From a virus: DNA of 64,000 nucleotides. Positions within the stretch are counted from its first letter, which is position 1, and the number at the start of each line of letters is the position of its first letter. The notes below the pieces were generated by a model. The model ran no database searches. It was not told the DNA's origin and was given only the letters and a program-made list of their open reading frames with translations. Positions 1-64,000 of this stretch are shown in pieces. The position numbers and the translations under genes were made by a program. Where the stretch lies: positions 1-64,000 of IMG/VR virus record IMGVR_UViG_3300031730_000001; one strand, written 5' to 3'.

Positions 1-2
1 AA

Positions 3-191
3 ACCGCAGTCGCCCTCAACGTTGAGTACGAGATGAGGCGACGCGCCGGAGCGCCCACCGACGACTTCCTCACCAAAACGGTCGTCCCCGCCACCAAGCG
101 GGCAGTCGCCGCCGGAGCCGACTTCGACACCATCCAGGCCGACGCCGACCGCGAGTTCGGGCAGTGGCTCATCGACAACGCCGGAAGGTAG
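3..191 (+). CDS. Hypothetical protein, 3' end only
   Basis: The reading frame is open from the window edge to a TAG at 189-191, so only the last 62 residues are visible. The tail is mixed-charge and helical in character (for example AAGADFDTIQADADREFGQW) with no motif I recognise. The next gene starts 11 bases downstream, so it is probably the last member seen of a rightward operon of small phage genes. Function unknown. The start and true length lie outside the window. Confidence 0.6.
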   Translation, partial: TAVALNVEYEMRRRAGAPTDDFLTKTVVPATKRAVAAGADFDTIQADADREFGQWLIDNAGR

Positions 192-202
192 GGAGATTCG
201 TC

Positions 203-415
203 ATGGGATTCCTGGAACGCCGCGCCACCCGGGCCTGGCATGAAGCCAACGACGACCTTGAGGCATACGTCAGCGCCTATACCGCCGGCCAAAGCGGCAG
301 CCCGGTCGAGGAGACCATCCGCTTCCGCTACCTGCAGGGCGCCGTCAACGACGCCTACGACAAGATCCCCGCCCGGTACCGCGACCCGCGCGACCGGGAC
401 GACGAAGAGGAGTGA
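203..415 (+). CDS. Small hypothetical protein (70 aa)
   Basis: The ATG at 203 follows an AGGGAG ribosome site at about 190-195 and is preferred over an in-frame ATG at 164, which lies inside the preceding gene. The protein is acidic at its C terminus (DRDDEEE) and largely helical, with no known domain. It sits in a tight operon, and the next start is 6 bases beyond its stop. Unknown early-type phage protein. Confidence 0.6.
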   Translation: MGFLERRATRAWHEANDDLEAYVSAYTAGQSGSPVEETIRFRYLQGAVNDAYDKIPARYRDPRDRDDEEE

Positions 416-420
416 CCACC

Positions 421-660
421 ATGCGCATGACCCCAACGATCTGCGGCTACATGGAGCTGCACCCCGCCGACGAACTCGGCCACGATCTCGCCCCGGACTG
501 CTGCGGCAACGAGATGACCGGCAAGGACACCGACGACGGACACAAGGAGTACGTGTGCGGCGACTGCGGCACCGTGCTCGAAGTCGACGAGCTCGGGCTC
601 GTCTACGACATCCGGGAGAAGGTCCGGAAGGCCAGGAAGACGAAGAAGGCCGCCGCCTGA
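421..660 (+). CDS. Small zinc-ribbon-like protein
   Basis: A 79-residue protein from ATG 421. GAGGAG lies 8 bases upstream and overlaps the previous stop; a GTG at 412 is a poorer alternative. It carries a CC pair at mid-protein and a CGDCG knuckle, which together could bind one zinc ion as a minimal ribbon, followed by a Lys-rich tail (KVRKARKTKKAAA). Nucleic-acid or protein binding is possible but not shown. A strong hairpin terminator follows directly. Confidence 0.6.
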   Translation: MRMTPTICGYMELHPADELGHDLAPDCCGNEMTGKDTDDGHKEYVCGDCGTVLEVDELGLVYDIREKVRKARKTKKAAA

Positions 661-678
661 TCAGCCGGACACAGAAGG

Positions 679-705
679 GCCCCGGCCTTCCCCGGCCGGG
701 GCTTT
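679..705 (+). terminator. Intrinsic terminator
   Basis: Perfect 9-bp stem, GCCCCGGCC at 679-687 and GGCCGGGGC at 694-702, followed by TTT. It closes the operon ending at 660. The stretch 706-908 holds no gene I can support. Confidence 0.8.
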
Positions 706-908
706 CGTCGTATCGGGTACGGCGCGCGCCATCCACCGCCCGTCGGTGAGGCATTTCGGCGGCATGCGGGGCGCGAGGCCCAGCGACAGCAGCAGCCGGT
801 AGCCCTCGGCCGTCTCCGCCTCATCATCACCCTGGACCGTGAACCGTAAAGCCATACGGGCAGTGTGGCGCGGGCGGTGGGGGAGCGGGGCGGGAATCGG
901 GAAGCGGG

Positions 909-1268
909 CTACTCGGCTGGCGGGTCGGCCCATCCCGTGAAGCATCGGAGGCTGCGCGCGCGATGTTCTGGCGTGTGCGTCACGTTGTAGCGGGGCTGGA
1001 GTTCCTTGATGAGCCGTTCCTCGGCTCGCTGCGAGGCGGCCCGGTCCGAATGCCAGTCGACTTCATAGCGGGCGATCTCGTGACCCCAAGGCTTCTCTCG
1101 GCGCTGCACTTCGACCCGTATCGCAGGTTCGTAGCTCATGCCCACGTAGATGAGATCGCCGCCCGCGTTGTAGATGCGGTAGACCGCGCTCGCGTCGGAG
1201 GGGCCGTGGTGGCGGATGGCGCCGCGCTCGTTGACTCGGCGGACGCGCGATGAAGGGCCGAGGGTCAT
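909..1268 (-). CDS. GIY-YIG family nuclease
   Basis: A 119-residue protein. The start at 1268 is chosen because its ATG overlaps the upstream gene's stop (ATGA), giving translational coupling. The N-terminal half has the split signature of the superfamily: VYRIYN at about residues 29-34 (the GIY position, degenerate), IYVGMS at 40-45 and a downstream Arg. A helix with AEERLIKEL carries the expected metal-binding Glu. It is a stand-alone phage-type GIY-YIG domain with no separate DNA-binding domain. Likely a DNA endonuclease, possibly a selfish homing type. It lies on the minus strand, opposite to most of the region. Confidence 0.8.
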   Translation of the reverse strand: MTLGPSSRVRRVNERGAIRHHGPSDASAVYRIYNAGGDLIYVGMSYEPAIRVEVQRREKPWGHEIARYEVDWHSDRAASQRAEERLIKELQPRYNVTHTPEHRARSLRCFTGWADPPAE

Positions 1269-1492
1269 GACGGCTTCACCTTCCCGTCGCGGATGCGCGC
1301 AACGTATTCGCGGGTCCATCCGGTTGCCTCGACGACTTCGCTGAGTCGACCACGCGGGGTCGGGTCGGGGAAGAGCTGTGGGATGAGGGCGCGGATGCGG
1401 TCGCGGTCCTCGTCGTTCTTGCGGTCGCGGTCGCGGATCCGGCGCGCGATGGCGCGGACCTCTTCGAGCTGCTCTCGGTAGTCGTCTTCCAT
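1265..1492 (-). CDS. Small helix-turn-helix protein
   Basis: A 75-residue protein with a charged coiled-coil N-terminal half (repeated RDRDRK-type segments) and a C-terminal helix-turn-helix-like motif, LSEVVEATGWTREYVARI. The motif resembles that of the minus-strand gene at 63323-63523 (TGFTREWVARI). It is coupled by ATGA to the GIY-YIG gene and is transcribed divergently from the gene at 1607, across a promoter containing GTAGGC palindromes. It may bind there; that role is inference. Confidence 0.6.
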   Translation of the reverse strand: MEDDYREQLEEVRAIARRIRDRDRKNDEDRDRIRALIPQLFPDPTPRGRLSEVVEATGWTREYVARIRDGKVKPS

Positions 1493-1512
1493 GACCTCAG
1501 TATGCCATCTCT

Positions 1513-1568
1513 GTAGGCGGACGCAATGTGCCTACCGTGTTGACATGAGAACTGTGTAGGCCTACTCT
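1513..1568 (+). promoter_or_regulatory. Promoter with GTAGGC inverted-repeat operators
   Basis: TTGACA at 1540-1545 and TACTCT at 1563-1568, 17-bp spacer, reads toward the gene at 1607. GTAGGC at 1513-1518 is inverted as GCCTAC at 1530-1535. The perfect palindrome GTAGGCCTAC at 1556-1565 overlaps the -10. The divergent HTH gene ending at 1265 is the natural candidate for the binding protein. Confidence 0.65.
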
Positions 1569-1606
1569 GTTTACATCAGCAAGGCGGCAAGCCAGGGGAG
1601 AACGAG

Positions 1607-2242
1607 ATGAACGCGACTACCGACAAGGCCCGCACCCCTTACGACGCCGAGCACGTCGCCATCGTCGACATGGGCCGCACCGTCACCGCCCTGTACATCC
1701 CTGACCCCGAGCAGGCTAAGGACCCGCAGGCGGTCGCCGACAACATCACGGCCCCCGAGTACGCGAACGTCGAAGTGGTCGCTACGGCCACACGGTGCTA
1801 CAAGACCGAGGGCGCCACGGCGTCCGGCTGGTTCATCCGCAGCGGACTCGACTCCGGCAGCGAGGGCTACCCCAACAAGCGCGCCATGCGCGAAGCCCTG
1901 CGTCTCACCATCAGCGGCTACTTCACCACCACCGAGCAGGAGACCAACGCCGTGACCGAAGCCCCCGCACCCTGCCCCAATCACCCGGCCGTCGCCGACG
2001 AGCGCGGCACTCACGCCGAAGCCCTCCCGGTTCCGCGCTGCCAGGACGGCACCGGATATGGCGTCTGGGATGAGGGTGACGGCGGCTTCACCCACGTCGT
2101 GGACTGCGCCATGAGCGCAGCCAACTGGGCCGCCGAGCAACTGGACGAGGACTCCGACTACGAGATGCACATCAAGGCCGTCTGCGGTGACCACCCGGAC
2201 CAGCCCGCCGACGGCTGTGAGGACTGCTTCGCCGACAGCTGA
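1607..2242 (+). CDS. Hypothetical protein (211 aa)
   Basis: A 211-residue acidic protein from ATG 1607, preceded by GGGGAGAACGAG. No domain recognised. The C-terminal half is rich in Cys and His pairs (CPNH near residue 123, CEDC near the end), so metal binding is possible. It is the first gene after the promoter with palindromic operators and is followed at once by a terminator, so it appears to be a single-gene transcript under its own control. Confidence 0.65.
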   Translation: MNATTDKARTPYDAEHVAIVDMGRTVTALYIPDPEQAKDPQAVADNITAPEYANVEVVATATRCYKTEGATASGWFIRSGLDSGSEGYPNKRAMREALRLTISGYFTTTEQETNAVTEAPAPCPNHPAVADERGTHAEALPVPRCQDGTGYGVWDEGDGGFTHVVDCAMSAANWAAEQLDEDSDYEMHIKAVCGDHPDQPADGCEDCFADS

Positions 2243-2250
2243 CCCGCCCC

Positions 2251-2274
2251 GCCCGGCCTTTCGAGGCCGGGCTT
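2251..2274 (+). terminator. Intrinsic terminator
   Basis: Stem GCCCGGCC at 2251-2258 with GGCCGGGC at 2265-2272, six-base loop. It lies 8 bases past the stop of the gene ending at 2242. Confidence 0.75.
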
Positions 2275-2317
2275 CACCACCGAATTGCCGCCCGACTTGC
2301 CGCCGAAGGGAATCCCG

Positions 2318-2644
2318 ATGTCGCACTTCAGCTACTCGGAGGCCGTGGACCGTGCCGCCCGAGTCCTGTTCGCCAAGCACTCCCCGGCATTCTCCGACCA
2401 GTACGGGAAGTGCGAAGTCTCCGGCTACGTCGCATCGGAGGGGGTCGACGGAAAGGTCCGCGTCACTCACCAGATTCCCGAGCCGGACCTGCTGGACGAT
2501 GACCGGATGAGCGACGACGAGATGGCCGCCGAACGCCATCGCATGGTCGAGCTCTACGCGAAGACACTGGAAACCGCAGGCTGGACGGTGGCGCGACGAG
2601 GTCCTCACTCCCGGAAGCCGTACCTGCTGGCGAGCCGGCCGTGA
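2318..2644 (+). CDS. Hypothetical protein, paralogue of 2908-3225
   Basis: A 108-residue protein. The ATG at 2318 has a GAAGGG ribosome site and is preferred to the ATG at 2285, which leads with a proline-rich stretch lying in the terminator trail. The C-terminal 60 residues match the gene at 2908 closely: both contain PDLLD, then AAERHRMV, then AGW, then RGP and YLL in the same order. Family unknown; the duplication suggests a recent tandem copy with diverged N-terminal halves. Confidence 0.7.
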   Translation: MSHFSYSEAVDRAARVLFAKHSPAFSDQYGKCEVSGYVASEGVDGKVRVTHQIPEPDLLDDDRMSDDEMAAERHRMVELYAKTLETAGWTVARRGPHSRKPYLLASRP

Positions 2645-2898
2645 TCGCCCCACCGCGTCTCAACATCCCCGTCCCGCAGGCGGTCCTGGATGCGTTCCCT
2701 GCCCCGCCGTCCACGCCGGCGGAGGAGGCGCGGCTGGCGGGCGTGATGCTCGCCGCCCAAGCCCAACTCTGCGAGGACCCCGACGCCCGCGAGGAAGGCC
2801 GCCACCGCATGACCGCGCTGATCGCCGCCGCCAACAAGCAGCTGGCGCGCACCGGGGCCGTCTACGGCTGGGGCGACCTGCCCGGCCTCAACCGATAG
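2641..2898 (+). CDS. Hypothetical protein (85 aa)
   Basis: GTG start at 2641 overlapping the previous stop (GTGA). An Ala-rich helical protein of 85 residues with no known motif. It is inserted between the two paralogous genes at 2318 and 2908 and ends just before a good AGGAG site for the second. Function unknown. Confidence 0.6.
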   Translation: MIAPPRLNIPVPQAVLDAFPAPPSTPAEEARLAGVMLAAQAQLCEDPDAREEGRHRMTALIAAANKQLARTGAVYGWGDLPGLNR

Positions 2899-2907
2899 GA
2901 GAACTGC

Positions 2908-3225
2908 ATGTCCGGCACGATCTATGAGGAAGTCGTCGAAGAACTCGGCCGCCATCACGCCCGCGTCGGCCAGACCGAGTACGGCGGCACCGTCACCCCC
3001 GGATTCGTCGTCTCTGCCGGACCCGAGGGCAAGGCGCGGATCTCCCACATGACCCCGTCGCCGGACCTGCTCGACCCGGACCGGACCAGCGACGACGACC
3101 TCGCAGCCGAGCGGCATCGGATGGTCGACGCCTACGCGGCCACGCTCGCGGCGGCCGGTTGGCGAGTCGAGCAGCGCGGACCGCGATCCCGCCACCCGTA
3201 CCTGCTGGTGGGGCGCGGACGATGA
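2908..3225 (+). CDS. Hypothetical protein, paralogue of 2318-2644
   Basis: A 105-residue protein with AGGAG 7 bases before the ATG. It shares with the 2318 gene the ordered motif PDLLD, SDD, AAERHRMV, AGW, RGP, R-PYLL. The first 40 residues differ. It overlaps the next gene by ATGA. Function unknown; the conserved half is probably the functional domain. Confidence 0.7.
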   Translation: MSGTIYEEVVEELGRHHARVGQTEYGGTVTPGFVVSAGPEGKARISHMTPSPDLLDPDRTSDDDLAAERHRMVDAYAATLAAAGWRVEQRGPRSRHPYLLVGRGR

Positions 3226-3743
3226 CCGCCGCCTGGCCGTTCGGCGCCGATGCCGACGAACACGACCCGCTCACCAAGCTCCGCATCCCCGTCGTCAGCA
3301 GCTTCAACCCGGAATGGAAGTACATCGCCGCCTGGATCGGCGTCGACCGCAGTCGCTACAGCTGGGGCAGCGCCGAACGCCCCACCGACGCCGAAGCCGC
3401 CATGCTCGCCAGCTTCATCGACGAGTACAAACACCACTGGTTCAACGACGGCTACCAGGCGCGGCTACTGAAGCGGCCCCTCGACGTCGACTCCGGCTGC
3501 AACACCACCGTCTTCATCAAGTACGGCAACGACGACTGGGGCTACCGGCTGTGCTCGTGGATCTACGGGCCGACCTATCTTCCCGTCGGACCCAAACTGC
3601 GCGGCGGCGAATACGACGCAGGCGAACACCGAGGACCGCTCACCCTGGAACAGGTCATGGACCGGCGCCACACCATCGGCGACGAACCCATGGCGCACTG
3701 GGTGGACTGGAAGGCCGCGCGCCCGGAGGTGTTCCCGGCATGA
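3222..3743 (+). CDS. Hypothetical protein (173 aa)
   Basis: ATG 3222 overlaps the previous stop (ATGA), which fixes the start over an upstream in-frame ATG at 3159. The protein is rich in Trp and Tyr (WKYIAAWIGVDRSRYSWG, WGYRLCSWIYGP) and looks like a compact globular enzyme or binding protein, but I recognise no catalytic motif. It is central in an operon of overlapping genes from 2318 to 4577. Confidence 0.65.
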   Translation: MTAAWPFGADADEHDPLTKLRIPVVSSFNPEWKYIAAWIGVDRSRYSWGSAERPTDAEAAMLASFIDEYKHHWFNDGYQARLLKRPLDVDSGCNTTVFIKYGNDDWGYRLCSWIYGPTYLPVGPKLRGGEYDAGEHRGPLTLEQVMDRRHTIGDEPMAHWVDWKAARPEVFPA

Positions 3744-4036
3744 CCCGGCCCCTGTCCGCGAAGGCGGCCCGCGCCGTCATCGACGCCGCCACGATCGTGA
3801 AAGCGCCCGACCATCGCGACACCAACACGTGGAACGTCGTGGCCGCCGACGGCACGGTGCTCGTCGTCATCGAACCGTCCTACGGCGGGACGTCACGGAC
3901 AGGCCGCAACGGGTGGCTGTGGTGGCTCGCCGATGGTGGGCGCACCCGCAACCCGGTTGAAGCCACCCGGGAGAAAGCTGCTATTGCCGGGCTGCTCGCC
4001 TGGGAACGGCGGGCGACGGCGAGGCCACAGCCGTGA
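3740..4036 (+). CDS. Hypothetical protein (98 aa)
   Basis: ATG 3740 overlaps the upstream stop. The sequence is basic, with a beta-rich middle (VVAADGTVLVVIEP) and an aromatic patch NGWLWWLADGG. No family recognised. Operon member. Confidence 0.6.
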   Translation: MTRPLSAKAARAVIDAATIVKAPDHRDTNTWNVVAADGTVLVVIEPSYGGTSRTGRNGWLWWLADGGRTRNPVEATREKAAIAGLLAWERRATARPQP

Positions 4037-4284
4037 CCGCCCCGGCCCCGACGCTGGCCGACGAGTTCCCGATCCCGGGCGTCCGGTTCGAGAACGGACG
4101 CACCCGGCATCGCGTCCGCCGGCCCGAGGATCAGCGGTGGTGGGAGCTGCTGCACGCCGCCTGCGGGAAGAGCGGATACCGGGCGACCGGGTACGTCGTC
4201 GGGGCGGTTGGGGAATGCCGGGGATGCGCGCGGGCTGTAGGCGCCGAACAGACGAATCCATTGCCGACCGCTACGACAGGATGA
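4033..4284 (+). CDS. Hypothetical protein (83 aa)
   Basis: GTG start at 4033 with GTGA overlap. It contains AACGKSGY and ECRGCARA, giving up to three cysteines that could form a partial zinc site. Basic middle section. No family assigned. The next gene starts at 4281 inside its stop. Confidence 0.6.
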   Translation: MTAPAPTLADEFPIPGVRFENGRTRHRVRRPEDQRWWELLHAACGKSGYRATGYVVGAVGECRGCARAVGAEQTNPLPTATTG

Positions 4285-4577
4285 ACCTCATGGCCGACCT
4301 GCACCCCGATGCCTTCAAGCTCCGCACCGTCATCCGCGATCACGACGAACGCGGCGGCAACACCGAAGACGCCGAGGGCAAACTCGCAGGCGTTGACGCA
4401 TTCGCGTTCCTCGGTGCAGCCGCAGCCCGAGCCCGACTCATGACCGAAGGCTTCGGGACCCTCCGCCAGACCCTCAACCCGCGACAGCGGCAAGAGCTGG
4501 AGGAGCTACTCACCACCATGTGGCAGGACGGCTTCATCGTCGGCGCCAGCTACGAGGCGCAGCACCATACCGCTTGA
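4281..4577 (+). CDS. Hypothetical protein (98 aa)
   Basis: The start at ATG 4281 gives the usual ATGA overlap; ATG 4290 is a possible alternative. A helical protein with a conserved-looking central run GAAAARARLMTEGFG. It is the last gene of the 2318-4577 operon, followed by a terminator. Function unknown. Confidence 0.6.
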   Translation: MNLMADLHPDAFKLRTVIRDHDERGGNTEDAEGKLAGVDAFAFLGAAAARARLMTEGFGTLRQTLNPRQRQELEELLTTMWQDGFIVGASYEAQHHTA

Positions 4578-4592
4578 CCCGCCGCACCCGAG

Positions 4593-4623
4593 AGCCCGCC
4601 TCCACCGTCTGGGGCGGGCTTTC
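4593..4623 (+). terminator. Intrinsic terminator
   Basis: AGCCCGCC at 4593-4600 pairs with GGCGGGCT at 4613-4620, followed by TT. It closes the operon ending at 4577. Confidence 0.75.
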
Positions 4624-4753
4624 GGCGTGCGGTGAGCCGTTTCTGTGTCCGGCACCTCACCCACTGTGCCATTGGCCCACCGTGTCAACCCGTAATGCCA
4701 CAATCGGCTCAGTAGTGCCCCTGTTTCTCGTACCACCGCCGAGGAGCTGCACC

Positions 4754-5461
4754 ATGCACGACCACACCCCCGACGACTCCGGCTACGAATGGCCGGTCTG
4801 CGTTACTCCCCGATGCGAACGCCGACTGTGGGTTGCCGAGGCCGACAGGTGGGCTTGCCGGCCCTGCGGCGACGTCACCTTGACCCGCATCGCCGAACTC
4901 CCTGCCCTCTTCCGCCAGCTGGACACAACCGCAACCCTGATGCGCGGCGCCCGCCGTCCAGGCGGTGGAGGATCCGGCAGTAGGACCCCGCCGATTCCGC
5001 CCCGGCTGGAAGTCCTGTCCCTGGTCGGTCCCGGCGGTGTCGCGGCCCGTCTGTCGGCGATTGAGGATGCGTGGCGGAAGGTGCTCGACTGGCCCATCGC
5101 CCCGTGGCGCGGCTCCCCGGCGCAGGCCGTGCCGCAGCTGGCTGGCTTCCTCGCCAACAACTTGCTGTGGGCGTGCGGCAGTTACGAGGAGGTCGGCCAG
5201 GACATCGACGACCTGCGCAGGCTGCACGGCGAGATGAAGGCCATCGTCGAGGATGAACGGCGGCCCGGGCGGGTGCAGATCGGTAACTGTCCTGTACGGC
5301 TCGACGACGGCCCGTGTTGGACGCCGCTCACTGCGTCCGCCGCCAGCCACCGGGTGCGATGCGGCGGCTGCAACGCGAAGTGGGAGACGATCGGGGAGTG
5401 GCGGGAATTGCGGGCCGCGCAAGAAGCCGTGCTCGCCGAAGCGGCAGGAGTCGCGGCGTGA
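4754..5461 (+). CDS. Two-zinc-ribbon protein of Streptomyces phage type
   Basis: A 235-residue protein with GAGGAG 7 bases before the ATG. An N-terminal Cys cluster (CVTPRCERRLW then WACRPCG) and a C-terminal one (NCPVRLDDGPCW then VRCGGCNAKW) would each complete a zinc ribbon, separated by a helical core of about 130 residues. The arrangement is typical of uncharacterised Streptomyces and actinophage proteins. DNA binding is plausible but unproven. It heads the operon 4754-6552. Confidence 0.7.
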   Translation: MHDHTPDDSGYEWPVCVTPRCERRLWVAEADRWACRPCGDVTLTRIAELPALFRQLDTTATLMRGARRPGGGGSGSRTPPIPPRLEVLSLVGPGGVAARLSAIEDAWRKVLDWPIAPWRGSPAQAVPQLAGFLANNLLWACGSYEEVGQDIDDLRRLHGEMKAIVEDERRPGRVQIGNCPVRLDDGPCWTPLTASAASHRVRCGGCNAKWETIGEWRELRAAQEAVLAEAAGVAA

Positions 5462-5637
5462 ACTGCGCCTGCAAGCTCGCCAGTTGCGGCCCCGTCGTTG
5501 CCCGCTGGAGCCACCCCAGCGGAAGCGTCAGCTGGCTGTGCCGGAACTGCCTCGACTGCTGGTTCGACAACGCCGACGACGACCCCGACTTGGAGCCTGC
5601 CGCATGGCGGTGGATCGCAATAGGAGCGGCAGCGTGA
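5458..5637 (+). CDS. Cys-rich small protein (59 aa)
   Basis: GTG start at 5458 overlapping the upstream stop. Six cysteines in the first 36 residues (CACKLASC, then CRNCLDC) suggest a compact zinc-binding fold. Acidic C terminus. No family recognised. Confidence 0.6.
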   Translation: MNCACKLASCGPVVARWSHPSGSVSWLCRNCLDCWFDNADDDPDLEPAAWRWIAIGAAA

Positions 5638-5936
5638 AGCGCCAACCCATGACTCACGACTTCGGTCCCGACCGCCGAGGTTGGGGCCACGACTACTGCG
5701 TCGACAAGGTCGCCGACGGCGGCCAGCAGATACGCGCATCCGGATGGGGACATGACGGCAGGATGATCCAGGAAGGCGACTACCTGCTCCTGGCGGCCAA
5801 GGGCGGGCAGCGCACCACCCGCTACCAGGTGCAGACGATCGAACGCGTTATGGACCCGCCCGACATGTGGTTCGCGGACCTGACCTTCGCGCCCCGGCAG
5901 TACGCCACTCAGGAAGAGATGGACGCGACGCGATGA
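5634..5936 (+). CDS. Hypothetical protein (100 aa)
   Basis: GTG 5634 has AGGAG 8 bases upstream and overlaps the previous stop, so it is preferred to ATG 5649. The C-terminal half (GDYLLLAAKGGQRTTRYQV, then MWFADLTFAP) reads like a small beta-barrel, similar in style to phage and plasmid proteins that follow a short variable head. Function unknown. Confidence 0.6.
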   Translation: MKRQPMTHDFGPDRRGWGHDYCVDKVADGGQQIRASGWGHDGRMIQEGDYLLLAAKGGQRTTRYQVQTIERVMDPPDMWFADLTFAPRQYATQEEMDATR

Positions 5937-6241
5937 GCGATGAGAGACCGGCATCCGGCACGACCCGCTACCTGTGCCCCCTCGAATGCGGATGGCACCA
6001 CGACGAAGCACCCCCGAGCCTCGCCGACATCAACGGGGTCGCCCCAGACCCGACGGCCCGCGCCTTCCAGGATCTCTTCAACTCGATCGTCACCAACGCC
6101 TGCATGCGCCGCGCCGGGCGCACGGAGACTGCGCTGCGGGAGCACCTGGATACGCACACCACGCTGGAGTTCGCCACCGTCATCCACGGCCTGCGGGTTG
6201 AGGTCGCGCGCCTGAAGAGCAGCGAGGAACCGGCCGGATGA
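5933..6241 (+). CDS. Hypothetical protein with CxxxC-H pair
   Basis: 102 residues from ATG 5933 (ATGA overlap). YLCPLECGWHHDEAP near residue 15 and a later REHLDTH could supply a zinc site as in C2H2-like or HNH-like small proteins, but no nuclease signature follows. Operon member. Confidence 0.55.
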   Translation: MSDERPASGTTRYLCPLECGWHHDEAPPSLADINGVAPDPTARAFQDLFNSIVTNACMRRAGRTETALREHLDTHTTLEFATVIHGLRVEVARLKSSEEPAG

Positions 6242-6552
6242 GCGACATCACTGACTTCCTCCGCACCCGCTACGTCGAGGATGCGGCTGCGATCCGGGCG
6301 AACTGGCACGGCAAGGGCATCACCTCCGAGCGGTACCACGGGACGCCCATCGACCCGGTACGCCTACTCGCCGACCTCGACGCCAAGCAGCAGATCCTGA
6401 AAGCGCACGAGCGGCTACCCGAGGGAGCCTTCTGCATCGCATGCGACGCCCCGACAGGCATTCCCGGCGAACCCGACGGCTGTGCGACCGTCCGCCTGCT
6501 GGCCGCGATGTACGCCAGCCACCCGGAATACCGCGACGAATGGCGGCCGTGA
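6238..6552 (+). CDS. DUF6221-like protein
   Basis: 104 residues. It has the family's layout: an N-terminal FLR-TRYVED segment, a central Asp/Ala helix (LLADLDAKQQIL) and the closing pattern of a hydrophobic helix, YASHPEYRDEWRP. This family is widespread in Streptomyces chromosomes, prophages and phages, with no known function. Its presence supports a streptomycete host. Last gene of the 4754-6552 operon. Confidence 0.75.
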   Translation: MSDITDFLRTRYVEDAAAIRANWHGKGITSERYHGTPIDPVRLLADLDAKQQILKAHERLPEGAFCIACDAPTGIPGEPDGCATVRLLAAMYASHPEYRDEWRP

Positions 6553-6590
6553 GCGGAGAGTAATCACCGCGCGACTCTTGACACCACTTC

Positions 6591-6637
6591 AATCACATAG
6601 CTTGCGCCCGTGACCAGGGCGAGCTTATCGTGTGATT
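6591..6637 (+). repeat. Long imperfect inverted repeat
   Basis: AATCACA at 6591-6597 pairs with TGTGATT at 6631-6637. Inside it, GCTTGCGCCC pairs imperfectly with GGGCGAGC around a seven-base loop. It lies between two operons and could be an RNA stem or a binding site. A TTGACA at 6578-6583 lies just upstream but lacks a well-placed -10. Confidence 0.55.
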
Positions 6638-6657
6638 CATTCGATCTAGCTGTCTGA

Positions 6658-6684
6658 AGGGCCGCCCACTGTGGTGGCCCTTTC
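6658..6684 (+). terminator. Intrinsic terminator
   Basis: AGGGCC at 6658-6663 pairs with GGCCCT at 6676-6681, with CCAC/GTGG inside and TTT after. Confidence 0.6.
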
Positions 6685-6704
6685 GCGTTACCGGGGGTGA
6701 TCGC

Positions 6705-6950
6705 ATGCCCGGTCTACTCATCCCCGTCGACCTCGCCGCCCACGTTGCCGGACACCCCGAAGCGACCATCCGGCGATGGGCCTGCGAAGGCCGCCTCACC
6801 CGGCACCCGGACTCGGGCCGCCGCAAGAACGGCGTGCTGTACGACATCGAGGAGATCCCCGAGGCGACCCGCGACAAAGACACGCTCAAGCTGATCGCCC
6901 CCGGCGCAACCCCGCCCGTCATCGGGCAGACATCCCAACTCGCCGCCTGA
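6705..6950 (+). CDS. MerR/AlpA-like HTH DNA-binding protein
   Basis: 81 residues. The first 50 follow the excisionase/MerR-type winged helix pattern: a two-helix start (VDLAAHVAGHPEATIRRWACEG), then a short wing (RHPDSGRRKNGVLYDIEEI). Such proteins act as transcription activators or recombination directionality factors in phages. It stands alone between two hairpin regions, so it is probably transcribed separately. Confidence 0.7.
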   Translation: MPGLLIPVDLAAHVAGHPEATIRRWACEGRLTRHPDSGRRKNGVLYDIEEIPEATRDKDTLKLIAPGATPPVIGQTSQLAA

Positions 6951-7013
6951 CGCCCCCCATCTCCTGCGCGCGGTGGCGCAGGCGGGCCTTGAAGCGCCCC
7001 GCGCTCGGCCCCA

Positions 7014-7049
7014 CCGTCCGCCCGGCCCTGAGGGGGACCGGGCGGACGG
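7014..7049 (+). terminator. GC-rich perfect hairpin
   Basis: CCGTCCGCCCGG at 7014-7025 and CCGGGCGGACGG at 7038-7049 form a perfect 12-bp stem with no T tract. It lies just before the ribosome site of the next gene, so it may act as a terminator or as a leader structure. Confidence 0.6.
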
Positions 7050-7071
7050 CAAACTTCGGAGAGAGGCGACG

Positions 7072-7515
7072 ATGCCGCTGACGTTCCGCGTAACCACCCG
7101 TCACTCCGGCCGGAAGCGCGCCGTCACGGTCAAGGTGTACGACGACCTGGATGACATGCGGACCGCTGCGACCCGGTATGCCCGCCACAACGGCACCAGC
7201 GAACCAGGCAGCTTCGGCGACGCCCACGGCGTCACGCACGCCTTCCAGGTCATGACGATCGGCCCGGACGGCGAGGTGCAATCCTCCTCGGAGGCCGCCG
7301 CCCTGATTCGGTTCTGGCGCCAACGCCTCGGCACTGGCGTCGTCACGCACGAAGTGGCCCATGCAGCTGCGGCGATCTACGAGCAGGACTGGTTGCCGAA
7401 TCACGGGCCGATTCACGAGGGCCTCGCCAACGAAGAAGTGTTCTGCTACCTCGTCGGCGACCTGGCCAGCCGGATCGTCAAGCAGCTCTACCGCCACGGC
7501 ATGTACACCACCTGA
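7072..7515 (+). CDS. HExxH metallopeptidase-like phage protein
   Basis: 147 residues from ATG 7072 (GAGAGG site). A beta-rich first half (FRVTTRHSGRKRAVTVKVYDD) leads into VVTHEVAHAA, with His93, Glu94 and His97 of a zincin HExxH motif. The downstream helix NEEVFCYLVGDL could give the third ligand (Glu). Small zincin-like proteins of this shape occur in actinophages without a known substrate. No signal peptide. A catalytic role is inference from the motif alone. Confidence 0.65.
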   Translation: MPLTFRVTTRHSGRKRAVTVKVYDDLDDMRTAATRYARHNGTSEPGSFGDAHGVTHAFQVMTIGPDGEVQSSSEAAALIRFWRQRLGTGVVTHEVAHAAAAIYEQDWLPNHGPIHEGLANEEVFCYLVGDLASRIVKQLYRHGMYTT

Positions 7516-7548
7516 GCCCGGGGCTGGCCGCTCATCCGAGTCCCGGAC

Positions 7549-7588
7549 GTTCCGTCGCCCGCGCCACCCCTGACGTGGGCGACGGAAC
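7549..7588 (+). terminator. Perfect 12-bp inverted repeat
   Basis: GTTCCGTCGCCC at 7549-7560 and GGGCGACGGAAC at 7577-7588 with a 16-base loop. Located between the metallopeptidase-like gene and the lipoprotein gene. Probably a terminator without a U tract. Confidence 0.65.
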
Positions 7589-7607
7589 AGCCAATCCGAG
7601 GAGCCGC

Positions 7608-7841
7608 ATGCGACGCCCCGTCATCACCGCCCTGTTCGTCGCCGCATGGATGGTCGGGCCGGTCGCCTGTACCCATGACGACCCGGCGCCCGAACCCAGC
7701 ACCACGCGGCCGACCGCGACCAGGACGCCCACCGTGACGCCGAGCCCGTCGCGCACACCGACCGCCCCACCAGCCAGTCCGACAACGGATCCGAGCCCAA
7801 GGGAATCGACGCTGGCGAGTTCGCCAACAGGAGCGTCATAG
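7608..7841 (+). CDS. Putative phage lipoprotein
   Basis: 77 residues from ATG 7608 with GAGGAG 6 bases upstream. Basic start MRR, hydrophobic core ITALFVAAWMVG, then lipobox-like VAC at residues 20-22, giving a lipid-anchored Cys. The mature part is a flexible Thr/Pro/Ser linker (repeated TPT, PSP, PTA). Nothing else folds. Secreted lipoproteins encoded by temperate phages can block superinfection; that role is only a suggestion here. Confidence 0.7.
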   Translation: MRRPVITALFVAAWMVGPVACTHDDPAPEPSTTRPTATRTPTVTPSPSRTPTAPPASPTTDPSPRESTLASSPTGAS

Positions 7842-7853
7842 CGGGAGGCGGCC

Positions 7854-8054
7854 ATGGAGCCGAACGAACCTGACAGCGAAGGCCCGCAGCCGGCCGTGCA
7901 GGAACCCCCGATCACGGTCGACACCGCCCTCGCCAACGCGGCTCGTCTGCTCCACAACGCCGAGTTGGAGACGAACCTGCCGCTGATGGAGCGGCTGGAG
8001 CATCTCGCCGACTCGTGGATCGCCGTCGCCCGCACCCTCGCCGAACGGAACTAA
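7854..8054 (+). CDS. Small hypothetical protein (66 aa)
   Basis: GGGAGG site before ATG 7854. Acidic head, then a helical body (TVDTALANAARLLHNAELE, then MERLEHLADSW). It follows the lipoprotein by 12 bases and is ended by a strong terminator. No family recognised. Confidence 0.6.
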   Translation: MEPNEPDSEGPQPAVQEPPITVDTALANAARLLHNAELETNLPLMERLEHLADSWIAVARTLAERN

Positions 8055-8095
8055 CCAACCCACCCCATACGCCTGCGGCTTGATCACCGCAGGAA

Positions 8096-8126
8096 GGAAG
8101 CCCCGAGTTCCTGGCTCGGGGCTTCC
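8096..8126 (+). terminator. Strong intrinsic terminator
   Basis: GGAAGCCCCGAG at 8096-8107 and CTCGGGGCTTCC at 8115-8126, perfect 12-bp stem with a seven-base loop. Confidence 0.85.
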
Positions 8127-8150
8127 GCACATCCAGGAAGGCCCGCACCC

Positions 8151-8528
8151 ATGACTCCGCCCGACACCGAACCGATGGCCGCCGACGACCTCTGTGAACA
8201 CTCCTGGTCGTACAACAAGCCAGCCCACGCCACGGCCTCGGTCCGGATCTGCTCCCTCTGTCATGCGATCGACGGCGAAGACCTGATGCGGACGCTCAAC
8301 GAGTACGCGCAGGAGTACGCCAAGCTGTACGCCCCGAAGCCTGTCAGTCTCATCTATGGGCACTCCGACGGGCAGACGATCAGCGTCGTGGATCAGGACG
8401 GCGGCATGCCCGAAGGCTCCCGCGAACGGGCCCTACTTCGCGCGCTGCTCATTCACACCCTGCGGGCAGTCGACGAGCGCGACCACCCGCTGCGGCTCGT
8501 CAGCCTCCCCGCGCCGACAGTCGACTGA
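8151..8528 (+). CDS. Hypothetical protein with CxxC near N terminus
   Basis: 125 residues from ATG 8151 (AGGAAGG site). LCEHSW near residue 14 and RICSLCH near residue 33 could form a zinc knuckle. The rest is helical, ending in LIHTLRAVDER. First of three genes up to 9064. Function unknown. Confidence 0.6.
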   Translation: MTPPDTEPMAADDLCEHSWSYNKPAHATASVRICSLCHAIDGEDLMRTLNEYAQEYAKLYAPKPVSLIYGHSDGQTISVVDQDGGMPEGSRERALLRALLIHTLRAVDERDHPLRLVSLPAPTVD

Positions 8529-8542
8529 GGGCGCGGGAACCT

Positions 8543-8899
8543 GTGGGTACCAACTACTACGTCAACACGCCGTCGTGCCCCAACGCCTGCGAGCACTGTG
8601 CGGAGTCGGAGCGCATCCACCTCGGCAAGTCGTCGGTGGGCTGGCGGTTCCTGTTCTACGCCGAGCCCGACTGGCCGCGCGACGAGGCCTTCGCGCACTG
8701 GGTGCGGCGCGCACTTTCCGGGCCGATCGTCGACGAGTACGGCGAAGAGATCACGCTCGCCGGACTGCTCGACCTGGCGCACGCCAAGGCCGACGGCATC
8801 GACCACCTCAACCGGCCACCCGGACGCGAGTACGGCATGGTGACCGTGAACGACTTCACATCCTGCGGCCACGACTTCAACGACCGCGAATTCAGCTAG
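8543..8899 (+). CDS. MGTNYY-type zinc protein
   Basis: 118 residues from GTG 8543. The opening MGTNYYVNTPSC, two CxxC-like pairs (CPNACEHC), then HLGKSSVGWRFLFYAE match a protein family common in phages, plasmids and bacteria whose N-terminal zinc knuckle is followed by IGKSS-x-GW. Its function is not known. The C-terminal half has the family's G-EYGMV ending in a Cys/His pair. Confidence 0.75.
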   Translation: MGTNYYVNTPSCPNACEHCAESERIHLGKSSVGWRFLFYAEPDWPRDEAFAHWVRRALSGPIVDEYGEEITLAGLLDLAHAKADGIDHLNRPPGREYGMVTVNDFTSCGHDFNDREFS

Positions 8900-8908
8900 G
8901 GAGACGAA

Positions 8909-9064
8909 GTGACGAGCGACCAGCGGATCAAGGTCTACGCTAGGCAGCGTGGACAAGACCCCTACGGCCAGGTCACGCTGACGGCCAAGCAGGCTCGGCG
9001 TTACGTGAAGAAGTGGCATCGCGAGTTCCCGGACCGGGCCTTCTTGAGCGCGGCGGTCAGCTAG
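8909..9064 (+). CDS. Small basic protein (51 aa)
   Basis: GTG 8909 follows AGGGAGACGA. Sequence features: KVYARQRGQDPYGQVTLT then TAKQARRYVKKWHRE, a short beta-then-helix protein with basic residues. Its TAG stop overlaps head-on (CTAG) with the stop of the minus-strand gene at 9061. Small proteins with this Q-RG-DPYGQVTLT pattern are frequent in Streptomyces phages; function unknown. Confidence 0.65.
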   Translation: MTSDQRIKVYARQRGQDPYGQVTLTAKQARRYVKKWHREFPDRAFLSAAVS

Positions 9065-9558
9065 CCGAGCGCCGCCGCGAACTCCCCGGCTTTCGCCTCA
9101 GCCGCCGTCACCGTGATCTGGCCCCGGTGGCTCACCTCGACCCGGTAGAACTTCGAGCCGCCCGGAACATCCGGTACCCGCACCGGGAACACGCACGCCG
9201 CCGACTTCGGCTTGCCCGTACCCAGCGCGCCGGTCGCCACAACCTTCCCCGCCGAGTCGTACACCGTCACGGACGCACCCGCTGCGAGGTCCTCGTAGCC
9301 GCTGTAGCCGGTGCAGTCCTCGGACGTGTCACCCGACGGGATGTTGTCCCCGGTCAACGTCATCGAGCCGGTGAGCGTGAACGACTTCGGCGTGCTCGAC
9401 CCACCGCCCGACAGACCCCACACGAGACCGACAGCGCTGGCTCCCACAGCGAGGCCAGCCAAGGCGGCAACGAGCGGATGCGGCCAGCGTCTTGGCCGGG
9501 CCGCCGGAGTCTCGGGCAGCGGCGGGACAGCGGGCTCTTCCCTCAGTTCGTCAGACAT
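9061..9558 (-). CDS. Membrane-anchored exported protein
   Basis: 165 residues. ATG 9558 (MSDELREE) is chosen because further upstream the frame is low-complexity shadow of intergenic DNA. A cytosolic Pro/Arg head, one transmembrane helix (LVAALAGLAVGASAVGLVWG) and then an extracytoplasmic beta-rich domain with two Cys (DCTGYSGYEDL, SAACVFPV) that could form a disulfide, closing with a conserved-looking FYRVEVSHRGQITVT. This architecture is common among actinobacterial surface proteins. The lone minus-strand position marks it as accessory cargo, perhaps expressed in the lysogen. Confidence 0.75.
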   Translation of the reverse strand: MSDELREEPAVPPLPETPAARPRRWPHPLVAALAGLAVGASAVGLVWGLSGGGSSTPKSFTLTGSMTLTGDNIPSGDTSEDCTGYSGYEDLAAGASVTVYDSAGKVVATGALGTGKPKSAACVFPVRVPDVPGGSKFYRVEVSHRGQITVTAAEAKAGEFAAALG

Positions 9559-9736
9559 GCCGCGAATCATGACAGCGGCCAACCCGTCTGCATGCAGCCG
9601 TGCGCGGATCGTGACCGGCGACCGGCCTGCCGAACTCCGCCGCATCCGACCGCACCAGCGCCGCGCCCAGCCCCCCTCTCCCGCGCGGACCTCCTCAACG
9701 TCACCGAGCTGACCAAGTTCGAACCCTGGAGCCCCC

Positions 9737-9856
9737 GTGCCCGAACAGCACACCCTCGTGATCACCGTCGAAGCGTCCGGCGAAGTCACCCCCGCCAACC
9801 CCCAGCATCACTCGGGGTGCAAGCGGACTGACCCTGATGACGGGGTGGGCCCGTGA
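9737..9856 (+). CDS. Very small ORF (39 aa) coupled to 9853 gene
   Basis: GTG 9737 to TGA 9854-9856, sharing GTGA with the next start. It begins VPEQHTLVITVEASGEVTPA, plausible as a short beta strand segment. No strong ribosome site. It may be a leader peptide gene or a real small protein. Confidence 0.4.
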   Translation: MPEQHTLVITVEASGEVTPANPQHHSGCKRTDPDDGVGP

Positions 9857-10422
9857 CGACCTTCACCGACGACTTCAACCGGGCCAACGGCGCCCCGGGA
9901 GCCAACTGGGTAGACGCAACCGGCCTCTGGACGATCGTCTCCAACCAGCTCTCATCAGGGACCGCGGGCGGCACGATCGTCATCCGCGCCGCCACCGCGA
10001 TGGCCACCAACGACAACTCGGCGCAGGTGACGATCGCCTCCACCGGGGCCGTCTCCCACGGCGTGTGGTGCCGCGGCAACACCGGCTTCACGCAGGGCTA
10101 CCTGTGGCGCAACGACGGCACCTCGTGGGTGCTCTTCTCGAACGTCGGCGGCAGCTTCACCAGCCTCGGCAGCTACGCCGCAGCAGCCGTCGCCGGCGAC
10201 GTAGTGAAAGTCCAGGCTGTCGGATCGACGATCCAGGGCTTCGTCAACGGGATCTCGCGCGTCTCCGTCGCCAACACGGCCGTGGCAACCGGCACCAGTG
10301 TCGGTATCCGGGCCGAATCCACCAACCTCCTCAGATTCGACGACTTCACCGCCGCGGACGTGTCCGCCGGCACCGCCACCAAGACCCCCAGCACGCTCAG
10401 CCAATACGGCAGCTACTTCTAG
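9853..10422 (+). CDS. LamG/jelly-roll-like structural protein
   Basis: 189 residues from GTG 9853. It starts FTDDFNRANGAPGANW and continues through alternating beta strands with a VWCRGNTGF segment and an NGISRVSV hairpin, ending in RFDDFTAAD. This is the pattern of concanavalin/LamG-like domains seen in phage fibres and in cell-surface proteins. Probably a carbohydrate-binding decoration or fibre component. It precedes two further structural-looking genes upstream of the terminase, an uncommon place for such proteins. Confidence 0.6.
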   Translation: MTTFTDDFNRANGAPGANWVDATGLWTIVSNQLSSGTAGGTIVIRAATAMATNDNSAQVTIASTGAVSHGVWCRGNTGFTQGYLWRNDGTSWVLFSNVGGSFTSLGSYAAAAVAGDVVKVQAVGSTIQGFVNGISRVSVANTAVATGTSVGIRAESTNLLRFDDFTAADVSAGTATKTPSTLSQYGSYF

Positions 10423-10433
10423 AAGGGACCGCA

Positions 10434-10901
10434 ATGGCCCGCTACAACGCGCAGGTGACGTCCGCGGCGGCGCTCGCCGTCGACACGGCCTTCGCCGCTC
10501 TCGTGCCCGCCGCGGCCGTCGCCTGCAAGCTGCGGCGAGTCACCCTCGGTATCTCCGTCGCGTCCGGCTCGATCACCTCACAGCAGGTCGTGGTGGCCAT
10601 CAACCGCGGCACCGCCCGCGGCACCGCCACTACTACCGTCGCCGGGCAGCGGCTCGATCCCCGCTCCGCGGCGTCCGGCATCACCGGCATGGACACGGTC
10701 TGGTCCGCCGCCCCCACGCTCGCTGCCGCGGACGCCTTCCGGGTCGCGTTCAACAGCCAGAGCGGCGTCGACCTGCCGTGGGAACTGATGGAGGAGTTCC
10801 TCTCCGACGTCGGCACCGCCAACCCGCTCGTCTTCGTCAACCGGGTCACCGCGCTGCCCGCGAACCACTCCCTGGTCCTGGCCGTCGAGTACGAGGAGTA
10901 G
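10434..10901 (+). CDS. Putative virion decoration/fibre protein
   Basis: 155 residues from ATG 10434 with AAGGGACC upstream. Begins MARYNAQVTSAAAL; the middle (CKLRRVTLGISVASG, then INRGTARGTATTTVAGQRL) and the end resemble small beta-sandwich proteins found near tail-fibre genes in diverse phages. Exact family not recognised. Grouped with the 9853 and 10909 genes. Confidence 0.5.
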   Translation: MARYNAQVTSAAALAVDTAFAALVPAAAVACKLRRVTLGISVASGSITSQQVVVAINRGTARGTATTTVAGQRLDPRSAASGITGMDTVWSAAPTLAAADAFRVAFNSQSGVDLPWELMEEFLSDVGTANPLVFVNRVTALPANHSLVLAVEYEE

Positions 10902-10908
10902 ATAACCC

Positions 10909-11889
10909 ATGTCGCGGCGGTGGCGCGGCCCTTATGTCCGCCGCGGCAGATTCCTGTACGCCCCTCCAGCCCAGCAGACGGCCCAGGTGCCGCCCTGGGC
11001 TCCAGCCTTCGTCGAGGGGCAACGCCCCCGGGCTCTGTGGCTCCGGCGAGGCCCCCTCTTCCCCACACCGCCCCCGCCAGCCGCCCCGGCTACGCCGGCC
11101 GCCGTCCCCGGCTTCATCCGGCGCGTAACGGTCCGGCTGGTCCAAGTCCGGCGCCGGGGCGAGTTCACCTGGACCCCGCCTCAGGCAGCAGCACCCGCCG
11201 CCCCGCCCTGGACACCCGGTACGGTCTCCCGGAGCCGCCTGCGTCCCGCAGGCGGACGCCGCGGCACGTTCCTGCCCGCGCCGCCCGCCGGCACGGCCCC
11301 GGTGCCCGGATACCTGTCCGCACGTCGCCCACGCCCCCCGCGCGGGCGACGCAGCGACTACTTCACCCCCACACCCGCCCCAACCGGTCCGGCACCGCTC
11401 GTGCAGGCGCCGTACAAGCAGCCGGCACGCCGCATGATCCCAGCACGCCGTGGCGTGTTCGCGAGGATCGCGCCCGCTGGCGTAGCGCCTACCGCACCCG
11501 CATGGGTGCCCGCGTGGCTGTCGCGGCGGGCAACCCGCGTGGCGGCTGTACGACGGGGCCGGATAGCCGCCCCCGCGCTTCAGCAGGCACAGGCGGCGGC
11601 GTGGCCCGTGCCGATCATCCAGCCGCGTCGGCGGCGCCTGCTGCCCATCCGCGGCGGGGGATTCACCACCACCGCACCGGCCGCTCATGCAGGGCCGCCG
11701 GTCATCGACGACATCACCGTCACCGTCGGCGCGCCCTACAGCCAGTGGGCTGTCGGCGCGCCCACCGGTACGCCCTACGCGGATTCGGCGCCACACGGCA
11801 GCGGGTGGACGATCGCCGAGCCCACCAGTACGCCGTACACGCCCCAGACGCCGCACGGGACCGGATGGGAGGTGGCCATACCGTGGTGA
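10909..11889 (+). CDS. Arg/Pro-rich repeat protein
   Basis: 326 residues, strongly basic. The first 250 residues consist of about six degenerate units of 35-45 residues, each an Arg-rich element (RRRGEFTW, GRRGTFLPA, GRRSDYFTP, ARRGVFARI, RRGRIAAPA) followed by a Pro/Ala linker. The last 55 residues hold two copies of a P-x-GTPY / HGSGW-type repeat (GTPYADSAPHGSGW and STPYTPQTPHGTGW). No signal peptide. A nucleic-acid- or capsid-interacting virion protein is possible; nothing is demonstrated. Confidence 0.65.
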   Translation: MSRRWRGPYVRRGRFLYAPPAQQTAQVPPWAPAFVEGQRPRALWLRRGPLFPTPPPPAAPATPAAVPGFIRRVTVRLVQVRRRGEFTWTPPQAAAPAAPPWTPGTVSRSRLRPAGGRRGTFLPAPPAGTAPVPGYLSARRPRPPRGRRSDYFTPTPAPTGPAPLVQAPYKQPARRMIPARRGVFARIAPAGVAPTAPAWVPAWLSRRATRVAAVRRGRIAAPALQQAQAAAWPVPIIQPRRRRLLPIRGGGFTTTAPAAHAGPPVIDDITVTVGAPYSQWAVGAPTGTPYADSAPHGSGWTIAEPTSTPYTPQTPHGTGWEVAIPW

Positions 11890-12182
11890 TCCCCGCCACC
11901 ACCACCGAGTTCATCCACGTCGCCGTCACCCCGCCCGCCGGAGTCGACATCACCGGCACCCCGCCGAAGCTCGCCTTCCTGCCCGTCGGCAACCGCAGCA
12001 ACCCGGCCGTCGCCGACTGGCACACCGGAACGTGGGGCAGCGGACCGGAAGCCCTGCTCCTTGTCGGCCCCGACGGCGGGGCCATCACGCTCACCCCAGG
12101 CGACTACCGCGTCTACGTATCCTTCGACCCGCCCGGCTCCGAGAACATCGTGCGGCTGTCCGGGTACCTCGGCATTACCTGA
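11886..12182 (+). CDS. Putative structural protein (98 aa)
   Basis: GTG 11886 overlaps the previous stop (GTG 11883 is an alternative). Beta-rich throughout: EFIHVAVTPPAG, PKLAFLPVG, DYRVYVSFDPPG, RLSGYLGI. It has the size and strand pattern of a small virion or baseplate domain. It continues the 9853-12182 group. Confidence 0.5.
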   Translation: MIPATTTEFIHVAVTPPAGVDITGTPPKLAFLPVGNRSNPAVADWHTGTWGSGPEALLLVGPDGGAITLTPGDYRVYVSFDPPGSENIVRLSGYLGIT

Positions 12183-12193
12183 GGAGCGGTGGC

Positions 12194-12364
12194 GTGACAG
12201 ATCTACACGTCGTACCCATCGGCAACCTCATTGAGCACGACACCGGCGTCGACAGCTCCTGCGTCTGCATGCCGACGGACACGCCCGTCGAGCAGGAAGA
12301 CGGAACGATCCGCTGGCTCGCCGTCCACCACAGCCTCGACGGCCGTGAGCTGGAGGCGACGTGA
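12194..12364 (+). CDS. Conserved small phage protein (56 aa)
   Basis: GTG 12194 behind GAGGAG. Reads VTDLHVVPIGNLIEHD then SCVCMPTDTPVE and WLAVHHSLDGREL; this HVVP / IEHD / HHSLDGRE pattern recurs in Streptomyces phages. Function unknown. Overlaps the next gene by GTGA. Confidence 0.65.
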   Translation: MTDLHVVPIGNLIEHDTGVDSSCVCMPTDTPVEQEDGTIRWLAVHHSLDGRELEAT

Positions 12365-12594
12365 AGAAGCACAAGGCACCCAACCGGCAGCCGCGCGGGG
12401 CACGCGCCACACTGCCCAAACCGATGTACCCGCCAGCGCCGCCGTGCGGACCCAACCCGTATCCCGAAGTCAGCAGCGACCCGTGGTGGGCGCACAACTG
12501 CCACGCCTGCGCCTGCTGGCATCAGTACGACGAATGCCCGTGCGACCTCGCCGCGCACGTGCCCTCGCATCCAGCGGCCGACTGTCCCTGCTGA
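12361..12594 (+). CDS. Cys/Pro-rich small protein
   Basis: 77 residues from GTG 12361. Basic head (KKHKAPNRQPRG), then a Cys-rich tail (CHACACWHQYDECPC and a final CPC) that could bind metal. No family recognised. Confidence 0.55.
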   Translation: MKKHKAPNRQPRGARATLPKPMYPPAPPCGPNPYPEVSSDPWWAHNCHACACWHQYDECPCDLAAHVPSHPAADCPC

Positions 12595-12614
12595 ACAGAG
12601 CGAGGGAGGCAGGT

Positions 12615-12848
12615 GTGGTCGACGACCGAGCAAGGGGCAAGCTGCAACTCCGCACCGCCCCGAGCTCGACAGGCTGGTACCGACTGCGCAGCGAGTGCCG
12701 CACCGCCCTGGAGTACTGGCTTCGCTACGCCATCGGAGAGCCACGCGACTTCGCCTACTGCACCCCGCGACGCATCGCGTGCAGCCTCCTCGGATGGCAC
12801 AACACCACCTGCGTCGGACGGCCAGCGCCACATCCGCGGAGCTGGTGA
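12615..12848 (+). CDS. Hypothetical protein before HNH gene
   Basis: 77 residues from GTG 12615, with GAGGGAGG 5 bases upstream. A basic protein with the patch ECRTALEYWLRYAIGEPRDFAYCTP and several Cys. No family recognised. The HNH gene starts 2 bases after its stop, so they are probably cotranscribed. Confidence 0.55.
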   Translation: MVDDRARGKLQLRTAPSSTGWYRLRSECRTALEYWLRYAIGEPRDFAYCTPRRIACSLLGWHNTTCVGRPAPHPRSW

Positions 12849-12850
12849 GC

Positions 12851-13243
12851 ATGCCCAGACGGACAGGGTGGCGCGTCTGCTCGACACCCGGCTGCCCCGA
12901 GTTCAGCCAAGGCGGGAAGTGCGACGACCACCGGCGCGAGGCAGAGCAGCGGCGCGGCACCGCACGGCAACGCGGGTACGGCAAGCAGCACGAGCAGCGC
13001 TTCCGGCCTGGTGTCCTCACACGCAACCCAGCCTGCGTCTGCACAGACGAGACACACGGACATGGCACACCATGCGCCGAGCGATCCGTACACGCTGACC
13101 ACTGGCCACTCAGCCGGCGCCAACTCGTCGAGCAAGGGCTCGACCCCGACGACCCGAAGCACGGGCGCGGACTGTGCGGGCCATGCCACTCCAAAGAGAC
13201 GGCAGCCAACCCGGAGCAGCAAGGCGGATGGGCGCGACAGTGA
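12851..13243 (+). CDS. HNH endonuclease (terminase-associated type)
   Basis: 130 residues. An N-terminal Cys knuckle (CSTPGCPEF, CDDH) precedes a basic helix (RGYGKQHEQRFRP), then the HNH core: CVCTDE, ADHWPLSRR with the catalytic His, and LCGPCHSKET closing the beta-beta-alpha metal finger. HNH proteins of this size beside terS/terL often assist cos cleavage with the terminase. Here a second nuclease gene lies between it and terS. Confidence 0.85.
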   Translation: MPRRTGWRVCSTPGCPEFSQGGKCDDHRREAEQRRGTARQRGYGKQHEQRFRPGVLTRNPACVCTDETHGHGTPCAERSVHADHWPLSRRQLVEQGLDPDDPKHGRGLCGPCHSKETAANPEQQGGWARQ

Positions 13244-13271
13244 GGCCCGACCAGCAGAAGGGTGGACGGTT

Positions 13272-13592
13272 GTGAGCGCGGACGGCAGCGGCACGCACAC
13301 AGTGCAGCTCGGCAGTGACGGCATGCATCACTCGCTCATCGTCGACGGCATCGACCTGTCGCGAGGCATGAGGTCGGCTCAACTGACGCTGGCATCGGGC
13401 ATGATGCCCACGCTCGTCCTCGACCCGATCATCTTCAACCTCGACGGCACCGACCTGGGTGACGCCCGCGTTGTGGTGGCAGACCAGGCAGCCGCAGCGC
13501 TCGTCGCGCTCGGATGGGCGCCGCCGGCGGAACAGCCTGTCGAGGTGAGTGCTGAGCGGAAGCGCGACCAGCCTGACCGTGACGGACGGTGA
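13272..13592 (+). CDS. Hypothetical protein (106 aa)
   Basis: GTG 13272 after AAGGGTGGA. Beta-rich front half (GTHTVQLGSDGMHHSLIVDGIDLS) and the conserved-looking PTLVLDPII, as in small phage proteins of unknown role that pair with head genes. Hydrophilic tail. Followed by 180 bases of regulatory DNA. Confidence 0.55.
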   Translation: MSADGSGTHTVQLGSDGMHHSLIVDGIDLSRGMRSAQLTLASGMMPTLVLDPIIFNLDGTDLGDARVVVADQAAAALVALGWAPPAEQPVEVSAERKRDQPDRDGR

Positions 13593-13694
13593 CCAGACCC
13601 CAGGGGAGGGACCGCGATCGCCGTCGCGATCCGGACCGCCGGGGAGGGCTAGCTGCACCTCGGCAAATTCAAAACTTCCGAAGATCAACTTCCC

Positions 13695-13726
13695 CTTGAT
13701 CATTAGTCACAATGTGTGACTAGGAT
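13695..13726 (+). promoter_or_regulatory. Operator-like palindrome in candidate promoter
   Basis: Perfect inverted repeat TAGTCACA (13704-13711) and TGTGACTA (13715-13722) with ATG between, followed by TAGGAT (13721-13726), a good -10. TTGATC at 13696-13701 could be a -35 with a long 19-bp spacer. CTTGATCATTAGTCA (13695-13709) matches 14 of 15 bases at 48054-48068, upstream of an XRE repressor. Confidence 0.6.
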
Positions 13727-13772
13727 GCGCCCCGTTCGGGAACATCAGGCACCTCTGGAACGTTGAACAGAT

Positions 13773-14465
13773 GTGACCAACTCCCGTCTCTGCCCCGGCT
13801 GTCGGCAGCCATTCCCTGTCAGCGCGCGCGAGGGGAATCCCCGCGTTTGGTGCAGCGGCTCGTGTCGCCGGTGGGCGGGTCTGCATCCCGGTGAGGTGCG
13901 GCCCGCGCAACGAGCGTGCATCGGATGTGCGGTCGACATCTCAACCAGGCCAATGCAGGCAAAGTGGTGTTCGAAGCGATGTTTCGAGACCGTCAAGGGG
14001 ACGCGGAGAAGCGGGCCTCTCGCGCTGGCGACCTGCGCTCTCGAAGAGTGCGGCACTTCCTTTCAGCCCAGGCGGGAGGGGCAGCGCTGCTGCTCGGAGA
14101 AGCATGGCAAGCTTCTGTACAACCGGGAGTCGCGGGCGGACGGTCGCCAGAAGTCATCGGTGTGGAACGACAAGCGCCGTGACAACTACCACCGCCGTCG
14201 GGCCTTGAAGAAGGCCACGTCGACTGGCGAACCGGTGTTGTTTGCGGAGATAGCGGAGCGGGACCGCTGGCGTTGCTCTCTCTGCAAGAAGGCCGTGGAT
14301 CCGTTGGTGAAGTGGCCGGACCCGAAAAGTCCGAGCCTTGACCACGTGGTGCCGCTCTCAAGGGGCGGCGCGCACGATCCATCGAACGTCGCCTTGGCGC
14401 ACCTGGGGTGCAACACGGCGAAGAACAATCGCGGTGGCGGCGAGCAGTTGATGCTGATCGGCTGA
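13773..14465 (+). CDS. HNH homing-type endonuclease
   Basis: 230 residues from GTG 13773. Three successive Cys knuckles (CPGCRQPF, CIGCAVDI with CSKRC, CALEECG with CCSEKH) precede a C-terminal HNH domain: CSLCKKAVDP, SLDHVVPLSRGG with the catalytic His, and HLGCNTAKNNR. Multi-knuckle HNH proteins of this build are common mobile endonucleases in actinophages. It lies between the terminase-associated HNH gene and terS, behind its own palindrome-containing promoter, which supports its being an independent insertion. Confidence 0.8.
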   Translation: MTNSRLCPGCRQPFPVSAREGNPRVWCSGSCRRWAGLHPGEVRPAQRACIGCAVDISTRPMQAKWCSKRCFETVKGTRRSGPLALATCALEECGTSFQPRREGQRCCSEKHGKLLYNRESRADGRQKSSVWNDKRRDNYHRRRALKKATSTGEPVLFAEIAERDRWRCSLCKKAVDPLVKWPDPKSPSLDHVVPLSRGGAHDPSNVALAHLGCNTAKNNRGGGEQLMLIG

Positions 14466-14566
14466 ACGCCGCCCACTGTCTGACGGCGGCACGGAAGAGC
14501 GGCTAGCGACCGGCTGGCGGCAGGAGACGCAGCCTGCCCGTGCCACCGCCTGTAGTACGGCCCAGA

Positions 14567-14588
14567 AACCCCCGCATCGCCGGGGGTT
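14567..14588 (+). terminator. Intrinsic terminator before terS
   Basis: AACCCCCG at 14567-14574 and CGGGGGTT at 14581-14588, loop of six, followed by TC. The 200-base gap 14466-14664 holds no gene. It is where a cos site could lie, but I cannot identify one. Confidence 0.75.
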
Positions 14589-14664
14589 TCGCCATGTCTG
14601 GACCGGCTGCGCGCAATGCCAGCCGTGTACGAGGCGCCGCAATGGCGCATCGGAGGAGATCGAG

Positions 14665-15135
14665 ATGGCGAGTGGTGGAGCACGTGCACGCTCCGGTCCC
14701 GCCCCTGACCCGACGGCGCTTCGGCGCGACCGGGATGCCGGCGAGTGGACGGTGCTGCCCGCGGAGGGTCGCGAGGGCGCAATGCCTGAGTGGCCGTTGA
14801 CGGAGCAGTCGATCCGCGAGTTCGAGCTGTGGGAGACGCTGTGGCGTAAGCCGCAGGCGATCATGTGGGAGCGGTATGGCCAGGAGTTCGAGGTGGCGTT
14901 GTACGTCCGCCGCTTCTCTGAGGCCGAGTTGATGGACTCGCGGGTGAATCTGTCGACGCTGGTCCGTCAGATGGCGGACAGTCTGGGCCTGACGACGCCT
15001 GGGATGCGTGCGAACCGGTGGCGGATCGCTGCGGATGAGGTTGCGGAACGGCGCGAGAGCGCCGAGAAGCAGCAGCCGGTAAAGCGGCTCTCGGCCCGGG
15101 AGCGATTCAAGGTCGTTTCCGGTGATGGAGAATGA
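14665..15135 (+). CDS. terS: Terminase small subunit, P27 type
   Basis: 156 residues with GGAGGAG before ATG 14665. Pattern of the phage P27 small-terminase family: a low-complexity head, then PLTEQSIREFELWETLWRKPQ, VALYVRRF, and the closing helix pair LVRQMADSLGLTTPGMRANRW. It recognises the packaging site and feeds DNA to the large subunit encoded by the overlapping next gene. Confidence 0.85.
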   Translation: MASGGARARSGPAPDPTALRRDRDAGEWTVLPAEGREGAMPEWPLTEQSIREFELWETLWRKPQAIMWERYGQEFEVALYVRRFSEAELMDSRVNLSTLVRQMADSLGLTTPGMRANRWRIAADEVAERRESAEKQQPVKRLSARERFKVVSGDGE

Positions 15136-16771
15136 TCTGTGGCCCACGCTCGGCTTTCTCATTTCGGACTGGGTGGAGGCGCACTGCGTCATCCCGGACG
15201 GCTTCTCTGCTGGTAAGCCGTATGTTCTGACGCAGGAGATGCTCAGGTTCTACGTCCACCACTACCGTGTGAAGCCCGAGGCGACGCGTGAGCGGTCGAT
15301 GCTGTCGCCTGCGTCGGCGTTCCACTTCCGGCGTAGCCAGTTGGTGCGTCCGCAGAAGTGGGGCAAGGGCCCTCTAACGGCCTCGCAGGTGTGTGTGGAG
15401 GGTGTCGGACCGGCGGTTTTCGCCGGCTGGGCGTCCGGTGGCGAGGTGTACGACTGTCGGGATCACGGCTGTGGCTGCGGCTGGGGGACCTCTCGTCACG
15501 ATCAGGATCCGCACGTCTTCGAGCCTGGCGAGCCGATGGGCATGGCGTGGCCGACGCCGCTGATTCAGATCACGGCGTTCTCGGAGGAGCAGACCGACAA
15601 CATCTATGGCGCCCTCCGTCCGATGATCGACAAGGGTCCGTTGTCGGAGCTGATCCCAAAGACTGGCGAGGAGTTCATTCGCCTGCCAGGCGGGGGTCGT
15701 GTCGACACGGTCACCTCGTCAGCCCAGTCTCGCCTCGGTCAGCGCGTCACGTTCGTCCCCCAGGACGAGACGGGCATCTGGACGACCGAGAACAAGATGC
15801 AGAAGGTCGCCGACACGCAGCGGCGCGGTCTGGCGGGCATGGGCGGCCGGTCGACGGAGACGACGAACGGCTGGGACCCGTCGGAGAACTCGGTCGCGCA
15901 GCGGACGTTTGAGGCGAAGGTGCAGGACATCTTCCGCGACTTCCGTAAGGCGCCGGCGGACCTGAACTACGCCAAGAAGGCGGATCGCCGCAGAATCCAC
16001 AAGGCGGTGTACGGCGACTCCTGGTGGGTCGATCTGGACGCCATCGAGGCCGAGGCGGCGGAGCTGCTGGAGCGCGACCAGGCGCAGGCTGAACGCTTCT
16101 TCGGCAACCGCATCACGGCTGGCACCGGTACGTGGCTGGCACGGGACCGCTGGGACGGCCGGGCCGGATTCCGGGAAGTCCCGGACGGCACCACGATCGT
16201 GCTCGGCTTCGACGGCTCGGACATCGACGACTGGACGGGTATTCGCGCGGAGACGCTGGACGGCTACCAGTTCACGCCGGTGTACAGCTCGCTGGAGTTG
16301 CCGACGATCTGGGATCCGAAGGAGTGGGGCGGGCAGACGCCGCGTCTCGAAGTGGATGCCGCAGTCGACGAGCTGATGCGCCGCTACCAGGTGGTGCGCA
16401 TGTACTGCGATCCGCCGTACTGGGAGACGGAGATCGACGGCTGGGCGGACCGGCACGGCGAGAAGCGTGTGGTCCGCTGGTACACGCAGCGGGTCGTGCA
16501 GATGTACGCCGCCTGTGAGCGGCTGCTGACGGACGTGACGAAGGCTGGCAGCGGCTTCGCCCATGACGGCTGCGAGGACACGTCCGCACATGTGGGCCAT
16601 GCCCGCAAGGCGGCCAGGACTGCGGGCCGGTACGTGCTTCGCAAGGCCGCACCCCATCAAAAGATCGATATGGCCGTGGTGGCCGTTCTCGCACACGAGG
16701 CGGCCGGTGACGCGATTGCTGCGGGCCAGGCCCGTCCGAAGGTTTCCCGGAAAACGACTGTGATGCGCTGA
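15125..16771 (+). CDS. terL: Terminase large subunit
   Basis: 548 residues from ATG 15125 (GTG 15122 also possible), overlapping terS. ATPase: Walker A-like RPQKWGKGP at about 75-83 and Walker B TFVPQDETG with Asp-Glu at about 214-215. Nuclease: LGFDGSDIDD near 360, MYCDPPYWETE near 430 and QKIDMAVV near the C terminus give the acidic RNase-H-fold triad. An insert CRDHGCGCGW at 111-120 could bind zinc. Motor and nuclease for DNA packaging. Confidence 0.95.
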   Translation: MENDLWPTLGFLISDWVEAHCVIPDGFSAGKPYVLTQEMLRFYVHHYRVKPEATRERSMLSPASAFHFRRSQLVRPQKWGKGPLTASQVCVEGVGPAVFAGWASGGEVYDCRDHGCGCGWGTSRHDQDPHVFEPGEPMGMAWPTPLIQITAFSEEQTDNIYGALRPMIDKGPLSELIPKTGEEFIRLPGGGRVDTVTSSAQSRLGQRVTFVPQDETGIWTTENKMQKVADTQRRGLAGMGGRSTETTNGWDPSENSVAQRTFEAKVQDIFRDFRKAPADLNYAKKADRRRIHKAVYGDSWWVDLDAIEAEAAELLERDQAQAERFFGNRITAGTGTWLARDRWDGRAGFREVPDGTTIVLGFDGSDIDDWTGIRAETLDGYQFTPVYSSLELPTIWDPKEWGGQTPRLEVDAAVDELMRRYQVVRMYCDPPYWETEIDGWADRHGEKRVVRWYTQRVVQMYAACERLLTDVTKAGSGFAHDGCEDTSAHVGHARKAARTAGRYVLRKAAPHQKIDMAVVAVLAHEAAGDAIAAGQARPKVSRKTTVMR

Positions 16772-16786
16772 CGACGGGGGTGACCT

Positions 16787-18172
16787 ATGGCCCTCGATCT
16801 CGAACCGGATGCGTGGCTGAAGCGGCTGATCCAGTGTCACGACAAGGATCTGCCGCAGCTCCGCCTGATGGACAGCTACTACGAGGGCACGCAGCCGCTG
16901 AGCTACCTGGCGCCGGAGATCCAGGCGGAGTTGTCGGACCGGATGCGCCAGTTGGTCATCAACTGGCCACAGCTGGTGGTGGACGCTCTGGACGAGCGGT
17001 TGGACGTCGAGGGCTTCCGGTACGCGGACTCGGAGACGACGGCCGACGACCTGTGGTCGGTATGGCAGGCCTCCGACATGGATGAGGGCTCCCAGCAGGC
17101 CCATGTCGATGCGTTGGCCCTGAAGCGGTCTTACGTGATCGTTGGCGCGAACGAGGATGACGAGTCGGCTCCGATCGTCACTGCGGAGAGCGCCCTGGAG
17201 GTGTTCGCGGAGCGGGATCCGCGAACGCGCCAGGTGGTCGCGGCGGTGAAGCGCTGGGACGAGCCGGCGCCGGCCGGGTCTGCGCCGGTGAAGTGGGCGA
17301 CGTTGTATCTGCCGAATGCGCGGATGACGTTCGAGCAGCAGAAGGGCGCTTGGGCCGAAGTCGACCGCGACGAGCACAACCTCGGTGAAGTGCTCGTCGT
17401 CCCGCTCGCCAACAGGCCGAGGCTGCGGCACGCGGACGGTACGTCCGAACTCCGCTCGATCATCCCGATCTCGGACGCGGCCTGCAAAATCGCCTCCGAC
17501 ATGATGGTGTCCGCCGAGTTTCACGCGATGCCGCGCCGTTGGGCGACAGGGATGTCCCGGGATGACTTCGCCGACGAGAACGGGCAGCCGCTGGGTGCAA
17601 TGTCGTCGCTGGCGGGCCGTCTGTGGGCGAACGAGAGCACCGAGGTGAAGTTCGGTCAGTTCCAGGAGGCCCAGCTCAGTAACTTCCACGAGACGCTCAA
17701 CACGCTCGCCCGCTTGGTGGCCGCACTGACTGGCCTGCCGCCCGCCTTCCTTGGCTTGGCGACTGATCAGCCGCCGTCGGCGGATGCGATCCGCGCGTCG
17801 GAGGCCCGGCTGGTGAAGCGTGCGGAGCGCCACCAGCGGGCCTTCGGTGAGGTCTGGGAGCGGGTTATGCGTCTCGTTCTGCTGGTCCGGGACGGTGAAC
17901 TCGACCCTCGAACCCGCAAGCTCGAAACGGTCTGGCGGGATCCGGCGACTCCGACCTACGCGCAGAAGGCCGACGCCGTGGTGAAACTGCACGCGTCCGG
18001 CATTCTGCCGACGGAGCAGGCGTGGGAGGACTTGGGCTACAGCGCGGTGCAGCGGGCCCGGATGCGGGGCATGCAGGACGATGCCTTGACCCGGATGACG
18101 GCCATGGATCTGCACCAGTTGTCGACGGCCCACGAGCCGACGCCTGTTGAGGCGCCTCCTGTCGGCGGCTGA
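16787..18172 (+). CDS. Portal protein
   Basis: 461 residues, SPP1-gp6-type portal. Long alpha/beta clip-like first half (LRLMDSYYEGTQPLSYLAPE, then VDALDERLDVEGFR), conserved helix IASDMMVSAEFHAMPRRWATG near residue 235, and a C-terminal LPPAFLGLATDQPPSADAIRASEARL stretch typical of this family. Forms the dodecameric ring for DNA entry. Follows terL by 15 bases, the standard order. Confidence 0.92.
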   Translation: MALDLEPDAWLKRLIQCHDKDLPQLRLMDSYYEGTQPLSYLAPEIQAELSDRMRQLVINWPQLVVDALDERLDVEGFRYADSETTADDLWSVWQASDMDEGSQQAHVDALALKRSYVIVGANEDDESAPIVTAESALEVFAERDPRTRQVVAAVKRWDEPAPAGSAPVKWATLYLPNARMTFEQQKGAWAEVDRDEHNLGEVLVVPLANRPRLRHADGTSELRSIIPISDAACKIASDMMVSAEFHAMPRRWATGMSRDDFADENGQPLGAMSSLAGRLWANESTEVKFGQFQEAQLSNFHETLNTLARLVAALTGLPPAFLGLATDQPPSADAIRASEARLVKRAERHQRAFGEVWERVMRLVLLVRDGELDPRTRKLETVWRDPATPTYAQKADAVVKLHASGILPTEQAWEDLGYSAVQRARMRGMQDDALTRMTAMDLHQLSTAHEPTPVEAPPVGG

Positions 18173-18174
18173 TC

Positions 18175-19212
18175 GTGGCCGTTGAGACGCAGGCGCATCA
18201 GGACATCATCGACGCCTATGGCCGGTCTCAGCAGCGGGCTGTCATTCAGACGACGGTGACGTTGCAGCGGCTGTGGAAGGAGCTCGCGGCCACGGATCTC
18301 TCACGGTCGTGGCTGGGCGGTCTGGGTGCGGCAATGGTGCGCGCGGTGGCGGCCGGCCAGTTGGTGGCGGCGTCGACGGGCCAGAAGTACATCGAGGCGA
18401 TGGTCCGCGGGGATGGGCTGGGCAACAACTACATGGAGCAGGCGTCGCACGTCGACACCCGCTCGTTTTCGGGGGCGGCGTCGGATGGTCGGGCCCTGGA
18501 TTCGCTGCTGTATCTGCCGGTGATCCATACGAAGACCCTGATCGGCAACGGCATGACGTTGCCGGAGTCGATGACGTCCGGCCTGTTCCAGCTGCAGCGG
18601 ATGGTGGCCTCGGAGGTCGCCGACGCCGGCCGGGGTGCGGCCAGTGTCGCGATGGTCGCGAACCGCACCGTGACCGGCTACGTGCGGCAGGTCCGGTCGG
18701 GCGCGTGCGCACGCTGTGCGATCCTGGCGGGCCGCTGGTATCGGTACAATGCGGACTTTCAGAGACATAAGCGCTGCCAGTGCTATGGGGTTCCCGCGAC
18801 CGATGCCCGTCCGGGCCGCCACACGAACCCGATGTCGTTCTTCCACGGCCTTTCCCGTGCCGAGCAGGATCGCCGGTTCACGATCGGTGGCGCGGAGGCG
18901 ATCCGCAATGGCGCCGACATCTATTCGGTGGTCAACGCGGGCCGGTCGACGATCACGTTGGACGCCTACGGCAAGAAGGTCGTGGCCACGCTTGAGGGCA
19001 CCACGAAGCGCGGGGCGTTCTACCAGCAGATGTTGCGTGAGGCCGAGCAGCGCACCGGGCAGCGGTTCGCGCGGAACGGCTACGACCTGGAACGCGGCCT
19101 GCCTCGCTTCCACTTGCGGACGCCGCGGCTGACGCCCGGCGAGATCCTGCGTCTCTCGGATGACCGCGACGAGCTGATCAGGCTCTTGAAGCGGTTCGGA
19201 TACCTGTCTTAG
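18175..19212 (+). CDS. MuF-like capsid maturation protein
   Basis: 345 residues from GTG 18175, two bases after the portal stop. The middle contains the Cys/His set of the MuF fold: SGACARCAILAGRWY and then HKRCQCYGVP, preceded by a long helical region. The C-terminal 100 residues (SVVNAGRSTITLDAYGKKV, then RFHLRTPRLTPGEIL) form an extension that in some phages carries a toxin or enzyme; none is recognised here. Minor head protein sitting by the portal. Confidence 0.82.
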   Translation: MAVETQAHQDIIDAYGRSQQRAVIQTTVTLQRLWKELAATDLSRSWLGGLGAAMVRAVAAGQLVAASTGQKYIEAMVRGDGLGNNYMEQASHVDTRSFSGAASDGRALDSLLYLPVIHTKTLIGNGMTLPESMTSGLFQLQRMVASEVADAGRGAASVAMVANRTVTGYVRQVRSGACARCAILAGRWYRYNADFQRHKRCQCYGVPATDARPGRHTNPMSFFHGLSRAEQDRRFTIGGAEAIRNGADIYSVVNAGRSTITLDAYGKKVVATLEGTTKRGAFYQQMLREAEQRTGQRFARNGYDLERGLPRFHLRTPRLTPGEILRLSDDRDELIRLLKRFGYLS

Positions 19213-19291
19213 CCCGCGGGCCAGTTCCGCAGGCCTCAAGTTTGGCCGCGCGCAAGGCGCGGTCTCTGATCCCGCAATGGGAGTTCCATCC

Positions 19292-20068
19292 ATGAGTACG
19301 ACTCGTACCCGCTGGCTGCCTGCTGCTCAGAGCGTGGGCTGGTTCCGGCTCGACCGTCATGAAGACCCCGACCCCGCCGACCCGGAGCCTGCTCCGGACC
19401 CGGCAGCCGATCCGGCAGATCCGGATCCCGACCCCGAGCCTGATCCGGCAGGCGACCCGCCCGGCCCCGATCCTGAGGACGACCCGGAGGGCGCCGACGA
19501 GCTCGGCGAGGGTGGCAAGCGGGCCCTCGCCGCGATGAAGGCCGAGAAGGCGGCGGCGAAGAAGGAAGCCGCTGCCTCCAAGAAGCAGGCGGCCGAGGAG
19601 CGGCGCAAGGTCGCCGAGCTGGCCCGCAAGGTGGCCGAGTTCGAGGACCGCGATAAGTCGGAGCTGGAGAAGGCGCAGGCGAAGGCCGATCGCTCCGAGA
19701 AGCAGGCGACCGCGGCGGTCGCCCGTTCGGTGCGGTCCGAGATCAAGGTTGCGGCGAGCGACACGTTTGCCGACGCCTCGGACGCCATCGATGTTCTGAT
19801 GCGCGACCCCTCGAAGTACGTCGACGCCGACGGCGAGATCGACACCGACGCGATCGAAGCGGACCTCACGGATCTGCTGGAGCGGAAGCCGCATTGGGCC
19901 AAGCCTGAGCCGGCGGTCGTGGTGCCCGAGGGGGCGCCGAAGCAGAAGCTGAAGCCCGATCCGGGCCAGGGCAGTCGCGGCGGTAGCGCCAAGGTCGACT
20001 ACCGCACCGCCTCTGATGAGGACGTGCAGGCGGAGCTAACGAAGATCGGTTTCCGGAAGCGCTACTAG
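19292..20068 (+). CDS. Scaffolding protein
   Basis: 258 residues. ATG 19292 with GGGAG at 19279-19283 is preferred to ATG 19277. A long Asp/Pro repeat (DPDPADPEPAPDPAADPADP and on to about residue 65) is followed by a Lys/Glu/Ala coiled coil (about 75-150) and an acidic-basic C terminus ending RKRY. This is the classic scaffold layout and position, just ahead of the capsid gene. Confidence 0.85.
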   Translation: MSTTRTRWLPAAQSVGWFRLDRHEDPDPADPEPAPDPAADPADPDPDPEPDPAGDPPGPDPEDDPEGADELGEGGKRALAAMKAEKAAAKKEAAASKKQAAEERRKVAELARKVAEFEDRDKSELEKAQAKADRSEKQATAAVARSVRSEIKVAASDTFADASDAIDVLMRDPSKYVDADGEIDTDAIEADLTDLLERKPHWAKPEPAVVVPEGAPKQKLKPDPGQGSRGGSAKVDYRTASDEDVQAELTKIGFRKRY

Positions 20069-20256
20069 TGATCAGGATTCGCGCCCGGTTGGGCGACGGG
20101 CGCACCTCGATCGAGGTGACTGGTCACGACGGGCCTGCCGTAGGGGGTCGCGCTTGCGCTGCCGTGTCGGCCATCACCCAAACCGCGCTGCTGGGCCTGG
20201 ATCAGGTCGCGCAGCAATACCCGGACGACGTGTCCGTAGAAATCACTGAGGAGTGA
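20068..20256 (+). CDS. Prp-like cysteine protease candidate
   Basis: 62 residues from GTG 20068, sharing TAGTG with the scaffold stop and ending 3 bases before the capsid gene. It reads IEVTGHDGPAVGGRACAAVSAITQTALLGL. The GH followed ten residues later by CAAVSA resembles the His/Cys active-site pattern of Prp (ribosomal L27-processing protease; the staphylococcal enzyme also cleaves phage head proteins). It is shorter than bacterial Prp (about 105 aa) and the His-Cys spacing is two residues tighter, so activity is uncertain. Position between scaffold and capsid fits a prohead maturation protease. Confidence 0.55.
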   Translation: MIRIRARLGDGRTSIEVTGHDGPAVGGRACAAVSAITQTALLGLDQVAQQYPDDVSVEITEE

Positions 20257-20259
20257 CGA

Positions 20260-21594
20260 ATGACCCCCACCATGTCCGCGGTCCGCCCGCGGCTCAACCG
20301 CATGCCGCGGCCGTGGTTCCGTATCGACCGGCACGCCGGCGTTCGGTCGTCCCTGCCCGCAGCCCTTCAGGCGATGCTGCAGAACGGCATGCTCGACAGG
20401 GTGTTCCGGGACGCGCTCGTGCCGCAGTTCCTGTTCCCGCAGATCGCCGACAGCGAGCCCTGGATGGGTGGTCTCGGCGACAAGAAGACCTTCACCCGCA
20501 AGGGCCTGCTGGCGCCGGTGACGACTCCGGTGACCGGCTCGGACCCGTCGGCGGCGACCTACAGTCTTGAGCAGTGGTCTGTCGTGATGGACCAGTACTC
20601 GAACTCGATGGACACGAACATGCTGGGCAGCGCGCTGGCGCTGGCGAACAAGTTCCTGTCGGACGCGGCGACGTTGGGCATCAACGCGGGCCAGACCGTC
20701 AACCAGGTGGCCCGGAACCGGCTGTTCACCGCTTACGCGGGCGGTCGTACCTGGTGCACCACGGCCGGTTCCTCGGACACGGCGATCATCGTGCAGTCGA
20801 CGAACGGCTTCGAGACCGTTCTGGTCAACGGTGTTCCGACGCCCGTCTCGGGCGCCACTCCGCTCACTGTCAGCATCGCCGGTTCGGCGAACACGGTCGT
20901 CGGCGTCACCCCGGGCACTCCGGGCACGCTGACGCTGGGCACTGCGCGCGCGGACGTGGTCGGCGACTACGTGGTGGCGGCGAATGCCCCCATCTCGGTG
21001 CGGGCGACCGGCAACTCCGCCTACGACCTCAGCAGCTCCAACGTGGTGACGTTCGCGAACTTCCGGTCGGCGGTGGCGCGCCTGCGGAAGATGAACGTCC
21101 CGACGCTGCCGGGCGGCTACTACGTCGCGCACATCGACGCGGACACCGAAGCCGAACTCTTCTCGGATGCCGACTTCAAGCAGGCCCTTCAGGGCCGTGT
21201 CGACTCCCCGATCTTCCGGGATCTGTCGATCGGCCGGTTCGGCGGCATCGACTGGGTGCGCAACATCGAGGCCCCGACGATCCTCGGCGGCTCCGCTGGC
21301 ACCCTCGCTGTGCACCGCCCGATCGTGCTGGGCGCGAACGCGCTGATGAACTCGCCACTGGAGGGCACGGGCAACCTCATCGCCGGGACCGGCGTCGAGG
21401 ACGTGCCGGAGATCCGCACCATCAACGCCGCGCCCGGCGTAGACGTCACCCTGCTGGTGCGTCCGCCCCAGGACCGCCTGCAGCAGGTCATCTCCACGAC
21501 CTGGTCGTGGGTGGGCGACTTCGGTGTTCCGTCCGACGCGGGCTCCGGCGATGCGGCGCTGTTCAAGCGCGGTGTCGTCATCGAGCACGCCTGA
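20260..21594 (+). CDS. Major capsid protein
   Basis: 444 residues. N-terminal region (PRPWFRIDRHAGVRSSLP, then FRDALVPQFLFPQIADSEPWMGGLGD) is followed by QWSVVMDQYSNSMDTNML, as in HK97-fold capsid proteins of actinophages. Residues about 170-255 are a Ser/Thr/Gly-rich beta insert (SGATPLTVSIAGSANTV, then VVGVTPGTPGTLTLG), probably an inserted surface domain. The C-terminal half (YYVAHIDADTEAELFSDADFK, IAGTGVEDVPEI) completes the fold. Position and size support the call. Confidence 0.9.
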   Translation: MTPTMSAVRPRLNRMPRPWFRIDRHAGVRSSLPAALQAMLQNGMLDRVFRDALVPQFLFPQIADSEPWMGGLGDKKTFTRKGLLAPVTTPVTGSDPSAATYSLEQWSVVMDQYSNSMDTNMLGSALALANKFLSDAATLGINAGQTVNQVARNRLFTAYAGGRTWCTTAGSSDTAIIVQSTNGFETVLVNGVPTPVSGATPLTVSIAGSANTVVGVTPGTPGTLTLGTARADVVGDYVVAANAPISVRATGNSAYDLSSSNVVTFANFRSAVARLRKMNVPTLPGGYYVAHIDADTEAELFSDADFKQALQGRVDSPIFRDLSIGRFGGIDWVRNIEAPTILGGSAGTLAVHRPIVLGANALMNSPLEGTGNLIAGTGVEDVPEIRTINAAPGVDVTLLVRPPQDRLQQVISTTWSWVGDFGVPSDAGSGDAALFKRGVVIEHA

Positions 21595-21602
21595 CCCCGT
21601 CT

Positions 21603-21642
21603 CCCGTCGGCGCGGGCAACCCTGTCCGCCCGCGCCGACGGG
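21603..21642 (+). terminator. Strong hairpin after capsid gene
   Basis: Perfect 15-bp stem, CCCGTCGGCGCGGGC at 21603-21617 and GCCCGCGCCGACGGG at 21628-21642. No U tract. It may attenuate transcription so that capsid mRNA exceeds downstream message. Confidence 0.8.
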
Positions 21643-21663
21643 CCTTCACGAAGGAGGATCCAC

Positions 21664-22032
21664 ATGCGCGTGCGCATGCTGAAGGCGGCGAAGGGCTACT
21701 GGAACTACGCCGTGCAGGAGTTCAGGGAGGGCGAGGAGTTTTTCGGCGACCTCGCCCGGCACCTCACCGACAACACGCCGGAGGGCACGGTCGAGGTGCT
21801 GGAGGCTGATCCGGAACCCGAGCCCGAGCCGGAGACGGTCGACGAACCTCCCGAGGTGTCGGACCCGGACGGCGATGAGCCGCCGGTGGACGGCACCATC
21901 GACGACCTCATGGCGTGGGTGAACGACGACCGTGAGCGCGCCGCTGCGGCACTGGCGGCCGAGCAGGCGAAGGACAAGCCGCGCAGCACCGTGGTGAAGC
22001 GGCTGACGGTCCTGGTCGACACCGAGGAGTAG
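21664..22032 (+). CDS. Head-associated acidic protein
   Basis: 122 residues with a strong AGGAGG before ATG 21664. N-terminal 40 residues fold-like (RVRMLKAAKGYWNYAVQEF, EGEEFFGDLARHL), then an acidic EPEPEPE linker and a helical C terminus. Position between capsid and connector suggests a head fibre or decoration component; no family recognised. Confidence 0.6.
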   Translation: MRVRMLKAAKGYWNYAVQEFREGEEFFGDLARHLTDNTPEGTVEVLEADPEPEPEPETVDEPPEVSDPDGDEPPVDGTIDDLMAWVNDDRERAAAALAAEQAKDKPRSTVVKRLTVLVDTEE

Positions 22033-22042
22033 GGGGCCAACT

Positions 22043-22672
22043 GTGTCCCCGACCCCTCTGATCACCCAGGACGACCTGGAGGCCGCGCTACAGCGGACGC
22101 TGGACCCGGCGCAGGCGGCGATGGCGATCCGTCGGGCGTCGGCCCGGGTCCGCAAGCACTGCCGCCAGCAGTTCACTCTCGTCGAGAACGACACGATCAC
22201 CCTGCCGGGCAACGGCCGGATCCTGCGACTGCCGCAGCGCCCGGTCGTCGTCGATGACACGCATCCGCTGATGATCGTCGAACTGTTCGGGATCAGTAGC
22301 GAGGAGTACACGGCCCTGGAGGGCCGCGATTTCACCCGGATCGGCACCGAGCTGACCCGCGGCGAACAGTGGTGGGCGCCAACCCGCCTGATGGGCTGGC
22401 CGTGGCTGCGCCCGCAAGGCATCTGGGCCCAACGAGTCCGGGTTACCTACAGCCACGGCTACACCGAGATCCCGGACGACGTCGTCGATGTCGTGCTGGA
22501 TCTCGCACAGATGAACATGACCAACCCGCAGGGCCTGCGGTCGGAGTCGATCGACGACTACAGCCGCACGTTCGCCTCCGAGACCATCGGCGGCGCGCTG
22601 CTGACTGCAGAGCACAAGCAAGCGCTGCGGGAGTACCGCGGCGGCACGTTCTCCGTGGCGCCGGTGACGTGA
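22043..22672 (+). CDS. Head-tail connector (adaptor)
   Basis: 209 residues from GTG 22043. Helical start LITQDDLEAALQRTLDPAQAAMAIRRASARVRKHC, then strands with LPGNGRILRLPQRPV, and RVTYSHGYTEIPDDVVDVVLDLAQ near the C terminus. The SHGY-TEIPDDV box is a hallmark of actinophage and SPP1-gp15-like adaptors. Builds the neck below the portal. Confidence 0.85.
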   Translation: MSPTPLITQDDLEAALQRTLDPAQAAMAIRRASARVRKHCRQQFTLVENDTITLPGNGRILRLPQRPVVVDDTHPLMIVELFGISSEEYTALEGRDFTRIGTELTRGEQWWAPTRLMGWPWLRPQGIWAQRVRVTYSHGYTEIPDDVVDVVLDLAQMNMTNPQGLRSESIDDYSRTFASETIGGALLTAEHKQALREYRGGTFSVAPVT

Positions 22673-23079
22673 TGACGTCCATCGACATCCAACCGCTGCT
22701 CGCCGCGGGGCGCGCCGCCCACAACCAGCTACTGGTGGACACCTGCACGATCAGCCGGCCCGGCACGCCGACGCTCAACCGCACCACGAGCGTTCTGACT
22801 CCGGGTTCGCCCACAGTCCTGTACTCGGGTGCCTGCCGGTTGAAGCCGCAGCGGGTTCCCCGCAACGAGGAGGCGGGGGAGCGGCTGACGGTGGTGGCCC
22901 GCTACGAGGTGGCTCTGCCGTTCGCTTCGCTGGCCACCGATTCGCTGCAGACCGGCGACACGGTGACGATCACCGCGTCCGGTGACACCCGACTCGTCGG
23001 CGAGGTGTTCGCGGTGATGGCTGTCGACTTCAGCAGCACGGCGACCGCCTGGCGGATCACCGTCGAGGCCGCCACGTGA
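22672..23079 (+). CDS. DUF6093-like head-tail stopper
   Basis: 135 residues from ATG 22672 (TGATG overlap). Pattern DTCTISRPGTPTLN, then YSGACRLKPQ, then ARYEVALPF and DTVTITASGD, matching actinophage neck proteins of the DUF6093 kind. Probably plugs the connector. Neighbours (adaptor upstream, tail terminator candidate downstream) agree. Confidence 0.8.
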   Translation: MTSIDIQPLLAAGRAAHNQLLVDTCTISRPGTPTLNRTTSVLTPGSPTVLYSGACRLKPQRVPRNEEAGERLTVVARYEVALPFASLATDSLQTGDTVTITASGDTRLVGEVFAVMAVDFSSTATAWRITVEAAT

Positions 23080-23092
23080 CGGGAGGCGGCCG

Positions 23093-23503
23093 ATGACGAC
23101 TCCTGCCGTCCTTCCTCACGTCGATGCGGTCACGGCCGCCCTCGAAACGGCCGGCCTGCTGGTCTACGTCGGCGGCGCGCCTCCGGGCGTCTCTCCGACG
23201 GCCAACACCCCGTATGTGGTGCTCTATCCGGAGCCGGGCCGGGCGATGACCGCGTCGCTCGGCGACAACCGGACTGACTTCTCTGCCGTCGTCCAGCTGA
23301 CGTGTGTGGGATTGACGGCGGCGCAGGCCATGTCGGTGTCCGACCGGGCCATCGCCGCTCTCGCCGTTGTTCTGACGGTCGCCGGGCGCGCATCCTGGAA
23401 ACCGGAGCCCCTCGACGGGCAGCCGGTACAGCGTGACGACGACGTAGTCCCGCCCAACTACTACGCCCCCAGTCGGTACCGGCTTCGCTCAATCCCCCTG
23501 TAG
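23093..23503 (+). CDS. Tail terminator-like protein
   Basis: 136 residues from ATG 23093 (GGGAGG site). Helix VDAVTAALETAGLLVYVG, strand PYVVLYPEPG, then LTCVGLTAAQAMSVSDRAIAAL, the alpha/beta arrangement of tail-completion/terminator proteins. It lies exactly where that protein is expected. Identity by context plus pattern, not by a diagnostic motif. Confidence 0.7.
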   Translation: MTTPAVLPHVDAVTAALETAGLLVYVGGAPPGVSPTANTPYVVLYPEPGRAMTASLGDNRTDFSAVVQLTCVGLTAAQAMSVSDRAIAALAVVLTVAGRASWKPEPLDGQPVQRDDDVVPPNYYAPSRYRLRSIPL

Positions 23504-23515
23504 AGGAGTTCCTCC

Positions 23516-23845
23516 ATGGCAACCCTGACCACCCAGGTCATCAACCTGGCCGGCCTCGGCGTGACTTACGGCGCCGCCGCCGCATCAACGAAGATCGTGT
23601 GTGGCGAGCGGACGTTCTTGCACGTCAAGAACACTGCCGGTTCCAGCATGACCGTCACCCTGTCCTCGACCGCGAAGGTGCGCGGCCAGGCCGCGGCGGA
23701 CGTCGTCGTCACGGTCCCTGCGACCACCGGCGACATGATGATCGGCCCCGTCACTCAGGATCTGTTCGCCGGCGTCTCGGACGGTCTCGCCGCGGTCGCC
23801 TACTCGTCGACGACGTCGGTGACCGTCGCCGCTGTGCGCATCTGA
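23516..23845 (+). CDS. Small beta-rich virion protein
   Basis: 109 residues, almost all beta strand and Ala/Thr/Val (AAASTKIVCGERTFLHVKN, then MTVTLSSTAKVRGQ, VVVTVPATTGDMMIG). Resembles small decoration or fibre proteins in actinophage neck/tail modules. Followed by the best intrinsic terminator of the late region, so the head-neck transcript may end here. Confidence 0.6.
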   Translation: MATLTTQVINLAGLGVTYGAAAASTKIVCGERTFLHVKNTAGSSMTVTLSSTAKVRGQAAADVVVTVPATTGDMMIGPVTQDLFAGVSDGLAAVAYSSTTSVTVAAVRI

Positions 23846-23870
23846 CTTTCGCCCGCCCCCGTCTTCGTCC

Positions 23871-23895
23871 GCCCCGCCCGCTCGGGGCTTTTTTT
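23871..23895 (+). terminator. Rho-independent terminator
   Basis: GCCCCG at 23871-23876 pairs with CGGGGC at 23883-23888, followed by seven T. Separates the neck genes from the tail-tube gene. Confidence 0.85.
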
Positions 23896-23913
23896 GTGCC
23901 CTGAGGAGGGTTC

Positions 23914-24393
23914 ATGTCTGACCTGATCAGCGATGGCAACACCAAGGTGAGCTGGGTGGGGTCCATCGCGAACATCAACGCCCCGACCACGACTGAGCTG
24001 AACGGCGGCTCCGACTGGACGCTGCGGATCACCCCGGACGGCCTGAAGACCGACCCGGCAACGGCGGACGTCGACACCAGCTCGCTGGGTTCGACGTTCA
24101 CCACGAACCAGCCGGGGCGTCGCTCGTACACGGTGGAGCTGACGTTCAAGCGCGGCTCGACCACGATCGAGGACCAGCCGTTCACGACGCTGACGTATGG
24201 GGCGTCCGGCTATCTGGTGGTGCGGCGCGGTACGGCGTTCACGACCGCCTACGCCTCTGCGGACAAGGTGGAGGTGTACCCGGTGACGGCGGGTGAGGCG
24301 CAGAACATCGCCCCGGCGGCGAACGAGATCAACAAGTTCATGTCGCCGCTCAAGGTCACGTCGGACCCGGCGACGAGGGCTGTCGTCGCCTGA
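23914..24393 (+). CDS. Major tail protein
   Basis: 159 residues from ATG 23914. Beta-rich, with TKVSWVGSIANINAPTTTEL, then DWTLRITPDG and RSYTVELTFKRG, a pattern of tail-tube proteins in Streptomyces siphophages. It overlaps the chaperone gene by one base at 24393. Its own terminator-separated transcript fits a high-copy tube protein. Confidence 0.85.
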   Translation: MSDLISDGNTKVSWVGSIANINAPTTTELNGGSDWTLRITPDGLKTDPATADVDTSSLGSTFTTNQPGRRSYTVELTFKRGSTTIEDQPFTTLTYGASGYLVVRRGTAFTTAYASADKVEVYPVTAGEAQNIAPAANEINKFMSPLKVTSDPATRAVVA

Positions 24394-24869
24394 TGCCGGA
24401 CATTTCGGAGCTCTTGGCAGGGGCGTCGCCGCGCGAGGTCACCGTTCAGGTGTGTCTTGCGGGCGACGCGGGCGCCGAACTTCAGGCGCTGGAAGAGGAG
24501 TTGGGGCAGCTCGGCGAATGGCAGCCGACGTCGCTGGGCGAGGTCAATCCGGCGTTCGAGTTGCAGGAGCGCCTCACGGCGGCCCGGCGGCGGGCGCGGG
24601 ATGCGGCGGTCGAGTTCCGGTTCCGGGCGTTGGGGCATCGCGCCTACAGCAACCTGCTGGCCGCGCATCCGGCGCCGGAGGGTTCGAAGGAGCCGTATGA
24701 CGCGGGCACGTTCCTGCCCGCCGTCCTGGTGGCCTGCTGCGTCGAGCCATCGCTGACTTCGGCGCAGGTGGACCGGCTATTGGACGTCGTCAACGACGGC
24801 ACTGCGCGGACCCTGTTCGCCGCCGCGCTCGCGGTGAACGAGGAGCCCAGCCCGGTCCCTTTCTCGTAG
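24393..24869 (+). CDS. Tail assembly chaperone (G-type)
   Basis: 158 residues. Helical protein with RRARDAAVEFRFRALGHRAYSNLLAAHP and then AVLVACCVEPSLTSAQVDRLLDVV, the core of actinophage tail chaperones. The frame ends at 24869, but a canonical slippery heptamer at 24857-24863 lets ribosomes shift to -1 and make a longer G-T form. It shares the AxxHRAY-LxAxHP core with the second chaperone at 25627. Binds the tape measure during tail assembly. Confidence 0.85.
   Translation: MPDISELLAGASPREVTVQVCLAGDAGAELQALEEELGQLGEWQPTSLGEVNPAFELQERLTAARRRARDAAVEFRFRALGHRAYSNLLAAHPAPEGSKEPYDAGTFLPAVLVACCVEPSLTSAQVDRLLDVVNDGTARTLFAAALAVNEEPSPVPFS
24857..24863 (+). promoter_or_regulatory. Programmed -1 frameshift site
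   Basis: CCCTTTC read in frame as C CCT TTC, the canonical X XXY YYZ form, six bases of coding DNA ahead of the 0-frame TAG at 24867. After slippage, translation continues in the -1 frame to the stop at 25220-25222. A GC-rich stretch follows that could stimulate pausing. Confidence 0.8.
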
Positions 24870-25222
24870 CCCGCCTGCGGGATCACAGGCTCCCGTACCG
24901 GCGGGAGGTGGAGGCGGCGCGGGCGTGGGGCATTCCCCGCAGCATTCTGCTCGGCCGCCCGCAGCCTGCGCCTGGTGAGCCGTTGTGGCTGCCGGAGGAC
25001 CGCTGGTGGGCGATGGCCCTGCTGGAGGCCGAGTCGGGTTTGTGCGGGGACTGTGGGCATTCGCTCGCGGAGTCGACGCATGCCGACAGCGAGTACGCCT
25101 ACGACGCGTCGATCACGAAATGCCATGCCTGCCTGGCGGGTGCGCGGCGGGTGGCAGCGCACCAGGAAGACGGCGGCAAGACCGACGGCTTGAAGGTCTC
25201 GGTGTTCCGGAAGGAGTCGTGA
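24863..25222 (+). CDS. T extension of the G-T tail chaperone (frameshift product)
   Basis: The -1 frame is open without interruption from the slippery site to 25222 and has no need of its own start (a GTG at 24908 lacks a good ribosome site). It adds 119 residues: HRLPYRREVEAARAWGIPRS, then WLPEDRWWAMALLEAE, and a zinc-knuckle pair LCGDCGHSLAEST and KCHACLAGARR. The Cys-pair pattern is the usual T-domain form in Streptomyces phages. The fused protein would be about 276 residues. Confidence 0.8.
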   Translation, partial: LVARLRDHRLPYRREVEAARAWGIPRSILLGRPQPAPGEPLWLPEDRWWAMALLEAESGLCGDCGHSLAESTHADSEYAYDASITKCHACLAGARRVAAHQEDGGKTDGLKVSVFRKES

Positions 25223-25599
25223 TGGCTGGTGTCGACGTGATCGGCCTCACCGTGGTCGTGGACGACCTTGGGGTCTTCGCGGAGCGGCTGAGGGTGAACG
25301 TCGGGAAGGCCGTGAAGGTGACCTCGCAGAAGGTGCGGGACGACGCCCGGAGCCGGATCCGGGGCCACAAGTATCTGCCCACCTACCCATATTCGATCAC
25401 CTACGACGTCAAGGTCACACCCATAGGCGTGGAGGGCGAGATCGGCCCGGACAAGGGTCTCGCGCAGGGCCCGCTCGGCAACATCATCGAGTACGGCACC
25501 AGCAAGAACGCCCCCATTCCACACCTCGGCCCAGCGCTCGACGCGAATGCCGACGACCTGGTTACCGGCATCGAAATCGCTGTGCATCAGGCCATGTAG
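25222..25599 (+). CDS. HK97-gp10-like neck/tail-completion protein
   Basis: 125 residues from ATG 25222 (TGATG-type junction with the frameshift product). N-terminal helix KAVKVTSQKVRDDARSRIRG and the C-terminal box GEIGPDKGLAQGPLGNIIEYGTSKNAPIPHLGPALDAN are diagnostic of HK97 gp10-like proteins. It is out of the usual place: these genes normally sit between the connector and the tail terminator, but here it lies after the first tail chaperone. Confidence 0.85.
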   Translation: MAGVDVIGLTVVVDDLGVFAERLRVNVGKAVKVTSQKVRDDARSRIRGHKYLPTYPYSITYDVKVTPIGVEGEIGPDKGLAQGPLGNIIEYGTSKNAPIPHLGPALDANADDLVTGIEIAVHQAM

Positions 25600-25626
25600 C
25601 AACTGCACTTGAAGGACAGGGAACCC

Positions 25627-26229
25627 ATGACCACTACCAGCAGGAAGCCGCCCGCACGCCGGGCGGCGAAGCCCGCGCTGACGTTCGCCGCCGTGCGGGC
25701 CAAGATTCAGCGACCCCGGCAGATCGTCGACATGGTGCTGGACGCTGAGGCCGCCGCCGAGATCGGCGCCCTTGAGCAGCTTCTCGAACGGGCGCAGCGG
25801 CACGACGAAGCCAACGGCGCGGAGACTGCGCGGGATGTTGCCAAGCATCTTCAGGAGGTGGAGGAGCAGGCGGAGGCGTCGAGGGTGCGGTTCGCACTGG
25901 AGGCCATCACGCACCGCGCCTACCAGGCGCTGCGGGCCGAGCATCCGCCGACGAAGGAGCAGATCGAGGCGGCGGCAAGGCGGGGCGGTGATGAGGAGCC
26001 GGCCTTCGACCCGGACGCGTTCGCCCCGGCGCTGGTTGAGGCTCAGTTGATCGAGCCGAAGCCGGAGACGAAGGAGGAGTTCGCCGCGTTCTGGGATGAC
26101 CTCTCCGACGGCCAGCTCGGGCAGCTGTGGCAGGCCGCGATCAGCATCCAGTTCCAGACCGGCGAACTTGGTCCGCCGTCACAGGCCGCCGCCGACATCC
26201 TGCGCTCCTTCGGGATGGCCACCGGCTGA
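25627..26229 (+). CDS. Second tail assembly chaperone-like protein
   Basis: 200 residues. A basic N-terminal tail (TTTSRKPPARRAAK), then helices that include RVRFALEAITHRAYQALRAEHP and FAPALVEAQLIEPKPETKEEF, clearly related to the 24393 chaperone. It lies in the canonical slot, directly before the tape measure. No convincing slippery heptamer was seen near its end; a short +1-frame tail (17 codons) runs past the stop but has no signal. Confidence 0.75.
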   Translation: MTTTSRKPPARRAAKPALTFAAVRAKIQRPRQIVDMVLDAEAAAEIGALEQLLERAQRHDEANGAETARDVAKHLQEVEEQAEASRVRFALEAITHRAYQALRAEHPPTKEQIEAAARRGGDEEPAFDPDAFAPALVEAQLIEPKPETKEEFAAFWDDLSDGQLGQLWQAAISIQFQTGELGPPSQAAADILRSFGMATG

Positions 26230-26300
26230 CCGGCTGAAGTTCACCTCCCGCACCGCGCTCAGCGCGTGCACGTCTCCATAACTGAAGATCGGGGGCTGCC

Positions 26301-29300
26301 GTGGCCGACCGTACTGTGCGCGTCCGCGTCATCGCCGAGATGCCCGGCTTCGGCACCGTCATTCGCACCGGCACCGGCGAACTGATCGCCCTCGGGGAAG
26401 CCTCCCTGGTTGCCGGACGCGGAATCCGGGCGCTCGGCGCCGACGGCGCGGCGGCCCGCGCCGGGCTGACGGCCATGGGTGCGGGTGCGCGCGGCGGCGC
26501 GGCGGGCGTGCGGGAGGGCGAGGCCGCAGCACTGGCTGCCAGCCGTGGCACGCGAGCGATGCGAGACGAGACCGTGCTCGCGCCCGCAGCCTTCGGACGC
26601 ATGGGTACGGCGGCCCGCACCGGCATGGGATCGGTCCGCTCCGGCGTCGAATCCGTCCTCGGCCCCGTCAAACACCTCGGCGCCCTCCTCGCTGGCGGCG
26701 CGATCCTGTTCGGCCTGCACGACATCGTCCACGCAGGCAACGAATACACCGACGCGATGAACAAGTTCCTTGAGGTCACACGCGCCTCAGGGGCACAGAT
26801 GTCGTCGGCAGGCCGCGAAGCCCAGGCCCTCGGCGCCGACATGAAACTGCCGTCGGCGAACGCAGCTGAGGCCGCTGACGCGATGGTCGAGTTGGCCAAG
26901 GCGGGCCTGTCGGCGCAGGACGCCATCCGGGCAGCCCGAGGCACCATCCAGCTCTCCGCCGCCGCTCGAACCGACGTCGCAACCGCGGCGAAGATCGAGG
27001 GCGACATCATGGACCAGTTCGCCCTCAAGTCCACCGAGGCGACCCACGTAGCGGATGTCCTCGCCAACACGTCGAACTCGGCGTCCGGCGAACTCATGGA
27101 CATCTACTATGCGATGAAGTACGTGGGCCCGATCGCCCACACCATGGGCATCTCCATCAAGGACACGGCAACCGCGGTCGGCCTGCTCGGCAAGTCCGGC
27201 ATCATCGGCGAAACCGCCGGTACAGCCCTGCGGTCGGCACTGGTCAACATGGCGAAGCCCACGAAGCTGGCCTCGAAGGGCCTGCACGAACTCGGCATCG
27301 AAGCGTTCGACAGCCAGGGCAACTTCAAGGGCCTGCAGTACGTCATCACGAAGCTGGGCGATGCCTCCCACCACCTGACCACCCAGCAGTTCACCGCCGC
27401 CGCCGCGATGGCGTTCGGCAAGCCCGCCCTTGCGGGCATGGTGGCGCTCGCCCACCAGGGCGGGACTGCGTTCCAGCAGTTCGGTGTCCAGGTGGGCCGT
27501 GTGGGTGGCGCCGCAGCCTTGGCGGCGGCGGAGTCGAAGGGCCTGGGCGGCGCGATGCGCGGCCTGGGCAAGCAGCTCCAATCCGCCTTCTTGCAGGTGT
27601 ACTTGGGTGTCGCCCCCGGCCTGGAGAAGATCACCCGGTCGATGACGAAAGGCGTCTCGGACGCCATCCCCTACATCAAGAGCGGGATCCGTATCGCCGG
27701 AGACCTCTGGGACATCTACGGGCCATCGGTTGAGGCGAAACTCCACTCGGCGTCGAGCGGCATCGGCAAGGCTGCCGCGAGCCTGGCGAACCCGGTGAAG
27801 GCGGCACTCAGTGGGGCGCTCGTCGCCGCCGTGCCGCTGGCCATCACCTCCGTGCAGTCGCTGGAGAAGGTACTTTCCAACGCCGGTGCTGCAGCCGCAC
27901 CGCTCGTCGGCGGCATGCACGACCTGCTCACATCCGTCTCCTCGGGGGCGGGCGCCCTCGGCGTGGCCACAGGACGGCTACAGGTCGGCGTCGGCCTGAT
28001 CGGCGACATGTCCGGCATCCTGCGGCCGATCGGTGCCATCGTCGGCGGCATCGCGCACGCCTTCGCCGGACTGCCGGGCCCGATCCAACTGTCGATCCTC
28101 GCCATGCTCGCCATGCGCCCGTTTCGCGGCCAGATCCAGGGCATGCAGAGCGCGGTCGCCGGCTACGGCCGGTCGGCGGTCGCCTCGTTCAACGGGGTGC
28201 GCGGCGCCATGCAGACGCAGACGATGCTCGCCGCCCGGGCCGGGGTGTCGCTCGGCCGCTGGGGTGCCGGGCTCGCCTCGCTGGAAGCACGCTCCCCGAC
28301 GATCGCCGCAATGGGCAACAGCTTCCGCAGCGCCTCCACCGGCATTCAGGAAGCCGGTGGCCGCCTCGTAGGCTTCCGGTCCGCTGCGGGCGGCGCAATG
28401 GCCGCCATCGGTACCGGTGTCGGGCGCGGGCTCATGGGCGGCATGCGCGGACTGTACGGATTCCTCGGCGGCCCGTGGGGTATCGCCATCGCAGGCGCCA
28501 TGATCGGCTTGGACATGCTGGCCCGCAAGCAGCAGGAGGCTGCCGCTGCCGCCGCCGCGCACCAGCAGCGGATCTCCAGCCTCACCCAGGCGCTGGCAGC
28601 GTCCGCCGGCCTGGCGGACGGCTCGGTTCGTGCTGCCGCCGTACAGACGCTGGCTGACGCGAAGCTGAAGGACGGCAAAACCCAGCTCCTCAACGTGATG
28701 CATGAGGCGGGCGTGGGCACCAGCCAGCTCACAGACGCCTACCTGGGGCAGGGCACGAGCATCGACACGCTTCAGAAGAAGCTCCTTACCGCAGCCAACG
28801 CGAACCGGGAGTGGGTGGCGTCTGGCAAGAACGGCCGCAAGGTGGCGTTCACCGACCAGGGGCAGGCCTACAAGGACGCCGCTGATGCCCTCGGTAGCCT
28901 GTCCGGCGAGTTCGGCACGGCCAAGAAGAAGCAGGCCGACCTGGCCGCCGCAGTGAAGGGCTCGGGCGCTGCCGCGCTCGACGCAACAGACCCGACGGGT
29001 CGGCTACAGACCGCCATCAAGACACTCGGGGACAGCGCCAGCGATGCGGACACGAAGGCGCGCGCGTTGCACACCGCCCTCGACCTGCTCTCGGGCGGCG
29101 AGCTGGATGTTCAGGCGGCGGTCGCCACCATGAACCAGGCGCTCATCGACCTCAACGGCAGCTACAAGGACGGCCTCGACCACGCCAAGGGTTACGGCAA
29201 GGCTCTTCTCCAGGTCGACGGGTCGCTCAACACGACATCGGAGAACGGGCAGAGCCTGTGGACCAAGTTGCAGGCGCTGAACGAGCAGACGGCTGGCGCG

Positions 29301-31592
29301 GCGCAGTCGACCTACGATTTCGCGCGCGCCAACAATGAGGGCGTCGTCCCGGCCTTGAAGCAGGCCGAGGCCCGCATGGAGACGTCCTGGAAGGCCGCGG
29401 TCACTGCGGGGGAGAAGTTCGGGCTCACCGCGGACCAGGCGAAGGTGCTGGCGGCCCAGATGGGATTCATCCCGTCGTCGCTGGCCATCACCATGTCGAC
29501 GCCAGGTCTCAGCGAGACCCAGAAGCAGCTGCTGTATGTGCAGGGCCTCGCCGGGCACATGCCGAAGGGGTCCACGATCCGCGTGTCGGCACTCACCGCC
29601 GAGGCCAAGGCGGACATCGAGTCCGTCGGCTTCAAGGTGAAGACCCTGCCCGGCGGGCGCCAGATGGAAATCACCGCCCCGACAGGGAAGGCCGCCGCCG
29701 CCCTGGACGCGCTGATCGCCAAGAAGCTGCCCTCCAAGGCGGTGGGCGTCGACGCCAAGACCGCCAGCGCCATGGCGGCTCTGGAGGCCGTCAGGCGGAA
29801 GGTGGCAGGGACCAAGGGGAAGTCGATCACTGTTGGCGCGCTGACCGGTGCAGCACAGAGCGCCCTGACCAGCCTGGGCTTCAAGGTGCAGAGGCTCCCC
29901 AACCGTCAGGTCAGGGTGACGCTGCCGACCGGTGGTCCGGCAGCGGCAGCCGCCGCAATCCAGCGCTACATCAACAACCTGCACGGCAAGACCGTCACCA
30001 ACTACGTCAACTCGATCGTGACGACGACGAAGAAGTCCGTCCACGAGGTCGTCGGCAAAGCCGACGGCGGCATCGTCAGCTTCTACGCCGACGGCGGCAT
30101 GCACGAAAACCATGTCGCCCAGATCGCCCGCAAGGGCACGTACCGGGTGTGGGCGGAGGATGAGGCAGGGGACGAGGCCTACATCCCTCTCAACCCGGCG
30201 AAGCGTGGCCGCTCGCGGCAGATCGCCGCGCAGACGGTCAGCCGGCTCGGCGGGGCTGTCGCCTGGTACGCCAACGGCGGCCTGAGCGGATTCACGTACT
30301 CGCCGACCGGCCAGCCGGTGCTTGGCGGCCCGTCGGACGCCAAGTCGCGCTACGACCAGGACGTCCAGCGCCTGAAGGACGCCTGGTCGAAGCTCACCGC
30401 TGCGCTGGCGGACGCCAAGAAGAAGACCGACGCCCTCGGCGCCGCGGAGAAAAACCTCTCCCGGGTGCGCCACGAGCACCACACGGCAGCCCAGCTGCGG
30501 GCCGCCGAGGAGCGTGTCGACAAGGCCCGGTCAGCGAAGAAGGCGGCGGACAAGACGGTCTCCAAAGACCGGGCCGCCGTCAACGCGGCCGACAAGGATC
30601 TCGGACTGAAGAAGGGCGCCAAGGCTCCGACCGGGTTCAACCTGGCCGCCTACCAGGCCGAGCTGAACAAGTCGGTGGCGGCGACCGAGAAGTGGCGCGG
30701 CAACCTGTCGAAGATCTCCAAGCGGGGTGGCGCCGAAGTCGAATCCCTCCTGGAGAACATGGGCCAGGACGGCTACGCCCTCGTCAACTCGCTGGCCGGA
30801 GCATCCACGAAGCAGTTCAACGACATCGTCAAGAAGCTGCAGAAGACCGGCGACGTCGCGAAAGCCACCCTCGCCGACTTCGACAAGCAGCTCAACGCGA
30901 GCACGCAGCAGAACGCGCAGTTCGCCGCCGACCTGCAGAAACTGGCCGCCGAGGGCTATGGGGATCTCGCACAGGCCCTCGCCGCCCAGGGCGACTCCAA
31001 CGCGCAGGCCCTCGCCCATGAGGCGGCAGGCAACAGCAAGAGCGCCTCAGCGGCCAACAAGAACGTCGGGAAGGCGCAGGCCGCACTCACCGGCGACGAC
31101 CTGACGAACTCGCTGATCCTCCTGTCCACACTGCGCGGCGGCGCGGGCCGCGGCTATGCGGACCTGATCGCGGCGGGTCTAGGAACGGACGTCATCAAGG
31201 CCCTCGTGCCGAAAATGACGAAGCAGATCGCCGCGCTGCCCGACGCGAACAAAGCGGTGTTCGTCCGCCAGTGGGTGTCGCAGGGCGGCACGGCGATGGC
31301 GGCCGGCGGAATCCTCACCAAAGCCACCCCGGTTCTCGCCGGCGAGGCCGGCGTACCCGAGGCGTTCATCCCGCTCACCCAGACCTCCCGCAGCCGGGCA
31401 CTGCTTGCAGCCTCCGCCGCCGCGCTCGGCTACCACCTGGTGCCGGCGAGCCGGTATGCGAGCCACGGCTACAGCGACGGGCGGGCCGGATATGGGGGCG
31501 ACCGGATCAACAACATCACCCTCAACGGCGCCAAGCAGACCACCGCCGAACAGGCAATGGACATCGCCCGCCACATGGCGTTCGTCGGCTGA
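26301..31592 (+). CDS. Tape measure protein
   Basis: 1763 residues from GTG 26301. TP901-type core (DIVHAGNEYTDAMNKFLEVT, VELAKAGLSAQDAIRAARG, then LVNMAKPTKLASKGLHELGI) in the first 400 residues. Hydrophobic helices near 560-620 and 690-740, long Ala/Lys coiled coil near 1370-1430, and two Gly-rich SF-ADGG / AGEAGVPEAFIPL boxes at about 1260 and 1680 typical of tape measures. No lytic domain recognised. At about 1.5 angstrom per residue it implies a tail near 260 nm. Confidence 0.95.
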   Translation: MADRTVRVRVIAEMPGFGTVIRTGTGELIALGEASLVAGRGIRALGADGAAARAGLTAMGAGARGGAAGVREGEAAALAASRGTRAMRDETVLAPAAFGRMGTAARTGMGSVRSGVESVLGPVKHLGALLAGGAILFGLHDIVHAGNEYTDAMNKFLEVTRASGAQMSSAGREAQALGADMKLPSANAAEAADAMVELAKAGLSAQDAIRAARGTIQLSAAARTDVATAAKIEGDIMDQFALKSTEATHVADVLANTSNSASGELMDIYYAMKYVGPIAHTMGISIKDTATAVGLLGKSGIIGETAGTALRSALVNMAKPTKLASKGLHELGIEAFDSQGNFKGLQYVITKLGDASHHLTTQQFTAAAAMAFGKPALAGMVALAHQGGTAFQQFGVQVGRVGGAAALAAAESKGLGGAMRGLGKQLQSAFLQVYLGVAPGLEKITRSMTKGVSDAIPYIKSGIRIAGDLWDIYGPSVEAKLHSASSGIGKAAASLANPVKAALSGALVAAVPLAITSVQSLEKVLSNAGAAAAPLVGGMHDLLTSVSSGAGALGVATGRLQVGVGLIGDMSGILRPIGAIVGGIAHAFAGLPGPIQLSILAMLAMRPFRGQIQGMQSAVAGYGRSAVASFNGVRGAMQTQTMLAARAGVSLGRWGAGLASLEARSPTIAAMGNSFRSASTGIQEAGGRLVGFRSAAGGAMAAIGTGVGRGLMGGMRGLYGFLGGPWGIAIAGAMIGLDMLARKQQEAAAAAAAHQQRISSLTQALAASAGLADGSVRAAAVQTLADAKLKDGKTQLLNVMHEAGVGTSQLTDAYLGQGTSIDTLQKKLLTAANANREWVASGKNGRKVAFTDQGQAYKDAADALGSLSGEFGTAKKKQADLAAAVKGSGAAALDATDPTGRLQTAIKTLGDSASDADTKARALHTALDLLSGGELDVQAAVATMNQALIDLNGSYKDGLDHAKGYGKALLQVDGSLNTTSENGQSLWTKLQALNEQTAGAAQSTYDFARANNEGVVPALKQAEARMETSWKAAVTAGEKFGLTADQAKVLAAQMGFIPSSLAITMSTPGLSETQKQLLYVQGLAGHMPKGSTIRVSALTAEAKADIESVGFKVKTLPGGRQMEITAPTGKAAAALDALIAKKLPSKAVGVDAKTASAMAALEAVRRKVAGTKGKSITVGALTGAAQSALTSLGFKVQRLPNRQVRVTLPTGGPAAAAAAIQRYINNLHGKTVTNYVNSIVTTTKKSVHEVVGKADGGIVSFYADGGMHENHVAQIARKGTYRVWAEDEAGDEAYIPLNPAKRGRSRQIAAQTVSRLGGAVAWYANGGLSGFTYSPTGQPVLGGPSDAKSRYDQDVQRLKDAWSKLTAALADAKKKTDALGAAEKNLSRVRHEHHTAAQLRAAEERVDKARSAKKAADKTVSKDRAAVNAADKDLGLKKGAKAPTGFNLAAYQAELNKSVAATEKWRGNLSKISKRGGAEVESLLENMGQDGYALVNSLAGASTKQFNDIVKKLQKTGDVAKATLADFDKQLNASTQQNAQFAADLQKLAAEGYGDLAQALAAQGDSNAQALAHEAAGNSKSASAANKNVGKAQAALTGDDLTNSLILLSTLRGGAGRGYADLIAAGLGTDVIKALVPKMTKQIAALPDANKAVFVRQWVSQGGTAMAAGGILTKATPVLAGEAGVPEAFIPLTQTSRSRALLAASAAALGYHLVPASRYASHGYSDGRAGYGGDRINNITLNGAKQTTAEQAMDIARHMAFVG

Positions 31593-31607
31593 CGGGAAGG
31601 AGGCGCG

Positions 31608-32480
31608 GTGTCGTTGATGGCAGGGCAAGACCTCGGCGGAGTGTGGGTTGACCTCGGCGCCATCCCGCTCGGGCGGGTGGACTCCGTCGGGGTCGCCTGG
31701 GGGTTGCAGTCGTTCGACGGCTGGGACAGCGCCGAGGTCCGCAGCGAATACACCGACCGGGAGGCCGACCACGGATCGTGGGCATCCCCGGCCTATCTCG
31801 GCTCGCGGCCCATGACGCTGGCCGGGACGGTCACCGCCCCGGACCGGACAAGCCTTGAGGACGCCCTGGAGCGGCTGCGCACCGCGACAGCACTCACCGA
31901 CACCACGCTGGTGGTGTACGAGCTGGCGTCGCCGAAACAGGCGGTAGTACGCCGCTCCGGGAAGCCGCTGATGGCTTACGTCACCGACCGGATCGCCACC
32001 TACAGCGTGCTCGTCACCGCGGCCGATCCGCGCCGCTACAGCACCACCCTGCAGACCGGGACGACCGGCCTGCCTGCCACCACCGGCGGACTGACCTTCC
32101 CGATCACCTTCCCGGTCACGTTCTCGGCGACGACCGTGTCCGGGCAGATCGGCGCCGTCAACTCGGGCTCCATAGAGACCCGCCCGATCCTGACGATCGC
32201 CGGCCCCGTGGTCGCGCCCACCGTGTCCGCGCTCTATCCGGATGGCACGGTGCGACAGCTCATCTACTCGCTCGACCTGGCGTCCGGCGATGTCCTGACC
32301 GTCGACACCGACGCCCACACCGTGCTGCTCAACGGCTCCGTATCCCGGCGCCGCTTCATGTCGGTGCCGTCCGGATGGCCCACGATCCCGGCCGGGGCGT
32401 CCGTCAGCTACCAGTTCCAGAGCTCGACCTACAACGCGAGCGCAATGCTGACCGCCCAATGGCGCTCGGCGTGGATGTGA
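31608..32480 (+). CDS. Distal tail protein
   Basis: 290 residues from GTG 31608 behind GGAGG. First half beta-sandwich (DSVGVAWGLQSFDGWDSAEV, then GSRPMTLAGTVTAPDRTSLEDAL), second half SRRRFMSVPSGWPTIPAGASVSYQ. The arrangement and the position after the tape measure match Dit-type tail-tip hub proteins of siphophages. Confidence 0.85.
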   Translation: MSLMAGQDLGGVWVDLGAIPLGRVDSVGVAWGLQSFDGWDSAEVRSEYTDREADHGSWASPAYLGSRPMTLAGTVTAPDRTSLEDALERLRTATALTDTTLVVYELASPKQAVVRRSGKPLMAYVTDRIATYSVLVTAADPRRYSTTLQTGTTGLPATTGGLTFPITFPVTFSATTVSGQIGAVNSGSIETRPILTIAGPVVAPTVSALYPDGTVRQLIYSLDLASGDVLTVDTDAHTVLLNGSVSRRRFMSVPSGWPTIPAGASVSYQFQSSTYNASAMLTAQWRSAWM

Positions 32481-32490
32481 GGAGGCGTTC

Positions 32491-33519
32491 ATGCCAGTAG
32501 ACCCGTGGGCAATCGATGGCCTGGCGTTCTCGGGCCTCGAAGCCCGGCTCGTGGAATCCCTGGCCGTCATGGGCAACGGAAGCGCCCTGGGAGCCGTCTC
32601 GGGCGTCCGGCCCGGCGACCCCGGCCTGACCGTCACCCTGGCCGGTACCACCATCAACTGCTCGGCCGGGGTGGCAGCCGTCGCCTACAGCGGGCAAGGC
32701 GTCTACCGGTGCGCGTTCCCCTCGTCGGTGTCACCCGGCACCTACACGGCAGCCCACGCGACCCTGAACAGGATCGACCTCGTCTACCTGCGGGTGTGGG
32801 ACAACAGCGTGGACGCGTCCGGCCTCAACAAAGCGGACATCGTCTACCTGGCGGGCACCCCGTCGTCAACGCCGGTCGCCCCGACCCCGGCAGGTACGCA
32901 GATCTACCTGCCGCTCGCCACGATCACCGTGCTGTCCGTGTCCAACGGCGGCACCGCCTCCGTGAGCACGGCGATACGCCCGTACACGGTGGCGCCCGGC
33001 GGCATTCTGCCCGCCACCACCGCGCCGACCGGCCTGTACGTCGGCCAGTACTACGACAACGCCACCGGCCTGCTGCGCTGGAACGGCACCAACTGGCGGC
33101 AGGTCAGCCCCTACACACCACTCTCCCAGGCGCAGGTCAGCCAGCCCGGATCATTCACGGCCGGTACCTACACCGACTTCCCCTCCGGGAACTGGCCGAC
33201 ACTCGCCTTCACCGTGCCCCCCAGCGGCCTGGTGTGGATCAGCATCGGCGCAGCCATCCAGAACACCAACTCGGGTACATCCACGGGATGGGTTACATGG
33301 CGCGCCTCCGGAGGGGTGACCGAGGCGGGGTCCGAGGCCAACGGGGTGTCGACCTACGGCTCCCGCACCTACGCCACCCGCCGCGTCCTGCGCTCCTGGA
33401 CGCCCGGCGCAGCTGTCACACTCACCCCGCAGTACCTGTTCAGCTCCGTCGGCACTCTGACCTCCGTCACCCGGGCCGACAACGGGCTGCTCACCGTCGA
33501 ACCCGTCGCCGTCGCATGA
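32491..33519 (+). CDS. Minor tail / receptor-binding protein
   Basis: 342 residues from ATG 32491. An N-terminal adhesin-like domain with AAHATLNRIDLVYLRVWDN and PTPAGTQIYLPLATITV (a segment recurring in phage fibre proteins), then LYVGQYYDNATGLLRWNGTNW and a C-terminal jelly-roll-like end. Probably part of the tail tip that touches the host wall. ATGA overlap with the next gene. Confidence 0.75.
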   Translation: MPVDPWAIDGLAFSGLEARLVESLAVMGNGSALGAVSGVRPGDPGLTVTLAGTTINCSAGVAAVAYSGQGVYRCAFPSSVSPGTYTAAHATLNRIDLVYLRVWDNSVDASGLNKADIVYLAGTPSSTPVAPTPAGTQIYLPLATITVLSVSNGGTASVSTAIRPYTVAPGGILPATTAPTGLYVGQYYDNATGLLRWNGTNWRQVSPYTPLSQAQVSQPGSFTAGTYTDFPSGNWPTLAFTVPPSGLVWISIGAAIQNTNSGTSTGWVTWRASGGVTEAGSEANGVSTYGSRTYATRRVLRSWTPGAAVTLTPQYLFSSVGTLTSVTRADNGLLTVEPVAVA

Positions 33520-34607
33520 CCGAGACCGCCTACCAGCTCGACTGGTACGGCTGCGACCTGCGCACGGGCGGCATCGTCGAAGACCTCCGCTCCATCAAAC
33601 CGACCGGGCCGCTCACCCGGAAACTCGGCGACTCGACCACCCTGCAGTTCGACCTCAGCCTGCCCGGCGCCCCCGGCGGATGGGACAGCGCCACCGCGCC
33701 CGGCCGGTCCATGCTCGTTGCTGTCGACGCCGCCACCAACACCCCGATCTGGGCAGGCGCCGTACTCCCCCGCAGCGGCGGCAGCTCACAGACCGTTTCG
33801 CTCGGCGCCGCCACCCTGGAGGCCTACTTCGACGCCCGCTTCCCCGGCGACCAGACCTTGGTCGGCGTCGACCAGGCCGCCGTGATTTCGGCGCTTGTCA
33901 CGCCGGCGCTCACCAGCGGGCCGCCGATCGTCATCGACGCGCCCAACACGGGCGTCGTCATGACCTACCTGACGCAGGACGGCGACGACAAGTCGATCCT
34001 GTCCTGCCTCAAAGAGGTCATGGCCCTCGATGGCGGCCCCGAGTGGACCATCGACGTCGCGTGGAACGCAGGGCACACAGGGTTTCAGTTTCCGCTGCGG
34101 GTCCGCCCCGCCATCGGCACTCAGGCCAGCCCGCCCGAAGGCACCTTCGATTTCCCGGGCTGCGTGGACAGCTACACGCTCGCCGAATCCTACGAGTCAG
34201 GCAAGGGCGCCACTCGTGTCATCGCCCGCGGTGAAGGCGAAGGCACCTCCCGGCTCACCTCCATCGTCCACGAGGCGACCGCACTGATCGCCAACGGCTG
34301 GCCCGCGTGGGAATACCGCTACACCCCCGCGACGGGCATCGACGACCCCGACCAGCTGGACGCGCACGCCACGCAGTCCCTGGCCCTCATGCAACTGGGC
34401 GCGCAGGTCTGGTCCGTTGAAGCGGTCGCCTCCCGCGCGCCACGACTCGGCCGGGACTGGGGCCTGGGCGACACCGTGCGTCTCGCCGTCGAAACCGGCA
34501 GATCACCCCGCCACCCGCAAGGCGCCGACATCACAGCACGCTGCTGGTCCTGGGAACTCGACCCCGGCGCCGACAAAATCCGGCCCATCCTCGTAGAGGA
34601 GAGCTGA
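33516..34607 (+). CDS. Minor tail protein (tail-tip hub)
   Basis: 363 residues from ATG 33516. Pattern YQLDWYGCDLRTGGIVEDLRSIKPTGP, then ATLEAYFDARF, and the C-terminal box TVRLAVETGRSPRHPQG with ARCWSWELDPG, as in actinophage tail proteins that follow Dit. Probably a baseplate hub or spike. Overlaps both neighbours. Confidence 0.8.
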   Translation: MTETAYQLDWYGCDLRTGGIVEDLRSIKPTGPLTRKLGDSTTLQFDLSLPGAPGGWDSATAPGRSMLVAVDAATNTPIWAGAVLPRSGGSSQTVSLGAATLEAYFDARFPGDQTLVGVDQAAVISALVTPALTSGPPIVIDAPNTGVVMTYLTQDGDDKSILSCLKEVMALDGGPEWTIDVAWNAGHTGFQFPLRVRPAIGTQASPPEGTFDFPGCVDSYTLAESYESGKGATRVIARGEGEGTSRLTSIVHEATALIANGWPAWEYRYTPATGIDDPDQLDAHATQSLALMQLGAQVWSVEAVASRAPRLGRDWGLGDTVRLAVETGRSPRHPQGADITARCWSWELDPGADKIRPILVEES

Positions 34608-35416
34608 TGCCACGCCAGCTCGACCAACTGCCCACCGACGCCACCACGATGGCCCGGAAAATCGCCGCCCTGGAACGGCAGGTCAACGAGCTGCGGGCCG
34701 CCCGCCGCCTCGGCTCCGCAACCGCAGGGGTGATCCAAACTGCAGCCTCCGGCGCCCGCGTTGTGATGGACGGAGACAACCAGGCCGTCGACGTGTACGG
34801 GGCCGACGGCACGACTCTCCTGGCGGAGCTTGGCCCCGACGCCAGCGGCGGCGGCGGCCTGTGGACGCGCGGCCTGCAAGACCCCAACAACATCAGCTCC
34901 TACCTGGGCAGCGGAGAGCTGTCCTTCCGGCCTGTCGAAAACGGGCTCGTCCAGGTCCCGGCCAACATCTACTACGACACCGACGCCTTTCAGTACTCCG
35001 ACTTCACCCTCACCAGCGGCTCCGTCGGCGCGGCCGACCACCGGGCGCTGCTCATCCTGGAGTCCATCTACGCCGGCGCGACCCCGTATGTATACATCCA
35101 GGGCGAGAACGGCACCCAGTGCAACATGGACGTTCTCGGAGTCCTCACCGCGAGCAACCTGGCGTGGGGCAGCGTGGCCATCACGCCGAGCGCCGCGAAC
35201 ACCCCAACGAGCGCCACCGTCACGGGACTCAGCCTCAAGGGCAGCACGTTCATCGGCTTCTCCGGCGCCCAGACTGCCGCCCCCGGCTCGACAACCCTCA
35301 CGAACGGCGTCACTGGCACGAGCGCCATCTCCGCCACCTCAACTGGCCTGACGGTGTGGCTGACCCGGCAAAACACGAGCGCGACAACAGTGAACTGGCT
35401 GGTGATAGGCATATGA
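34607..35416 (+). CDS. Tail fibre / minor tail protein
   Basis: 269 residues. Helical trimerisation start (MARKIAALERQVNELRAARR), then GARVVMDGDNQAVDVYGADGTTLLAELGPDA, and a beta-rich Ser/Thr end. The coiled-coil-then-beta build is usual for fibres attached below the hub. Ends with four-base overlap with the next gene. Confidence 0.75.
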   Translation: MPRQLDQLPTDATTMARKIAALERQVNELRAARRLGSATAGVIQTAASGARVVMDGDNQAVDVYGADGTTLLAELGPDASGGGGLWTRGLQDPNNISSYLGSGELSFRPVENGLVQVPANIYYDTDAFQYSDFTLTSGSVGAADHRALLILESIYAGATPYVYIQGENGTQCNMDVLGVLTASNLAWGSVAITPSAANTPTSATVTGLSLKGSTFIGFSGAQTAAPGSTTLTNGVTGTSAISATSTGLTVWLTRQNTSATTVNWLVIGI

Positions 35417-35622
35417 GCGATGTGACGTTCCAACCTGGCCTGTACTACGAGGTCACCGCGCGCGACAACAACGAGGCATGCGCGAATTACGGGCAGATCT
35501 TCGACGTTCCGCAGTTCTACAGCAACGCCGGAACGAACTGTTTCGTGCAGTGCGGGCTCTGCAGTCAGCACATGGAGATCCTCACAGCCACGCTCCTCGA
35601 CCCGCAGCCCGAAGTCACCTGA
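35413..35622 (+). CDS. Cys-rich small protein (69 aa)
   Basis: ATG 35413 (ATGA overlap). QPGLYYEVTARDNNEACANYG then CFVQCGLCSQH, four cysteines close together. Last gene of the tail operon, followed by a terminator. Function unknown. Confidence 0.6.
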   Translation: MSDVTFQPGLYYEVTARDNNEACANYGQIFDVPQFYSNAGTNCFVQCGLCSQHMEILTATLLDPQPEVT

Positions 35623-35644
35623 ACCATCCACCGCACCACCCTGC

Positions 35645-35669
35645 CCGAGCCCTCCGGCCGGGCCTTTTT
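35645..35669 (+). terminator. Intrinsic terminator after tail operon
   Basis: GCCC at 35649-35652 pairs with GGGC at 35660-35663 across a GC-rich loop, followed by TTTTT. Confidence 0.7.
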
Positions 35670-35686
35670 CATGCCCTGGAGGGCAC

Positions 35687-36535
35687 TTGAGCACGAACGT
35701 TTACACCTCGGGTGATCCGAGACTCGGCCGCCGCGTCGAACATGATCCCCGCAGCCTTGCCTACGCCCACGGGGTACTACCCAAGGCCGCCATCAAGTCC
35801 GTGGACTGGACACGCCGCGCACCGATCTTCGATCAGGGGCAGGTCGGAAGCTGCACCGGCAACGCAGCTGCCGGACTCGTCGCCACCGACAGCGCCGCCC
35901 GCGCCGGGCTGACCACTGTCCCCATCCCCGGCGACCCCAACTTGTGGCCCGTCGACGAAGAGTTGGCCGTCGAGGTCTACAAGCTCGCCACCACCCTCGA
36001 CAACATCACCGGCGCCTACCCGCCAGACGACACCGGCTCCTCCGGCATCGGCGCCGCCAAGGCCCTGAAGAAGCTCGGCCTCGCCACCAGCTACACCCAC
36101 GCCTTTAGCATCGACGCACTCAAGAGCGCACTCCAGACCGGGCCCGTCATGGTCGGCACCGTCTGGCTGGAGTCCATGTTCGACCCCACACCGGCGGGCA
36201 ACATCACCGTCGACCGGAAGTCCGCCGTGGCAGGCGGCCACGAGTACGTGCTCTCCGCCTACGACGCCAGCGCCCGCCAGTTCCGCATCGACAATTCGTG
36301 GTCAGAGTCGTGGGCCATACGCGGTTCGGCCTGGATCACCGAGGCGGACATGCAGTGGCTGCTGTCCCAGCAGGGTGACGTCACCGTCCCCGCCTGGACC
36401 ACGGCCCCGGTGCCGACCCCTCCTCCCGCGCCCACTCCTGCTCCGGATCCTCGACTGGCTGAGGCGGCTGTTGCTGCCCAGCAGGTGGCGGATCTGATGC
36501 GGCCGTGGGCGCCCAGCAAGACGACGGGAGCCTGA
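35687..36535 (+). CDS. Papain-like (C1) cysteine peptidase
   Basis: 282 residues; a TTG start at 35687 behind TGGAGGG. The frame extends no further upstream with a better start. DQGQVGSCTGNAAAG places the catalytic Cys at 56, GGHEYVLSAYD the His at 185, and IDNSWSESWAIRG the Asn at 203, in the order and spacing of C1 peptidases. A Pro-rich linker and a short helix end it. No signal peptide. It lies between the tail and the amidase, so wall-associated proteolysis at entry or lysis is possible. Probable tail-borne or lysis protease; the substrate is unknown. Confidence 0.85.
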   Translation: MSTNVYTSGDPRLGRRVEHDPRSLAYAHGVLPKAAIKSVDWTRRAPIFDQGQVGSCTGNAAAGLVATDSAARAGLTTVPIPGDPNLWPVDEELAVEVYKLATTLDNITGAYPPDDTGSSGIGAAKALKKLGLATSYTHAFSIDALKSALQTGPVMVGTVWLESMFDPTPAGNITVDRKSAVAGGHEYVLSAYDASARQFRIDNSWSESWAIRGSAWITEADMQWLLSQQGDVTVPAWTTAPVPTPPPAPTPAPDPRLAEAAVAAQQVADLMRPWAPSKTTGA

Positions 36536-36537
36536 CG

Positions 36538-37380
36538 ATGGTTGATCTCTGGATGCCTGGCGCGGCCCGGCACTCTCTCGGCAACACCGGCGCGATGTCC
36601 GGCGGGCCCGCGCGCGCGGTCTGGCACATCACCTCCAACGAGCACGACTGGACGTTCAAGAACGAGCTGGGTTGGTTCACCGGTGGCGGCGCCGACGTGG
36701 CACCGCACCTTCTGTGGGACCCGTTCACCGGCGAGATGGCGCAGTTCTTCCCCGCGGACTCGCGGTCGCTGTCTCTCCAGAACGACGGCGCGGTGAAGAC
36801 GAACCGGACCGGTAAGTACTGCATCCAGATCGAGACCGTCTTCACGCAGGGCGAGACCGTCGGCGGCAAGAAGTACAACGCGGTCAAGGACACCCCCTGC
36901 AAGGGCCTCGACCAGATCATGGACTGGCTGAGGAGCCTCGGCATACCCGACGTCTGGCCTGGGGGAGCCCCGACGGGCTTCGTCCGCGATACCGTCTCCG
37001 CCGGCATGTGGGCGAACGACGGCGGCCAGTACGGGCACCACCAGATCCGCGGCAACGCGCACGTCGATCCGGGCCCGATGCCGAACCTGGCCGCGTTCGG
37101 TACGACGCCGGTCAAGCCGAAACCCAAGCCCGCCGTGAAGTACGAGCCGTTCCCGGGCGCCGCCTGGTTCTCGATGGGCCGCACGTCGCCGATCGTCGCC
37201 GCCATGCACGACCGGCTCGTCGCCGTCGGCTGCAGCCGCTACAAGTCGTCGACGGGCAAGAGCACCATCGGCTCCGGCGACAAGGCCAGCTACGAGGCCT
37301 GGCAGGAGAAGTGCGGCTTCCCCGGCGACTGGCCGCCCGGCAAGACCACCTGGGACCTGCTCAAAGTCCCCAACGTCTGA
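36538..37380 (+). CDS. Endolysin: amidase plus peptidoglycan-binding domain
   Basis: 280 residues from ATG 36538. N-terminal amidase-2-like domain: RAVWHITSNEHD, DVAPHLLWDPFTGEMAQFFPAD, then CIQIETVF and HHQIRGNAHVDPG, providing the His/Asp zinc ligands. A KPKPKPAVK linker precedes a C-terminal domain (WFSMGRTSPIVAAMHDRLVAVGCSRY, ending YEAWQEKCGFPGDWPPG) of the peptidoglycan-binding type in Streptomyces phages. No signal peptide, so release would need the holin at 38260. Confidence 0.9.
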   Translation: MVDLWMPGAARHSLGNTGAMSGGPARAVWHITSNEHDWTFKNELGWFTGGGADVAPHLLWDPFTGEMAQFFPADSRSLSLQNDGAVKTNRTGKYCIQIETVFTQGETVGGKKYNAVKDTPCKGLDQIMDWLRSLGIPDVWPGGAPTGFVRDTVSAGMWANDGGQYGHHQIRGNAHVDPGPMPNLAAFGTTPVKPKPKPAVKYEPFPGAAWFSMGRTSPIVAAMHDRLVAVGCSRYKSSTGKSTIGSGDKASYEAWQEKCGFPGDWPPGKTTWDLLKVPNV

Positions 37381-37688
37381 TGGGCTACGACCGCGGCGTG
37401 CCGCCGTCTGACTGGCCGGGCATGGAGATGGTCGGCATGACCCGGCTGACTGACGAGATCTACTTCGGGTGGCTGGCCAAGGAGCCCAACCCGACGTTCT
37501 GGCATTGGTGCAGCGCGCTGGAGGGCGTACCCGCCGAGCGCAAGGTGCACGACGGCTGCTGGGTGGCCGCCGGAACGAGCAGCCACCAGCTGGTTTCGCG
37601 CGACCCGCTGCACCTCGAACCGTCCCTGCTGTGGCAGTGCTGCGGCACGCATGGTTTCGTCCGCGAGGGGAGGTGGGTGTCCGCGTGA
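37380..37688 (+). CDS. Hypothetical protein in lysis cassette
   Basis: 102 residues (TGATG overlap with lysin). Contains FWHWCSALEG, DGCWVAAGTSSHQLV and LWQCCGTHGFV, rich in Trp, Cys and His. It resembles small proteins that sit beside lysins in Streptomyces phages; function unknown. Confidence 0.6.
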   Translation: MGYDRGVPPSDWPGMEMVGMTRLTDEIYFGWLAKEPNPTFWHWCSALEGVPAERKVHDGCWVAAGTSSHQLVSRDPLHLEPSLLWQCCGTHGFVREGRWVSA

Positions 37689-38263
37689 CCGACCTCTTCT
37701 ACGATCTCGAATTCCTGGAGGACGGCCGCACCATCGAGCTGATCTCGATCGGCATGGTGTGCGACGACGGCCGCGAGTACTACGCCGTCAACTCCGAGGC
37801 CCCCTGGGATCGCGTCCGGAAGCACGACTGGCTGATGCAAAACGTGTGGCCCCATCTTCCATTGCGCGGTCACAAGAGCGGCCTGGTCACTGTCGGCGGC
37901 AAGACGGAGGTCAGGCTCACGGAGCCCGGTGTCATCGACGCCAGCAACACCCAGGTCAAACCGCGCTGGGTCATCGCCAATGAGGTCCGCGACTTCATCC
38001 AGGCGGCGGACGACCCGCAGTTGTGGGCAAACTGCGGAGCCTACGACTTCGTTGCGTTCGCCCAACTGTGGGGCCCGCTCGTCCGCCGCCCCAAGGGCGT
38101 GCCAGTCCGAACCAACGACATCCAGCAGGAACGCGCCCGCCTCGGCATCGCCTGGGACCAACTCCCGAAGCAGGAGTCCGGCGAGCACAACGCGCTCGCC
38201 GACGCGAGACACAACCAGACCATCCGGCGCTGGCTCGCCGAACAGGAAACGAGAACCCCATGA
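37685..38263 (+). CDS. RNase AS-like 3'-5' exoribonuclease
   Basis: 192 residues from GTG 37685. DEDD exonuclease fold: FYDLEFLEDG with Asp7/Glu9, ISIGMVCDDGREYYAV, then WANCGAYDFVAF, and EHNALADARHN supplying the last Asp and the His. This matches the polyadenylate-specific RNase AS family of actinobacteria (DUF5051-like). The phage copy lies between lysin and holin, overlapping both neighbours. Host mRNA decay or tRNA trimming are possible roles. Confidence 0.8.
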   Translation: MTDLFYDLEFLEDGRTIELISIGMVCDDGREYYAVNSEAPWDRVRKHDWLMQNVWPHLPLRGHKSGLVTVGGKTEVRLTEPGVIDASNTQVKPRWVIANEVRDFIQAADDPQLWANCGAYDFVAFAQLWGPLVRRPKGVPVRTNDIQQERARLGIAWDQLPKQESGEHNALADARHNQTIRRWLAEQETRTP

Positions 38264-38628
38264 AGATCTTCGGACGCGAACCGGCTGCGGTCCTGGCCTT
38301 CGTCAGCATCCTGGTGAAGCTCGGCTCGGCCTACGTATTCCACGCCACCCAGACTCAGCAGGCCACCGTCAACACGGCTGCCGCCTGCATCGTCGCCCTG
38401 GCGATCGCGTTCATGGCCCATGACGCCATCGGCGCGGCCGTGTTCAACCTGGCGCAGGCCCTCGTCGCCGCCGCAGTCGGCTTCGGGCTGAAGCTCGACG
38501 CCGATCACCAGGCGCTGTGGCTGTCGCTCGTGACCGTCGTCATCGGCCTGTGGAGCCGCACCCAGATCACCGCGAAGACGAAGGCGTCCGTGCCGCGATC
38601 CGCCCGGGCCGTACAGGACGTCGTCTGA
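38260..38628 (+). CDS. Holin
   Basis: 122 residues from ATG 38260. Three hydrophobic segments: AVLAFVSILVKLGSAYVF, NTAAACIVALAIAFMA and a third pair around LAQALVAAAVGFGLKL / LWLSLVTVVIGLW. Charged C terminus. Typical actinophage holin near the amidase. Forms membrane lesions that let the endolysin out. Confidence 0.82.
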   Translation: MKIFGREPAAVLAFVSILVKLGSAYVFHATQTQQATVNTAAACIVALAIAFMAHDAIGAAVFNLAQALVAAAVGFGLKLDADHQALWLSLVTVVIGLWSRTQITAKTKASVPRSARAVQDVV

Positions 38629-38645
38629 GCCAGCCGGAGTAGCAC

Positions 38646-38993
38646 GTGCCTCCCGAGCCGTCGAACGCAGAGCTCGCCCACCGCATCGAGGCCATGCGGT
38701 TGGACCTCAAGGAGGACTTCAGGGAGCTCGGCAAGCGGCTCGACGCCAAGGTGTCCGTCGAACGCTACGAGCTGGAACGGCGGGCCGCCGACGGGGTGCA
38801 CCGTGCGCTCATCGAACGCGTGGCGGCCATCGAGGCCGAGCGGGCATCGGAGAAGCGGGACACCGAGTTGGAGCGCCGGAAGCGGGAGGATGAGCGGCGC
38901 GCAGACAAGCGGCTCATCTTCTCCGCGCTGATCGTGCCGGTGCTGATCGTGCTGCTGCAGGTGTACCTCTCGTCACGGGGGGCCGGTTCGTGA
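38646..38993 (+). CDS. Coiled-coil protein with C-terminal TM (second holin-like)
   Basis: 115 residues from GTG 38646. Residues 1-90 are a highly charged coiled coil (RLDLKEDFRELGKRLDAK, then VAAIEAERASEKRDTELERR); residues about 92-108 are a TM helix (IFSALIVPVLIVLLQVYL). Resembles the second membrane protein of mycobacteriophage/Streptomyces-phage lysis cassettes, sometimes annotated as holin or anti-holin. Confidence 0.75.
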   Translation: MPPEPSNAELAHRIEAMRLDLKEDFRELGKRLDAKVSVERYELERRAADGVHRALIERVAAIEAERASEKRDTELERRKREDERRADKRLIFSALIVPVLIVLLQVYLSSRGAGS

Positions 38994-39706
38994 GCGAACA
39001 CGCATCCCCGACGAAGGAACGGCGGCGCGCCGATGTGCGGTACATAGTCGTCGCAACTGGCGCCGTCGGCTCCTTCGCCGCCATGGCGATCTGGGTACAG
39101 GGCCTCTCGCACGACCTGCGCGTCTCCAACGACGCCCGCGACGCCCTGGCCCGGCAGGTGCAGTCCCTCGGCCACAAGCCGGTCGCCGGACCGCCCGGGT
39201 CGCGCGGCGAGGCAGGCGCATCAGTCGTCGGGCCCCGCGGACCTCAGGGCGTCGCCGGCTCGCCGGGCCCGACCGGATCACCCGGCAGTACGGGCAAGAC
39301 CGGGGCGACCGGCGCGCCAGGCGCCACCGGATCACCCGGAGTCGGCGTCACCGGGGCCGCCGGCAGCCCAGGCCCCGCTGGACCCCAAGGTGAGGCCGGG
39401 CCGGCAGGCCCCCAAGGCGACCAGGGTCCGAAGGGCGACACCGGGGACACGGGCGCGACCGGCCCAGCACCGTCCGGCTGGACGTTCACCGACGGCACCG
39501 GGGTCACCCAGGAGTGCGCACCTGACAGTGAAGGCTCCACCCACTACACGTGCACGCCCGCCCCGGCGAGCCCTTCGCCCACTCCGTCGAATCCGGAGTC
39601 CGCGGTGCTGGTGCTCAGTTCCGCGCTCGTCCGCAGGAGGATCGATGCCCCAAGCAGTACCCGCGGCCGACACCGGGCGGTCCGCCACCGCGGTGCCCAT
39701 CGCTGA
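38990..39706 (+). CDS. Membrane-anchored collagen-like protein
   Basis: 238 residues from GTG 38990. TM helix at about 18-36 (YIVVATGAVGSFAAMAIWV), short coiled coil, then about 35 uninterrupted-to-nearly-uninterrupted Gly-X-Y triplets (GPPGSRGEAGASVVGPRG and on to GDTGATGPAP), then a small Cys-containing C-terminal domain (QECAPDSEGSTHYTCTP) and a Pro/Ser tail. Collagen triplets usually trimerise. Position after the holins suggests a surface or lysis-associated role. The next gene starts inside its 3' end. Confidence 0.8.
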   Translation: MSEHASPTKERRRADVRYIVVATGAVGSFAAMAIWVQGLSHDLRVSNDARDALARQVQSLGHKPVAGPPGSRGEAGASVVGPRGPQGVAGSPGPTGSPGSTGKTGATGAPGATGSPGVGVTGAAGSPGPAGPQGEAGPAGPQGDQGPKGDTGDTGATGPAPSGWTFTDGTGVTQECAPDSEGSTHYTCTPAPASPSPTPSNPESAVLVLSSALVRRRIDAPSSTRGRHRAVRHRGAHR

Positions 39707-39863
39707 ACCGGCCCCGCGGACTCCCCGCCGCGACGACACTGCGGCCGACGCCGGGTCGCTGGAGCGCGCGGGCCGCCTCGACCCGCAGCCGGTCCCCGCG
39801 CCGTCGATCAGCCCGTTCCTGGCGCCCGACCTGCCGCCCTACGAGGAGGACAACGGGACCTAA
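39645..39863 (+). CDS. Pro-rich small protein overlapping collagen-like gene
   Basis: 72 residues from ATG 39645 with a perfect AGGAGG 4-5 bases upstream, which is why I accept it although it overlaps the 39706 stop. Disordered Ala/Pro sequence ending LAPDLPPYEEDNGT. Function unknown. Confidence 0.55.
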   Translation: MPQAVPAADTGRSATAVPIAEPAPRTPRRDDTAADAGSLERAGRLDPQPVPAPSISPFLAPDLPPYEEDNGT

Positions 39864-39914
39864 CCTTGTCGTTGACTCGCCAGAAGGGGGGCGACTAGCC
39901 GCCCAGTAAGTGCC

Positions 39915-39947
39915 TTGACCTGCACTTTTGATGCTAGAATGGGTCAA
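39915..39947 (+). promoter_or_regulatory. Extended -10 promoter of tnpB
   Basis: TGC-TAGAAT at 39932-39940 is an extended -10. It is flanked by TTGACC (39915-39920) and its inverse GGTCAA (39942-39947). It is 34 bases before the tnpB start, so the element carries its own promoter. Confidence 0.6.
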
Positions 39948-39973
39948 CTTAGCTTCTGCTGGAGGGTGTTGCC

Positions 39974-41267
39974 TTGCTGACGGGTCGTCGCTACCGGCTC
40001 GCGCTCACGCCCGAGACAGGAGGCGCAGTGCGAGGAGTACGCCAACACCTGCCGCGCCGTATGGAACACCGGCCTCGAACAACGCCGGGAGTATCGGCGG
40101 CGCGGGGCGTGGATGAACTTCGTGCCACAGTGCGCCGAGCTCGCGGAGGCCAGGCAGGCGCTTGAGTGGCTGCGCGCCGCGCCTTCCTGCATTCATCAAC
40201 AGACGTTGCGGGACCTTGAACAAGCCTGCCGCGAGCGCGGCACGTGGAAAGTGCGATGGCGGTCGAAGGCGCGCTGGAGCCCGTCGTTTCGCTTTCCTGA
40301 CAGGAGATGGCTTCGCGTAGAGCGGCTTGGCCGCAAGTGGGGCCGGGTCAAGCTGCCAAAACTCGGATGGGTCCGCTTCCGTTGGTCGCGCCCCCCGGGC
40401 GGTGAGATCCACTCCGCCACGGTGTCCCGAAAAGGTGCGCACTGGTTCGTTTCCCTCCTGATAGACGACGGTCGGGAGGTGCCCGAGAAGCACGCCATGC
40501 CGAACACGGCGGTAGGCATAGATCGGGGCGTGAAGGTCGCCGCAGTCACCTCCGATGGCGCGTTCCATGACCGGGAGTTCATCACTGCTGGCGAGGCCGG
40601 CCGGTATCGACGGTTGCAGCAGAAGCTAGCCCGCTCCAGGCGTGGATCCGCGAACCGGCGCAAGACCATCACGGCCATGGGCCGAATCACGAGCCGAGCG
40701 TCAGACCGCCGTGGTGACTTCTGCGCCTTCACCGCGAACCGCATCACCGGGCGGAACGCCGTGGTGGTGCTGGAAGACCTCAAGATAAAAAACATGACCG
40801 CATCGGCGTCCAGAACTCTGGACGAGCCGGGTGAGCGAGTCGCTCAGAAGCGCGGCCTGAACCGCAGCATCCTCGACAAGGGGTGGAGCCGCCTTGGGCT
40901 CGCCCTTGCCAACGCCGCCCGATACACGGGCACCTCCGTGGTTCTGGTTAATCCCGCGTACACCTCGCAGCGTTGCCACGCCTGCGGGTTCGTCACTGAA
41001 GGCAACCGCGAGAGCCAAGCGGTCTTCGTGTGCAAGAACCCTGGGTGTGGCCACGCAGACCATGCCGACGTGAACGCCGCAAAGAACATCCTCAGCGCCG
41101 CAGGGCATGTGGTGCCAGCCTGTGGAGACCTCGCCGTTGGGCGGTCCGCGAAGCAGGAACCCGGAGGCCGGGCGACCGGCCGAACCCTTCGTTTGGGAAT
41201 CTCCGGCCTCCATGCCGGAGAGGAAGCCAACTGCTCGTCAGCCTGTCCACCCTCCCTCTGCCTCTGA
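39974..41267 (+). pseudogene. tnpB: tnpB (IS200/IS605 family), frameshifted N-terminus
   Basis: The N-terminal segment from TTG 39974 (LLTGRRYRLALTPE) is out of frame with the main frame. One extra A at about 40016 (GAGACAGG for the expected GAGCAGG) explains it: removing it joins LTPE to QEAQCEEYANTCRAVWN and to the long frame. The long frame retains RuvC Asp (GIDRGVK), Glu (VLEDLKIKN), the zinc ribbon (CHACGF, CKNPGCG) and Asp (HADVNAAKNI). An internal start at 40113 would lack the N-terminal region. No tnpA seen. A single sequencing error cannot be excluded. Confidence 0.85.
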
Positions 41268-41278
41268 CCGGCACGACT

Positions 41279-41313
41279 GCGCCCCCGCTGCCTTCGGGCG
41301 GTGGGGGCGCTTC
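41279..41313. terminator. Bidirectional terminator
   Basis: GCGCCCCC at 41279-41286 and GGGGGCGC at 41303-41310 with further GC pairing inside, between converging genes ending at 41267 and 41315. Confidence 0.75.
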
Positions 41314-41314
41314 C

Positions 41315-41923
41315 TCACGTCCCGTCGGTGAACGGCGGATTCTCCAGGTGCCGGGCGAGGATCCATTCCTCGTCGCCGCGGCGGCAGGTCAGGATGAGCC
41401 GGATCGGCTTGCCGACGTACTCGCCTTGCCACATGGCCTGGGACTTGCCCTCCATCCAGCGCCCGGGCCTGGTGCGCTGCATCGCGCGTTGCGTCCCAGT
41501 ACCCACGTCGAGCGGGAAGGCTTCGGGCCCGCGCCCGTGCTCGTCGGTTCCGTTGCTGCCGTGTGAGAAGCGGAAGGGCCCCCAGACGAAGGCGTCGACG
41601 TCGGCCTGCGTCACGTTCCTCTCCGGGTGGAGGACATTGCGTTCCTTGTCGTCGTCGCCGACGACTATGCGTACCTCGTCGAGGCGGCGCAGCGCGTCGG
41701 GCCCGCTGAGATGCACGTTGAGGAGGGCCTGGCCGTTGCCGGTATCTATCAGCTCAAGGTCGAACTGCGGCGTCAGCTCGGCGTGCCACCGGTCCTGCTC
41801 GATGTGGGTCATGGCGTCCGCGGTCTCCGCGGATCGGTGGGCGGCGAGCCATGCGCCGGCCGTCGCGACCGCACTGAGGGCGGCCGTAGAGAAGGTGGCG
41901 ACGTCGCCCCAATGGATGCTCAT
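41315..41923 (-). CDS. Membrane-anchored hypothetical protein
   Basis: 202 residues. ATG 41923 (MSIHWGDVATF) is preferred over an upstream frame-open stretch of Pro/Arg-rich shadow. One N-terminal TM helix (ATFSTAALSAVATAGAWLAAH), then SAETADAMTHIEQDRWHAELTPQFDLELID, a layout very common in Streptomyces chromosomal proteins. The C-terminal half is a beta-rich cytosolic domain. Lone minus-strand accessory gene, probably lysogenic cargo. Confidence 0.7.
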   Translation of the reverse strand: MSIHWGDVATFSTAALSAVATAGAWLAAHRSAETADAMTHIEQDRWHAELTPQFDLELIDTGNGQALLNVHLSGPDALRRLDEVRIVVGDDDKERNVLHPERNVTQADVDAFVWGPFRFSHGSNGTDEHGRGPEAFPLDVGTGTQRAMQRTRPGRWMEGKSQAMWQGEYVGKPIRLILTCRRGDEEWILARHLENPPFTDGT

Positions 41924-41973
41924 GCGGCGGGAGCGTAGCGGGAGTTGACCGCTGGCGAACCCGGCACGACAAC

Positions 41974-42019
41974 GCCCCGCCCTCTCACTGCCTTCCGGCG
42001 GCGGGGGAGCGGGGCTTTT
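41974..42019. terminator. Terminator between minus-strand genes
   Basis: GCCCCGC at 41974-41980 and GCGGGGC at 42009-42015 flank a GC-rich loop, with TTTT on the plus side. Lies just past the 42037 stop. Confidence 0.65.
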
Positions 42020-42036
42020 CTGTCGTTGCGGGAGGT

Positions 42037-42219
42037 CTACTCCCGTTCGCGGATCGCCTGCGCCAGGTCTCTGATCGCCGCCCCGACGGCTAGGAGGGCG
42101 TGCACCTGGGCCCTGGCAAGCAGCGCTGCCTGATCGCCGGAGCCGTCTTCTCTGGCGTGGCTGTCGTCCAGGTTGTTGAGTGCTCGCGCCTGTAGCTGGT
42201 CGTACCTTCGCTCTGTCAT
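42037..42219 (-). CDS. Small hypothetical protein (60 aa)
   Basis: ATG 42219 (MTERRYDQLQARAL). Helical, charged, ending AAIRDLAQAIRERE. Similar tiny helical proteins are common in Streptomyces mobile elements. Function unknown. Confidence 0.55.
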   Translation of the reverse strand: MTERRYDQLQARALNNLDDSHAREDGSGDQAALLARAQVHALLAVGAAIRDLAQAIRERE

Positions 42220-42353
42220 GGCCGCCCTCTCGTCTACTACAGGGCGAGAGTCTGCCGAAGGTGGGCCCATCTGTCAGGAGGGCCTCGGCGACTTCATAGC
42301 GCATAACGCCTTGTGAAGCGCGCCGAGTTGACCGGGTTCGGCATTCTCCACCG

Positions 42354-42381
42354 CTACAGAATAATGACCGTTATCCTGTAG
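42354..42381. other. dif-like 28-bp palindrome
   Basis: Left arm CTACAGAATAA (42354-42364), 6-bp centre TGACCG, right arm TTATCCTGTAG (42371-42381). The arms are inverted copies matching 10 of 11 positions, and the inner ATAA / TTAT edges are those of Xer recombination sites. It ends 2 bases before the start of a Xer-type recombinase gene. It could be the site that recombinase acts on, or its operator. TATCCT at 42372-42377 inside it also looks like a -10 for leaderless transcription. Confidence 0.6.
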
Positions 42382-42383
42382 CG

Positions 42384-43424
42384 ATGAACACGCTTCCCGT
42401 CATCCGATCCACCGGGACCAGCCCCGACCGTCCAACCCAACGGGCCATCACGCTCCGCGGCAGGCCGCCCGCTTCGACCCCCGACGCACTGCTCGCGCTA
42501 CTCGCTGAGGCCGGCGCCGGGCCCACCGTCCTGAAGGCCACCCGATCGTGGCTCGCCAAGCGCCCGAGTGGGCACAGCAAGACCGCCTACGCCAAAGACG
42601 CCGCCTGGTGGCTCGCCTTCTGTGCCGCCAGTGACACCGACCCCACGCGCGCACGGGCCACCGACGCCGACGACTACGAAACGGCGCTCCGCGAGACAGG
42701 CCTGGCCAAGTCAACTCGTGGGCGCCGCCTGGCTGCCGCGTCGAGCTGGTACACCTACCTGATCCGCGCGGACGTCGCCGACCGGAACCCATTCGAGGGG
42801 ATGGAGCGACCCTCAGTCTCCGCCGACGACTCACCCACCCGCGGACTCACCGCCGACCAGCTCGGCAGGCTGCTCAACCACGCCCGCGCTCGCGAGTCGA
42901 CGCGCACCTATGCCCTGCTCGTCACGCTCGCCACCACCGCGGGTCGCATCGGCTCCGTCCTCGCTCTCACCGTAGGCAAGCTTGGCCACGACCAGGGTCA
43001 CCGCGTCGCCGACCTGATCGTGAAGGGCGACAAGACCAAGCGCGTCGTCCTGGTCCCGCTCGCCGTCGAGGCCATCGACCGCCACATGGACGGTCGACCC
43101 CTCCAGGACGACGACTATGTGTTCGCCACCAGTACCGGGCGGCCGATGGACGAACCGGCCGCCTTCCGTCTCGTTCGACGCGTAGCCGGGGCGGCAAGGC
43201 TTCCGCACGCCGACCAGTTGTCGCCCCACTCGCTGCGCCACTCCTACGCAACGGCGCTCCTGAGCAAGGGCGTCCCCCTCGCGGATGTGCAGGACGCCAT
43301 GGGGCACGCAGACCCGCGCACCACTCGCCGCTACGACCGGGCCGCCGGGGCACTCGACCGCTCGCCGTCATACAAGATGCAGGACGAGATCACGGCCGCG
43401 ATGCGGGCTGCGGAGGGTGAGTAA
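42384..43424 (+). CDS. Xer-type tyrosine recombinase
   Basis: 346 residues from ATG 42384. SAM-like N-terminal domain (about 35-140) and a catalytic domain with Arg188 (TTAGRIGSVL), Lys region (KGDKTKRVV), His282 and Arg285 (HSLRHSYAT), His308 (GHADPRTTR) and Tyr317 (RYDRA). Closer to XerC/D or plasmid resolvase-type recombinases than to the 48644 integrase, which has a long AP2-like N-terminus. No ribosome site fits before the ATG because the palindrome occupies that space. Confidence 0.9.
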   Translation: MNTLPVIRSTGTSPDRPTQRAITLRGRPPASTPDALLALLAEAGAGPTVLKATRSWLAKRPSGHSKTAYAKDAAWWLAFCAASDTDPTRARATDADDYETALRETGLAKSTRGRRLAAASSWYTYLIRADVADRNPFEGMERPSVSADDSPTRGLTADQLGRLLNHARARESTRTYALLVTLATTAGRIGSVLALTVGKLGHDQGHRVADLIVKGDKTKRVVLVPLAVEAIDRHMDGRPLQDDDYVFATSTGRPMDEPAAFRLVRRVAGAARLPHADQLSPHSLRHSYATALLSKGVPLADVQDAMGHADPRTTRRYDRAAGALDRSPSYKMQDEITAAMRAAEGE

Positions 43425-43454
43425 CTGCCGCCCCGTTCTGTCATGCTGGGAGCA

Positions 43455-43483
43455 GCCCGCCTCGTCCCCCCGTCGAGGCGGGC
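43455..43483 (+). terminator. Terminator after recombinase
   Basis: GCCCGCCTCG at 43455-43464 and CGAGGCGGGC at 43474-43483, perfect 10-bp stem. The rest of 43425-43689 holds no supported gene. Confidence 0.8.
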
Positions 43484-43689
43484 GCTCGCGCGTTCACTCT
43501 TGGTTGAAGTTGACGCCCCGAATTTCAAGGTTGCGGCCCTACAGTTGAACTTGCGGCATCCGGGTGGAAGACCCGGCGCTCACGCCTCGCGCCGCTTGGG
43601 AGGTGGCCCGACTGCCCTCGTGGAGTCGGAGAACCCCTGTGCCGCATCGAGTGGCTGTCCGCGCCGACGCGCGGGCGGCCACTTGCACG

Positions 43690-43875
43690 TCACCCCTTCG
43701 GTTCCGGCAACACCCCCGGCTTGACCGGCACGATCTCCACGTCGGTGGCGCCGCCCGTCTCCAGCTCCGCCTTCCGCTGCCCAGCGCTGGCTTGGTCGTA
43801 GGCGACAGCGGACGCGCGGTGCGCCCCGTCTGGGTCGGTCCAGGTGAGGGCGAAGCTCTTCATGGTGGTCGTCAT
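43690..43875 (-). CDS. Small hypothetical protein (61 aa)
   Basis: ATG 43875 (MTTTMKSFALTWTDPDGAHRASAVAYD); ATG 43863 is an alternative. A beta-then-helix fold ending in VEIVPVKPG. Small proteins with the TWTDPDG-AVAYD pattern occur in Streptomyces plasmids and prophages. Function unknown. Confidence 0.65.
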   Translation of the reverse strand: MTTTMKSFALTWTDPDGAHRASAVAYDQASAGQRKAELETGGATDVEIVPVKPGVLPEPKG

Positions 43876-43910
43876 GCGCTCATCATCGCTGCCGGGCCTG
43901 ACAGTCACCG

Positions 43911-44033
43911 TCAGACGAACCGGCGCATTCGCGGGTCGAGCTTTCCGAGGGTGCACATCCACACCATCATGTCCATCATCCCGAAGCTGAGCCGCAGCGA
44001 CAGCCGCACCAGCGAGATCGCCAATCCGATCAT
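43911..44033 (-). CDS. Putative membrane micropeptide (40 aa)
   Basis: ATG 44033 after AAGGGGGACGAA. Reads MIGLAISLVRLSLRLSFG then MMDMMVWMCTLG, hydrophobic enough for a single membrane helix. Could also be a chance ORF. It is not overlapped by another gene. Confidence 0.4.
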   Translation of the reverse strand: MIGLAISLVRLSLRLSFGMMDMMVWMCTLGKLDPRMRRFV

Positions 44034-44160
44034 TTCGTCCCCCTTCAATGCCGAAGCCAGGACTACACGTCGGGGCCCTGACCCCGCGTTGGCGGATCCC
44101 GGGATCTCGCCAGAACGGGCTGCCCAGTCCAGGTGGCTGGGATCGGCGTTCTGGCGCCGG

Positions 44161-44487
44161 CTAGTACTCGCTGAGCCCGAGTTCCCGGTCGGGCCGGCAG
44201 TGCTCGCACGGGTGCATGAACCCCTTGTCTTTGGCAAGGGCGAAGCGGGCTTCGGCTTCGGTGAGGGTGGCGGCGGGCGGTCCGATGTGGGTGCAGGTGG
44301 CGAGGTGGATGGTGGCGCCGACGGCCTGCCCGGCTTTGCGTTCCTGCTCGGTGATGTAGCCGCCTGCCGTTTTGGCCTGCTGCTCAGCCTGCTCGATCTT
44401 CCGCCTCGTATCCCGCAGCTGCCAGTCGAGCCACTCTTCGAGGGCGCGCAGTTTGGCGAGCCGCTCGGCTGGCGTTAGATCGGACAT
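44161..44487 (-). CDS. DUF6233-like protein
   Basis: 108 residues from ATG 44487. Family layout: an N-terminal helix with LAKLRALEEWLDWQLRD, a middle with VGATIHLATCTHIG and the C-terminal LTEAEARFALAKDKGFMHPCEHCRPDRELG motif. This family is common in Streptomyces genomes and prophages, function unknown. Confidence 0.75.
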   Translation of the reverse strand: MSDLTPAERLAKLRALEEWLDWQLRDTRRKIEQAEQQAKTAGGYITEQERKAGQAVGATIHLATCTHIGPPAATLTEAEARFALAKDKGFMHPCEHCRPDRELGLSEY

Positions 44488-44532
44488 GTGTTCGAGTCTA
44501 GGGGTGGGGTCGCCGGCTGGCATCCTGGGGGT

Positions 44533-44730
44533 GTGACCACCCCGGACCGCTACCGCCTCACCCTGACCGTCGACGGCCGGCCCGTCGCGCACGGCTGGTG
44601 GCCGTCGGAGCAGGTGGCGCGCGACCGGCATACGGAGTGGGTGGGGGACTGGGGCAGGCCCGGCGCCAGCGTCGCGCTCGTCGACGAGGAGAGCGGCGAG
44701 ACGCTGACGAGCTGGCCGGACGAGGCGTGA
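44533..44730 (+). CDS. Small hypothetical protein (65 aa)
   Basis: GTG 44533. YRLTLTVDGRPVAHGWW then ARDRHTEWVG and LVDEESGETLTSW. A compact beta-helix protein of a kind frequent in Streptomyces mobile elements. Divergent from the gene ending at 44161 with a 45-base gap. Confidence 0.65.
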   Translation: MTTPDRYRLTLTVDGRPVAHGWWPSEQVARDRHTEWVGDWGRPGASVALVDEESGETLTSWPDEA

Positions 44731-44749
44731 GGTCTGCCATCCTGTGCTC

Positions 44750-44977
44750 ATGAATGCGATCCGTCGGGCGGCCGTCGCCTACTACCGGGCCAACGTGGAC
44801 GCCTGGGTGGCCCTGAAGCGTCTCCTGCCCCGCGACCCGGATCCGTGGGTTCTCTCCGGGCTGGCACAGTTCGGCGCGGTAATCACCCTGCTGGCGTCGG
44901 GCCACTCGGATGCGGCCCTCATCGTCGGCGCGTCCAGTCTGTGGCTGCTCGTCCTGCAGCGGGCCTTCGAACGCTGA
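44750..44977 (+). CDS. Small membrane protein (75 aa)
   Basis: ATG 44750 (GTG 44744 is also possible). Two hydrophobic segments after a basic head: WVLSGLAQFGAVITLLASG and ALIVGASSLWLLVLQRAF. Probably two TM helices. Function unknown. Confidence 0.65.
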   Translation: MNAIRRAAVAYYRANVDAWVALKRLLPRDPDPWVLSGLAQFGAVITLLASGHSDAALIVGASSLWLLVLQRAFER

Positions 44978-45050
44978 CCCCGCCCGCGTTGTCAGTGGCG
45001 CCCGCTACGCTGGTCCCACTATCCGGCATTGAGATCCAGTCGGGTTTGCT

Positions 45051-45084
45051 GCACCCCGTCGAGCGTGGAACCCCGACGGGGTGC
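45051..45084. terminator. Terminator hairpin
   Basis: GCACCCCGTCG at 45051-45061 and CGACGGGGTGC at 45074-45084, perfect 11-bp stem, in the gap between the plus gene ending at 44977 and the minus gene ending at 45092. Confidence 0.75.
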
Positions 45085-45091
45085 GCTGCTG

Positions 45092-45295
45092 TCAGCCTTC
45101 GGCCGCCGGATGCCGCACGACCCGCTTCAGTTCCATCTCCACCTCGTACCGGTCGCGCCCGGCCTCCGCTGCGTACTCGCTGACCGCCTCATGCACGGCC
45201 TGCGCCGTCTCCACGGTGAGCTGCCCGGCCCGGATTTCAGCCCAGGCGCGGGACTCCAGGTCGAGCAGGTGCGGGGGGAAGTCGATGTCGGTCAC
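45092..45295 (-). CDS. Conserved small protein (67 aa)
   Basis: GTG start at 45295. MTDIDFPPHLLDLESRAWAE then TAQAVHEAVSEYAAEAG and MELKRVVRHP. The DFP-HLLDLE-RAW and RVVRHP pattern recurs in Streptomyces plasmids and phages. Function unknown. Confidence 0.7.
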   Translation of the reverse strand: MTDIDFPPHLLDLESRAWAEIRAGQLTVETAQAVHEAVSEYAAEAGRDRYEVEMELKRVVRHPAAEG

Positions 45296-45362
45296 TGGGG
45301 GATCTTAGATTGTTCACCGCTTCCCCTTGGGGGCGGTACTCCCCGTAGCGGACGCTGATCGC

Positions 45363-45584
45363 ATGGACATCATCGATCTGAACGAGAAGCGCCGTGAACG
45401 CGAGGAGCCCCAGCCGGAGCACGCGGCCTGCGAGTGCGGGGAGGCGTGGTTCGAACTGCGCGGCGGACCTACCGGGAACGGAGCGGTCTGCATGACGCCG
45501 GACGGCTGCATCACTGGATACGCAGGGACGCCGTGCTGCGTGAGCTGCGGGAAGCCCGTCACTTTGCGGGCCGCCGCAGAGTGA
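45363..45584 (+). CDS. Small zinc-ribbon-type protein
   Basis: 73 residues from ATG 45363 (an upstream ATG at 45327 lies in non-conserved leader). Begins MDIIDLNEKRRERE, then CECGEAWF and CCVSCGKPV. This is a known small-protein pattern of Streptomyces phages; the two Cys pairs would bind one zinc. Confidence 0.7.
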   Translation: MDIIDLNEKRREREEPQPEHAACECGEAWFELRGGPTGNGAVCMTPDGCITGYAGTPCCVSCGKPVTLRAAAE

Positions 45585-45615
45585 TCTACCAATCTGGGAC
45601 GGGCTGGTAGATCAC
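45581..45615. terminator. Convergent-gene hairpin
   Basis: GTGATCTACCA at 45581-45591 and TGGTAGATCAC at 45605-45615, a perfect 11-bp repeat between the converging genes ending at 45584 and 45623. Probably a bidirectional terminator; the low-GC stem could also be an operator. Confidence 0.6.
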
Positions 45616-45622
45616 TAGTAGT

Positions 45623-45811
45623 TCACGCCGCCTCGACGAGCCCGTCCCGCTCGGCCGCCACAGCCACGGTCCACTCATCCCGCAGCATCTCGTACCGCTG
45701 CCGCGTCTCCCCGTACAGCCAGCCGCCCGCCCGCGCGACGAGGGCACGGATCTCCTCATTCACCACAGCGGCAGGGCGCGGACGGCCCGAAGTGGGGGGA
45801 GTGGGGGGCAT
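45623..45811 (-). CDS. Small hypothetical protein (62 aa)
   Basis: ATG 45811 (MPPTPPTSGRPRPAAVVNEEIRAL). Pro-rich head and one long helix. No family recognised. Operon with the 45846 gene likely. Confidence 0.55.
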   Translation of the reverse strand: MPPTPPTSGRPRPAAVVNEEIRALVARAGGWLYGETRQRYEMLRDEWTVAVAAERDGLVEAA

Positions 45812-45845
45812 GGTCAAAGTCTATCGGCGACCACTGTCAGAGCGT

Positions 45846-46061
45846 TTACTCCGCGGGCTCTTCGACCTCGACGACGACGGTCGTCGTCTTGCGGACGAGC
45901 CGGTAGGACACGGACGGTGCGGCGTTGTCGCGAAACCAGGCCAGGCGTTCCACGGCATGGGCGCGGTCCGGGTGCCATTTGGTGGCTAGGTGCTGCTGGC
46001 CGCCGCTGTCGGCCTGGACGGCCCATTCTGCCGTCACGTCCTCAGTCGGACGGCGCGTCAT
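45846..46061 (-). CDS. Small hypothetical protein (71 aa)
   Basis: ATG 46061. EWAVQADSGGQQHLATKWHPDRAHAVERLAW then SYRLVRKTTTVVVEVEE, a beta-helix-beta layout seen in small Streptomyces phage proteins. Function unknown. Confidence 0.65.
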   Translation of the reverse strand: MTRRPTEDVTAEWAVQADSGGQQHLATKWHPDRAHAVERLAWFRDNAAPSVSYRLVRKTTTVVVEVEEPAE

Positions 46062-46112
46062 GAGTCAAGCCCGATAGGCGGTAGAGCGCGGCGCGCCGGG
46101 CGATCATCGCGG

Positions 46113-46298
46113 TCACTGGATTGCACGTCCTTCTGCAGTGAGGCGGCGGCGTCGATTCACGTAGCGGTGCAGGTCGCCGACAATGACGTCGGTCAGCGTG
46201 CGGCCTTCCGCCTTCGCCTCGGCCATGGCTGCGCTCCAAAGCTCGTCGGGCACGCGGATGTTGCGGAGTTTCGTCTCTCCTGTTGCTGGCCTTGCCAT
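46113..46298 (-). CDS. Ribbon-helix-helix repressor
   Basis: 61 residues from ATG 46298. GETKLRNIRVPDELWSAAMAEAKAEGRTLTDVIVGDLHRYV is the Arc/CopG-type ribbon and two helices. It is divergent from the 46418 gene. Two identical 17-bp palindrome-containing sites (46313-46329 and 46379-46395) lie in the shared promoter, so autoregulation plus control of the divergent operon is likely. Confidence 0.85.
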   Translation of the reverse strand: MARPATGETKLRNIRVPDELWSAAMAEAKAEGRTLTDVIVGDLHRYVNRRRRLTAEGRAIQ

Positions 46299-46312
46299 CT
46301 CTCCCCCTCGGA

Positions 46313-46395
46313 TCTGTAGGTACAGAAACTAGCATCCATATCGGTAGACGACTTGACAAGGGGACGCCGTGAGCGCATTCTGTAGGTACAGAAAC
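46313..46395. promoter_or_regulatory. Paired operators of the RHH repressor
   Basis: TCTGTAGGTACAGAAAC occurs at 46313-46329 and again at 46379-46395; each contains TCTGTA and its inverse TACAGA around GG. TTGACA at about 46353-46358 lies between them and would be a -35 for the 46418 gene, with the second copy over the -10 region. Confidence 0.75.
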
Positions 46396-46417
46396 AGGAG
46401 CCCAGCAGGGAGAACGA

Positions 46418-46600
46418 ATGACCACCCACACTACCGCCCTCCAGCTGAAGCAGGGCGACGTCATCACCCTCTGCGGCCGTCGCGAGACCGTCACCCGGGT
46501 CGAAAACGCGGGTACCCACATCCACGTCTACGTGCCCGACGACCCGAGCGACCCGTACCTGCTCAAGCCCAACGAGATCGTCCCCATCCACGCCAGCTGA
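46418..46600 (+). CDS. Small beta-barrel protein, paralogue of 46614
   Basis: 60 residues from ATG 46418 (GGGAGAACGA site). LQLKQGDVITLCGRRETVTRVENAG matches LQLRPGDRIVIDGRTETVTGTELS of the next gene, an SH3-like strand pattern. First gene under the RHH operator. Confidence 0.65.
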   Translation: MTTHTTALQLKQGDVITLCGRRETVTRVENAGTHIHVYVPDDPSDPYLLKPNEIVPIHAS

Positions 46601-46613
46601 TCAGGAGACGTCC

Positions 46614-46799
46614 ATGAGCGAGAAGCTCGCAGTCCAGCTTCGCCCCGGCGACCGGATCGTCATCGACGGCCGCACGGAGACCGTCACCGGCACCGAACTT
46701 TCCCCGTCCGGCAACTGCTGGGTCGCCACCAACGTCAGGGGCGAGGCGGACGCCCACAGCCTCGGCTCCTTCGAGCGAGTCACCGTCAGCAACCGCTGA
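46614..46799 (+). CDS. Small beta-barrel protein, paralogue of 46418
   Basis: 61 residues from ATG 46614, preceded by AGGAG. VQLRPGDRIVIDGRTETVTG with C-terminal SFERVTVSN. Tandem copy of the 46418 gene. Function unknown. A terminator follows. Confidence 0.65.
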   Translation: MSEKLAVQLRPGDRIVIDGRTETVTGTELSPSGNCWVATNVRGEADAHSLGSFERVTVSNR

Positions 46800-46809
46800 C
46801 CCGCCCACC

Positions 46810-46831
46810 GCCCCGCCACTGTGCGGGGCTT
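46810..46831. terminator. Terminator hairpin
   Basis: GCCCCGC at 46810-46816 and GCGGGGC at 46823-46829, then TTC. Lies between the converging genes ending at 46799 and 46839. Confidence 0.7.
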
Positions 46832-46838
46832 CGGCATG

Positions 46839-47093
46839 TCAGCTCTCGGCGGGCGGCTCGCTCCGGTCAACGACGTACAGGCCCATGCCCTGGATGGATT
46901 CGATGAGCCCTTCCTCCTTCAGGACTCTGGTCGCTTTGCGGAGGGTGTCGCGGGCGACCTCGTACTCCTGCTCCATCTCGACGGTGGAGGGGATGCGGCG
47001 GCCTGGGGGAATCGTGCCGTCCTTGATCTTCCGCCGGAGGTCGTCGGCGATCTGGAGGTACGGAGGTACAGGTCCCTCCCGGTCGATGATCAT
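46839..47093 (-). CDS. GntR-family regulator (small)
   Basis: 84 residues from ATG 47093 (MIIDREGPVPPYLQIADDLRRKI). Pure winged-helix domain: RIPSTVEMEQEYEVARDTLRKATRVLKEEGLI, with no ligand-binding C-terminal domain. Small GntR proteins of this kind regulate transfer or maintenance genes on Streptomyces plasmids and integrative elements (KorSA-like). A TACCCC / GGGGTA inverted repeat at about 47131-47154 lies upstream. Confidence 0.85.
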   Translation of the reverse strand: MIIDREGPVPPYLQIADDLRRKIKDGTIPPGRRIPSTVEMEQEYEVARDTLRKATRVLKEEGLIESIQGMGLYVVDRSEPPAES

Positions 47094-47238
47094 GCTTTGG
47101 ACGCTAGCCCGCCACCCCCGGCACGCCATAGCTACCCCCAGGGGTGGTATGGGGTAGTAAGGTCCAATGGCGTAATGGAAGAGCCCCCAGGCCGCAGCTC
47201 ACGCGACCCAGGGGCAAGCCGACGAACGGACCGTCGAC

Positions 47239-47430
47239 ATGCAGCAGCCTACGGACAGAGCAGCCCCCGAAACAGAACCCGAACCACCGGACGAACCACC
47301 GTGCCCCTGCGGCAGCCGCGACCACCCTCCGCTGCGCATCGGCGACCAGCTCTCACCCAGCGGCGGCACCATAGGCCCCGTCTACGTGTGCCCCGCCGAA
47401 TCCGCCAACGGGCTCCGAGGTGTGCTGTGA
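47239..47430 (+). CDS. Small Cys-containing protein (63 aa)
   Basis: ATG 47239. Acidic Pro-rich head and PPCPCGSRDHPPLRIGD then VYVCPAES. A single knuckle-like set of Cys. Overlaps the next gene by GTGA. Confidence 0.55.
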   Translation: MQQPTDRAAPETEPEPPDEPPCPCGSRDHPPLRIGDQLSPSGGTIGPVYVCPAESANGLRGVL

Positions 47431-47606
47431 CCGCGCCCAAGCCGGGAGCCGACCGCGACGACATGTCCGGCGCCTGCCAGCTCGACGAGCACGGCTACTG
47501 CCACGGCAACATCGACCTCGCATCCGGGCCGGGGTCGGCCGTGCCGCTCCTGCGCTGCGGATGCCCCTGCCACCGTGACCGGATACGGATCGAACGGCAG
47601 CAGTGA
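47427..47606 (+). CDS. Small Cys-rich protein (59 aa)
   Basis: GTG 47427. ACQLDEHGYCHGN and LLRCGCPCHRD, five Cys and two His. Common type among Streptomyces mobile elements; metal binding likely. A strong hairpin follows. Confidence 0.6.
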   Translation: MTAPKPGADRDDMSGACQLDEHGYCHGNIDLASGPGSAVPLLRCGCPCHRDRIRIERQQ

Positions 47607-47610
47607 ACTC

Positions 47611-47640
47611 CCGGCCGCCGTGGACGGTGCGGCGGCCGGG
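47611..47640 (+). terminator. Terminator hairpin
   Basis: CCGGCCGCC at 47611-47619 and GGCGGCCGG at 47631-47639, perfect stem. The stretch 47641-47787 holds no gene I can support. Confidence 0.75.
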
Positions 47641-47787
47641 GCTATGGCCAGAGGATCACAGCGGGCTAGATGTTCACACAGCTCACGAAGCCTCCGCAGA
47701 TATATGCAGTGGGCACACTTCCGCTACCGGTGGTTCGGTTGTTGACTCGGATTCAGCACCACGGCGCAGCCCTCGCCGAGCAGCGCC

Positions 47788-48087
47788 TTAGCTGGCCTTG
47801 AGGAGGTCGGAGATGGTCACGCCGATGACTCGCGCGATACGAAGCAGCATCTCCAGTGAAGGGTTCGCCCGGCCGGCTTCGATCTCCTGATAGAAGCTCC
47901 GGGCTGCGGGGACCGCCAAGTACACCTGCTCTTGGGTGAGGTCGTGGTCCATGCGGGCATCCCGGATGCACTTGCCGATGCGCCGGCGTTCGCGTTGGAG
48001 CCAGGCGTCGTCGCTGGGGGGATCGGGAAGCACTCGACAAACGCTCTGACCTGCTTGATTATTAGTCAGCCCGGTGACACCGGGCAT
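47788..48087 (-). CDS. XRE-family repressor
   Basis: ATG 48087 gives 99 residues, but this ATG overlaps a perfect palindrome (48069-48085), so GTG 48033 (81 residues, VLPDPPSDD) is a serious alternative. HTH core: IGKCIRDARMDHDLTQEQVYLAVPAARSFYQEIEAG, then PSLEMLLRIARVIG. Short XRE proteins without a C-terminal domain are typical phage repressors. Its upstream DNA carries a 15-base block shared with 13695-13709 and a LexA-like box. Confidence 0.8.
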   Translation of the reverse strand: MPGVTGLTNNQAGQSVCRVLPDPPSDDAWLQRERRRIGKCIRDARMDHDLTQEQVYLAVPAARSFYQEIEAGRANPSLEMLLRIARVIGVTISDLLKAS

Positions 48088-48095
48088 TTTATGAT
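48054..48095. promoter_or_regulatory. Palindromic operator region of the XRE gene
   Basis: CTTGATTATTAGTCA (48054-48068) is followed by the perfect palindrome GCCCGGTG-A-CACCGGGC (48069-48085) and, on the plus strand, TATGAT (48090-48095), a good -10. On the minus strand TAATAAT (48058-48064) could be a -10 for the GTG 48033 start. Confidence 0.55.
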
Positions 48096-48198
48096 CTTGA
48101 GATGGAGTCCGATCCCCGCGCCGCTCCGTCGCGCCACCCCCCACCGGCAGCCCTGTGGTCCTGGCATATGCCGCAGGGCTTCAGGTAGTGTCCGAGAA

Positions 48199-48228
48199 TC
48201 GAACGCATGTTCACTCGAATGAGTGAAC
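48199..48228. promoter_or_regulatory. LexA-type box plus inverted repeat
   Basis: TCGAAC GCAT GTTC (48199-48212) fits the Gram-positive SOS box (CGAAC-N4-GTTC, with the four-base RNRY centre). It runs into a perfect inverted repeat GTTCACTC / GAGTGAAC (48209-48216 and 48221-48228). Confidence 0.5.
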
Positions 48229-48332
48229 AACCGCATTGACCTGCAACCGTTAGGCAATACGGAAGGTCAGGCACCCAAGAACGTGCCGACGGGCCATAGA
48301 GGGGCGCCCTCCGTTGTGGTCGCCGGCGCGAG

Positions 48333-48363
48333 CGCACCCCCAGCCCAGTGGGCTGGGGGTGCG
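48333..48363. terminator. Strong palindromic terminator
   Basis: CGCACCCCCAGCCCA at 48333-48347 and TGGGCTGGGGGTGCG at 48349-48363, perfect 15-bp arms around one base. Confidence 0.8.
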
Positions 48364-48417
48364 TGCTCATTTCTGGGAGTCTGGGAGACGGATTGGGAGA
48401 CGATCACACTGGCGGAA

Positions 48418-48446
48418 CCCAACGAAACACCCAACGAATCCGACGG
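48418..48446. promoter_or_regulatory. CCCAACGA repeats
   Basis: CCCAACGAAA at 48418-48427 and CCCAACGAAT at 48430-48439, then CGACGG. The same motif recurs at 51071-51110, between the divergent XRE regulators. Confidence 0.5.
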
Positions 48447-48643
48447 TAGCCAGAGAGAAATGGGCTCTATGCTGGAGAGACGCCAGATCGTCGCAGGTAA
48501 GGAAGGCTCAACGAAGAGTCTGGGGCGACGCGGGGGATCGTCTCAGGCGGGCGGCGTGAGGGCCAGCGGACGGTCACGCGGCCCCACTTCCCGCCCAGCA
48601 GGACACGCGTAGAGGACTGATCCCGGAGTCGTCAGAGTGATCT

Positions 48644-49948
48644 TCATTCTTGGGCTTGGGAGATTTCTGGGAGATCCACTTGCGGTCCGCGCTCCGACCG
48701 GCGCGGGCGGGGCTCCTCCCACTCCCGGTGGTGGTCCCTCACGCCCGCCGAGGCCTCCCACAGCTTCTGCAGATCCGCCGCGATGTCCAGCTCCATCGGC
48801 AGCGTCGTGTGGCTGTAGGTCCCCTCAACTCCAGGGATAACGTGCCGCATCCGCTCCTCGACCGCAACCCGCGGGTGCTTCAGCTCATCGAGCCACACCT
48901 TCATGCTGTGGCGCAGCCCGTGCGGCACGATGTCCTCGATCCCCGCCACGGCCCTCATGTCCGGCAGTCGCGCAGGGCGGCCGAGCTTGTCCGGCGTCGC
49001 CGTGTGGCCGTCCACCCAGCGGCGCCAGATGTCCGTGTAGAAGTAGGCGCTCGTCGACATCTTCTTGCCGTTGGCCGAGGGGAACACCCAAGGCGACTTG
49101 TGCGAGGCCAGCACCTCTCCCAGTAGTTCGGCGAGGAACGGAGGGATGATCAGGCTTCCCGAGCTGCCGTACTTCGGATCCACCTGCGCCGGCTTGCCGC
49201 CCACGTACTGGTGCTGTTCCTCCACCAGCAGCCGGAAACCCTGCCCGTGGTCTTCGAGGATGAGGTGTTCGCGGCGCAGGCCGGCCGCCTCGGATATCCG
49301 GAGCCCGCAGTAGGCGATCGTGAGAACCAGGGCGTAGCCGACGATGCCGCGCATGGCGCGGGCGTTGCGGGCCAGCAGCAGGGCCTGGCGCGGGGTAGCA
49401 AGGACTGTGTCGTCCTTCTTCGGCTTGCCCTTGTACTTGCCGCGCCGACGGGCCTTCAGTGTGGGCACCGGGTTGTCGCCGATCACCTTCGAGGTGACGG
49501 CGTCGTCGAACATGACCCGCATCACCGACATGACGCTCTTTACGTACCGGGGCTTGTAGCGCTTGCGCAGCTGCTGCTCCCACGTCTTCACAGCGACCGT
49601 GGACACATCGGCCATGGCGGTCGGCTCCCACCTGGGGAGGATCACGGACCGGAGGCGTTGCCGGTACGTCTTGTCGCTGCGGTTGGCGAGCTCCACCGAC
49701 TCGATCCACAGTTCGGACCAGTCGCCGACCGTGATGCGGCCGTCCTTCGGGTTGATGAACTTCTTGCGGCGCACGTCGGTTTCGAGGCCGGCCGCATACT
49801 TCGTGGCGGCGTTGGCGCTGTAGAAGGGCTGCCCGAGATCGTCACGACTGACGGAGCCGTAGTTGATGCCGTCGGGCAGCAGGTAGCGCCCGCGGTATCG
49901 GTACTTGCGAGCCTTCTTGTCGTAGCCGCGCTTCTCTGGGTACGCCAT
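48644..49948 (-). CDS. int: Phage tyrosine integrase
   Basis: 434 residues from ATG 49948. AP2-like N-terminal arm-binding domain (YRYRGRYLLPDG, about 15-60), SAM-like core-binding domain (75-160) and a catalytic domain with Arg217 (GLRISEAAG), His343 and Arg346 (HGLRHSMKV), His369 (RMRHVIPG) and Tyr378 (EGTYSHTT). Standard Streptomyces temperate-phage integrase. Located on the minus strand next to the repressor, as in many prophages. Confidence 0.92.
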   Translation of the reverse strand: MAYPEKRGYDKKARKYRYRGRYLLPDGINYGSVSRDDLGQPFYSANAATKYAAGLETDVRRKKFINPKDGRITVGDWSELWIESVELANRSDKTYRQRLRSVILPRWEPTAMADVSTVAVKTWEQQLRKRYKPRYVKSVMSVMRVMFDDAVTSKVIGDNPVPTLKARRRGKYKGKPKKDDTVLATPRQALLLARNARAMRGIVGYALVLTIAYCGLRISEAAGLRREHLILEDHGQGFRLLVEEQHQYVGGKPAQVDPKYGSSGSLIIPPFLAELLGEVLASHKSPWVFPSANGKKMSTSAYFYTDIWRRWVDGHTATPDKLGRPARLPDMRAVAGIEDIVPHGLRHSMKVWLDELKHPRVAVEERMRHVIPGVEGTYSHTTLPMELDIAADLQKLWEASAGVRDHHREWEEPRPRRSERGPQVDLPEISQAQE

Positions 49949-50013
49949 CGGTCACCTCGCGCGTCGATCACTCGGATGGCAGAACTGTGGCATGGCGTGG
50001 GGGATGTTGACCA

Positions 50014-50229
50014 TCAGCCGGTGACTGCTCTGAGGGTGCGCAGGACTATGTCCTCGTCGACACGCCGCCAGCCTGCGGCGGTGGTGCGCAGTATCCGCTC
50101 CAGCGCACTCGCGCCGCGCTCGGTGATCAGCTTTTTGTCGATGTAGATCGTGAAGCAGTCGAGGCCGTCATCGATCCAGATCTCGACGTTGCACGGCATT
50201 CCGGAAACGCGCAGCACCCGCACAGGCAT
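50014..50229 (-). CDS. Small hypothetical protein (71 aa)
   Basis: ATG 50229. Beta-rich first half (VEIWIDDGLDCFTIYIDKKLI) and a helical second half ending LRTLRAVTG. It lies between integrase and repressor, a place where directionality factors or superinfection proteins occur, but nothing identifies it. Confidence 0.6.
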   Translation of the reverse strand: MPVRVLRVSGMPCNVEIWIDDGLDCFTIYIDKKLITERGASALERILRTTAAGWRRVDEDIVLRTLRAVTG

Positions 50230-50333
50230 AGGTCCCCCAAGACCACTGCGGGCGCCCTCCGTTGCGGATCCGCATATGACACCACACGTTTGAGTGGTGC
50301 GGGAGGGGATGTGCGCAATCCGTGTGCAGGCCG

Positions 50334-50891
50334 TTACGAACCGTTGGCAGCCTGAGGCTCGCCGTTGTCATCGTCGTCATCGGGAAGGCGACGCAGATTC
50401 TCTTCTGTCCGGCGCCAGGCGAGCAGCGCGTCCTGGATCTGCTGCGGCGTGGCGTCGGGGCTGCCGTGCACGACCACGGTCATGCGGGCGCCGTTGGCGC
50501 CGGGCAGCTGGATGACGGTGGAATCGACCAGGGGGTCGTCGGACTCCAGTTCGTCCACGATCCGCAGCGAGTACTTCCGCCGCAGCTTGTCCGCTTCCGC
50601 TCCGCCGCGGTCACCGGCCGGGACGTCCGAGGCGGGGATGGGCTCGCCGCCGTCGAGGACCAGGCGGCCCGACCCGGCTTCCCATCCAAGATGTGGCTCG
50701 ATCTTGGCCAGGGTTTGGGGCATACGGCCGCGCGGCTTGCCGGCTTCGAGGTTTTGGACGCTGCCCTCGCTGACGCCGGCGCGTTCGGCGAGCTGAGGCT
50801 GTGTGAGACCACGGCCTTCGCGTGCCGCCCGGATGGCGGTTCCGAGTGCGGCCCAGTGCAGCTTGGTCCGGTCCTCTGTCATGGCCCTCAT
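50334..50891 (-). CDS. XRE-family phage repressor (CI-like)
   Basis: 185 residues from ATG 50891 (ATG 50882 possible). N-terminal HTH: GTAIRAAREGRGLTQPQLAERAGVSEGSVQNLEAG, then KIEPHLGWEAGSG. A C-terminal helical and strand region (LRRKYSLRIVDELESDDP, then MTVVVHGSPDATPQQIQDAL) could mediate dimerisation; no LexA-like Ser/Lys protease motif is seen. Divergent from the XRE gene at 51152 across repeated CCCAACGA sites, as expected for the switch. Confidence 0.85.
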   Translation of the reverse strand: MRAMTEDRTKLHWAALGTAIRAAREGRGLTQPQLAERAGVSEGSVQNLEAGKPRGRMPQTLAKIEPHLGWEAGSGRLVLDGGEPIPASDVPAGDRGGAEADKLRRKYSLRIVDELESDDPLVDSTVIQLPGANGARMTVVVHGSPDATPQQIQDALLAWRRTEENLRRLPDDDDDNGEPQAANGS

Positions 50892-50973
50892 GATGCACCA
50901 CGGCTAGGCAACACGCACCCACTGAATCCCCTAATTGACCAGGATTGATCGGTCTTTGGGTGGCTTTTTTGTT

Positions 50974-51144
50974 GCCTCGTTAGCGCCTCCTTGCGCTTGC
51001 GCCCCGCCTTCACTCCGACGCACTGCGTACATCTCTGGCCACAGCTCTTGACTGATGGCGACACCCGCCACCCAACGAGGCCAAAGAAAGACCCAACGAA
51101 ACCAACGGAACGCCTTGCGGATATCGCTTCGATGGGTCTACGTT
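50974..51144. promoter_or_regulatory. Switch operator array and early promoter
   Basis: CCCAACGAGG (51071), CCCAACGAAA (51092) and CCAACGG (51102) are spaced by about two and one helical turns; GCCTCGTTAG at 50974-50983 is an inverted copy. TTGCGG (51115-51120), 18 bp, TACGTT (51139-51144) forms a promoter whose predicted start falls at the GTG of the 51152 gene, implying a leaderless transcript. Confidence 0.65.
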
Positions 51145-51151
51145 GTGGCTC

Positions 51152-51406
51152 GTGAGACCCAATGGAGCCGCAATGAAGGCCATCCGCGAGGCACGGGGGA
51201 TCAGCCTTCAGCGGCTCGCGAAAGACATCGGCAGAGACGTCGGCTTCCTCTCCAAGGTCGAGAACGACCAGCAGGGAGCGGGAGACGAAACCCTCCACCG
51301 CTACGCCGAACGCCTGAACGTGCCAGTCAGAGCCATCACCCACAAGGAGACACCCCGTGACCAGGAACGACCTGGCTCCCCCCACCCCGGAGACGAACCC
51401 GACTGA
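51152..51406 (+). CDS. Cro-like XRE regulator
   Basis: GTG 51152 (VRPNGAAMKAIREARGISLQRLAKDIGRDVGFLSKVENDQQGAG); ATG 51173 with GGAG is the alternative. 84 residues, pure HTH with a short tail. The VRPNGAA opening is common in Streptomyces XRE proteins, which with the promoter favours the leaderless GTG. First gene of the rightward early operon and the natural opponent of the 50334 repressor. Confidence 0.8.
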   Translation: MRPNGAAMKAIREARGISLQRLAKDIGRDVGFLSKVENDQQGAGDETLHRYAERLNVPVRAITHKETPRDQERPGSPHPGDEPD

Positions 51407-51695
51407 CCGCCCCGAGGTCGACGAAGCAACGCTCACACTCCGCCTCGCCGAGGCCGTAGAGCAGCTCACCGTCAGGCAGACGGCCGCCGACCTGGAACTC
51501 CGCTGCTTCACCCCCGCACAGGCCGCCGACATCCTCGGCAAGGGCGAGTGGTGGGTCCGCGAGGCCATCCGAGACGGCCGAATCCCGTACACCACCGTCG
51601 GCAAGTCGCCGCGACTCACCGCCGCCCACATCCGCTGGATCCAGGCGAACGGCGAGCGAGTGCCCAACCAGTACGCCAAGCCCATCACCGCCTGA
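51357..51695 (+). CDS. Excisionase-like HTH protein
   Basis: 112 residues from GTG 51357 behind AAGGAG, overlapping the 51152 gene. RCFTPAQAADILGKGEWWVREAIRDGRIPYTTVGKSPRLTAAHIRWI is an HTH_17/excisionase-type winged domain. Candidate recombination directionality factor for the 48644 integrase. Confidence 0.8.
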   Translation: MTRNDLAPPTPETNPTDRPEVDEATLTLRLAEAVEQLTVRQTAADLELRCFTPAQAADILGKGEWWVREAIRDGRIPYTTVGKSPRLTAAHIRWIQANGERVPNQYAKPITA

Positions 51696-51799
51696 GACGG
51701 CAAGCGGCCCCTTCGCCGGTGGATCAGACCGGCAGCCGGGGCCAGCGGCCAAAGGCCGCGCGATCCACCCACACCAACCATGAACAGAAGGGCGAACCG

Positions 51800-52240
51800 T
51801 TGCCTGACATCGTCTCATCCGCCCCCGAGGTCAAGCGAACCTCACCCGTAGTTGAGCTGCGGGATGCGGCGGCGAAGCTCCGCAAGCACGTGAAGCACGC
51901 GACCGAGGGCCCGTGGGTCACCAGTTCCGTCTGGTCGCCGCGAGCCACCTCGACGAGCGCCGTCTACTCCCACGCCCACCTGGCTGGGTCGATCGAGTCC
52001 GAGGTTGTGGCTTCGGGTCGGATCCGGTCGGGCTACGGCGGGATCCGTGAGCCGTGGAACGCCGAGTACATCGCCCTCATGCAGCCAACTGTCGGTGCTG
52101 CGCTGGCCGACCTGTTGGAGCTGGAGGCCGACGTCATCGAGGCGCGGATCGTCGAGGAAGGCTCGGACGAGTTCGCGGTCGACCTCGGCGGCGACCACGC
52201 GCTGACCATCGCCCGCCTCATCAACGGCGGTGCCAAGTGA
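51800..52240 (+). CDS. Hypothetical early protein, related to 59260
   Basis: 146 residues from TTG 51800 with AAGGG 7 bases upstream; no ATG or GTG fits. TEGPWVTSSVW then PWNAEYIALMQPTVGAALADLLELEADV. The NA-YIA-MQP-V core recurs in the gene at 59260. Function unknown; frequent in Streptomyces phages. Confidence 0.65.
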   Translation: MPDIVSSAPEVKRTSPVVELRDAAAKLRKHVKHATEGPWVTSSVWSPRATSTSAVYSHAHLAGSIESEVVASGRIRSGYGGIREPWNAEYIALMQPTVGAALADLLELEADVIEARIVEEGSDEFAVDLGGDHALTIARLINGGAK

Positions 52241-53055
52241 CAACGCCGATCGTGTTCACCTTCCCTGAGACCGCACAGCACGTGCGGTCCGTGATGGTCG
52301 ACGGCGAGCCGTGGTTCGTCGGCAAGGACGCCTGCGATGGCGTCGGCATCGTCAAGTATCGCGACGCTCTCGTTCAGCTCGATGAGGACGAGAGGGTGTC
52401 CATGGCCGTGGACACCCCTGGCGGCGCCCAGCAGATGGTGCTCGTATCCGAGGCCGGCGTGTACGCCCTGCTGCTCATCTCTCGCTCGCCGAAGGTGAAG
52501 CCGTTCCGCCGCTGGCTCACGCACGAGGTGCTGCCCGCGCTCCGCCGGACCGGCTCGTACTCGGTTGAGGTGGCCCCCGCCTTCCCGGTGCCGCGCACTC
52601 TGCCGGAGGCGCTGCGGGCCTTCGCCAACGAGGTCGAGGCCCACGACGAGACGAAGCAGCGCGTCGCCGAGCTGGAGCCGGCTGCTGCCGCGTGGGACAA
52701 GCTCGCCGCCGCCGATCAGGACTTCTCGGTCCGGGAGGCCGCGCACATCCTCAACCGCGACCCGCACATCGAGACCGGGGAGCGTCGCCTGTTCGCGGTG
52801 CTGCGCGGCATGGGCCTGGTCGACAAGACGGACCGCCCGTACCAGAAGCACACCGCGCACGTCCGCCTTCGCCCGCGCTCGTACACGAACCCGGTCACGG
52901 ATGAAGAGACCCCGGCGAAGCCGCAGGTCCGCGTGACATTGCAGGGCATCGCCTACCTCCACAAGCGGCTCGGCGGCGCGGTCAACGTGCACCGCCTGGT
53001 CGCCGAGGAGCAGCTGGCCCTGCCCGCCTCGACCGGAGCGGAGATCACCCGATGA
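52237..53055 (+). CDS. BRO-N / KilAC phage antirepressor
   Basis: 272 residues from GTG 52237. BRO-N domain: HVRSVMVDGEPWFVGKDACDGVGI, then QQMVLVSEAGVYALLLISRSPKVKPFRRWLTHEVLPALRRTG. C-terminal KilAC-type: DFSVREAAHILNRDPHIETGERRLFAVLRGMG and RPYQKHTAHVRLRPRSY, then VTLQGIAYLHKRL. An antirepressor that could inactivate a prophage repressor. Placed early in the rightward operon, consistent with induction. Confidence 0.9.
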   Translation: MTTPIVFTFPETAQHVRSVMVDGEPWFVGKDACDGVGIVKYRDALVQLDEDERVSMAVDTPGGAQQMVLVSEAGVYALLLISRSPKVKPFRRWLTHEVLPALRRTGSYSVEVAPAFPVPRTLPEALRAFANEVEAHDETKQRVAELEPAAAAWDKLAAADQDFSVREAAHILNRDPHIETGERRLFAVLRGMGLVDKTDRPYQKHTAHVRLRPRSYTNPVTDEETPAKPQVRVTLQGIAYLHKRLGGAVNVHRLVAEEQLALPASTGAEITR

Positions 53056-53210
53056 GCGACTACCCGAATTCCGACATGGACCCGTTCTGGGTCGAGCAGC
53101 GCACCAGGTTCCTTGCCGAGCGGAGCACTTGCGCCGAGCCGAACGCGTGCCACGCAGCCGTGTGGGCCATCGGCCAGTACGACGCCGCCCGTCAGGCGGT
53201 GTCGGTATGA
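53052..53210 (+). CDS. Small early protein (52 aa)
   Basis: ATG 53052 to TGA 53208-53210, overlapping both neighbours by ATGA. MSDYPNSDMDPFWVEQRTRFLAE... with CAEPNACHAAVWAIGQY. Real because it fills a gap in the tightly packed operon. Function unknown. Confidence 0.65.
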   Translation: MSDYPNSDMDPFWVEQRTRFLAERSTCAEPNACHAAVWAIGQYDAARQAVSV

Positions 53211-53476
53211 CGGGGCGCCGCGAGGTCCGTGTGGTCCTCCACCAGCCCGCCGGGTCCGTCCCGCACGAGTCGGCCTTCAAGCACACCGACATTGACGGCG
53301 ACCGGCTCCTGATCAGCACCGCGCTGTTCGACGACGGCACGCCCGGCATCTACTTCCGCACCGACCCCAACGGGTCGTCCATCACGTTGGCCGAACTCCC
53401 GGGTCTCATCGCCCAGTTGCAGGTCATCGCCGACGCCTCCCAGGCGGAAGCGGACGAGGCGGAGGCCACGTCATGA
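53207..53476 (+). CDS. Small early protein (89 aa)
   Basis: ATG 53207. Beta-rich with EVRVVLHQPAGSVPHESAFKHTD and YFRTDPNGSSITLAELPGLIAQ. Operon member, function unknown. Confidence 0.65.
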   Translation: MTGRREVRVVLHQPAGSVPHESAFKHTDIDGDRLLISTALFDDGTPGIYFRTDPNGSSITLAELPGLIAQLQVIADASQAEADEAEATS

Positions 53477-53682
53477 CCCGCCCGGTCGGCCGCCTCGACG
53501 TCCCGCTGCCGACGCTGACCGAGCGCCTGAACCTACTGCTGGCCGACCCGCTGGCCGGTGTCCACGGCCAGCACGCCACATCCGGCGAGGGCGCCGAGAT
53601 GCGGCATCTGCTCTACGACGCCGACGACGACGCATCGACCCCCGCCTTCCCGTATCCGACCGCCCAGGAGGCGTCGAAGTGA
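53473..53682 (+). CDS. Small early protein (69 aa)
   Basis: ATG 53473 (ATGA). Begins MTRPVGRLDVPLPTLTERLNLLL; mostly helical. Unknown. Confidence 0.6.
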   Translation: MTRPVGRLDVPLPTLTERLNLLLADPLAGVHGQHATSGEGAEMRHLLYDADDDASTPAFPYPTAQEASK

Positions 53683-53888
53683 CTGCGATCTCGCTCCTCT
53701 CCATCAAGGTCGACTCACCGCCCGAGCAGCTCAGCCTCGACCCCGAGTACGGGCTGCTGCTGCGCCTCGAAGTCGGCGTCCACCTCGACCTGTCGGACGC
53801 ATCGGAAGCGACCTGCCGCGCCATGGCCCGGCTCCTCATGCAGGCGGCCCGCATCAAGGCCAGCCAGACGCTGAAGCAGGTGGCGTGA
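53679..53888 (+). CDS. Small early protein (69 aa)
   Basis: GTG 53679. LEVGVHLDLSDASEATCRAMARLLMQAARI ends with a helical Lys/Ala tail. Unknown. Confidence 0.6.
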   Translation: MTAISLLSIKVDSPPEQLSLDPEYGLLLRLEVGVHLDLSDASEATCRAMARLLMQAARIKASQTLKQVA

Positions 53889-54082
53889 TGGCGACCGCCG
53901 TAGACCCCCGCCCGCTGGCCGATCTGGCGATGGACGCCCTCGTCCGCGTCGAGAAGGAGATGGAACGCCGTGCGCACGGTGTCCGACCGTGGCCGATCGC
54001 CGACATGCTCGACCAGAACGCTGCTGAGCACGCCCGGTTCGAGATCGCGCGCCGAGTCCGGCTCGGGCGGGTGGCGGCGTGA
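53888..54082 (+). CDS. Small early protein (64 aa)
   Basis: ATG 53888, TGATG overlap. DLAMDALVRVEKEMERRAHG, helical and charged. Unknown. Confidence 0.6.
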   Translation: MATAVDPRPLADLAMDALVRVEKEMERRAHGVRPWPIADMLDQNAAEHARFEIARRVRLGRVAA

Positions 54083-54324
54083 CCATTCTCCTCGACGGCA
54101 CCGCCATCGACCTCGACCGCGTACAGGTCGCGTTGGATGGCTCCCGCTGGCTGTGGACGTGCGAGCACAGCGAGTCCGGTCAGCCGCTCATGCAGCGCAT
54201 CGACCGGCCGCACACCGTGCCCGCCCCGCTCGCCGACGTGTACCAGGCGCACGGGCCACTCGCCGCACAGGCCGCACCCACCACCGCCGCCATGTACCGG
54301 CAAGTCATGGAGGCCGCCTCGTGA
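54079..54324 (+). CDS. Small early protein (81 aa)
   Basis: GTG 54079. TILLDGTAIDLDRVQVALDG then WLWTCEHSESGQPLMQRID; compact beta-rich body. The WTCEHS segment might hold a metal. Common type in Streptomyces phages. Confidence 0.6.
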   Translation: MTILLDGTAIDLDRVQVALDGSRWLWTCEHSESGQPLMQRIDRPHTVPAPLADVYQAHGPLAAQAAPTTAAMYRQVMEAAS

Positions 54325-54572
54325 GCGGCGGAGAACTGGGCCAGTCCGTAGGGGCGGTTAGTGCGCCCACCGCCCGGCAGGCCCGCGCTGCGGCCGTGCA
54401 CTGCGCGGACCGGATCGCCGCCGAACACCGGCACCCGCTCGACGACGTCATGCCGAAGCGCGCCGGCCGGACGCTCGCCCAGGACCCGGCCATCGCCGCT
54501 GGGGTCCTCGAACTCCTCAACGTGCTCGGGCTCGTCACCACCAAGCGGCAGCCGGAAGGAGCCGAGTCGTGA
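54321..54572 (+). CDS. Small early protein (83 aa)
   Basis: GTG 54321. Helical, with HCADRIAAEHRHPLDDVMPKRAGRTLAQDPAIAAGVLELLNVLGL. Unknown. Confidence 0.6.
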   Translation: MSGGELGQSVGAVSAPTARQARAAAVHCADRIAAEHRHPLDDVMPKRAGRTLAQDPAIAAGVLELLNVLGLVTTKRQPEGAES

Positions 54573-54793
54573 TCGGCAACATCATCCTCGGGCTCGCCCT
54601 CGGAGTCCTCGTCACCTCCGCAGTCAGCTTCGGGCGCTGGACGGCCCGCCGCGACATCCGCCGCCAGGACGCCCGCGAAGCGGCAGCCGACGCCACCGAG
54701 GTCAGCATCGCCGAAGCCACCGCCCGGGACTTCGCCGACAGCGACGCCGCCGGATACATCGACCGCACCGGACTGGAGAACGACCGTGCCTGA
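54569..54793 (+). CDS. Small membrane protein (74 aa)
   Basis: GTG 54569. N-terminal TM helix NIILGLALGVLVTSAVSFG, then a charged cytosolic coiled region (RRDIRRQDAREAAADATE). Overlaps the next gene by 8 bases. Unknown. Confidence 0.65.
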   Translation: MIGNIILGLALGVLVTSAVSFGRWTARRDIRRQDAREAAADATEVSIAEATARDFADSDAAGYIDRTGLENDRA

Positions 54794-55151
54794 CACCGCC
54801 ACCGGACCGACCGATACCGAGATCGCCGAACTGTGCGACCAGGCCGCCAACGTCATCGACGCCAACGGCCACTGCAAGCGGGACCTATACGACCACAAGC
54901 AGGCTGCGGGCGGCACCAGGCTCGCCGACTGCCGGGTCGACATCATCGGCGCCCTCAACATCGCCGCCCACGACACACCCGTCTACACCGGCCGCGACCT
55001 GCGCGTGTGGGCGGCAGAGCAGGCCATCCTCGCCCGGATCCCGGAGGCGGCGATCGTCACCTGGAACGACGCCCGCGGCCACGGCAAACGGGAAGCGATG
55101 AAGCTGCTCCGCGACACCGCGGCCGGCCTGCGTGCGGGGGTGGCCGCGTGA
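54786..55151 (+). CDS. DUF6197-like protein
   Basis: 121 residues from GTG 54786. LCDQAANVIDANGHCKRDLYDHK, CRVDIIGALNIAAHDTP and the C-terminal AIVTWNDARGHGKREAMKLLRDTA fit the DUF6197 pattern of Streptomyces, in which a WND-xG-T motif precedes a final helix. Function unknown. Confidence 0.65.
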   Translation: MPDTATGPTDTEIAELCDQAANVIDANGHCKRDLYDHKQAAGGTRLADCRVDIIGALNIAAHDTPVYTGRDLRVWAAEQAILARIPEAAIVTWNDARGHGKREAMKLLRDTAAGLRAGVAA

Positions 55152-55660
55152 TGGCGCTCCTGCAAGACGTGCGCACAAAGGCGAAGCACCGCGGCCTCAC
55201 CCCGTGGCAGCTGGTGCAGAAGATCCGGCGGATCGAAGGCGAACTCGACGAGACCACCTGCAAGAACATCGAGCTGGCCACCGAGAACGACGAGCTGAAG
55301 GCCGAACGCAACCAGCTGGAAGGCGACTTCGATCAGGCCGCCATCGACCTGTCCGGCTGCCGCGAAGACCTTCAGGCCGCCGAGGCGGAGATCGACTACC
55401 TGCGGAAGCGACTCGCCCCGTTCCTGGCGGCCGACGCCAACGAGAACGCGGTCACCGTGCCGCCGATGGTGCGCGACACCGCGGCGATCGAGGACCAGGC
55501 GACCGGGCCGATCTACGTGCAGACGCTGTGGGACGCCCTCGGGGTCGGGCCGACCGCCGCAGTCACCGACCCCGGGCGCCTGGCGCCGGCTTGGGCGCGC
55601 AGCGAGGACGACACCGCGCCCGTGCCCGTCGTCGAGCCGGACCCGGCCACCACCCCCTGA
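55148..55660 (+). CDS. Coiled-coil early protein
   Basis: 170 residues (GTG 55148 or ATG 55151). Central coiled coil of about 75 residues (KIRRIEGELDETTCKNIELATENDELKAERNQLE... to DYLRKRL), then an acidic Pro-rich end. Possibly dimeric. Two hairpins follow, closing this operon. Confidence 0.65.
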   Translation: MMALLQDVRTKAKHRGLTPWQLVQKIRRIEGELDETTCKNIELATENDELKAERNQLEGDFDQAAIDLSGCREDLQAAEAEIDYLRKRLAPFLAADANENAVTVPPMVRDTAAIEDQATGPIYVQTLWDALGVGPTAAVTDPGRLAPAWARSEDDTAPVPVVEPDPATTP

Positions 55661-55664
55661 TCGT

Positions 55665-55735
55665 CCGGCTGGCCGGTGCACCCTCCCGGCCAGCCGGCGC
55701 CCAACGCAAGAACCCCGCCGAGGTGAAGTCGGCGG
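55665..55735 (+). terminator. Double hairpin terminator
   Basis: CCGGCTGGCCGG at 55665-55676 with CCGGCCAGCCGG at 55686-55697, then CCCGCCGA / TCGGCGGG at about 55713-55735. Insulates the HNH gene that follows. Confidence 0.75.
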
Positions 55736-55764
55736 GAGTCCACCACCAAGTCTGAGAGCAAGCG

Positions 55765-56409
55765 ATGACGACGACAAAGCCACCGTGCGTCGAGTGCGGC
55801 GCGCGCATCACCGGAAAGCGAGCCCGCGGGCGATGCCGCCCTTGCTATAAGCGCCTCTACAAAAGGCTCAAGCGTGAAGGGACCTTCACCTCTTTGGCGG
55901 GCGCACCTCGCCCCGGCGCTCCGCTACGTGAGCGCCTGCTGTCCAACATCGACAAGACGGACACCTGCTGGTGGTGGACCGGTCACGTGGCACCCAAGGG
56001 GTACGGCGTGATCTACCTGAAGGGCAAGTCCCTCTATGCGCACCGGGTTTCCTACGAGACCCATATCGGCCCCATACCTGAGGGGCTCGTGATCGACCAC
56101 GCCTGCCACAACCGCGACGAGCAGTGCGCTGGGGGATTCGGCTGCGTCCACCGCCGTTGCGTAAACCCTGGGCATCTCGACCCCGTTACCGACGAGGTCA
56201 ACCGGCAACGGGGTCGCGGAGGGGGAGCGGCTAACCGAACCAAAACGCACTGCATTCGCGGCCATGCATTCACTCCGGAGAACACCGAGCGCCAGGCGCC
56301 GAGCAAGCCGGGCGGCCGTGAGCGCCGGCGCTGCCGCACCTGCACCCGAGCAAACAAAGACCGTCGTCGTCGTGCGAAAGCAGCCCAGAAGGCCTCGGCC
56401 ACCGCCTGA
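55765..56409 (+). CDS. HNH homing endonuclease
   Basis: 214 residues. N-terminal zinc knuckle (CVECGARI, CRPCYKRLYKRL), then HNH: KSLYAHRVSYETHIGPIPEGLVIDHACHN with the catalytic His, CVHRRCVNPGHLDPVTDEVN, and a C-terminal Cys region (CIRGHAFTPENTER, CRTCTRANKDR). The CVNPxHL pattern is that of phage homing nucleases. Flanked by hairpins on both sides, as an inserted gene. Confidence 0.88.
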   Translation: MTTTKPPCVECGARITGKRARGRCRPCYKRLYKRLKREGTFTSLAGAPRPGAPLRERLLSNIDKTDTCWWWTGHVAPKGYGVIYLKGKSLYAHRVSYETHIGPIPEGLVIDHACHNRDEQCAGGFGCVHRRCVNPGHLDPVTDEVNRQRGRGGGAANRTKTHCIRGHAFTPENTERQAPSKPGGRERRRCRTCTRANKDRRRRAKAAQKASATA

Positions 56410-56461
56410 CCAACAACCCCATAGCTGGCCGCCGGAGTCCCCCCAACTCCGCGGCCTCCCA

Positions 56462-56505
56462 GGGTCGCCAGCCCTGCACCACCCCCCGGTCGGGGCTGGC
56501 GACCC
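56462..56505 (+). terminator. Terminator after HNH gene
   Basis: GGGTCGCCAGCCC at 56462-56474 and GGGCTGGCGACCC at 56493-56505, perfect 13-bp stem. Confidence 0.8.
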
Positions 56506-56566
56506 GCCCTCAGTGCACCCATTTCACGCAGAACACGCAGCTCAGAAGCGAACAGGAGCACCAGAA

Positions 56567-57679
56567 GTGAGCACCGATCTCATCAAGGCCGGCGGGGCGC
56601 TCGCCATCCGACCGGACCAGACCGACTGGACGCCCGCACAGCAGGCCGTGCTCCAGCAGTCCGGCATCGACAACCAGGTGACCGCAGCGGAACTGTCTGC
56701 ATTCCTCCACCTCTGCCAGCGCACCCGCCTCGACCCGTTCTCCCGGCAGATCTACCTGATCGGCCGTTGGGACAGCAGGCAGCAGCGCAAGGTGTACACG
56801 CCGCAGACCAGCATCGACGGATACCGCGTCGTCGCACATCGGGTCGTCGCCGAGCAGAACGTAAACCTCGGTTACGAGGACACCCTCTGGTGCGACCAGA
56901 ACGGCCAGTGGCGGGACGTGTGGCTGTCCGATGCGCCGCCGTCCGGTGTGAAGGTCACGGTGGTCCGGAACGGCCAGCGGTTCCCCGCGGTGGCGCTGTT
57001 CCGCGAGTACGTCCAGACCGGCAAGGAGAACAAGCCGATCGGCCTGTGGGGCAAGATGCCCGCCGGCCAGCTCGCGAAATGCGCCGAGGCGCTGGCGCTC
57101 CGGAAGGCGTTTCCCCAGGACCTGGCGGGCGTGTACACGGCCGAGGAGATGGCACAGGCCGACAACCCAGCCGACGAGCGGCACCTGCGTTCCGTGCAGC
57201 CGGGCGAGAGCGACCCGTGGGCCACGCCTGCACCGGAGCAAGGCGCCGAGTTCGAGCCGCACACCGAGGCGCAGGCCCTCGCGAAGCGCGCCGCAGCAGC
57301 TCAGGACCGCTTCATCATGAGCGCCCTCATCGACGAGGCGAAGCGGCACCTGCCTGCGGACGCCCAGATCCTCGCGCCCGACACGGAGAAGCCGGACACC
57401 CTGCGCGACTACCTGGGGCGCCGCTGGGCGGTTCTGCCGAAGCCGAGCGGGCAGGGCGGCGGCGAGCAGCGCGAGGACGACATCCCGGATGCCGTGACTG
57501 TCCCTGAGGGTGAGACCGAGGCCGACATCGCCGAGCGTCACCTGCGCTCCGCAGCGGCGGCGGCCGGACTCACCGAACTGGACACCGAGTTCGAGCGCTC
57601 CTACGGCCTGCCCATCCGTGAGGCCGGCGCACAGCAGATGCGCGAAATGACCCGCATCCTCACCGGCTCCGCCGCCTGA
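56567..57679 (+). CDS. RecT/Bet-family single-strand annealing protein
   Basis: 370 residues from GTG 56567 (AGGAG site). Annealing core: AELSAFLHLCQRTRLDPFSRQIYLIGRWD, QTSIDGYRVVAHRV, then VTVVRNGQRFPAVALFREYVQT and KMPAGQLAKCAEALALRKAFPQDLAGVYTAEEM. C-terminal half is a variable acidic region. Pairs single strands for phage recombination, with the DnaQ-type exonuclease at 58283 as a likely partner. Confidence 0.92.
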   Translation: MSTDLIKAGGALAIRPDQTDWTPAQQAVLQQSGIDNQVTAAELSAFLHLCQRTRLDPFSRQIYLIGRWDSRQQRKVYTPQTSIDGYRVVAHRVVAEQNVNLGYEDTLWCDQNGQWRDVWLSDAPPSGVKVTVVRNGQRFPAVALFREYVQTGKENKPIGLWGKMPAGQLAKCAEALALRKAFPQDLAGVYTAEEMAQADNPADERHLRSVQPGESDPWATPAPEQGAEFEPHTEAQALAKRAAAAQDRFIMSALIDEAKRHLPADAQILAPDTEKPDTLRDYLGRRWAVLPKPSGQGGGEQREDDIPDAVTVPEGETEADIAERHLRSAAAAAGLTELDTEFERSYGLPIREAGAQQMREMTRILTGSAA

Positions 57680-57693
57680 CCCACCACCAGCAC

Positions 57694-57732
57694 GGGGCCG
57701 CCCTGCCCGTCGACAGCAGGCAGGTCGGCCCC
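57694..57732 (+). terminator. Intercistronic hairpin after RecT
   Basis: GGGGCCG at 57694-57700 and CGGCCCC at 57726-57732 with further pairing (CCTGCC / GGCAGG) inside. May limit readthrough or stabilise RecT mRNA. Confidence 0.6.
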
Positions 57733-57755
57733 ACATCCCAAGGAGACCACGAACC

Positions 57756-58286
57756 ATGAGCCTGAAAGAGGCAGCAGCCCGCGAGGCCTACCTCAAGACC
57801 CTCCTCGACGTCGTCGACGGCGCCTACAAGGCCGCCCGCGTCGAGACTCAGCAGCACCTGGACGAGGCCGCCCGAGAGAGTGGCACCCGGCAAGTCGCCG
57901 TCACGCTGCCCGACGGCCCGGACATCGCCACCGTCAGCCTCTCCGCAGGTGAAGGAGCGGCGAAGGTCACCGACTCGGAGAAGTTCAAGGCCTGGGTGCT
58001 GGAGAACTACGGCAGCGAGATCAAGCGCGAGTTCGTCACCACCGTGCAGCCCGCGTTCGAGAAGAAGCTCCTCGCCGAGATGACGGCCTCCAACTCCACC
58101 GAGTGGGCCGACATGGAGACCGGCGTCGTGCACGAGGTGCCGGGGGTCGAGATCGCCCCCGCCCGGGCGCGCACCCACAACGTCCGCTTCAAGACGGGTG
58201 GCCGCGACCAGGTGATGGCCGCCTGGCGTGACGGGCGACTCGTGAACGTCGCGCTGCCGGAGCTCACCGCCGGGGGTGCCGAATGA
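57756..58286 (+). CDS. RecT-linked hypothetical protein
   Basis: 176 residues with AAGGAG before ATG 57756. Helical front (EAYLKTLLDVVDGAYKAAR) and beta-rich core (QVAVTLPDGPDIATVSLSAGEG), then NVRFKTGGRDQVMAAWRDG. It is often found beside recT in Streptomyces phages; function not known to me. ATGA with the exonuclease. Confidence 0.7.
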   Translation: MSLKEAAAREAYLKTLLDVVDGAYKAARVETQQHLDEAARESGTRQVAVTLPDGPDIATVSLSAGEGAAKVTDSEKFKAWVLENYGSEIKREFVTTVQPAFEKKLLAEMTASNSTEWADMETGVVHEVPGVEIAPARARTHNVRFKTGGRDQVMAAWRDGRLVNVALPELTAGGAE

Positions 58287-59263
58287 GCTGGCACACCGAA
58301 CCCCTGCTCGGCTTTGATCTTGAGACAACCGGGATCAACGTCGAGACCGCGCGCATCGTCACCGCGGCGGCCGTCGACTGGAAGCCCGGCGACAACCTCG
58401 ACACCCTCCCGGACCGCGCCCGCCTGTGGCTGGCCAACCCGGGCGTCCCGATCCCCGACGAGGCTGTGGCGGTCCACGGAGTCACGAACGAGATTGCCCG
58501 CGCCAACGGCCGGCCCGCCGCCGACGTAGCCGATGAGATCGCGGACGTGCTCGCCGCAACCCTGGCCACCGGCATCCCCGTCGTCGCCATGAACGGCCGC
58601 TACGACTTCACCGTCCTCGACCGCGAACTCCGCCGCTACGGCCTGCGCACCTTGTGGGAACGCCTCGGCAGCGAGGTCACGCCCGGCCCGGTCATCGACC
58701 CCTACATCCTCGACAAGCAGGCCGACAAGTGGCGGCGCGGCTCCCGCAAGCTGGAAGCGCTCGCCGTTCACTACGGGGTCACCCTTGCCGCCGCGCACTG
58801 TGCGGACGCCGACGCGCTCGCCGCCGTCGAAGTAGCCGTCGCCATCGGCGAGAAGTACCCGCAACTCCAGGTGGCCGCCGAGCAGTTGCACGTGTGGCAG
58901 ATCTGGTGGGCGCGCCAGCAGGCCGCCGACTTCCAGCAGCACCTGCGGAAGACCGACCCCTACGCCGTCATCGAGGGCGAGTGGCCGCTCATCCAGCTCA
59001 CCGAGGAGCGGAAGCTGCGGGCGGCCTTCGATCTCCTCGCCGAGCGGTACGAGCACCTGGCCGAGGCCGCCCCCGACCTGGGCAGCGAACTGCTCATCGA
59101 CGAGCCCACCCCCCTCCAGCAGTGCCAGGTCGAGCGCGCCCACGCCTACCTCACGGCCGCGACCGACGTCCGCGAAGTGCTGCGCACCAGTCGGCCGCCC
59201 CACGCCCTGATGACCGACGCCGAGCTGGAGCAGTACGGCGCACCCGAGGAGGCCGGGCGATGA
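58283..59263 (+). CDS. DnaQ-like 3'-5' exonuclease
   Basis: 326 residues. Exo I LLGFDLETTGINVE (Asp/Glu), VHGVTNEIARANG, Exo II MNGRYDFTVLDREL, Exo III HCADADALA with the preceding His. The C-terminal 140 residues form a helical extension without a known domain (QIWWARQQAADFQQHLRK). Supplies single-strand ends for RecT or proofreading. Confidence 0.88.
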   Translation: MSWHTEPLLGFDLETTGINVETARIVTAAAVDWKPGDNLDTLPDRARLWLANPGVPIPDEAVAVHGVTNEIARANGRPAADVADEIADVLAATLATGIPVVAMNGRYDFTVLDRELRRYGLRTLWERLGSEVTPGPVIDPYILDKQADKWRRGSRKLEALAVHYGVTLAAAHCADADALAAVEVAVAIGEKYPQLQVAAEQLHVWQIWWARQQAADFQQHLRKTDPYAVIEGEWPLIQLTEERKLRAAFDLLAERYEHLAEAAPDLGSELLIDEPTPLQQCQVERAHAYLTAATDVREVLRTSRPPHALMTDAELEQYGAPEEAGR

Positions 59264-59664
59264 CCGAGACCCATTCCGCCACGATCCTCCGCGCCGCCGA
59301 CCTGATGCGGCGCCGGGCCCTCGCCGCAACCGCCAGCCCATGGCAAGCCAGTTGGCGCGGCCAGGAGTACCAACTCGACGGCAACACCGATAACGACCTC
59401 AGCCCGATCGCCGAGTGGACCTACGCCATCGTCACCACCGAGCCGAAGGCCGCAGAGCAGCGCGCCGAATGCGACACGGCGAACGCCGACTACATCGCCG
59501 GAATGCAGCCCTCCGTCGCCCTGACCGTCGCCAAGTTCCTGGAGTCCAGCGGCAAGCAACTGGCGAACACGGGTGAGCGCTACGGCACCTGCGACGAGCC
59601 GGCCGCCATCGAGTCGGCATACGAGATCGCCGTCACCTACCTCGCCGAGGAGGCCACCTCATGA
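59260..59664 (+). CDS. Hypothetical early protein, related to 51800
   Basis: 134 residues from ATG 59260. TASPWQASWRG then EWTYAIVTTEP and ANADYIAGMQPSVALTVAKFLE. Shares the PW...NA-YIA-MQP-V core with the 51800 gene. Function unknown. Confidence 0.65.
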   Translation: MTETHSATILRAADLMRRRALAATASPWQASWRGQEYQLDGNTDNDLSPIAEWTYAIVTTEPKAAEQRAECDTANADYIAGMQPSVALTVAKFLESSGKQLANTGERYGTCDEPAAIESAYEIAVTYLAEEATS

Positions 59665-60068
59665 GCAACATCCAGCCCGCCTTCGACGGCAGCCAGCTCA
59701 CCGCCGCGGCCCCCGCCACCCGCCGCATCGTCGACGACTACGAGGCGTGGGTCGACGAGGTCACACCGTTCTACGAGGCCGCCGCCGACACCCGGCTGCC
59801 GTTCACGATCGACGAGGTCGCGAGCCGCCACCACCTGCCGGATCCGCCCAAGCCGAAGAGCATGTGGGGATCGTTGCCCCGCCGCCTCCTCGACGCCGGA
59901 ATCATCCAGCACGCCGGCGCCTCCACCTCCGCCCGCGCCGGCTACTCCATGGTCCACCGCTGGATCGGGGTGCCCGCCGCCCACCGCGAAGCCGTCGCCC
60001 GCATGCGGAAAGAGCAGCGGAAGGCCGCCCGGAGCGCGCGCATGGACGGGCGGAGGGCCGCCGCATGA
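59661..60068 (+). CDS. Putative DNA-binding early protein
   Basis: 135 residues from ATG 59661. FTIDEVASRHHLPDPPKPKSMWGSLPRRLLDAGIIQHAG then RAGYSMVHRWIG resembles a small winged-helix or replication-associated domain, with a basic C-terminal helix (EAVARMRKEQRKAARSAR). Role unproven. Confidence 0.6.
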   Translation: MSNIQPAFDGSQLTAAAPATRRIVDDYEAWVDEVTPFYEAAADTRLPFTIDEVASRHHLPDPPKPKSMWGSLPRRLLDAGIIQHAGASTSARAGYSMVHRWIGVPAAHREAVARMRKEQRKAARSARMDGRRAAA

Positions 60069-60184
60069 TCTCCGCTGCCGCCGCCGCCTTCCTCGCCTGC
60101 CTGGGCCTCACCGTCGGTGTCGCCGCCGTCGTGTACTCGCTCATCGTCCGCCGCGCACAACCCGACGCGGGGAGGCGGACGTGA
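60065..60184 (+). CDS. Membrane micropeptide (39 aa)
   Basis: ATG 60065 (ATGA). One TM helix (AAAAAFLACLGLTVGVAAVVYSLIV) and a basic tail. First of three small membrane proteins in a row. Confidence 0.6.
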   Translation: MISAAAAAFLACLGLTVGVAAVVYSLIVRRAQPDAGRRT

Positions 60185-60330
60185 GCCACAACGGCACCCT
60201 CCCCGTCGTCGCCAACTGGTACATCAACCAGCTCGCCACCTACGGCTGGCCCGTCCTCGCCGTCACCGCCATCGCCTGCACCGCCGCATGGTGCGGCATC
60301 AGTGTCCTCCTCAACCGGGGGCGGTCATGA
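60181..60330 (+). CDS. Membrane micropeptide (49 aa)
   Basis: GTG 60181. One TM helix (GWPVLAVTAIACTAAWCGISVLL) and a basic end. Overlaps both neighbours by 4 bases. Confidence 0.6.
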   Translation: MSHNGTLPVVANWYINQLATYGWPVLAVTAIACTAAWCGISVLLNRGRS

Positions 60331-60629
60331 ACCCCGACCTGTACGGCGCGTGGCTCACCGCCGGCAACAACCTGCAACCCGTCGGGGACTGGCTCGCCGG
60401 CAACTGGATCTGGCTCACCGCCGTAGTCGTGGCTGCCGGATTCGCCTGGTGGGCGCTGCGGCGGGAACTCCGGGCCGCCGGCGAACACGTCACCGCCATC
60501 CTCACCGACCAGCGGCAGCCCGGCACCGACAGCGGGCTGTACCTCGACTGCATCGCCATCTACGGCGACTGCGACGAACTCGACCGACTCCGCGACGCCA
60601 TCGAACAACACCGGAAGGAGAAGCCGTGA
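60327..60629 (+). CDS. Single-TM early protein (100 aa)
   Basis: ATG 60327. N-terminal amphipathic segment, TM helix WIWLTAVVVAAGFAWWAL, then a cytosolic part with a Cys pair (LDCIAIYGDC) and a charged helix. Third of the membrane-protein run before the WhiB genes. Confidence 0.65.
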   Translation: MNPDLYGAWLTAGNNLQPVGDWLAGNWIWLTAVVVAAGFAWWALRRELRAAGEHVTAILTDQRQPGTDSGLYLDCIAIYGDCDELDRLRDAIEQHRKEKP

Positions 60630-61009
60630 GCCGCTACGACTGGATGGACAGCGCGGCCTGCGCGCAAGTCGACCCCGAAATCTTCCACCCCACCGGCAAC
60701 CCCACCCGCCAGGCCAAAGACGTGTGCGCCCGCTGCCCCGTCCAACGCCAGTGCGCAAGCTTCGCCCACGCCGTCGAAGGCGAAGTCAGCCACCCCCACC
60801 GGCACGGACTGTGGGCCGGAATGTCCGCCCGCGACCGGGCCGGCCGAGCCGTCGAAGACGCCCGGCTCAAGCGCGACGACACCATCTGGCGCCTCCACAC
60901 CCGCGGCGGCATGACCGCCGACGAAATCGGGGTGGCTGTCGGCTGCGACGCACGCACCGTCTACCGCGTCCTCAAGCAGAACCGCGGCTCCTACAAGGAG
61001 GCCGCGTGA
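60626..61009 (+). CDS. WhiB-family Fe-S regulator with C-terminal HTH
   Basis: 127 residues from GTG 60626. Four cluster cysteines: Cys12, Cys34, Cys37 and Cys43 (ACAQ..., VCARCPVQRQC), then GLWAGMSARDR in place of the usual G[VI]WGG. C-terminal GGMTADEIGVAVGCDARTVYRVLKQN is an HTH-like helix pair not present in most small WhiB proteins. Likely a [4Fe-4S] transcription factor acting with host sigma factor. Overlaps the next whiB gene. Confidence 0.88.
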   Translation: MSRYDWMDSAACAQVDPEIFHPTGNPTRQAKDVCARCPVQRQCASFAHAVEGEVSHPHRHGLWAGMSARDRAGRAVEDARLKRDDTIWRLHTRGGMTADEIGVAVGCDARTVYRVLKQNRGSYKEAA

Positions 61010-61389
61010 TCGTCACCGACTGGCGCCACCTCGCGGGCTGCCTCGACGAGGACCCCGAACTCTTCTTCCCCGTCGGCGACTCCGACCGCGCCCGCCGGCA
61101 AGCCGAGGACGCCAAACGGATCTGCCACACCTGCCCGGTCATCGAGCAGTGCGCCCAGTGGGCCATCGACAACCGCATGGAAGCCGGCGTGTGGGGCGGC
61201 CTCGACGAAAACCAGCTTCGCAACACCCGCCGCCACCGCACCCCGTCACGGCGCACACCCGCCCGCTGCGGCACCCGCCCCGGCTACAAACGCCACCACC
61301 GCGAAGGCACCCCCGTCTGCCAGCCCTGCAACGACGCCAACCGCGACTACGCCACCCAACGACTCAACAACCTCAAGGAAGCCGCCTGA
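61006..61389 (+). CDS. WhiB-family Fe-S regulator with extra zinc knuckle
   Basis: 127 residues from GTG 61006. Cluster cysteines Cys12, Cys40, Cys43 and Cys49 (ICHTCPVIEQC) and the canonical GVWGGLDE. The C-terminal part (RCGTRPGYKRHHREGTPVCQPC) adds three Cys and His residues that may bind zinc. Second of the tandem whiB pair, directly before the methyltransferase. Confidence 0.88.
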   Translation: MIVTDWRHLAGCLDEDPELFFPVGDSDRARRQAEDAKRICHTCPVIEQCAQWAIDNRMEAGVWGGLDENQLRNTRRHRTPSRRTPARCGTRPGYKRHHREGTPVCQPCNDANRDYATQRLNNLKEAA

Positions 61390-63194
61390 TGGCCCGCAAC
61401 GACAACGACGCGCTCACGGTCATGGACTGGTTCTGCGGTGCCGGCGGCTCCAGCCAGGGCATGCACTCCATCCCGAGCGTCCGCATGGAACGGGCAGCGA
61501 ACCACTGGGAGCGGGCGATCGAGTCGCACGCCGCGAACTTCCCCACCGTCGACCACTACCGCGGCGACATCCGCGAAGCGCCGGTTGAGACGTGGCCCGT
61601 CACCGACATCTTCTGGGCCTCCCCGGAGTGCCCACAGTGGTCCAACGCCCGCGGCAAGAAGCGGGACTTCGACGCCTCCCTCCAAGGCGACCTCTTCGAC
61701 GGCTTCGGCCCGTCCGATGAAGTCGAGCGGTCCCGGGCGCTGATGGAGGAAGTCCCCATGTACCTACGCGGTGTTCAGGCGCGCGGTGGCCTCGTCAAGG
61801 CTGGCGTGGTCGAGAACGTGGTGGACGTCCGCGCCTGGGACCAGTGGGACCGGTGGATCGGCGAGATCAAGAAACTCGGCTACGAGACCCGGGTCATCGC
61901 CCTCAACTCCATGCACGCCGACCCGCGCACCGTCCACAAGGCGCCGCAGAGCAGGGATCGCCTGTACGTGGCGTACTGGCACAAGAGCCTGGGCCGGACG
62001 CCCGACTGGGACAAGTGGCTCCGGCCGCGCGCCTGGTGCACCGGCTGCGACACCTGGGTGCAGGCCGTCCAGCGATTCAAGCAGCCCGGCCGGGACATGG
62101 GCCGCTACCGCCAGCAGTACGTGTACCGGTGCCCGAACGTGGCCTGCCGCAACCAGATCGTCGAGCCGGAGACCCTGCCCGCCGCAGTCGCGATCGACTG
62201 GAACCTGCCCGGCCAGCGCATCGGCGACCGGACCAAGCCCCTCGCCGACAAGACGCTCGCCCGCATCCAGGCCGGCCTCGACAAGTTCGCCCGCCCGATC
62301 ACGCTGGAGGCTGCGGGCAACACCTTCGAGCGGCGCCCCGGTGTCCGTACATGGCCGGTGGATGCTCCGCTGACCACACAGACGACGACACCCACCAAGG
62401 CCGTGGCCTACGAGCCGTTCATGGTCCCCGCCGGTGGAACCTGGCGGAACGACCCGGTGAGCGTCATGGACCCGATGGCGTGCCGGACGACGCGCGAGAA
62501 CGACGGCCTGGCGATACCGCCGCTGCTCATCCCCGTCGAAGGCAGGGATGGTAAGGAGCCCGCCTCGGCGAACAACCCGCTGCGGACGCAGACCGCACGG
62601 AACGAGACCGGGCTGGCGTGGCTGCCGTTCATGGTGACGATGCGCGGCGGCGGCGACCAGCTCCGCGGCCGCTCCATCGGCGAGCCGGTCGGCACTGTGT
62701 CCGCCAACGGCAACCACCACGGTCTGGTCACCCCGAACCTGCCCGCCTTCCTCATGCGGAACAACACCCCGCGCGGCAACCCGGCCCAACTGTGCACGGG
62801 GGTCGACGAACCAGCGCGCACGCTGACCGCGGCCGGCCATCAGTCGCTGGTGACGTGGGAGCACCTGCTGGTCCCGTACTACGGCAAGGGCAACGCGCGC
62901 ACGGTGTCCGAGCCGGTCGGCACCATGATGCCGACCGACAAGTACGCCCTCGTGCAGGGCGACGTCGACATCAACGACGTGCTGTTCCGCATGTTGGAGC
63001 CCCACGAGATCGGCCGGGCGATGAGCTTCGCCGACGCGTACATCGTCCTCGGCTCGAAGCGCGAGCGCGTCCGCCAGTACGGCAACGCCGTCACCCCCAA
63101 CTGCGCCGAGGTCATCGTCTCCGCCCTCGTCGAAGCGATCACCGGCGACGACATCGACCGGCATGCCGAGCCCGAAACGGCCCTCGCCGCGTGA
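61389..63194 (+). CDS. DNA cytosine-5 methyltransferase
   Basis: 601 residues (TGATG start). Motif I DWFCGAGGSSQG; motif IV SPECPQWS with the catalytic Cys81 (PEC form instead of PCQ); motif VI VVENVVDVR; motif VIII QSRDRLYVAYW; motif X YGNAVTPN. A large insert at about 215-260 has CTGCDTW and CPNVACRNQ, a zinc-finger-like set, and about 250 residues of PMRT-like loops form the target-recognition region. No partner restriction enzyme seen, so host-restriction evasion is the likely role. Confidence 0.92.
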   Translation: MARNDNDALTVMDWFCGAGGSSQGMHSIPSVRMERAANHWERAIESHAANFPTVDHYRGDIREAPVETWPVTDIFWASPECPQWSNARGKKRDFDASLQGDLFDGFGPSDEVERSRALMEEVPMYLRGVQARGGLVKAGVVENVVDVRAWDQWDRWIGEIKKLGYETRVIALNSMHADPRTVHKAPQSRDRLYVAYWHKSLGRTPDWDKWLRPRAWCTGCDTWVQAVQRFKQPGRDMGRYRQQYVYRCPNVACRNQIVEPETLPAAVAIDWNLPGQRIGDRTKPLADKTLARIQAGLDKFARPITLEAAGNTFERRPGVRTWPVDAPLTTQTTTPTKAVAYEPFMVPAGGTWRNDPVSVMDPMACRTTRENDGLAIPPLLIPVEGRDGKEPASANNPLRTQTARNETGLAWLPFMVTMRGGGDQLRGRSIGEPVGTVSANGNHHGLVTPNLPAFLMRNNTPRGNPAQLCTGVDEPARTLTAAGHQSLVTWEHLLVPYYGKGNARTVSEPVGTMMPTDKYALVQGDVDINDVLFRMLEPHEIGRAMSFADAYIVLGSKRERVRQYGNAVTPNCAEVIVSALVEAITGDDIDRHAEPETALAA

Positions 63195-63276
63195 CCGCCC
63201 GCCACCGCCCGCGCGCCGGGCCCTGACACCCATCCCGCATACCAGCCGGACATGCACCCCAAGGCAGACATAGCGA

Positions 63277-63297
63277 AGCCCCGCACATGGCGGGGCT
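63277..63297. terminator. Bidirectional terminator
   Basis: AGCCCCGC at 63277-63284 and GCGGGGCT at 63290-63297, between converging genes ending at 63194 and 63323. Confidence 0.8.
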
Positions 63298-63322
63298 GGG
63301 AGGAGACGAGGACGTGCAGCAG

Positions 63323-63523
63323 CTAGGACTTCGGCGCCGGCGCGATGCGGGCGACCCACTCGCGGGTGAAGCCGGTCAGCTTCGCCATGTGCGACGGGCC
63401 CTTGCCTTCTGCGCGTCCCTTCACGAGGAGGTCGCGCAGCTCGGCGTCGGCGTCGTTGAAGGCCTTCTCGGCCCGAGCGCGCTTCTTCGCTGCGGCCTGA
63501 ATCTCCGTGTCGAGGGTGTCCAT
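63323..63523 (-). CDS. Small HTH-like protein, related to 1265
   Basis: ATG 63523 (MDTLDTEIQAAAKKRAR), 66 residues; ATG 63532 is an alternative. Charged coil then GPSHMAKLTGFTREWVARIAP, the same TG-TRE-VARI motif as the gene at 1265. Divergent from the 63609 gene, with GACAC / GTGTC (63536-63548) between them. Probably a local repressor. Confidence 0.6.
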   Translation of the reverse strand: MDTLDTEIQAAAKKRARAEKAFNDADAELRDLLVKGRAEGKGPSHMAKLTGFTREWVARIAPAPKS

Positions 63524-63535
63524 GAAGCACATGGT

Positions 63536-63601
63536 GACACAGCGTGTCGTGGTCGCGCTATGCCTCCGCGCATTGTGAACGCGATGCGCGAACGCTATTC
63601 T
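63536..63601. promoter_or_regulatory. Divergent operator and leaderless promoter
   Basis: GACAC (63536-63540) inverted as GTGTC (63544-63548). TTGTGA (63573-63578), 17 bp, TATTCT (63596-63601) directs a start near 63608, one base before ATG 63609: a leaderless transcript. Confidence 0.6.
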
Positions 63602-63608
63602 CATATGC

Positions 63609-64000
63609 ATGACGAGGGAGCCCTTGATTACGCCCAACAGGCGTACCGAAACGCGCCATGCCACACCAGGCAACGCCTGCAATCACTTCCAGAAGTACGG
63701 GATGACCTGCGACGACTTCGACCGGTTGCTTGCCCGTGCAGCTGGCCGGTGCGAACTCTGCGAGACGCCCGAGGGGGAGACGCGACGCGGCGGCCTCGTC
63801 ATCGATCACTTCGAAGGTGGCGGACTGTTCTTCGTCCGCGGACTGATCTGCGACCGCTGCAACTCGGTCATGTCGCGACACGACAGGTCGGCAGCGTGGG
63901 GGCCCTCTTCGCTGCCGTGGGCGGACAGGGCGCGCAGCTACCACCTCGCCGCGTTCGAGCAGCCCACGGCGGAGGAGTTCGAGCAGGCCGACCGGTACAT
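63609..64000 (+). CDS. Endonuclease VII-like protein (5' part)
   Basis: 130 residues visible from ATG 63609; the frame runs off the window. HFQKYGMTCDDFDRLLARAAGRCELCETPEG then GLVIDHFEGGGLFFVRGLICDRCNSVM gives the two CxxC pairs and the DH of the recombination-endonuclease VII family (T4 gp49-type Holliday junction and HNH-like fold). Such proteins debranch DNA before packaging. The end is not visible, so any C-terminal domain is unknown. Confidence 0.85.
   Translation, partial: MTREPLITPNRRTETRHATPGNACNHFQKYGMTCDDFDRLLARAAGRCELCETPEGETRRGGLVIDHFEGGGLFFVRGLICDRCNSVMSRHDRSAAWGPSSLPWADRARSYHLAAFEQPTAEEFEQADRY

Follow-up and report, generated by a model that had tools for sequence, protein, structure and literature searches.

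Why a temperate phage of the Streptomyces type that already encodes an integrase should carry a second, Xer-type recombinase, preceded by a dif-like 11-6-11 palindrome, is the question raised by positions 42354-43424 of the viral DNA analysed here (a stretch of 64,000 nucleotides, referred to as the window). A reading of the letters without database searches (the sequence-only reading) had proposed either that the phage has its own dimer-resolution or integration site, or that the recombinase represses itself, and took the second enzyme as a hint of a plasmid-like or resolution function. The comparisons described below make it likely that the gene and palindrome constitute an autonomous single-recombinase module with Xer/dif geometry, resembling MrpA/mrpS, which would monomerise circular multimers and repress its own gene.

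The recombinase gene and its palindrome

The features on which the argument depends are the following.

42354..42364 (+): left arm of the dif-like site, CTACAGAATAA; presumed binding half-site, invariant from its third base onward in 10 loci
42365..42370 (+): central hexamer TGACCG; presumed strand-exchange region, non-palindromic
42371..42381 (+): right arm, TTATCCTGTAG; invariant up to its ninth base in the 10 close loci
42372..42377 (+): predicted -10 hexamer TATCCT, within the right arm and 6 nt ahead of the ATG; fits a leaderless transcript
42384..43424 (+): Xer-like single tyrosine recombinase of 346 aa (P0001), recognised by Pfam, XerC/XerD and PDB sequence matches
43480..43495 (+): terminator-like hairpin 3' of the recombinase gene; weak, with 0.5 expected by chance
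48644..49948 (-): separate phage integrase of 434 aa, outside the Xer-like group in the tree

The 28-bp site at 42354-42381 has the order CTACAGAATAA-TGACCG-TTATCCTGTAG and is followed by CG and then by the ATG at 42384, in agreement with the earlier statement that the palindrome ends 2 nt ahead of the recombinase start codon. The letters likewise confirmed the claimed length of 28 bp, the pairing of the arms at 10 of 11 positions (the lone mismatch, A/C, lies at the seventh) and the inner edges ATAA and TTAT, that is, the complete layout of a dif-type site. Since TGACCG is non-palindromic, the site has a direction; a telomere resolvase (protelomerase) was excluded as the partner of a site with such an asymmetric centre. 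With 3 mismatches allowed at most, a degenerate 28-mer had a single occurrence in the window, as compared with 0.00 expected from shuffles, and is also single-copy across the full 89,873-base virus record. The first 243 bases of this record recur at its end (L072 5631-5873) with 242 identical, which suggests a complete circular or terminally redundant genome.

The assignment of the ORF at 42384-43424 to Xer-type recombinases held up, with matches to the Pfam domains Phage_integrase (2.2e-26) and SAM-like N (1.6e-5) and to the XerC/XerD families at E about 1e-33, far under the curated equivalog cut-offs (116.6 vs 335.15 bits and 114.5 vs 329.6 bits). The best sequence match in the PDB was XerD (E 3.6e-16); XerA and XerH were also matched, and Cre was absent among these PDB matches. 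An XerCD/dif pair was rejected, the cut-offs being missed and the site being linked to its own recombinase gene. Residues R188, K214, H282, R285, H308 and Y317 are invariant across 8 homologues and represent the putative catalytic set; a structure predicted from 8 sequences came out poorly, with a mean pLDDT of 43.9. In the evolutionary tree the recombinase clusters with the Xer-like proteins of plasmids and phages, and the three integrases that were included fall elsewhere (96/94). The claim that it is a second recombinase in an integrase-bearing phage was likewise upheld by the integrase at 48644-49948 (-).

The recombinase gene comes after the lysis genes and a transposase, on the side towards the lysogeny region. 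The phage also has a repressor-like gene (50334-50891, -) and a BRO/KilAC antirepressor-like ORF (52054-53055). The transposase gene (PHROG 506, 40113-41267) is situated just upstream, between the module and the lysis genes. In relatives the recombinase gene has the late genes on one side and the lysogeny region on the other, but may share the strand of the late genes or lie opposite to them, as expected for a unit with its own promoter. About 1 kb upstream of it, the phage-like contig of S. prasinopilosus carries a ParA-type gene, which points to plasmid maintenance there. In two related phages a gene for a TROVE-domain (Ro60-like) protein is found within a few hundred bases of the recombinase gene (L073 3605-5311 and L074 6790-8469, minus strand), one of them with a vWA match.

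Conservation of the site among close and distant homologues

The close family comprises ten recombinase loci of phages and one plasmid with 66-78% protein identity, taken from viral contigs, the S. prasinopilosus contig, the same-family genome G413 and a 13.5-kb Streptomyces plasmid; several of the ten are supplied by metagenomic contigs. For the locus L003, which has a possible in-frame GTG start, the ATG in register with the other loci was adopted. The site is found directly 5' of the ATG in 10/10 loci, and its 28 columns are on average identical in 9.64 of 10, as against 4.67 and 5.17 in two upstream 40-bp blocks; the upstream flank is near random, unlike the 28 bp. The central hexamer is TGACCG, TGACCC or TGACTG in all ten. 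Absence of the palindrome upstream of homologous recombinase genes in related phages had been named in advance as the result that would refute its relevance; it proved to be present, and on this sequence evidence the palindrome is not a chance feature. The element TAGCGCATAACG, located ~65 bp upstream of the site, is common to the window, L003 and L009 and is absent from the other displayed close loci. The recombinase of the 13.5-kb plasmid nests among the phage copies in the tree, with weak support (84/47), and this position suggests exchange between phages and plasmids. The record NZ_CP108534 (L004), deposited as 'linear', consists of 26,964 = 2 x 13,482 bases arranged head-to-tail with two site copies; its halves are identical at 12,394/12,394 compared bases, and it represents either a genuine unresolved dimer or an artefact that arose when a circular plasmid was assembled.

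The possible -10 noticed earlier inside the palindrome, TATCCT, recurs with an identical 6-nt gap to the ATG in 10/10 close loci, and this gap agrees with that of leaderless promoters, in which the -10 lies about 6-7 nt before the start codon. No -35 is conserved across the 10 close loci. In the close family the right arm thus probably also supplies the -10 of a leaderless promoter, so that binding of the recombinase would repress its own gene. A promoter alone fails to explain the conservation, since the left arm is conserved equally and a conserved -35 is lacking. Self-repression, which had been put forward as an alternative to resolution, is probable in view of the -10 inside the right arm; as an alternative it does not stand, since it probably accompanies resolution.

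The distant set contained 20 homologues of about 33-46% identity, mainly gathered by protein similarity before the site search, and up to 1.3 kb upstream was scanned with a fixed score composed of arm pairing and the ATAA/TTAT edges. The phage palindrome scores 18, and 15/20 distant homologues possess an 11-6-11 palindrome of the ATAA/TTAT type upstream of the gene or operon with scores of 15-18, whereas the maximum in 240 first-order Markov reshufflings of upstream regions was 14. When 250 random real windows were scored, 6 reached at least 15, all of them covering such a site; 2 of the 6 represent the palindrome upstream of SCP2 mrpA. Kinship exists among the 15 positives, pSLE1, pSAM1 and S. 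pseudovenezuelae being closely related and S. virginiae and S. anulatus likewise.

The distant homologues are mostly found on actinobacterial plasmids, in hosts that include Streptomyces, Kocuria, Micromonospora, Rothia, Pseudonocardia, Actinomadura and Streptosporangium; a 4.4-kb Kocuria plasmid, pSLE1 and pSAM1 are among the plasmid carriers of the family. The occurrence on so many plasmids of related recombinases whose sites share this layout supports the resolution (plasmid-like) function suggested by the sequence-only reading. The distance from site to gene is at most about 82 bp in most distant homologues and larger in others: in pSLE1, pSAM1 and Streptosporangium the site sits ahead of a preceding gene, and in these three and the S. 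anulatus plasmid hundreds of bases separate it from the recombinase gene downstream. On two Streptomyces plasmids the recombinase gene is followed at a short distance by a zeta-toxin family gene (L088 3572-4648, L094 3825-4862).

The two arms covary: their outer sequences diverge among the distant sites yet stay palindromic. Paired cells amounted to 85.6%, a value inflated by the partial selection of sites for pairing, vs 64.1% in shuffled arms and at most 45% with the partner slid; furthermore, 48 double changes were observed in the arms vs 15 in shuffles. A search of 72,556 plasmids with the site only returned 2 records, both with a recombinase of the family downstream, which adjoins the site in NBC_01220 and is located about 1.2 kb downstream of it in S. 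anulatus. The site had zero matches at BLAST E 1 in 50,697 deposited phages, and looser site patterns in viral contigs yielded extra matches only where this recombinase is absent; eight matches to a second pattern, in low-GC DNA (0.27-0.44), were taken as chance palindromes. The GC-rich palindrome of Arthrobacter phage relatives (9/11 paired, 43-44 bp upstream) was left uncounted, its flanks being conserved as well.

Known systems and alternative explanations

MrpA of SCP2 is a documented plasmid multimer-resolution recombinase (PMC3218068), and mrpS works as an oligonucleotide-borne inserted site in E. coli expressing MrpA, where the pair has been used to form multimers from monomers (PMC4685060). 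The SCP2 palindrome GCTCTTGATAA CGTTCC TTCTCTAGAGC, 28 bp long with 11-6-11 layout and 21 bp upstream of mrpA, is presumably mrpS. The MrpA/mrpS system of Streptomyces coelicolor SCP2* likewise pairs one tyrosine recombinase with an 11-6-11 palindrome a short way upstream of its gene, and two characteristics of MrpA-type systems, a single tyrosine recombinase with conserved putative catalytic residues and an inverted repeat linked to the gene, are present here (the latter in 10/10 close and 15/20 distant loci). The mrpS palindrome, however, is not positioned at the start codon, whereas the phage site precedes the ATG by 2 nt, and MrpA/mrpS belongs to plasmid SCP2*, whereas the present module occurs in integrase-bearing phages. 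MrpA matches the phage recombinase with a blastp E of 0.002 over one 80-residue stretch and forms a long branch of unsure placement; with proteins so remotely alike, the module is proposed to work like MrpA, not to be MrpA.

XerH/difH and XerS/difSL also consist of one recombinase with a site near its gene (PMC5357621), but they are chromosomal and FtsK-linked, difSL measuring 31 bp, whereas the present module resides on mobile elements. The dif site of F. alni, CACGCCGATAATGCACATTATGTCAAGT (PMC3025954), matches the phage site in layout and inner edges. XerCD/dif in general has the same 28-bp 11-6-11 site with ATAA/TTAT edges, but here a single recombinase is accompanied by a gene-linked site that was not found in the sampled host chromosomes. 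Cre of phage P1 is a phage-borne single recombinase that resolves dimers of the plasmid prophage, and loxP has a 13-8-13 layout; the module described here likewise has a phage-borne single recombinase, but its site is 11-6-11 and a separate integrase is present.

We infer that the adjacent recombinase binds the palindrome as its cognate site and also carries out crossover there. Each 28-bp site would be occupied by two recombinase monomers, and once two sites had synapsed, strand exchange would take place across the central 6 bp. In a dimeric circle, whether of the phage genome or of a related plasmid, there would be two directly repeated sites, and recombination between them would yield monomers; in the close family the bound recombinase would also shut off its own leaderless promoter via the -10 in the right arm. 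Several observations count against such a resolution module: 5/20 distant homologues have no recognisable site upstream, the phage itself gave no match to ParA (PF13614), no recombination events were seen in the sequences compared, dimer resolution would be of little evident use to an integrated prophage, and NZ_CP108534 with its two site copies may be an unresolved dimer.

It is unlikely that the palindrome is an operator and promoter only, at which the recombinase represses itself while the true crossover site lies elsewhere. The -10 in the right arm, its invariant 6-nt gap to the ATG and the location of the site near the start, well placed for repression, would all fit; yet the left arm is conserved as much as the right without a conserved -35, the centre is restricted to TGACCG, TGACCC or TGACTG, the layout and inner edges are those of dif (F. 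alni, PMC3025954), and the remote sites of pSLE1, pSAM1, Streptosporangium and the S. anulatus plasmid are hundreds of bases from the gene. An attP function, by which the recombinase would insert the element into a dif-like chromosomal site, is improbable, although dif-integrating elements (IMEX) are known (PMC5357621) and the two putative integrases of pSLE1 have been taken as a sign of possible chromosomal insertion (PMC4487206). The site, allowing up to 3 mismatches, was present in 0/393 other sampled Streptomyces genomes, and S. prasinopilosus has a single copy, on the phage-like element contig only. The presence once per host chromosome typical of dif is thus not seen in these 393 genomes, a near-identical chromosomal attB is unlikely, though a diverged one may exist, and neither the proposed integration site nor a palindrome near dif in host chromosomes was borne out. 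A separate integrase is encoded by this phage, which has no serine integrase by PF00239, and by several relatives, which also speaks against an attP. In Arthrobacter phages a distant relative stands beside a second tyrosine integrase (Isolde, Judy) or a serine integrase (Maja), which implies retention of the second recombinase alongside differing integrase types. G003 and G004, in which no second recombinase was found by PF00589, were dropped as phages lacking another integrase because their contigs end within the lysogeny region.

There is a very small chance that the main role of the module is to fuse different elements into cointegrates (of a phage with a plasmid or of two phages) and to separate them again, as a route of gene exchange. 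Near-identical sites in phages and the 13.5-kb plasmid, the weakly supported place of the plasmid recombinase among phage copies, and the ability of MrpA to turn monomers into multimers as well (PMC4685060) are in line with this; against it, no cointegrate was found, the plasmid centre differs by one base (TGACTG), and the similarity between the window and L003 extends beyond the site. Circularisation or monomerisation of the genome upon infection, as with Cre/lox in P1, appears the most remote of these explanations: size and single recombinase are similar to P1 Cre and the 243-base end repeat with 242 identical would suit it, but the site is mid-record at 42.4 kb and nothing specific is in favour.

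Implications for actinobacterial plasmids and phages

Streptomyces chromosomes are typically linear. XerD matches above the family cut-off were found in 0/31 sampled Streptomyces genomes, and Xer-like matches at E 1e-40 or better in 3/31; Corynebacterium, among the controls, does pass the XerD cut-off. A host Xer is probably unavailable in the sampled Streptomyces, which would be a reason for elements to bring their own system, but it cannot be the sole reason, as relatives occur in other actinobacterial genera. We regard as evenly balanced the broader proposal of a widespread family on actinobacterial plasmids and temperate phages, in which one Xer-like recombinase and a coevolving 28-bp dif-like site, fused to a leaderless promoter in the close family, would provide self-regulated monomerisation where host Xer is unusable (Streptomyces), including in integrating phages.

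Such genes are usually labelled 'integrase' in public annotation, which can mislead the prediction of prophages and att sites; pSLE1, for instance, was judged possibly integrative on this ground (PMC4487206). In Maja (L105) the Xer-like tyrosine recombinase gene adjoins an annotated serine integrase, making its 'integrase' label doubtful. Pairs with differing arms form a natural series in which to study the coevolution of a tyrosine recombinase with its site. They are also candidates for orthogonal recombination tools in high-GC hosts. Given the linear chromosomes and the lack of XerD above the cut-off in the 31 genomes, circular plasmids and phage episomes of Streptomyces may have no host enzyme for dimer resolution to draw on, and the module would explain how they cope. 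A resolution system in integrase-bearing phages furthermore suggests that their circular stage carries more weight than has been assumed.
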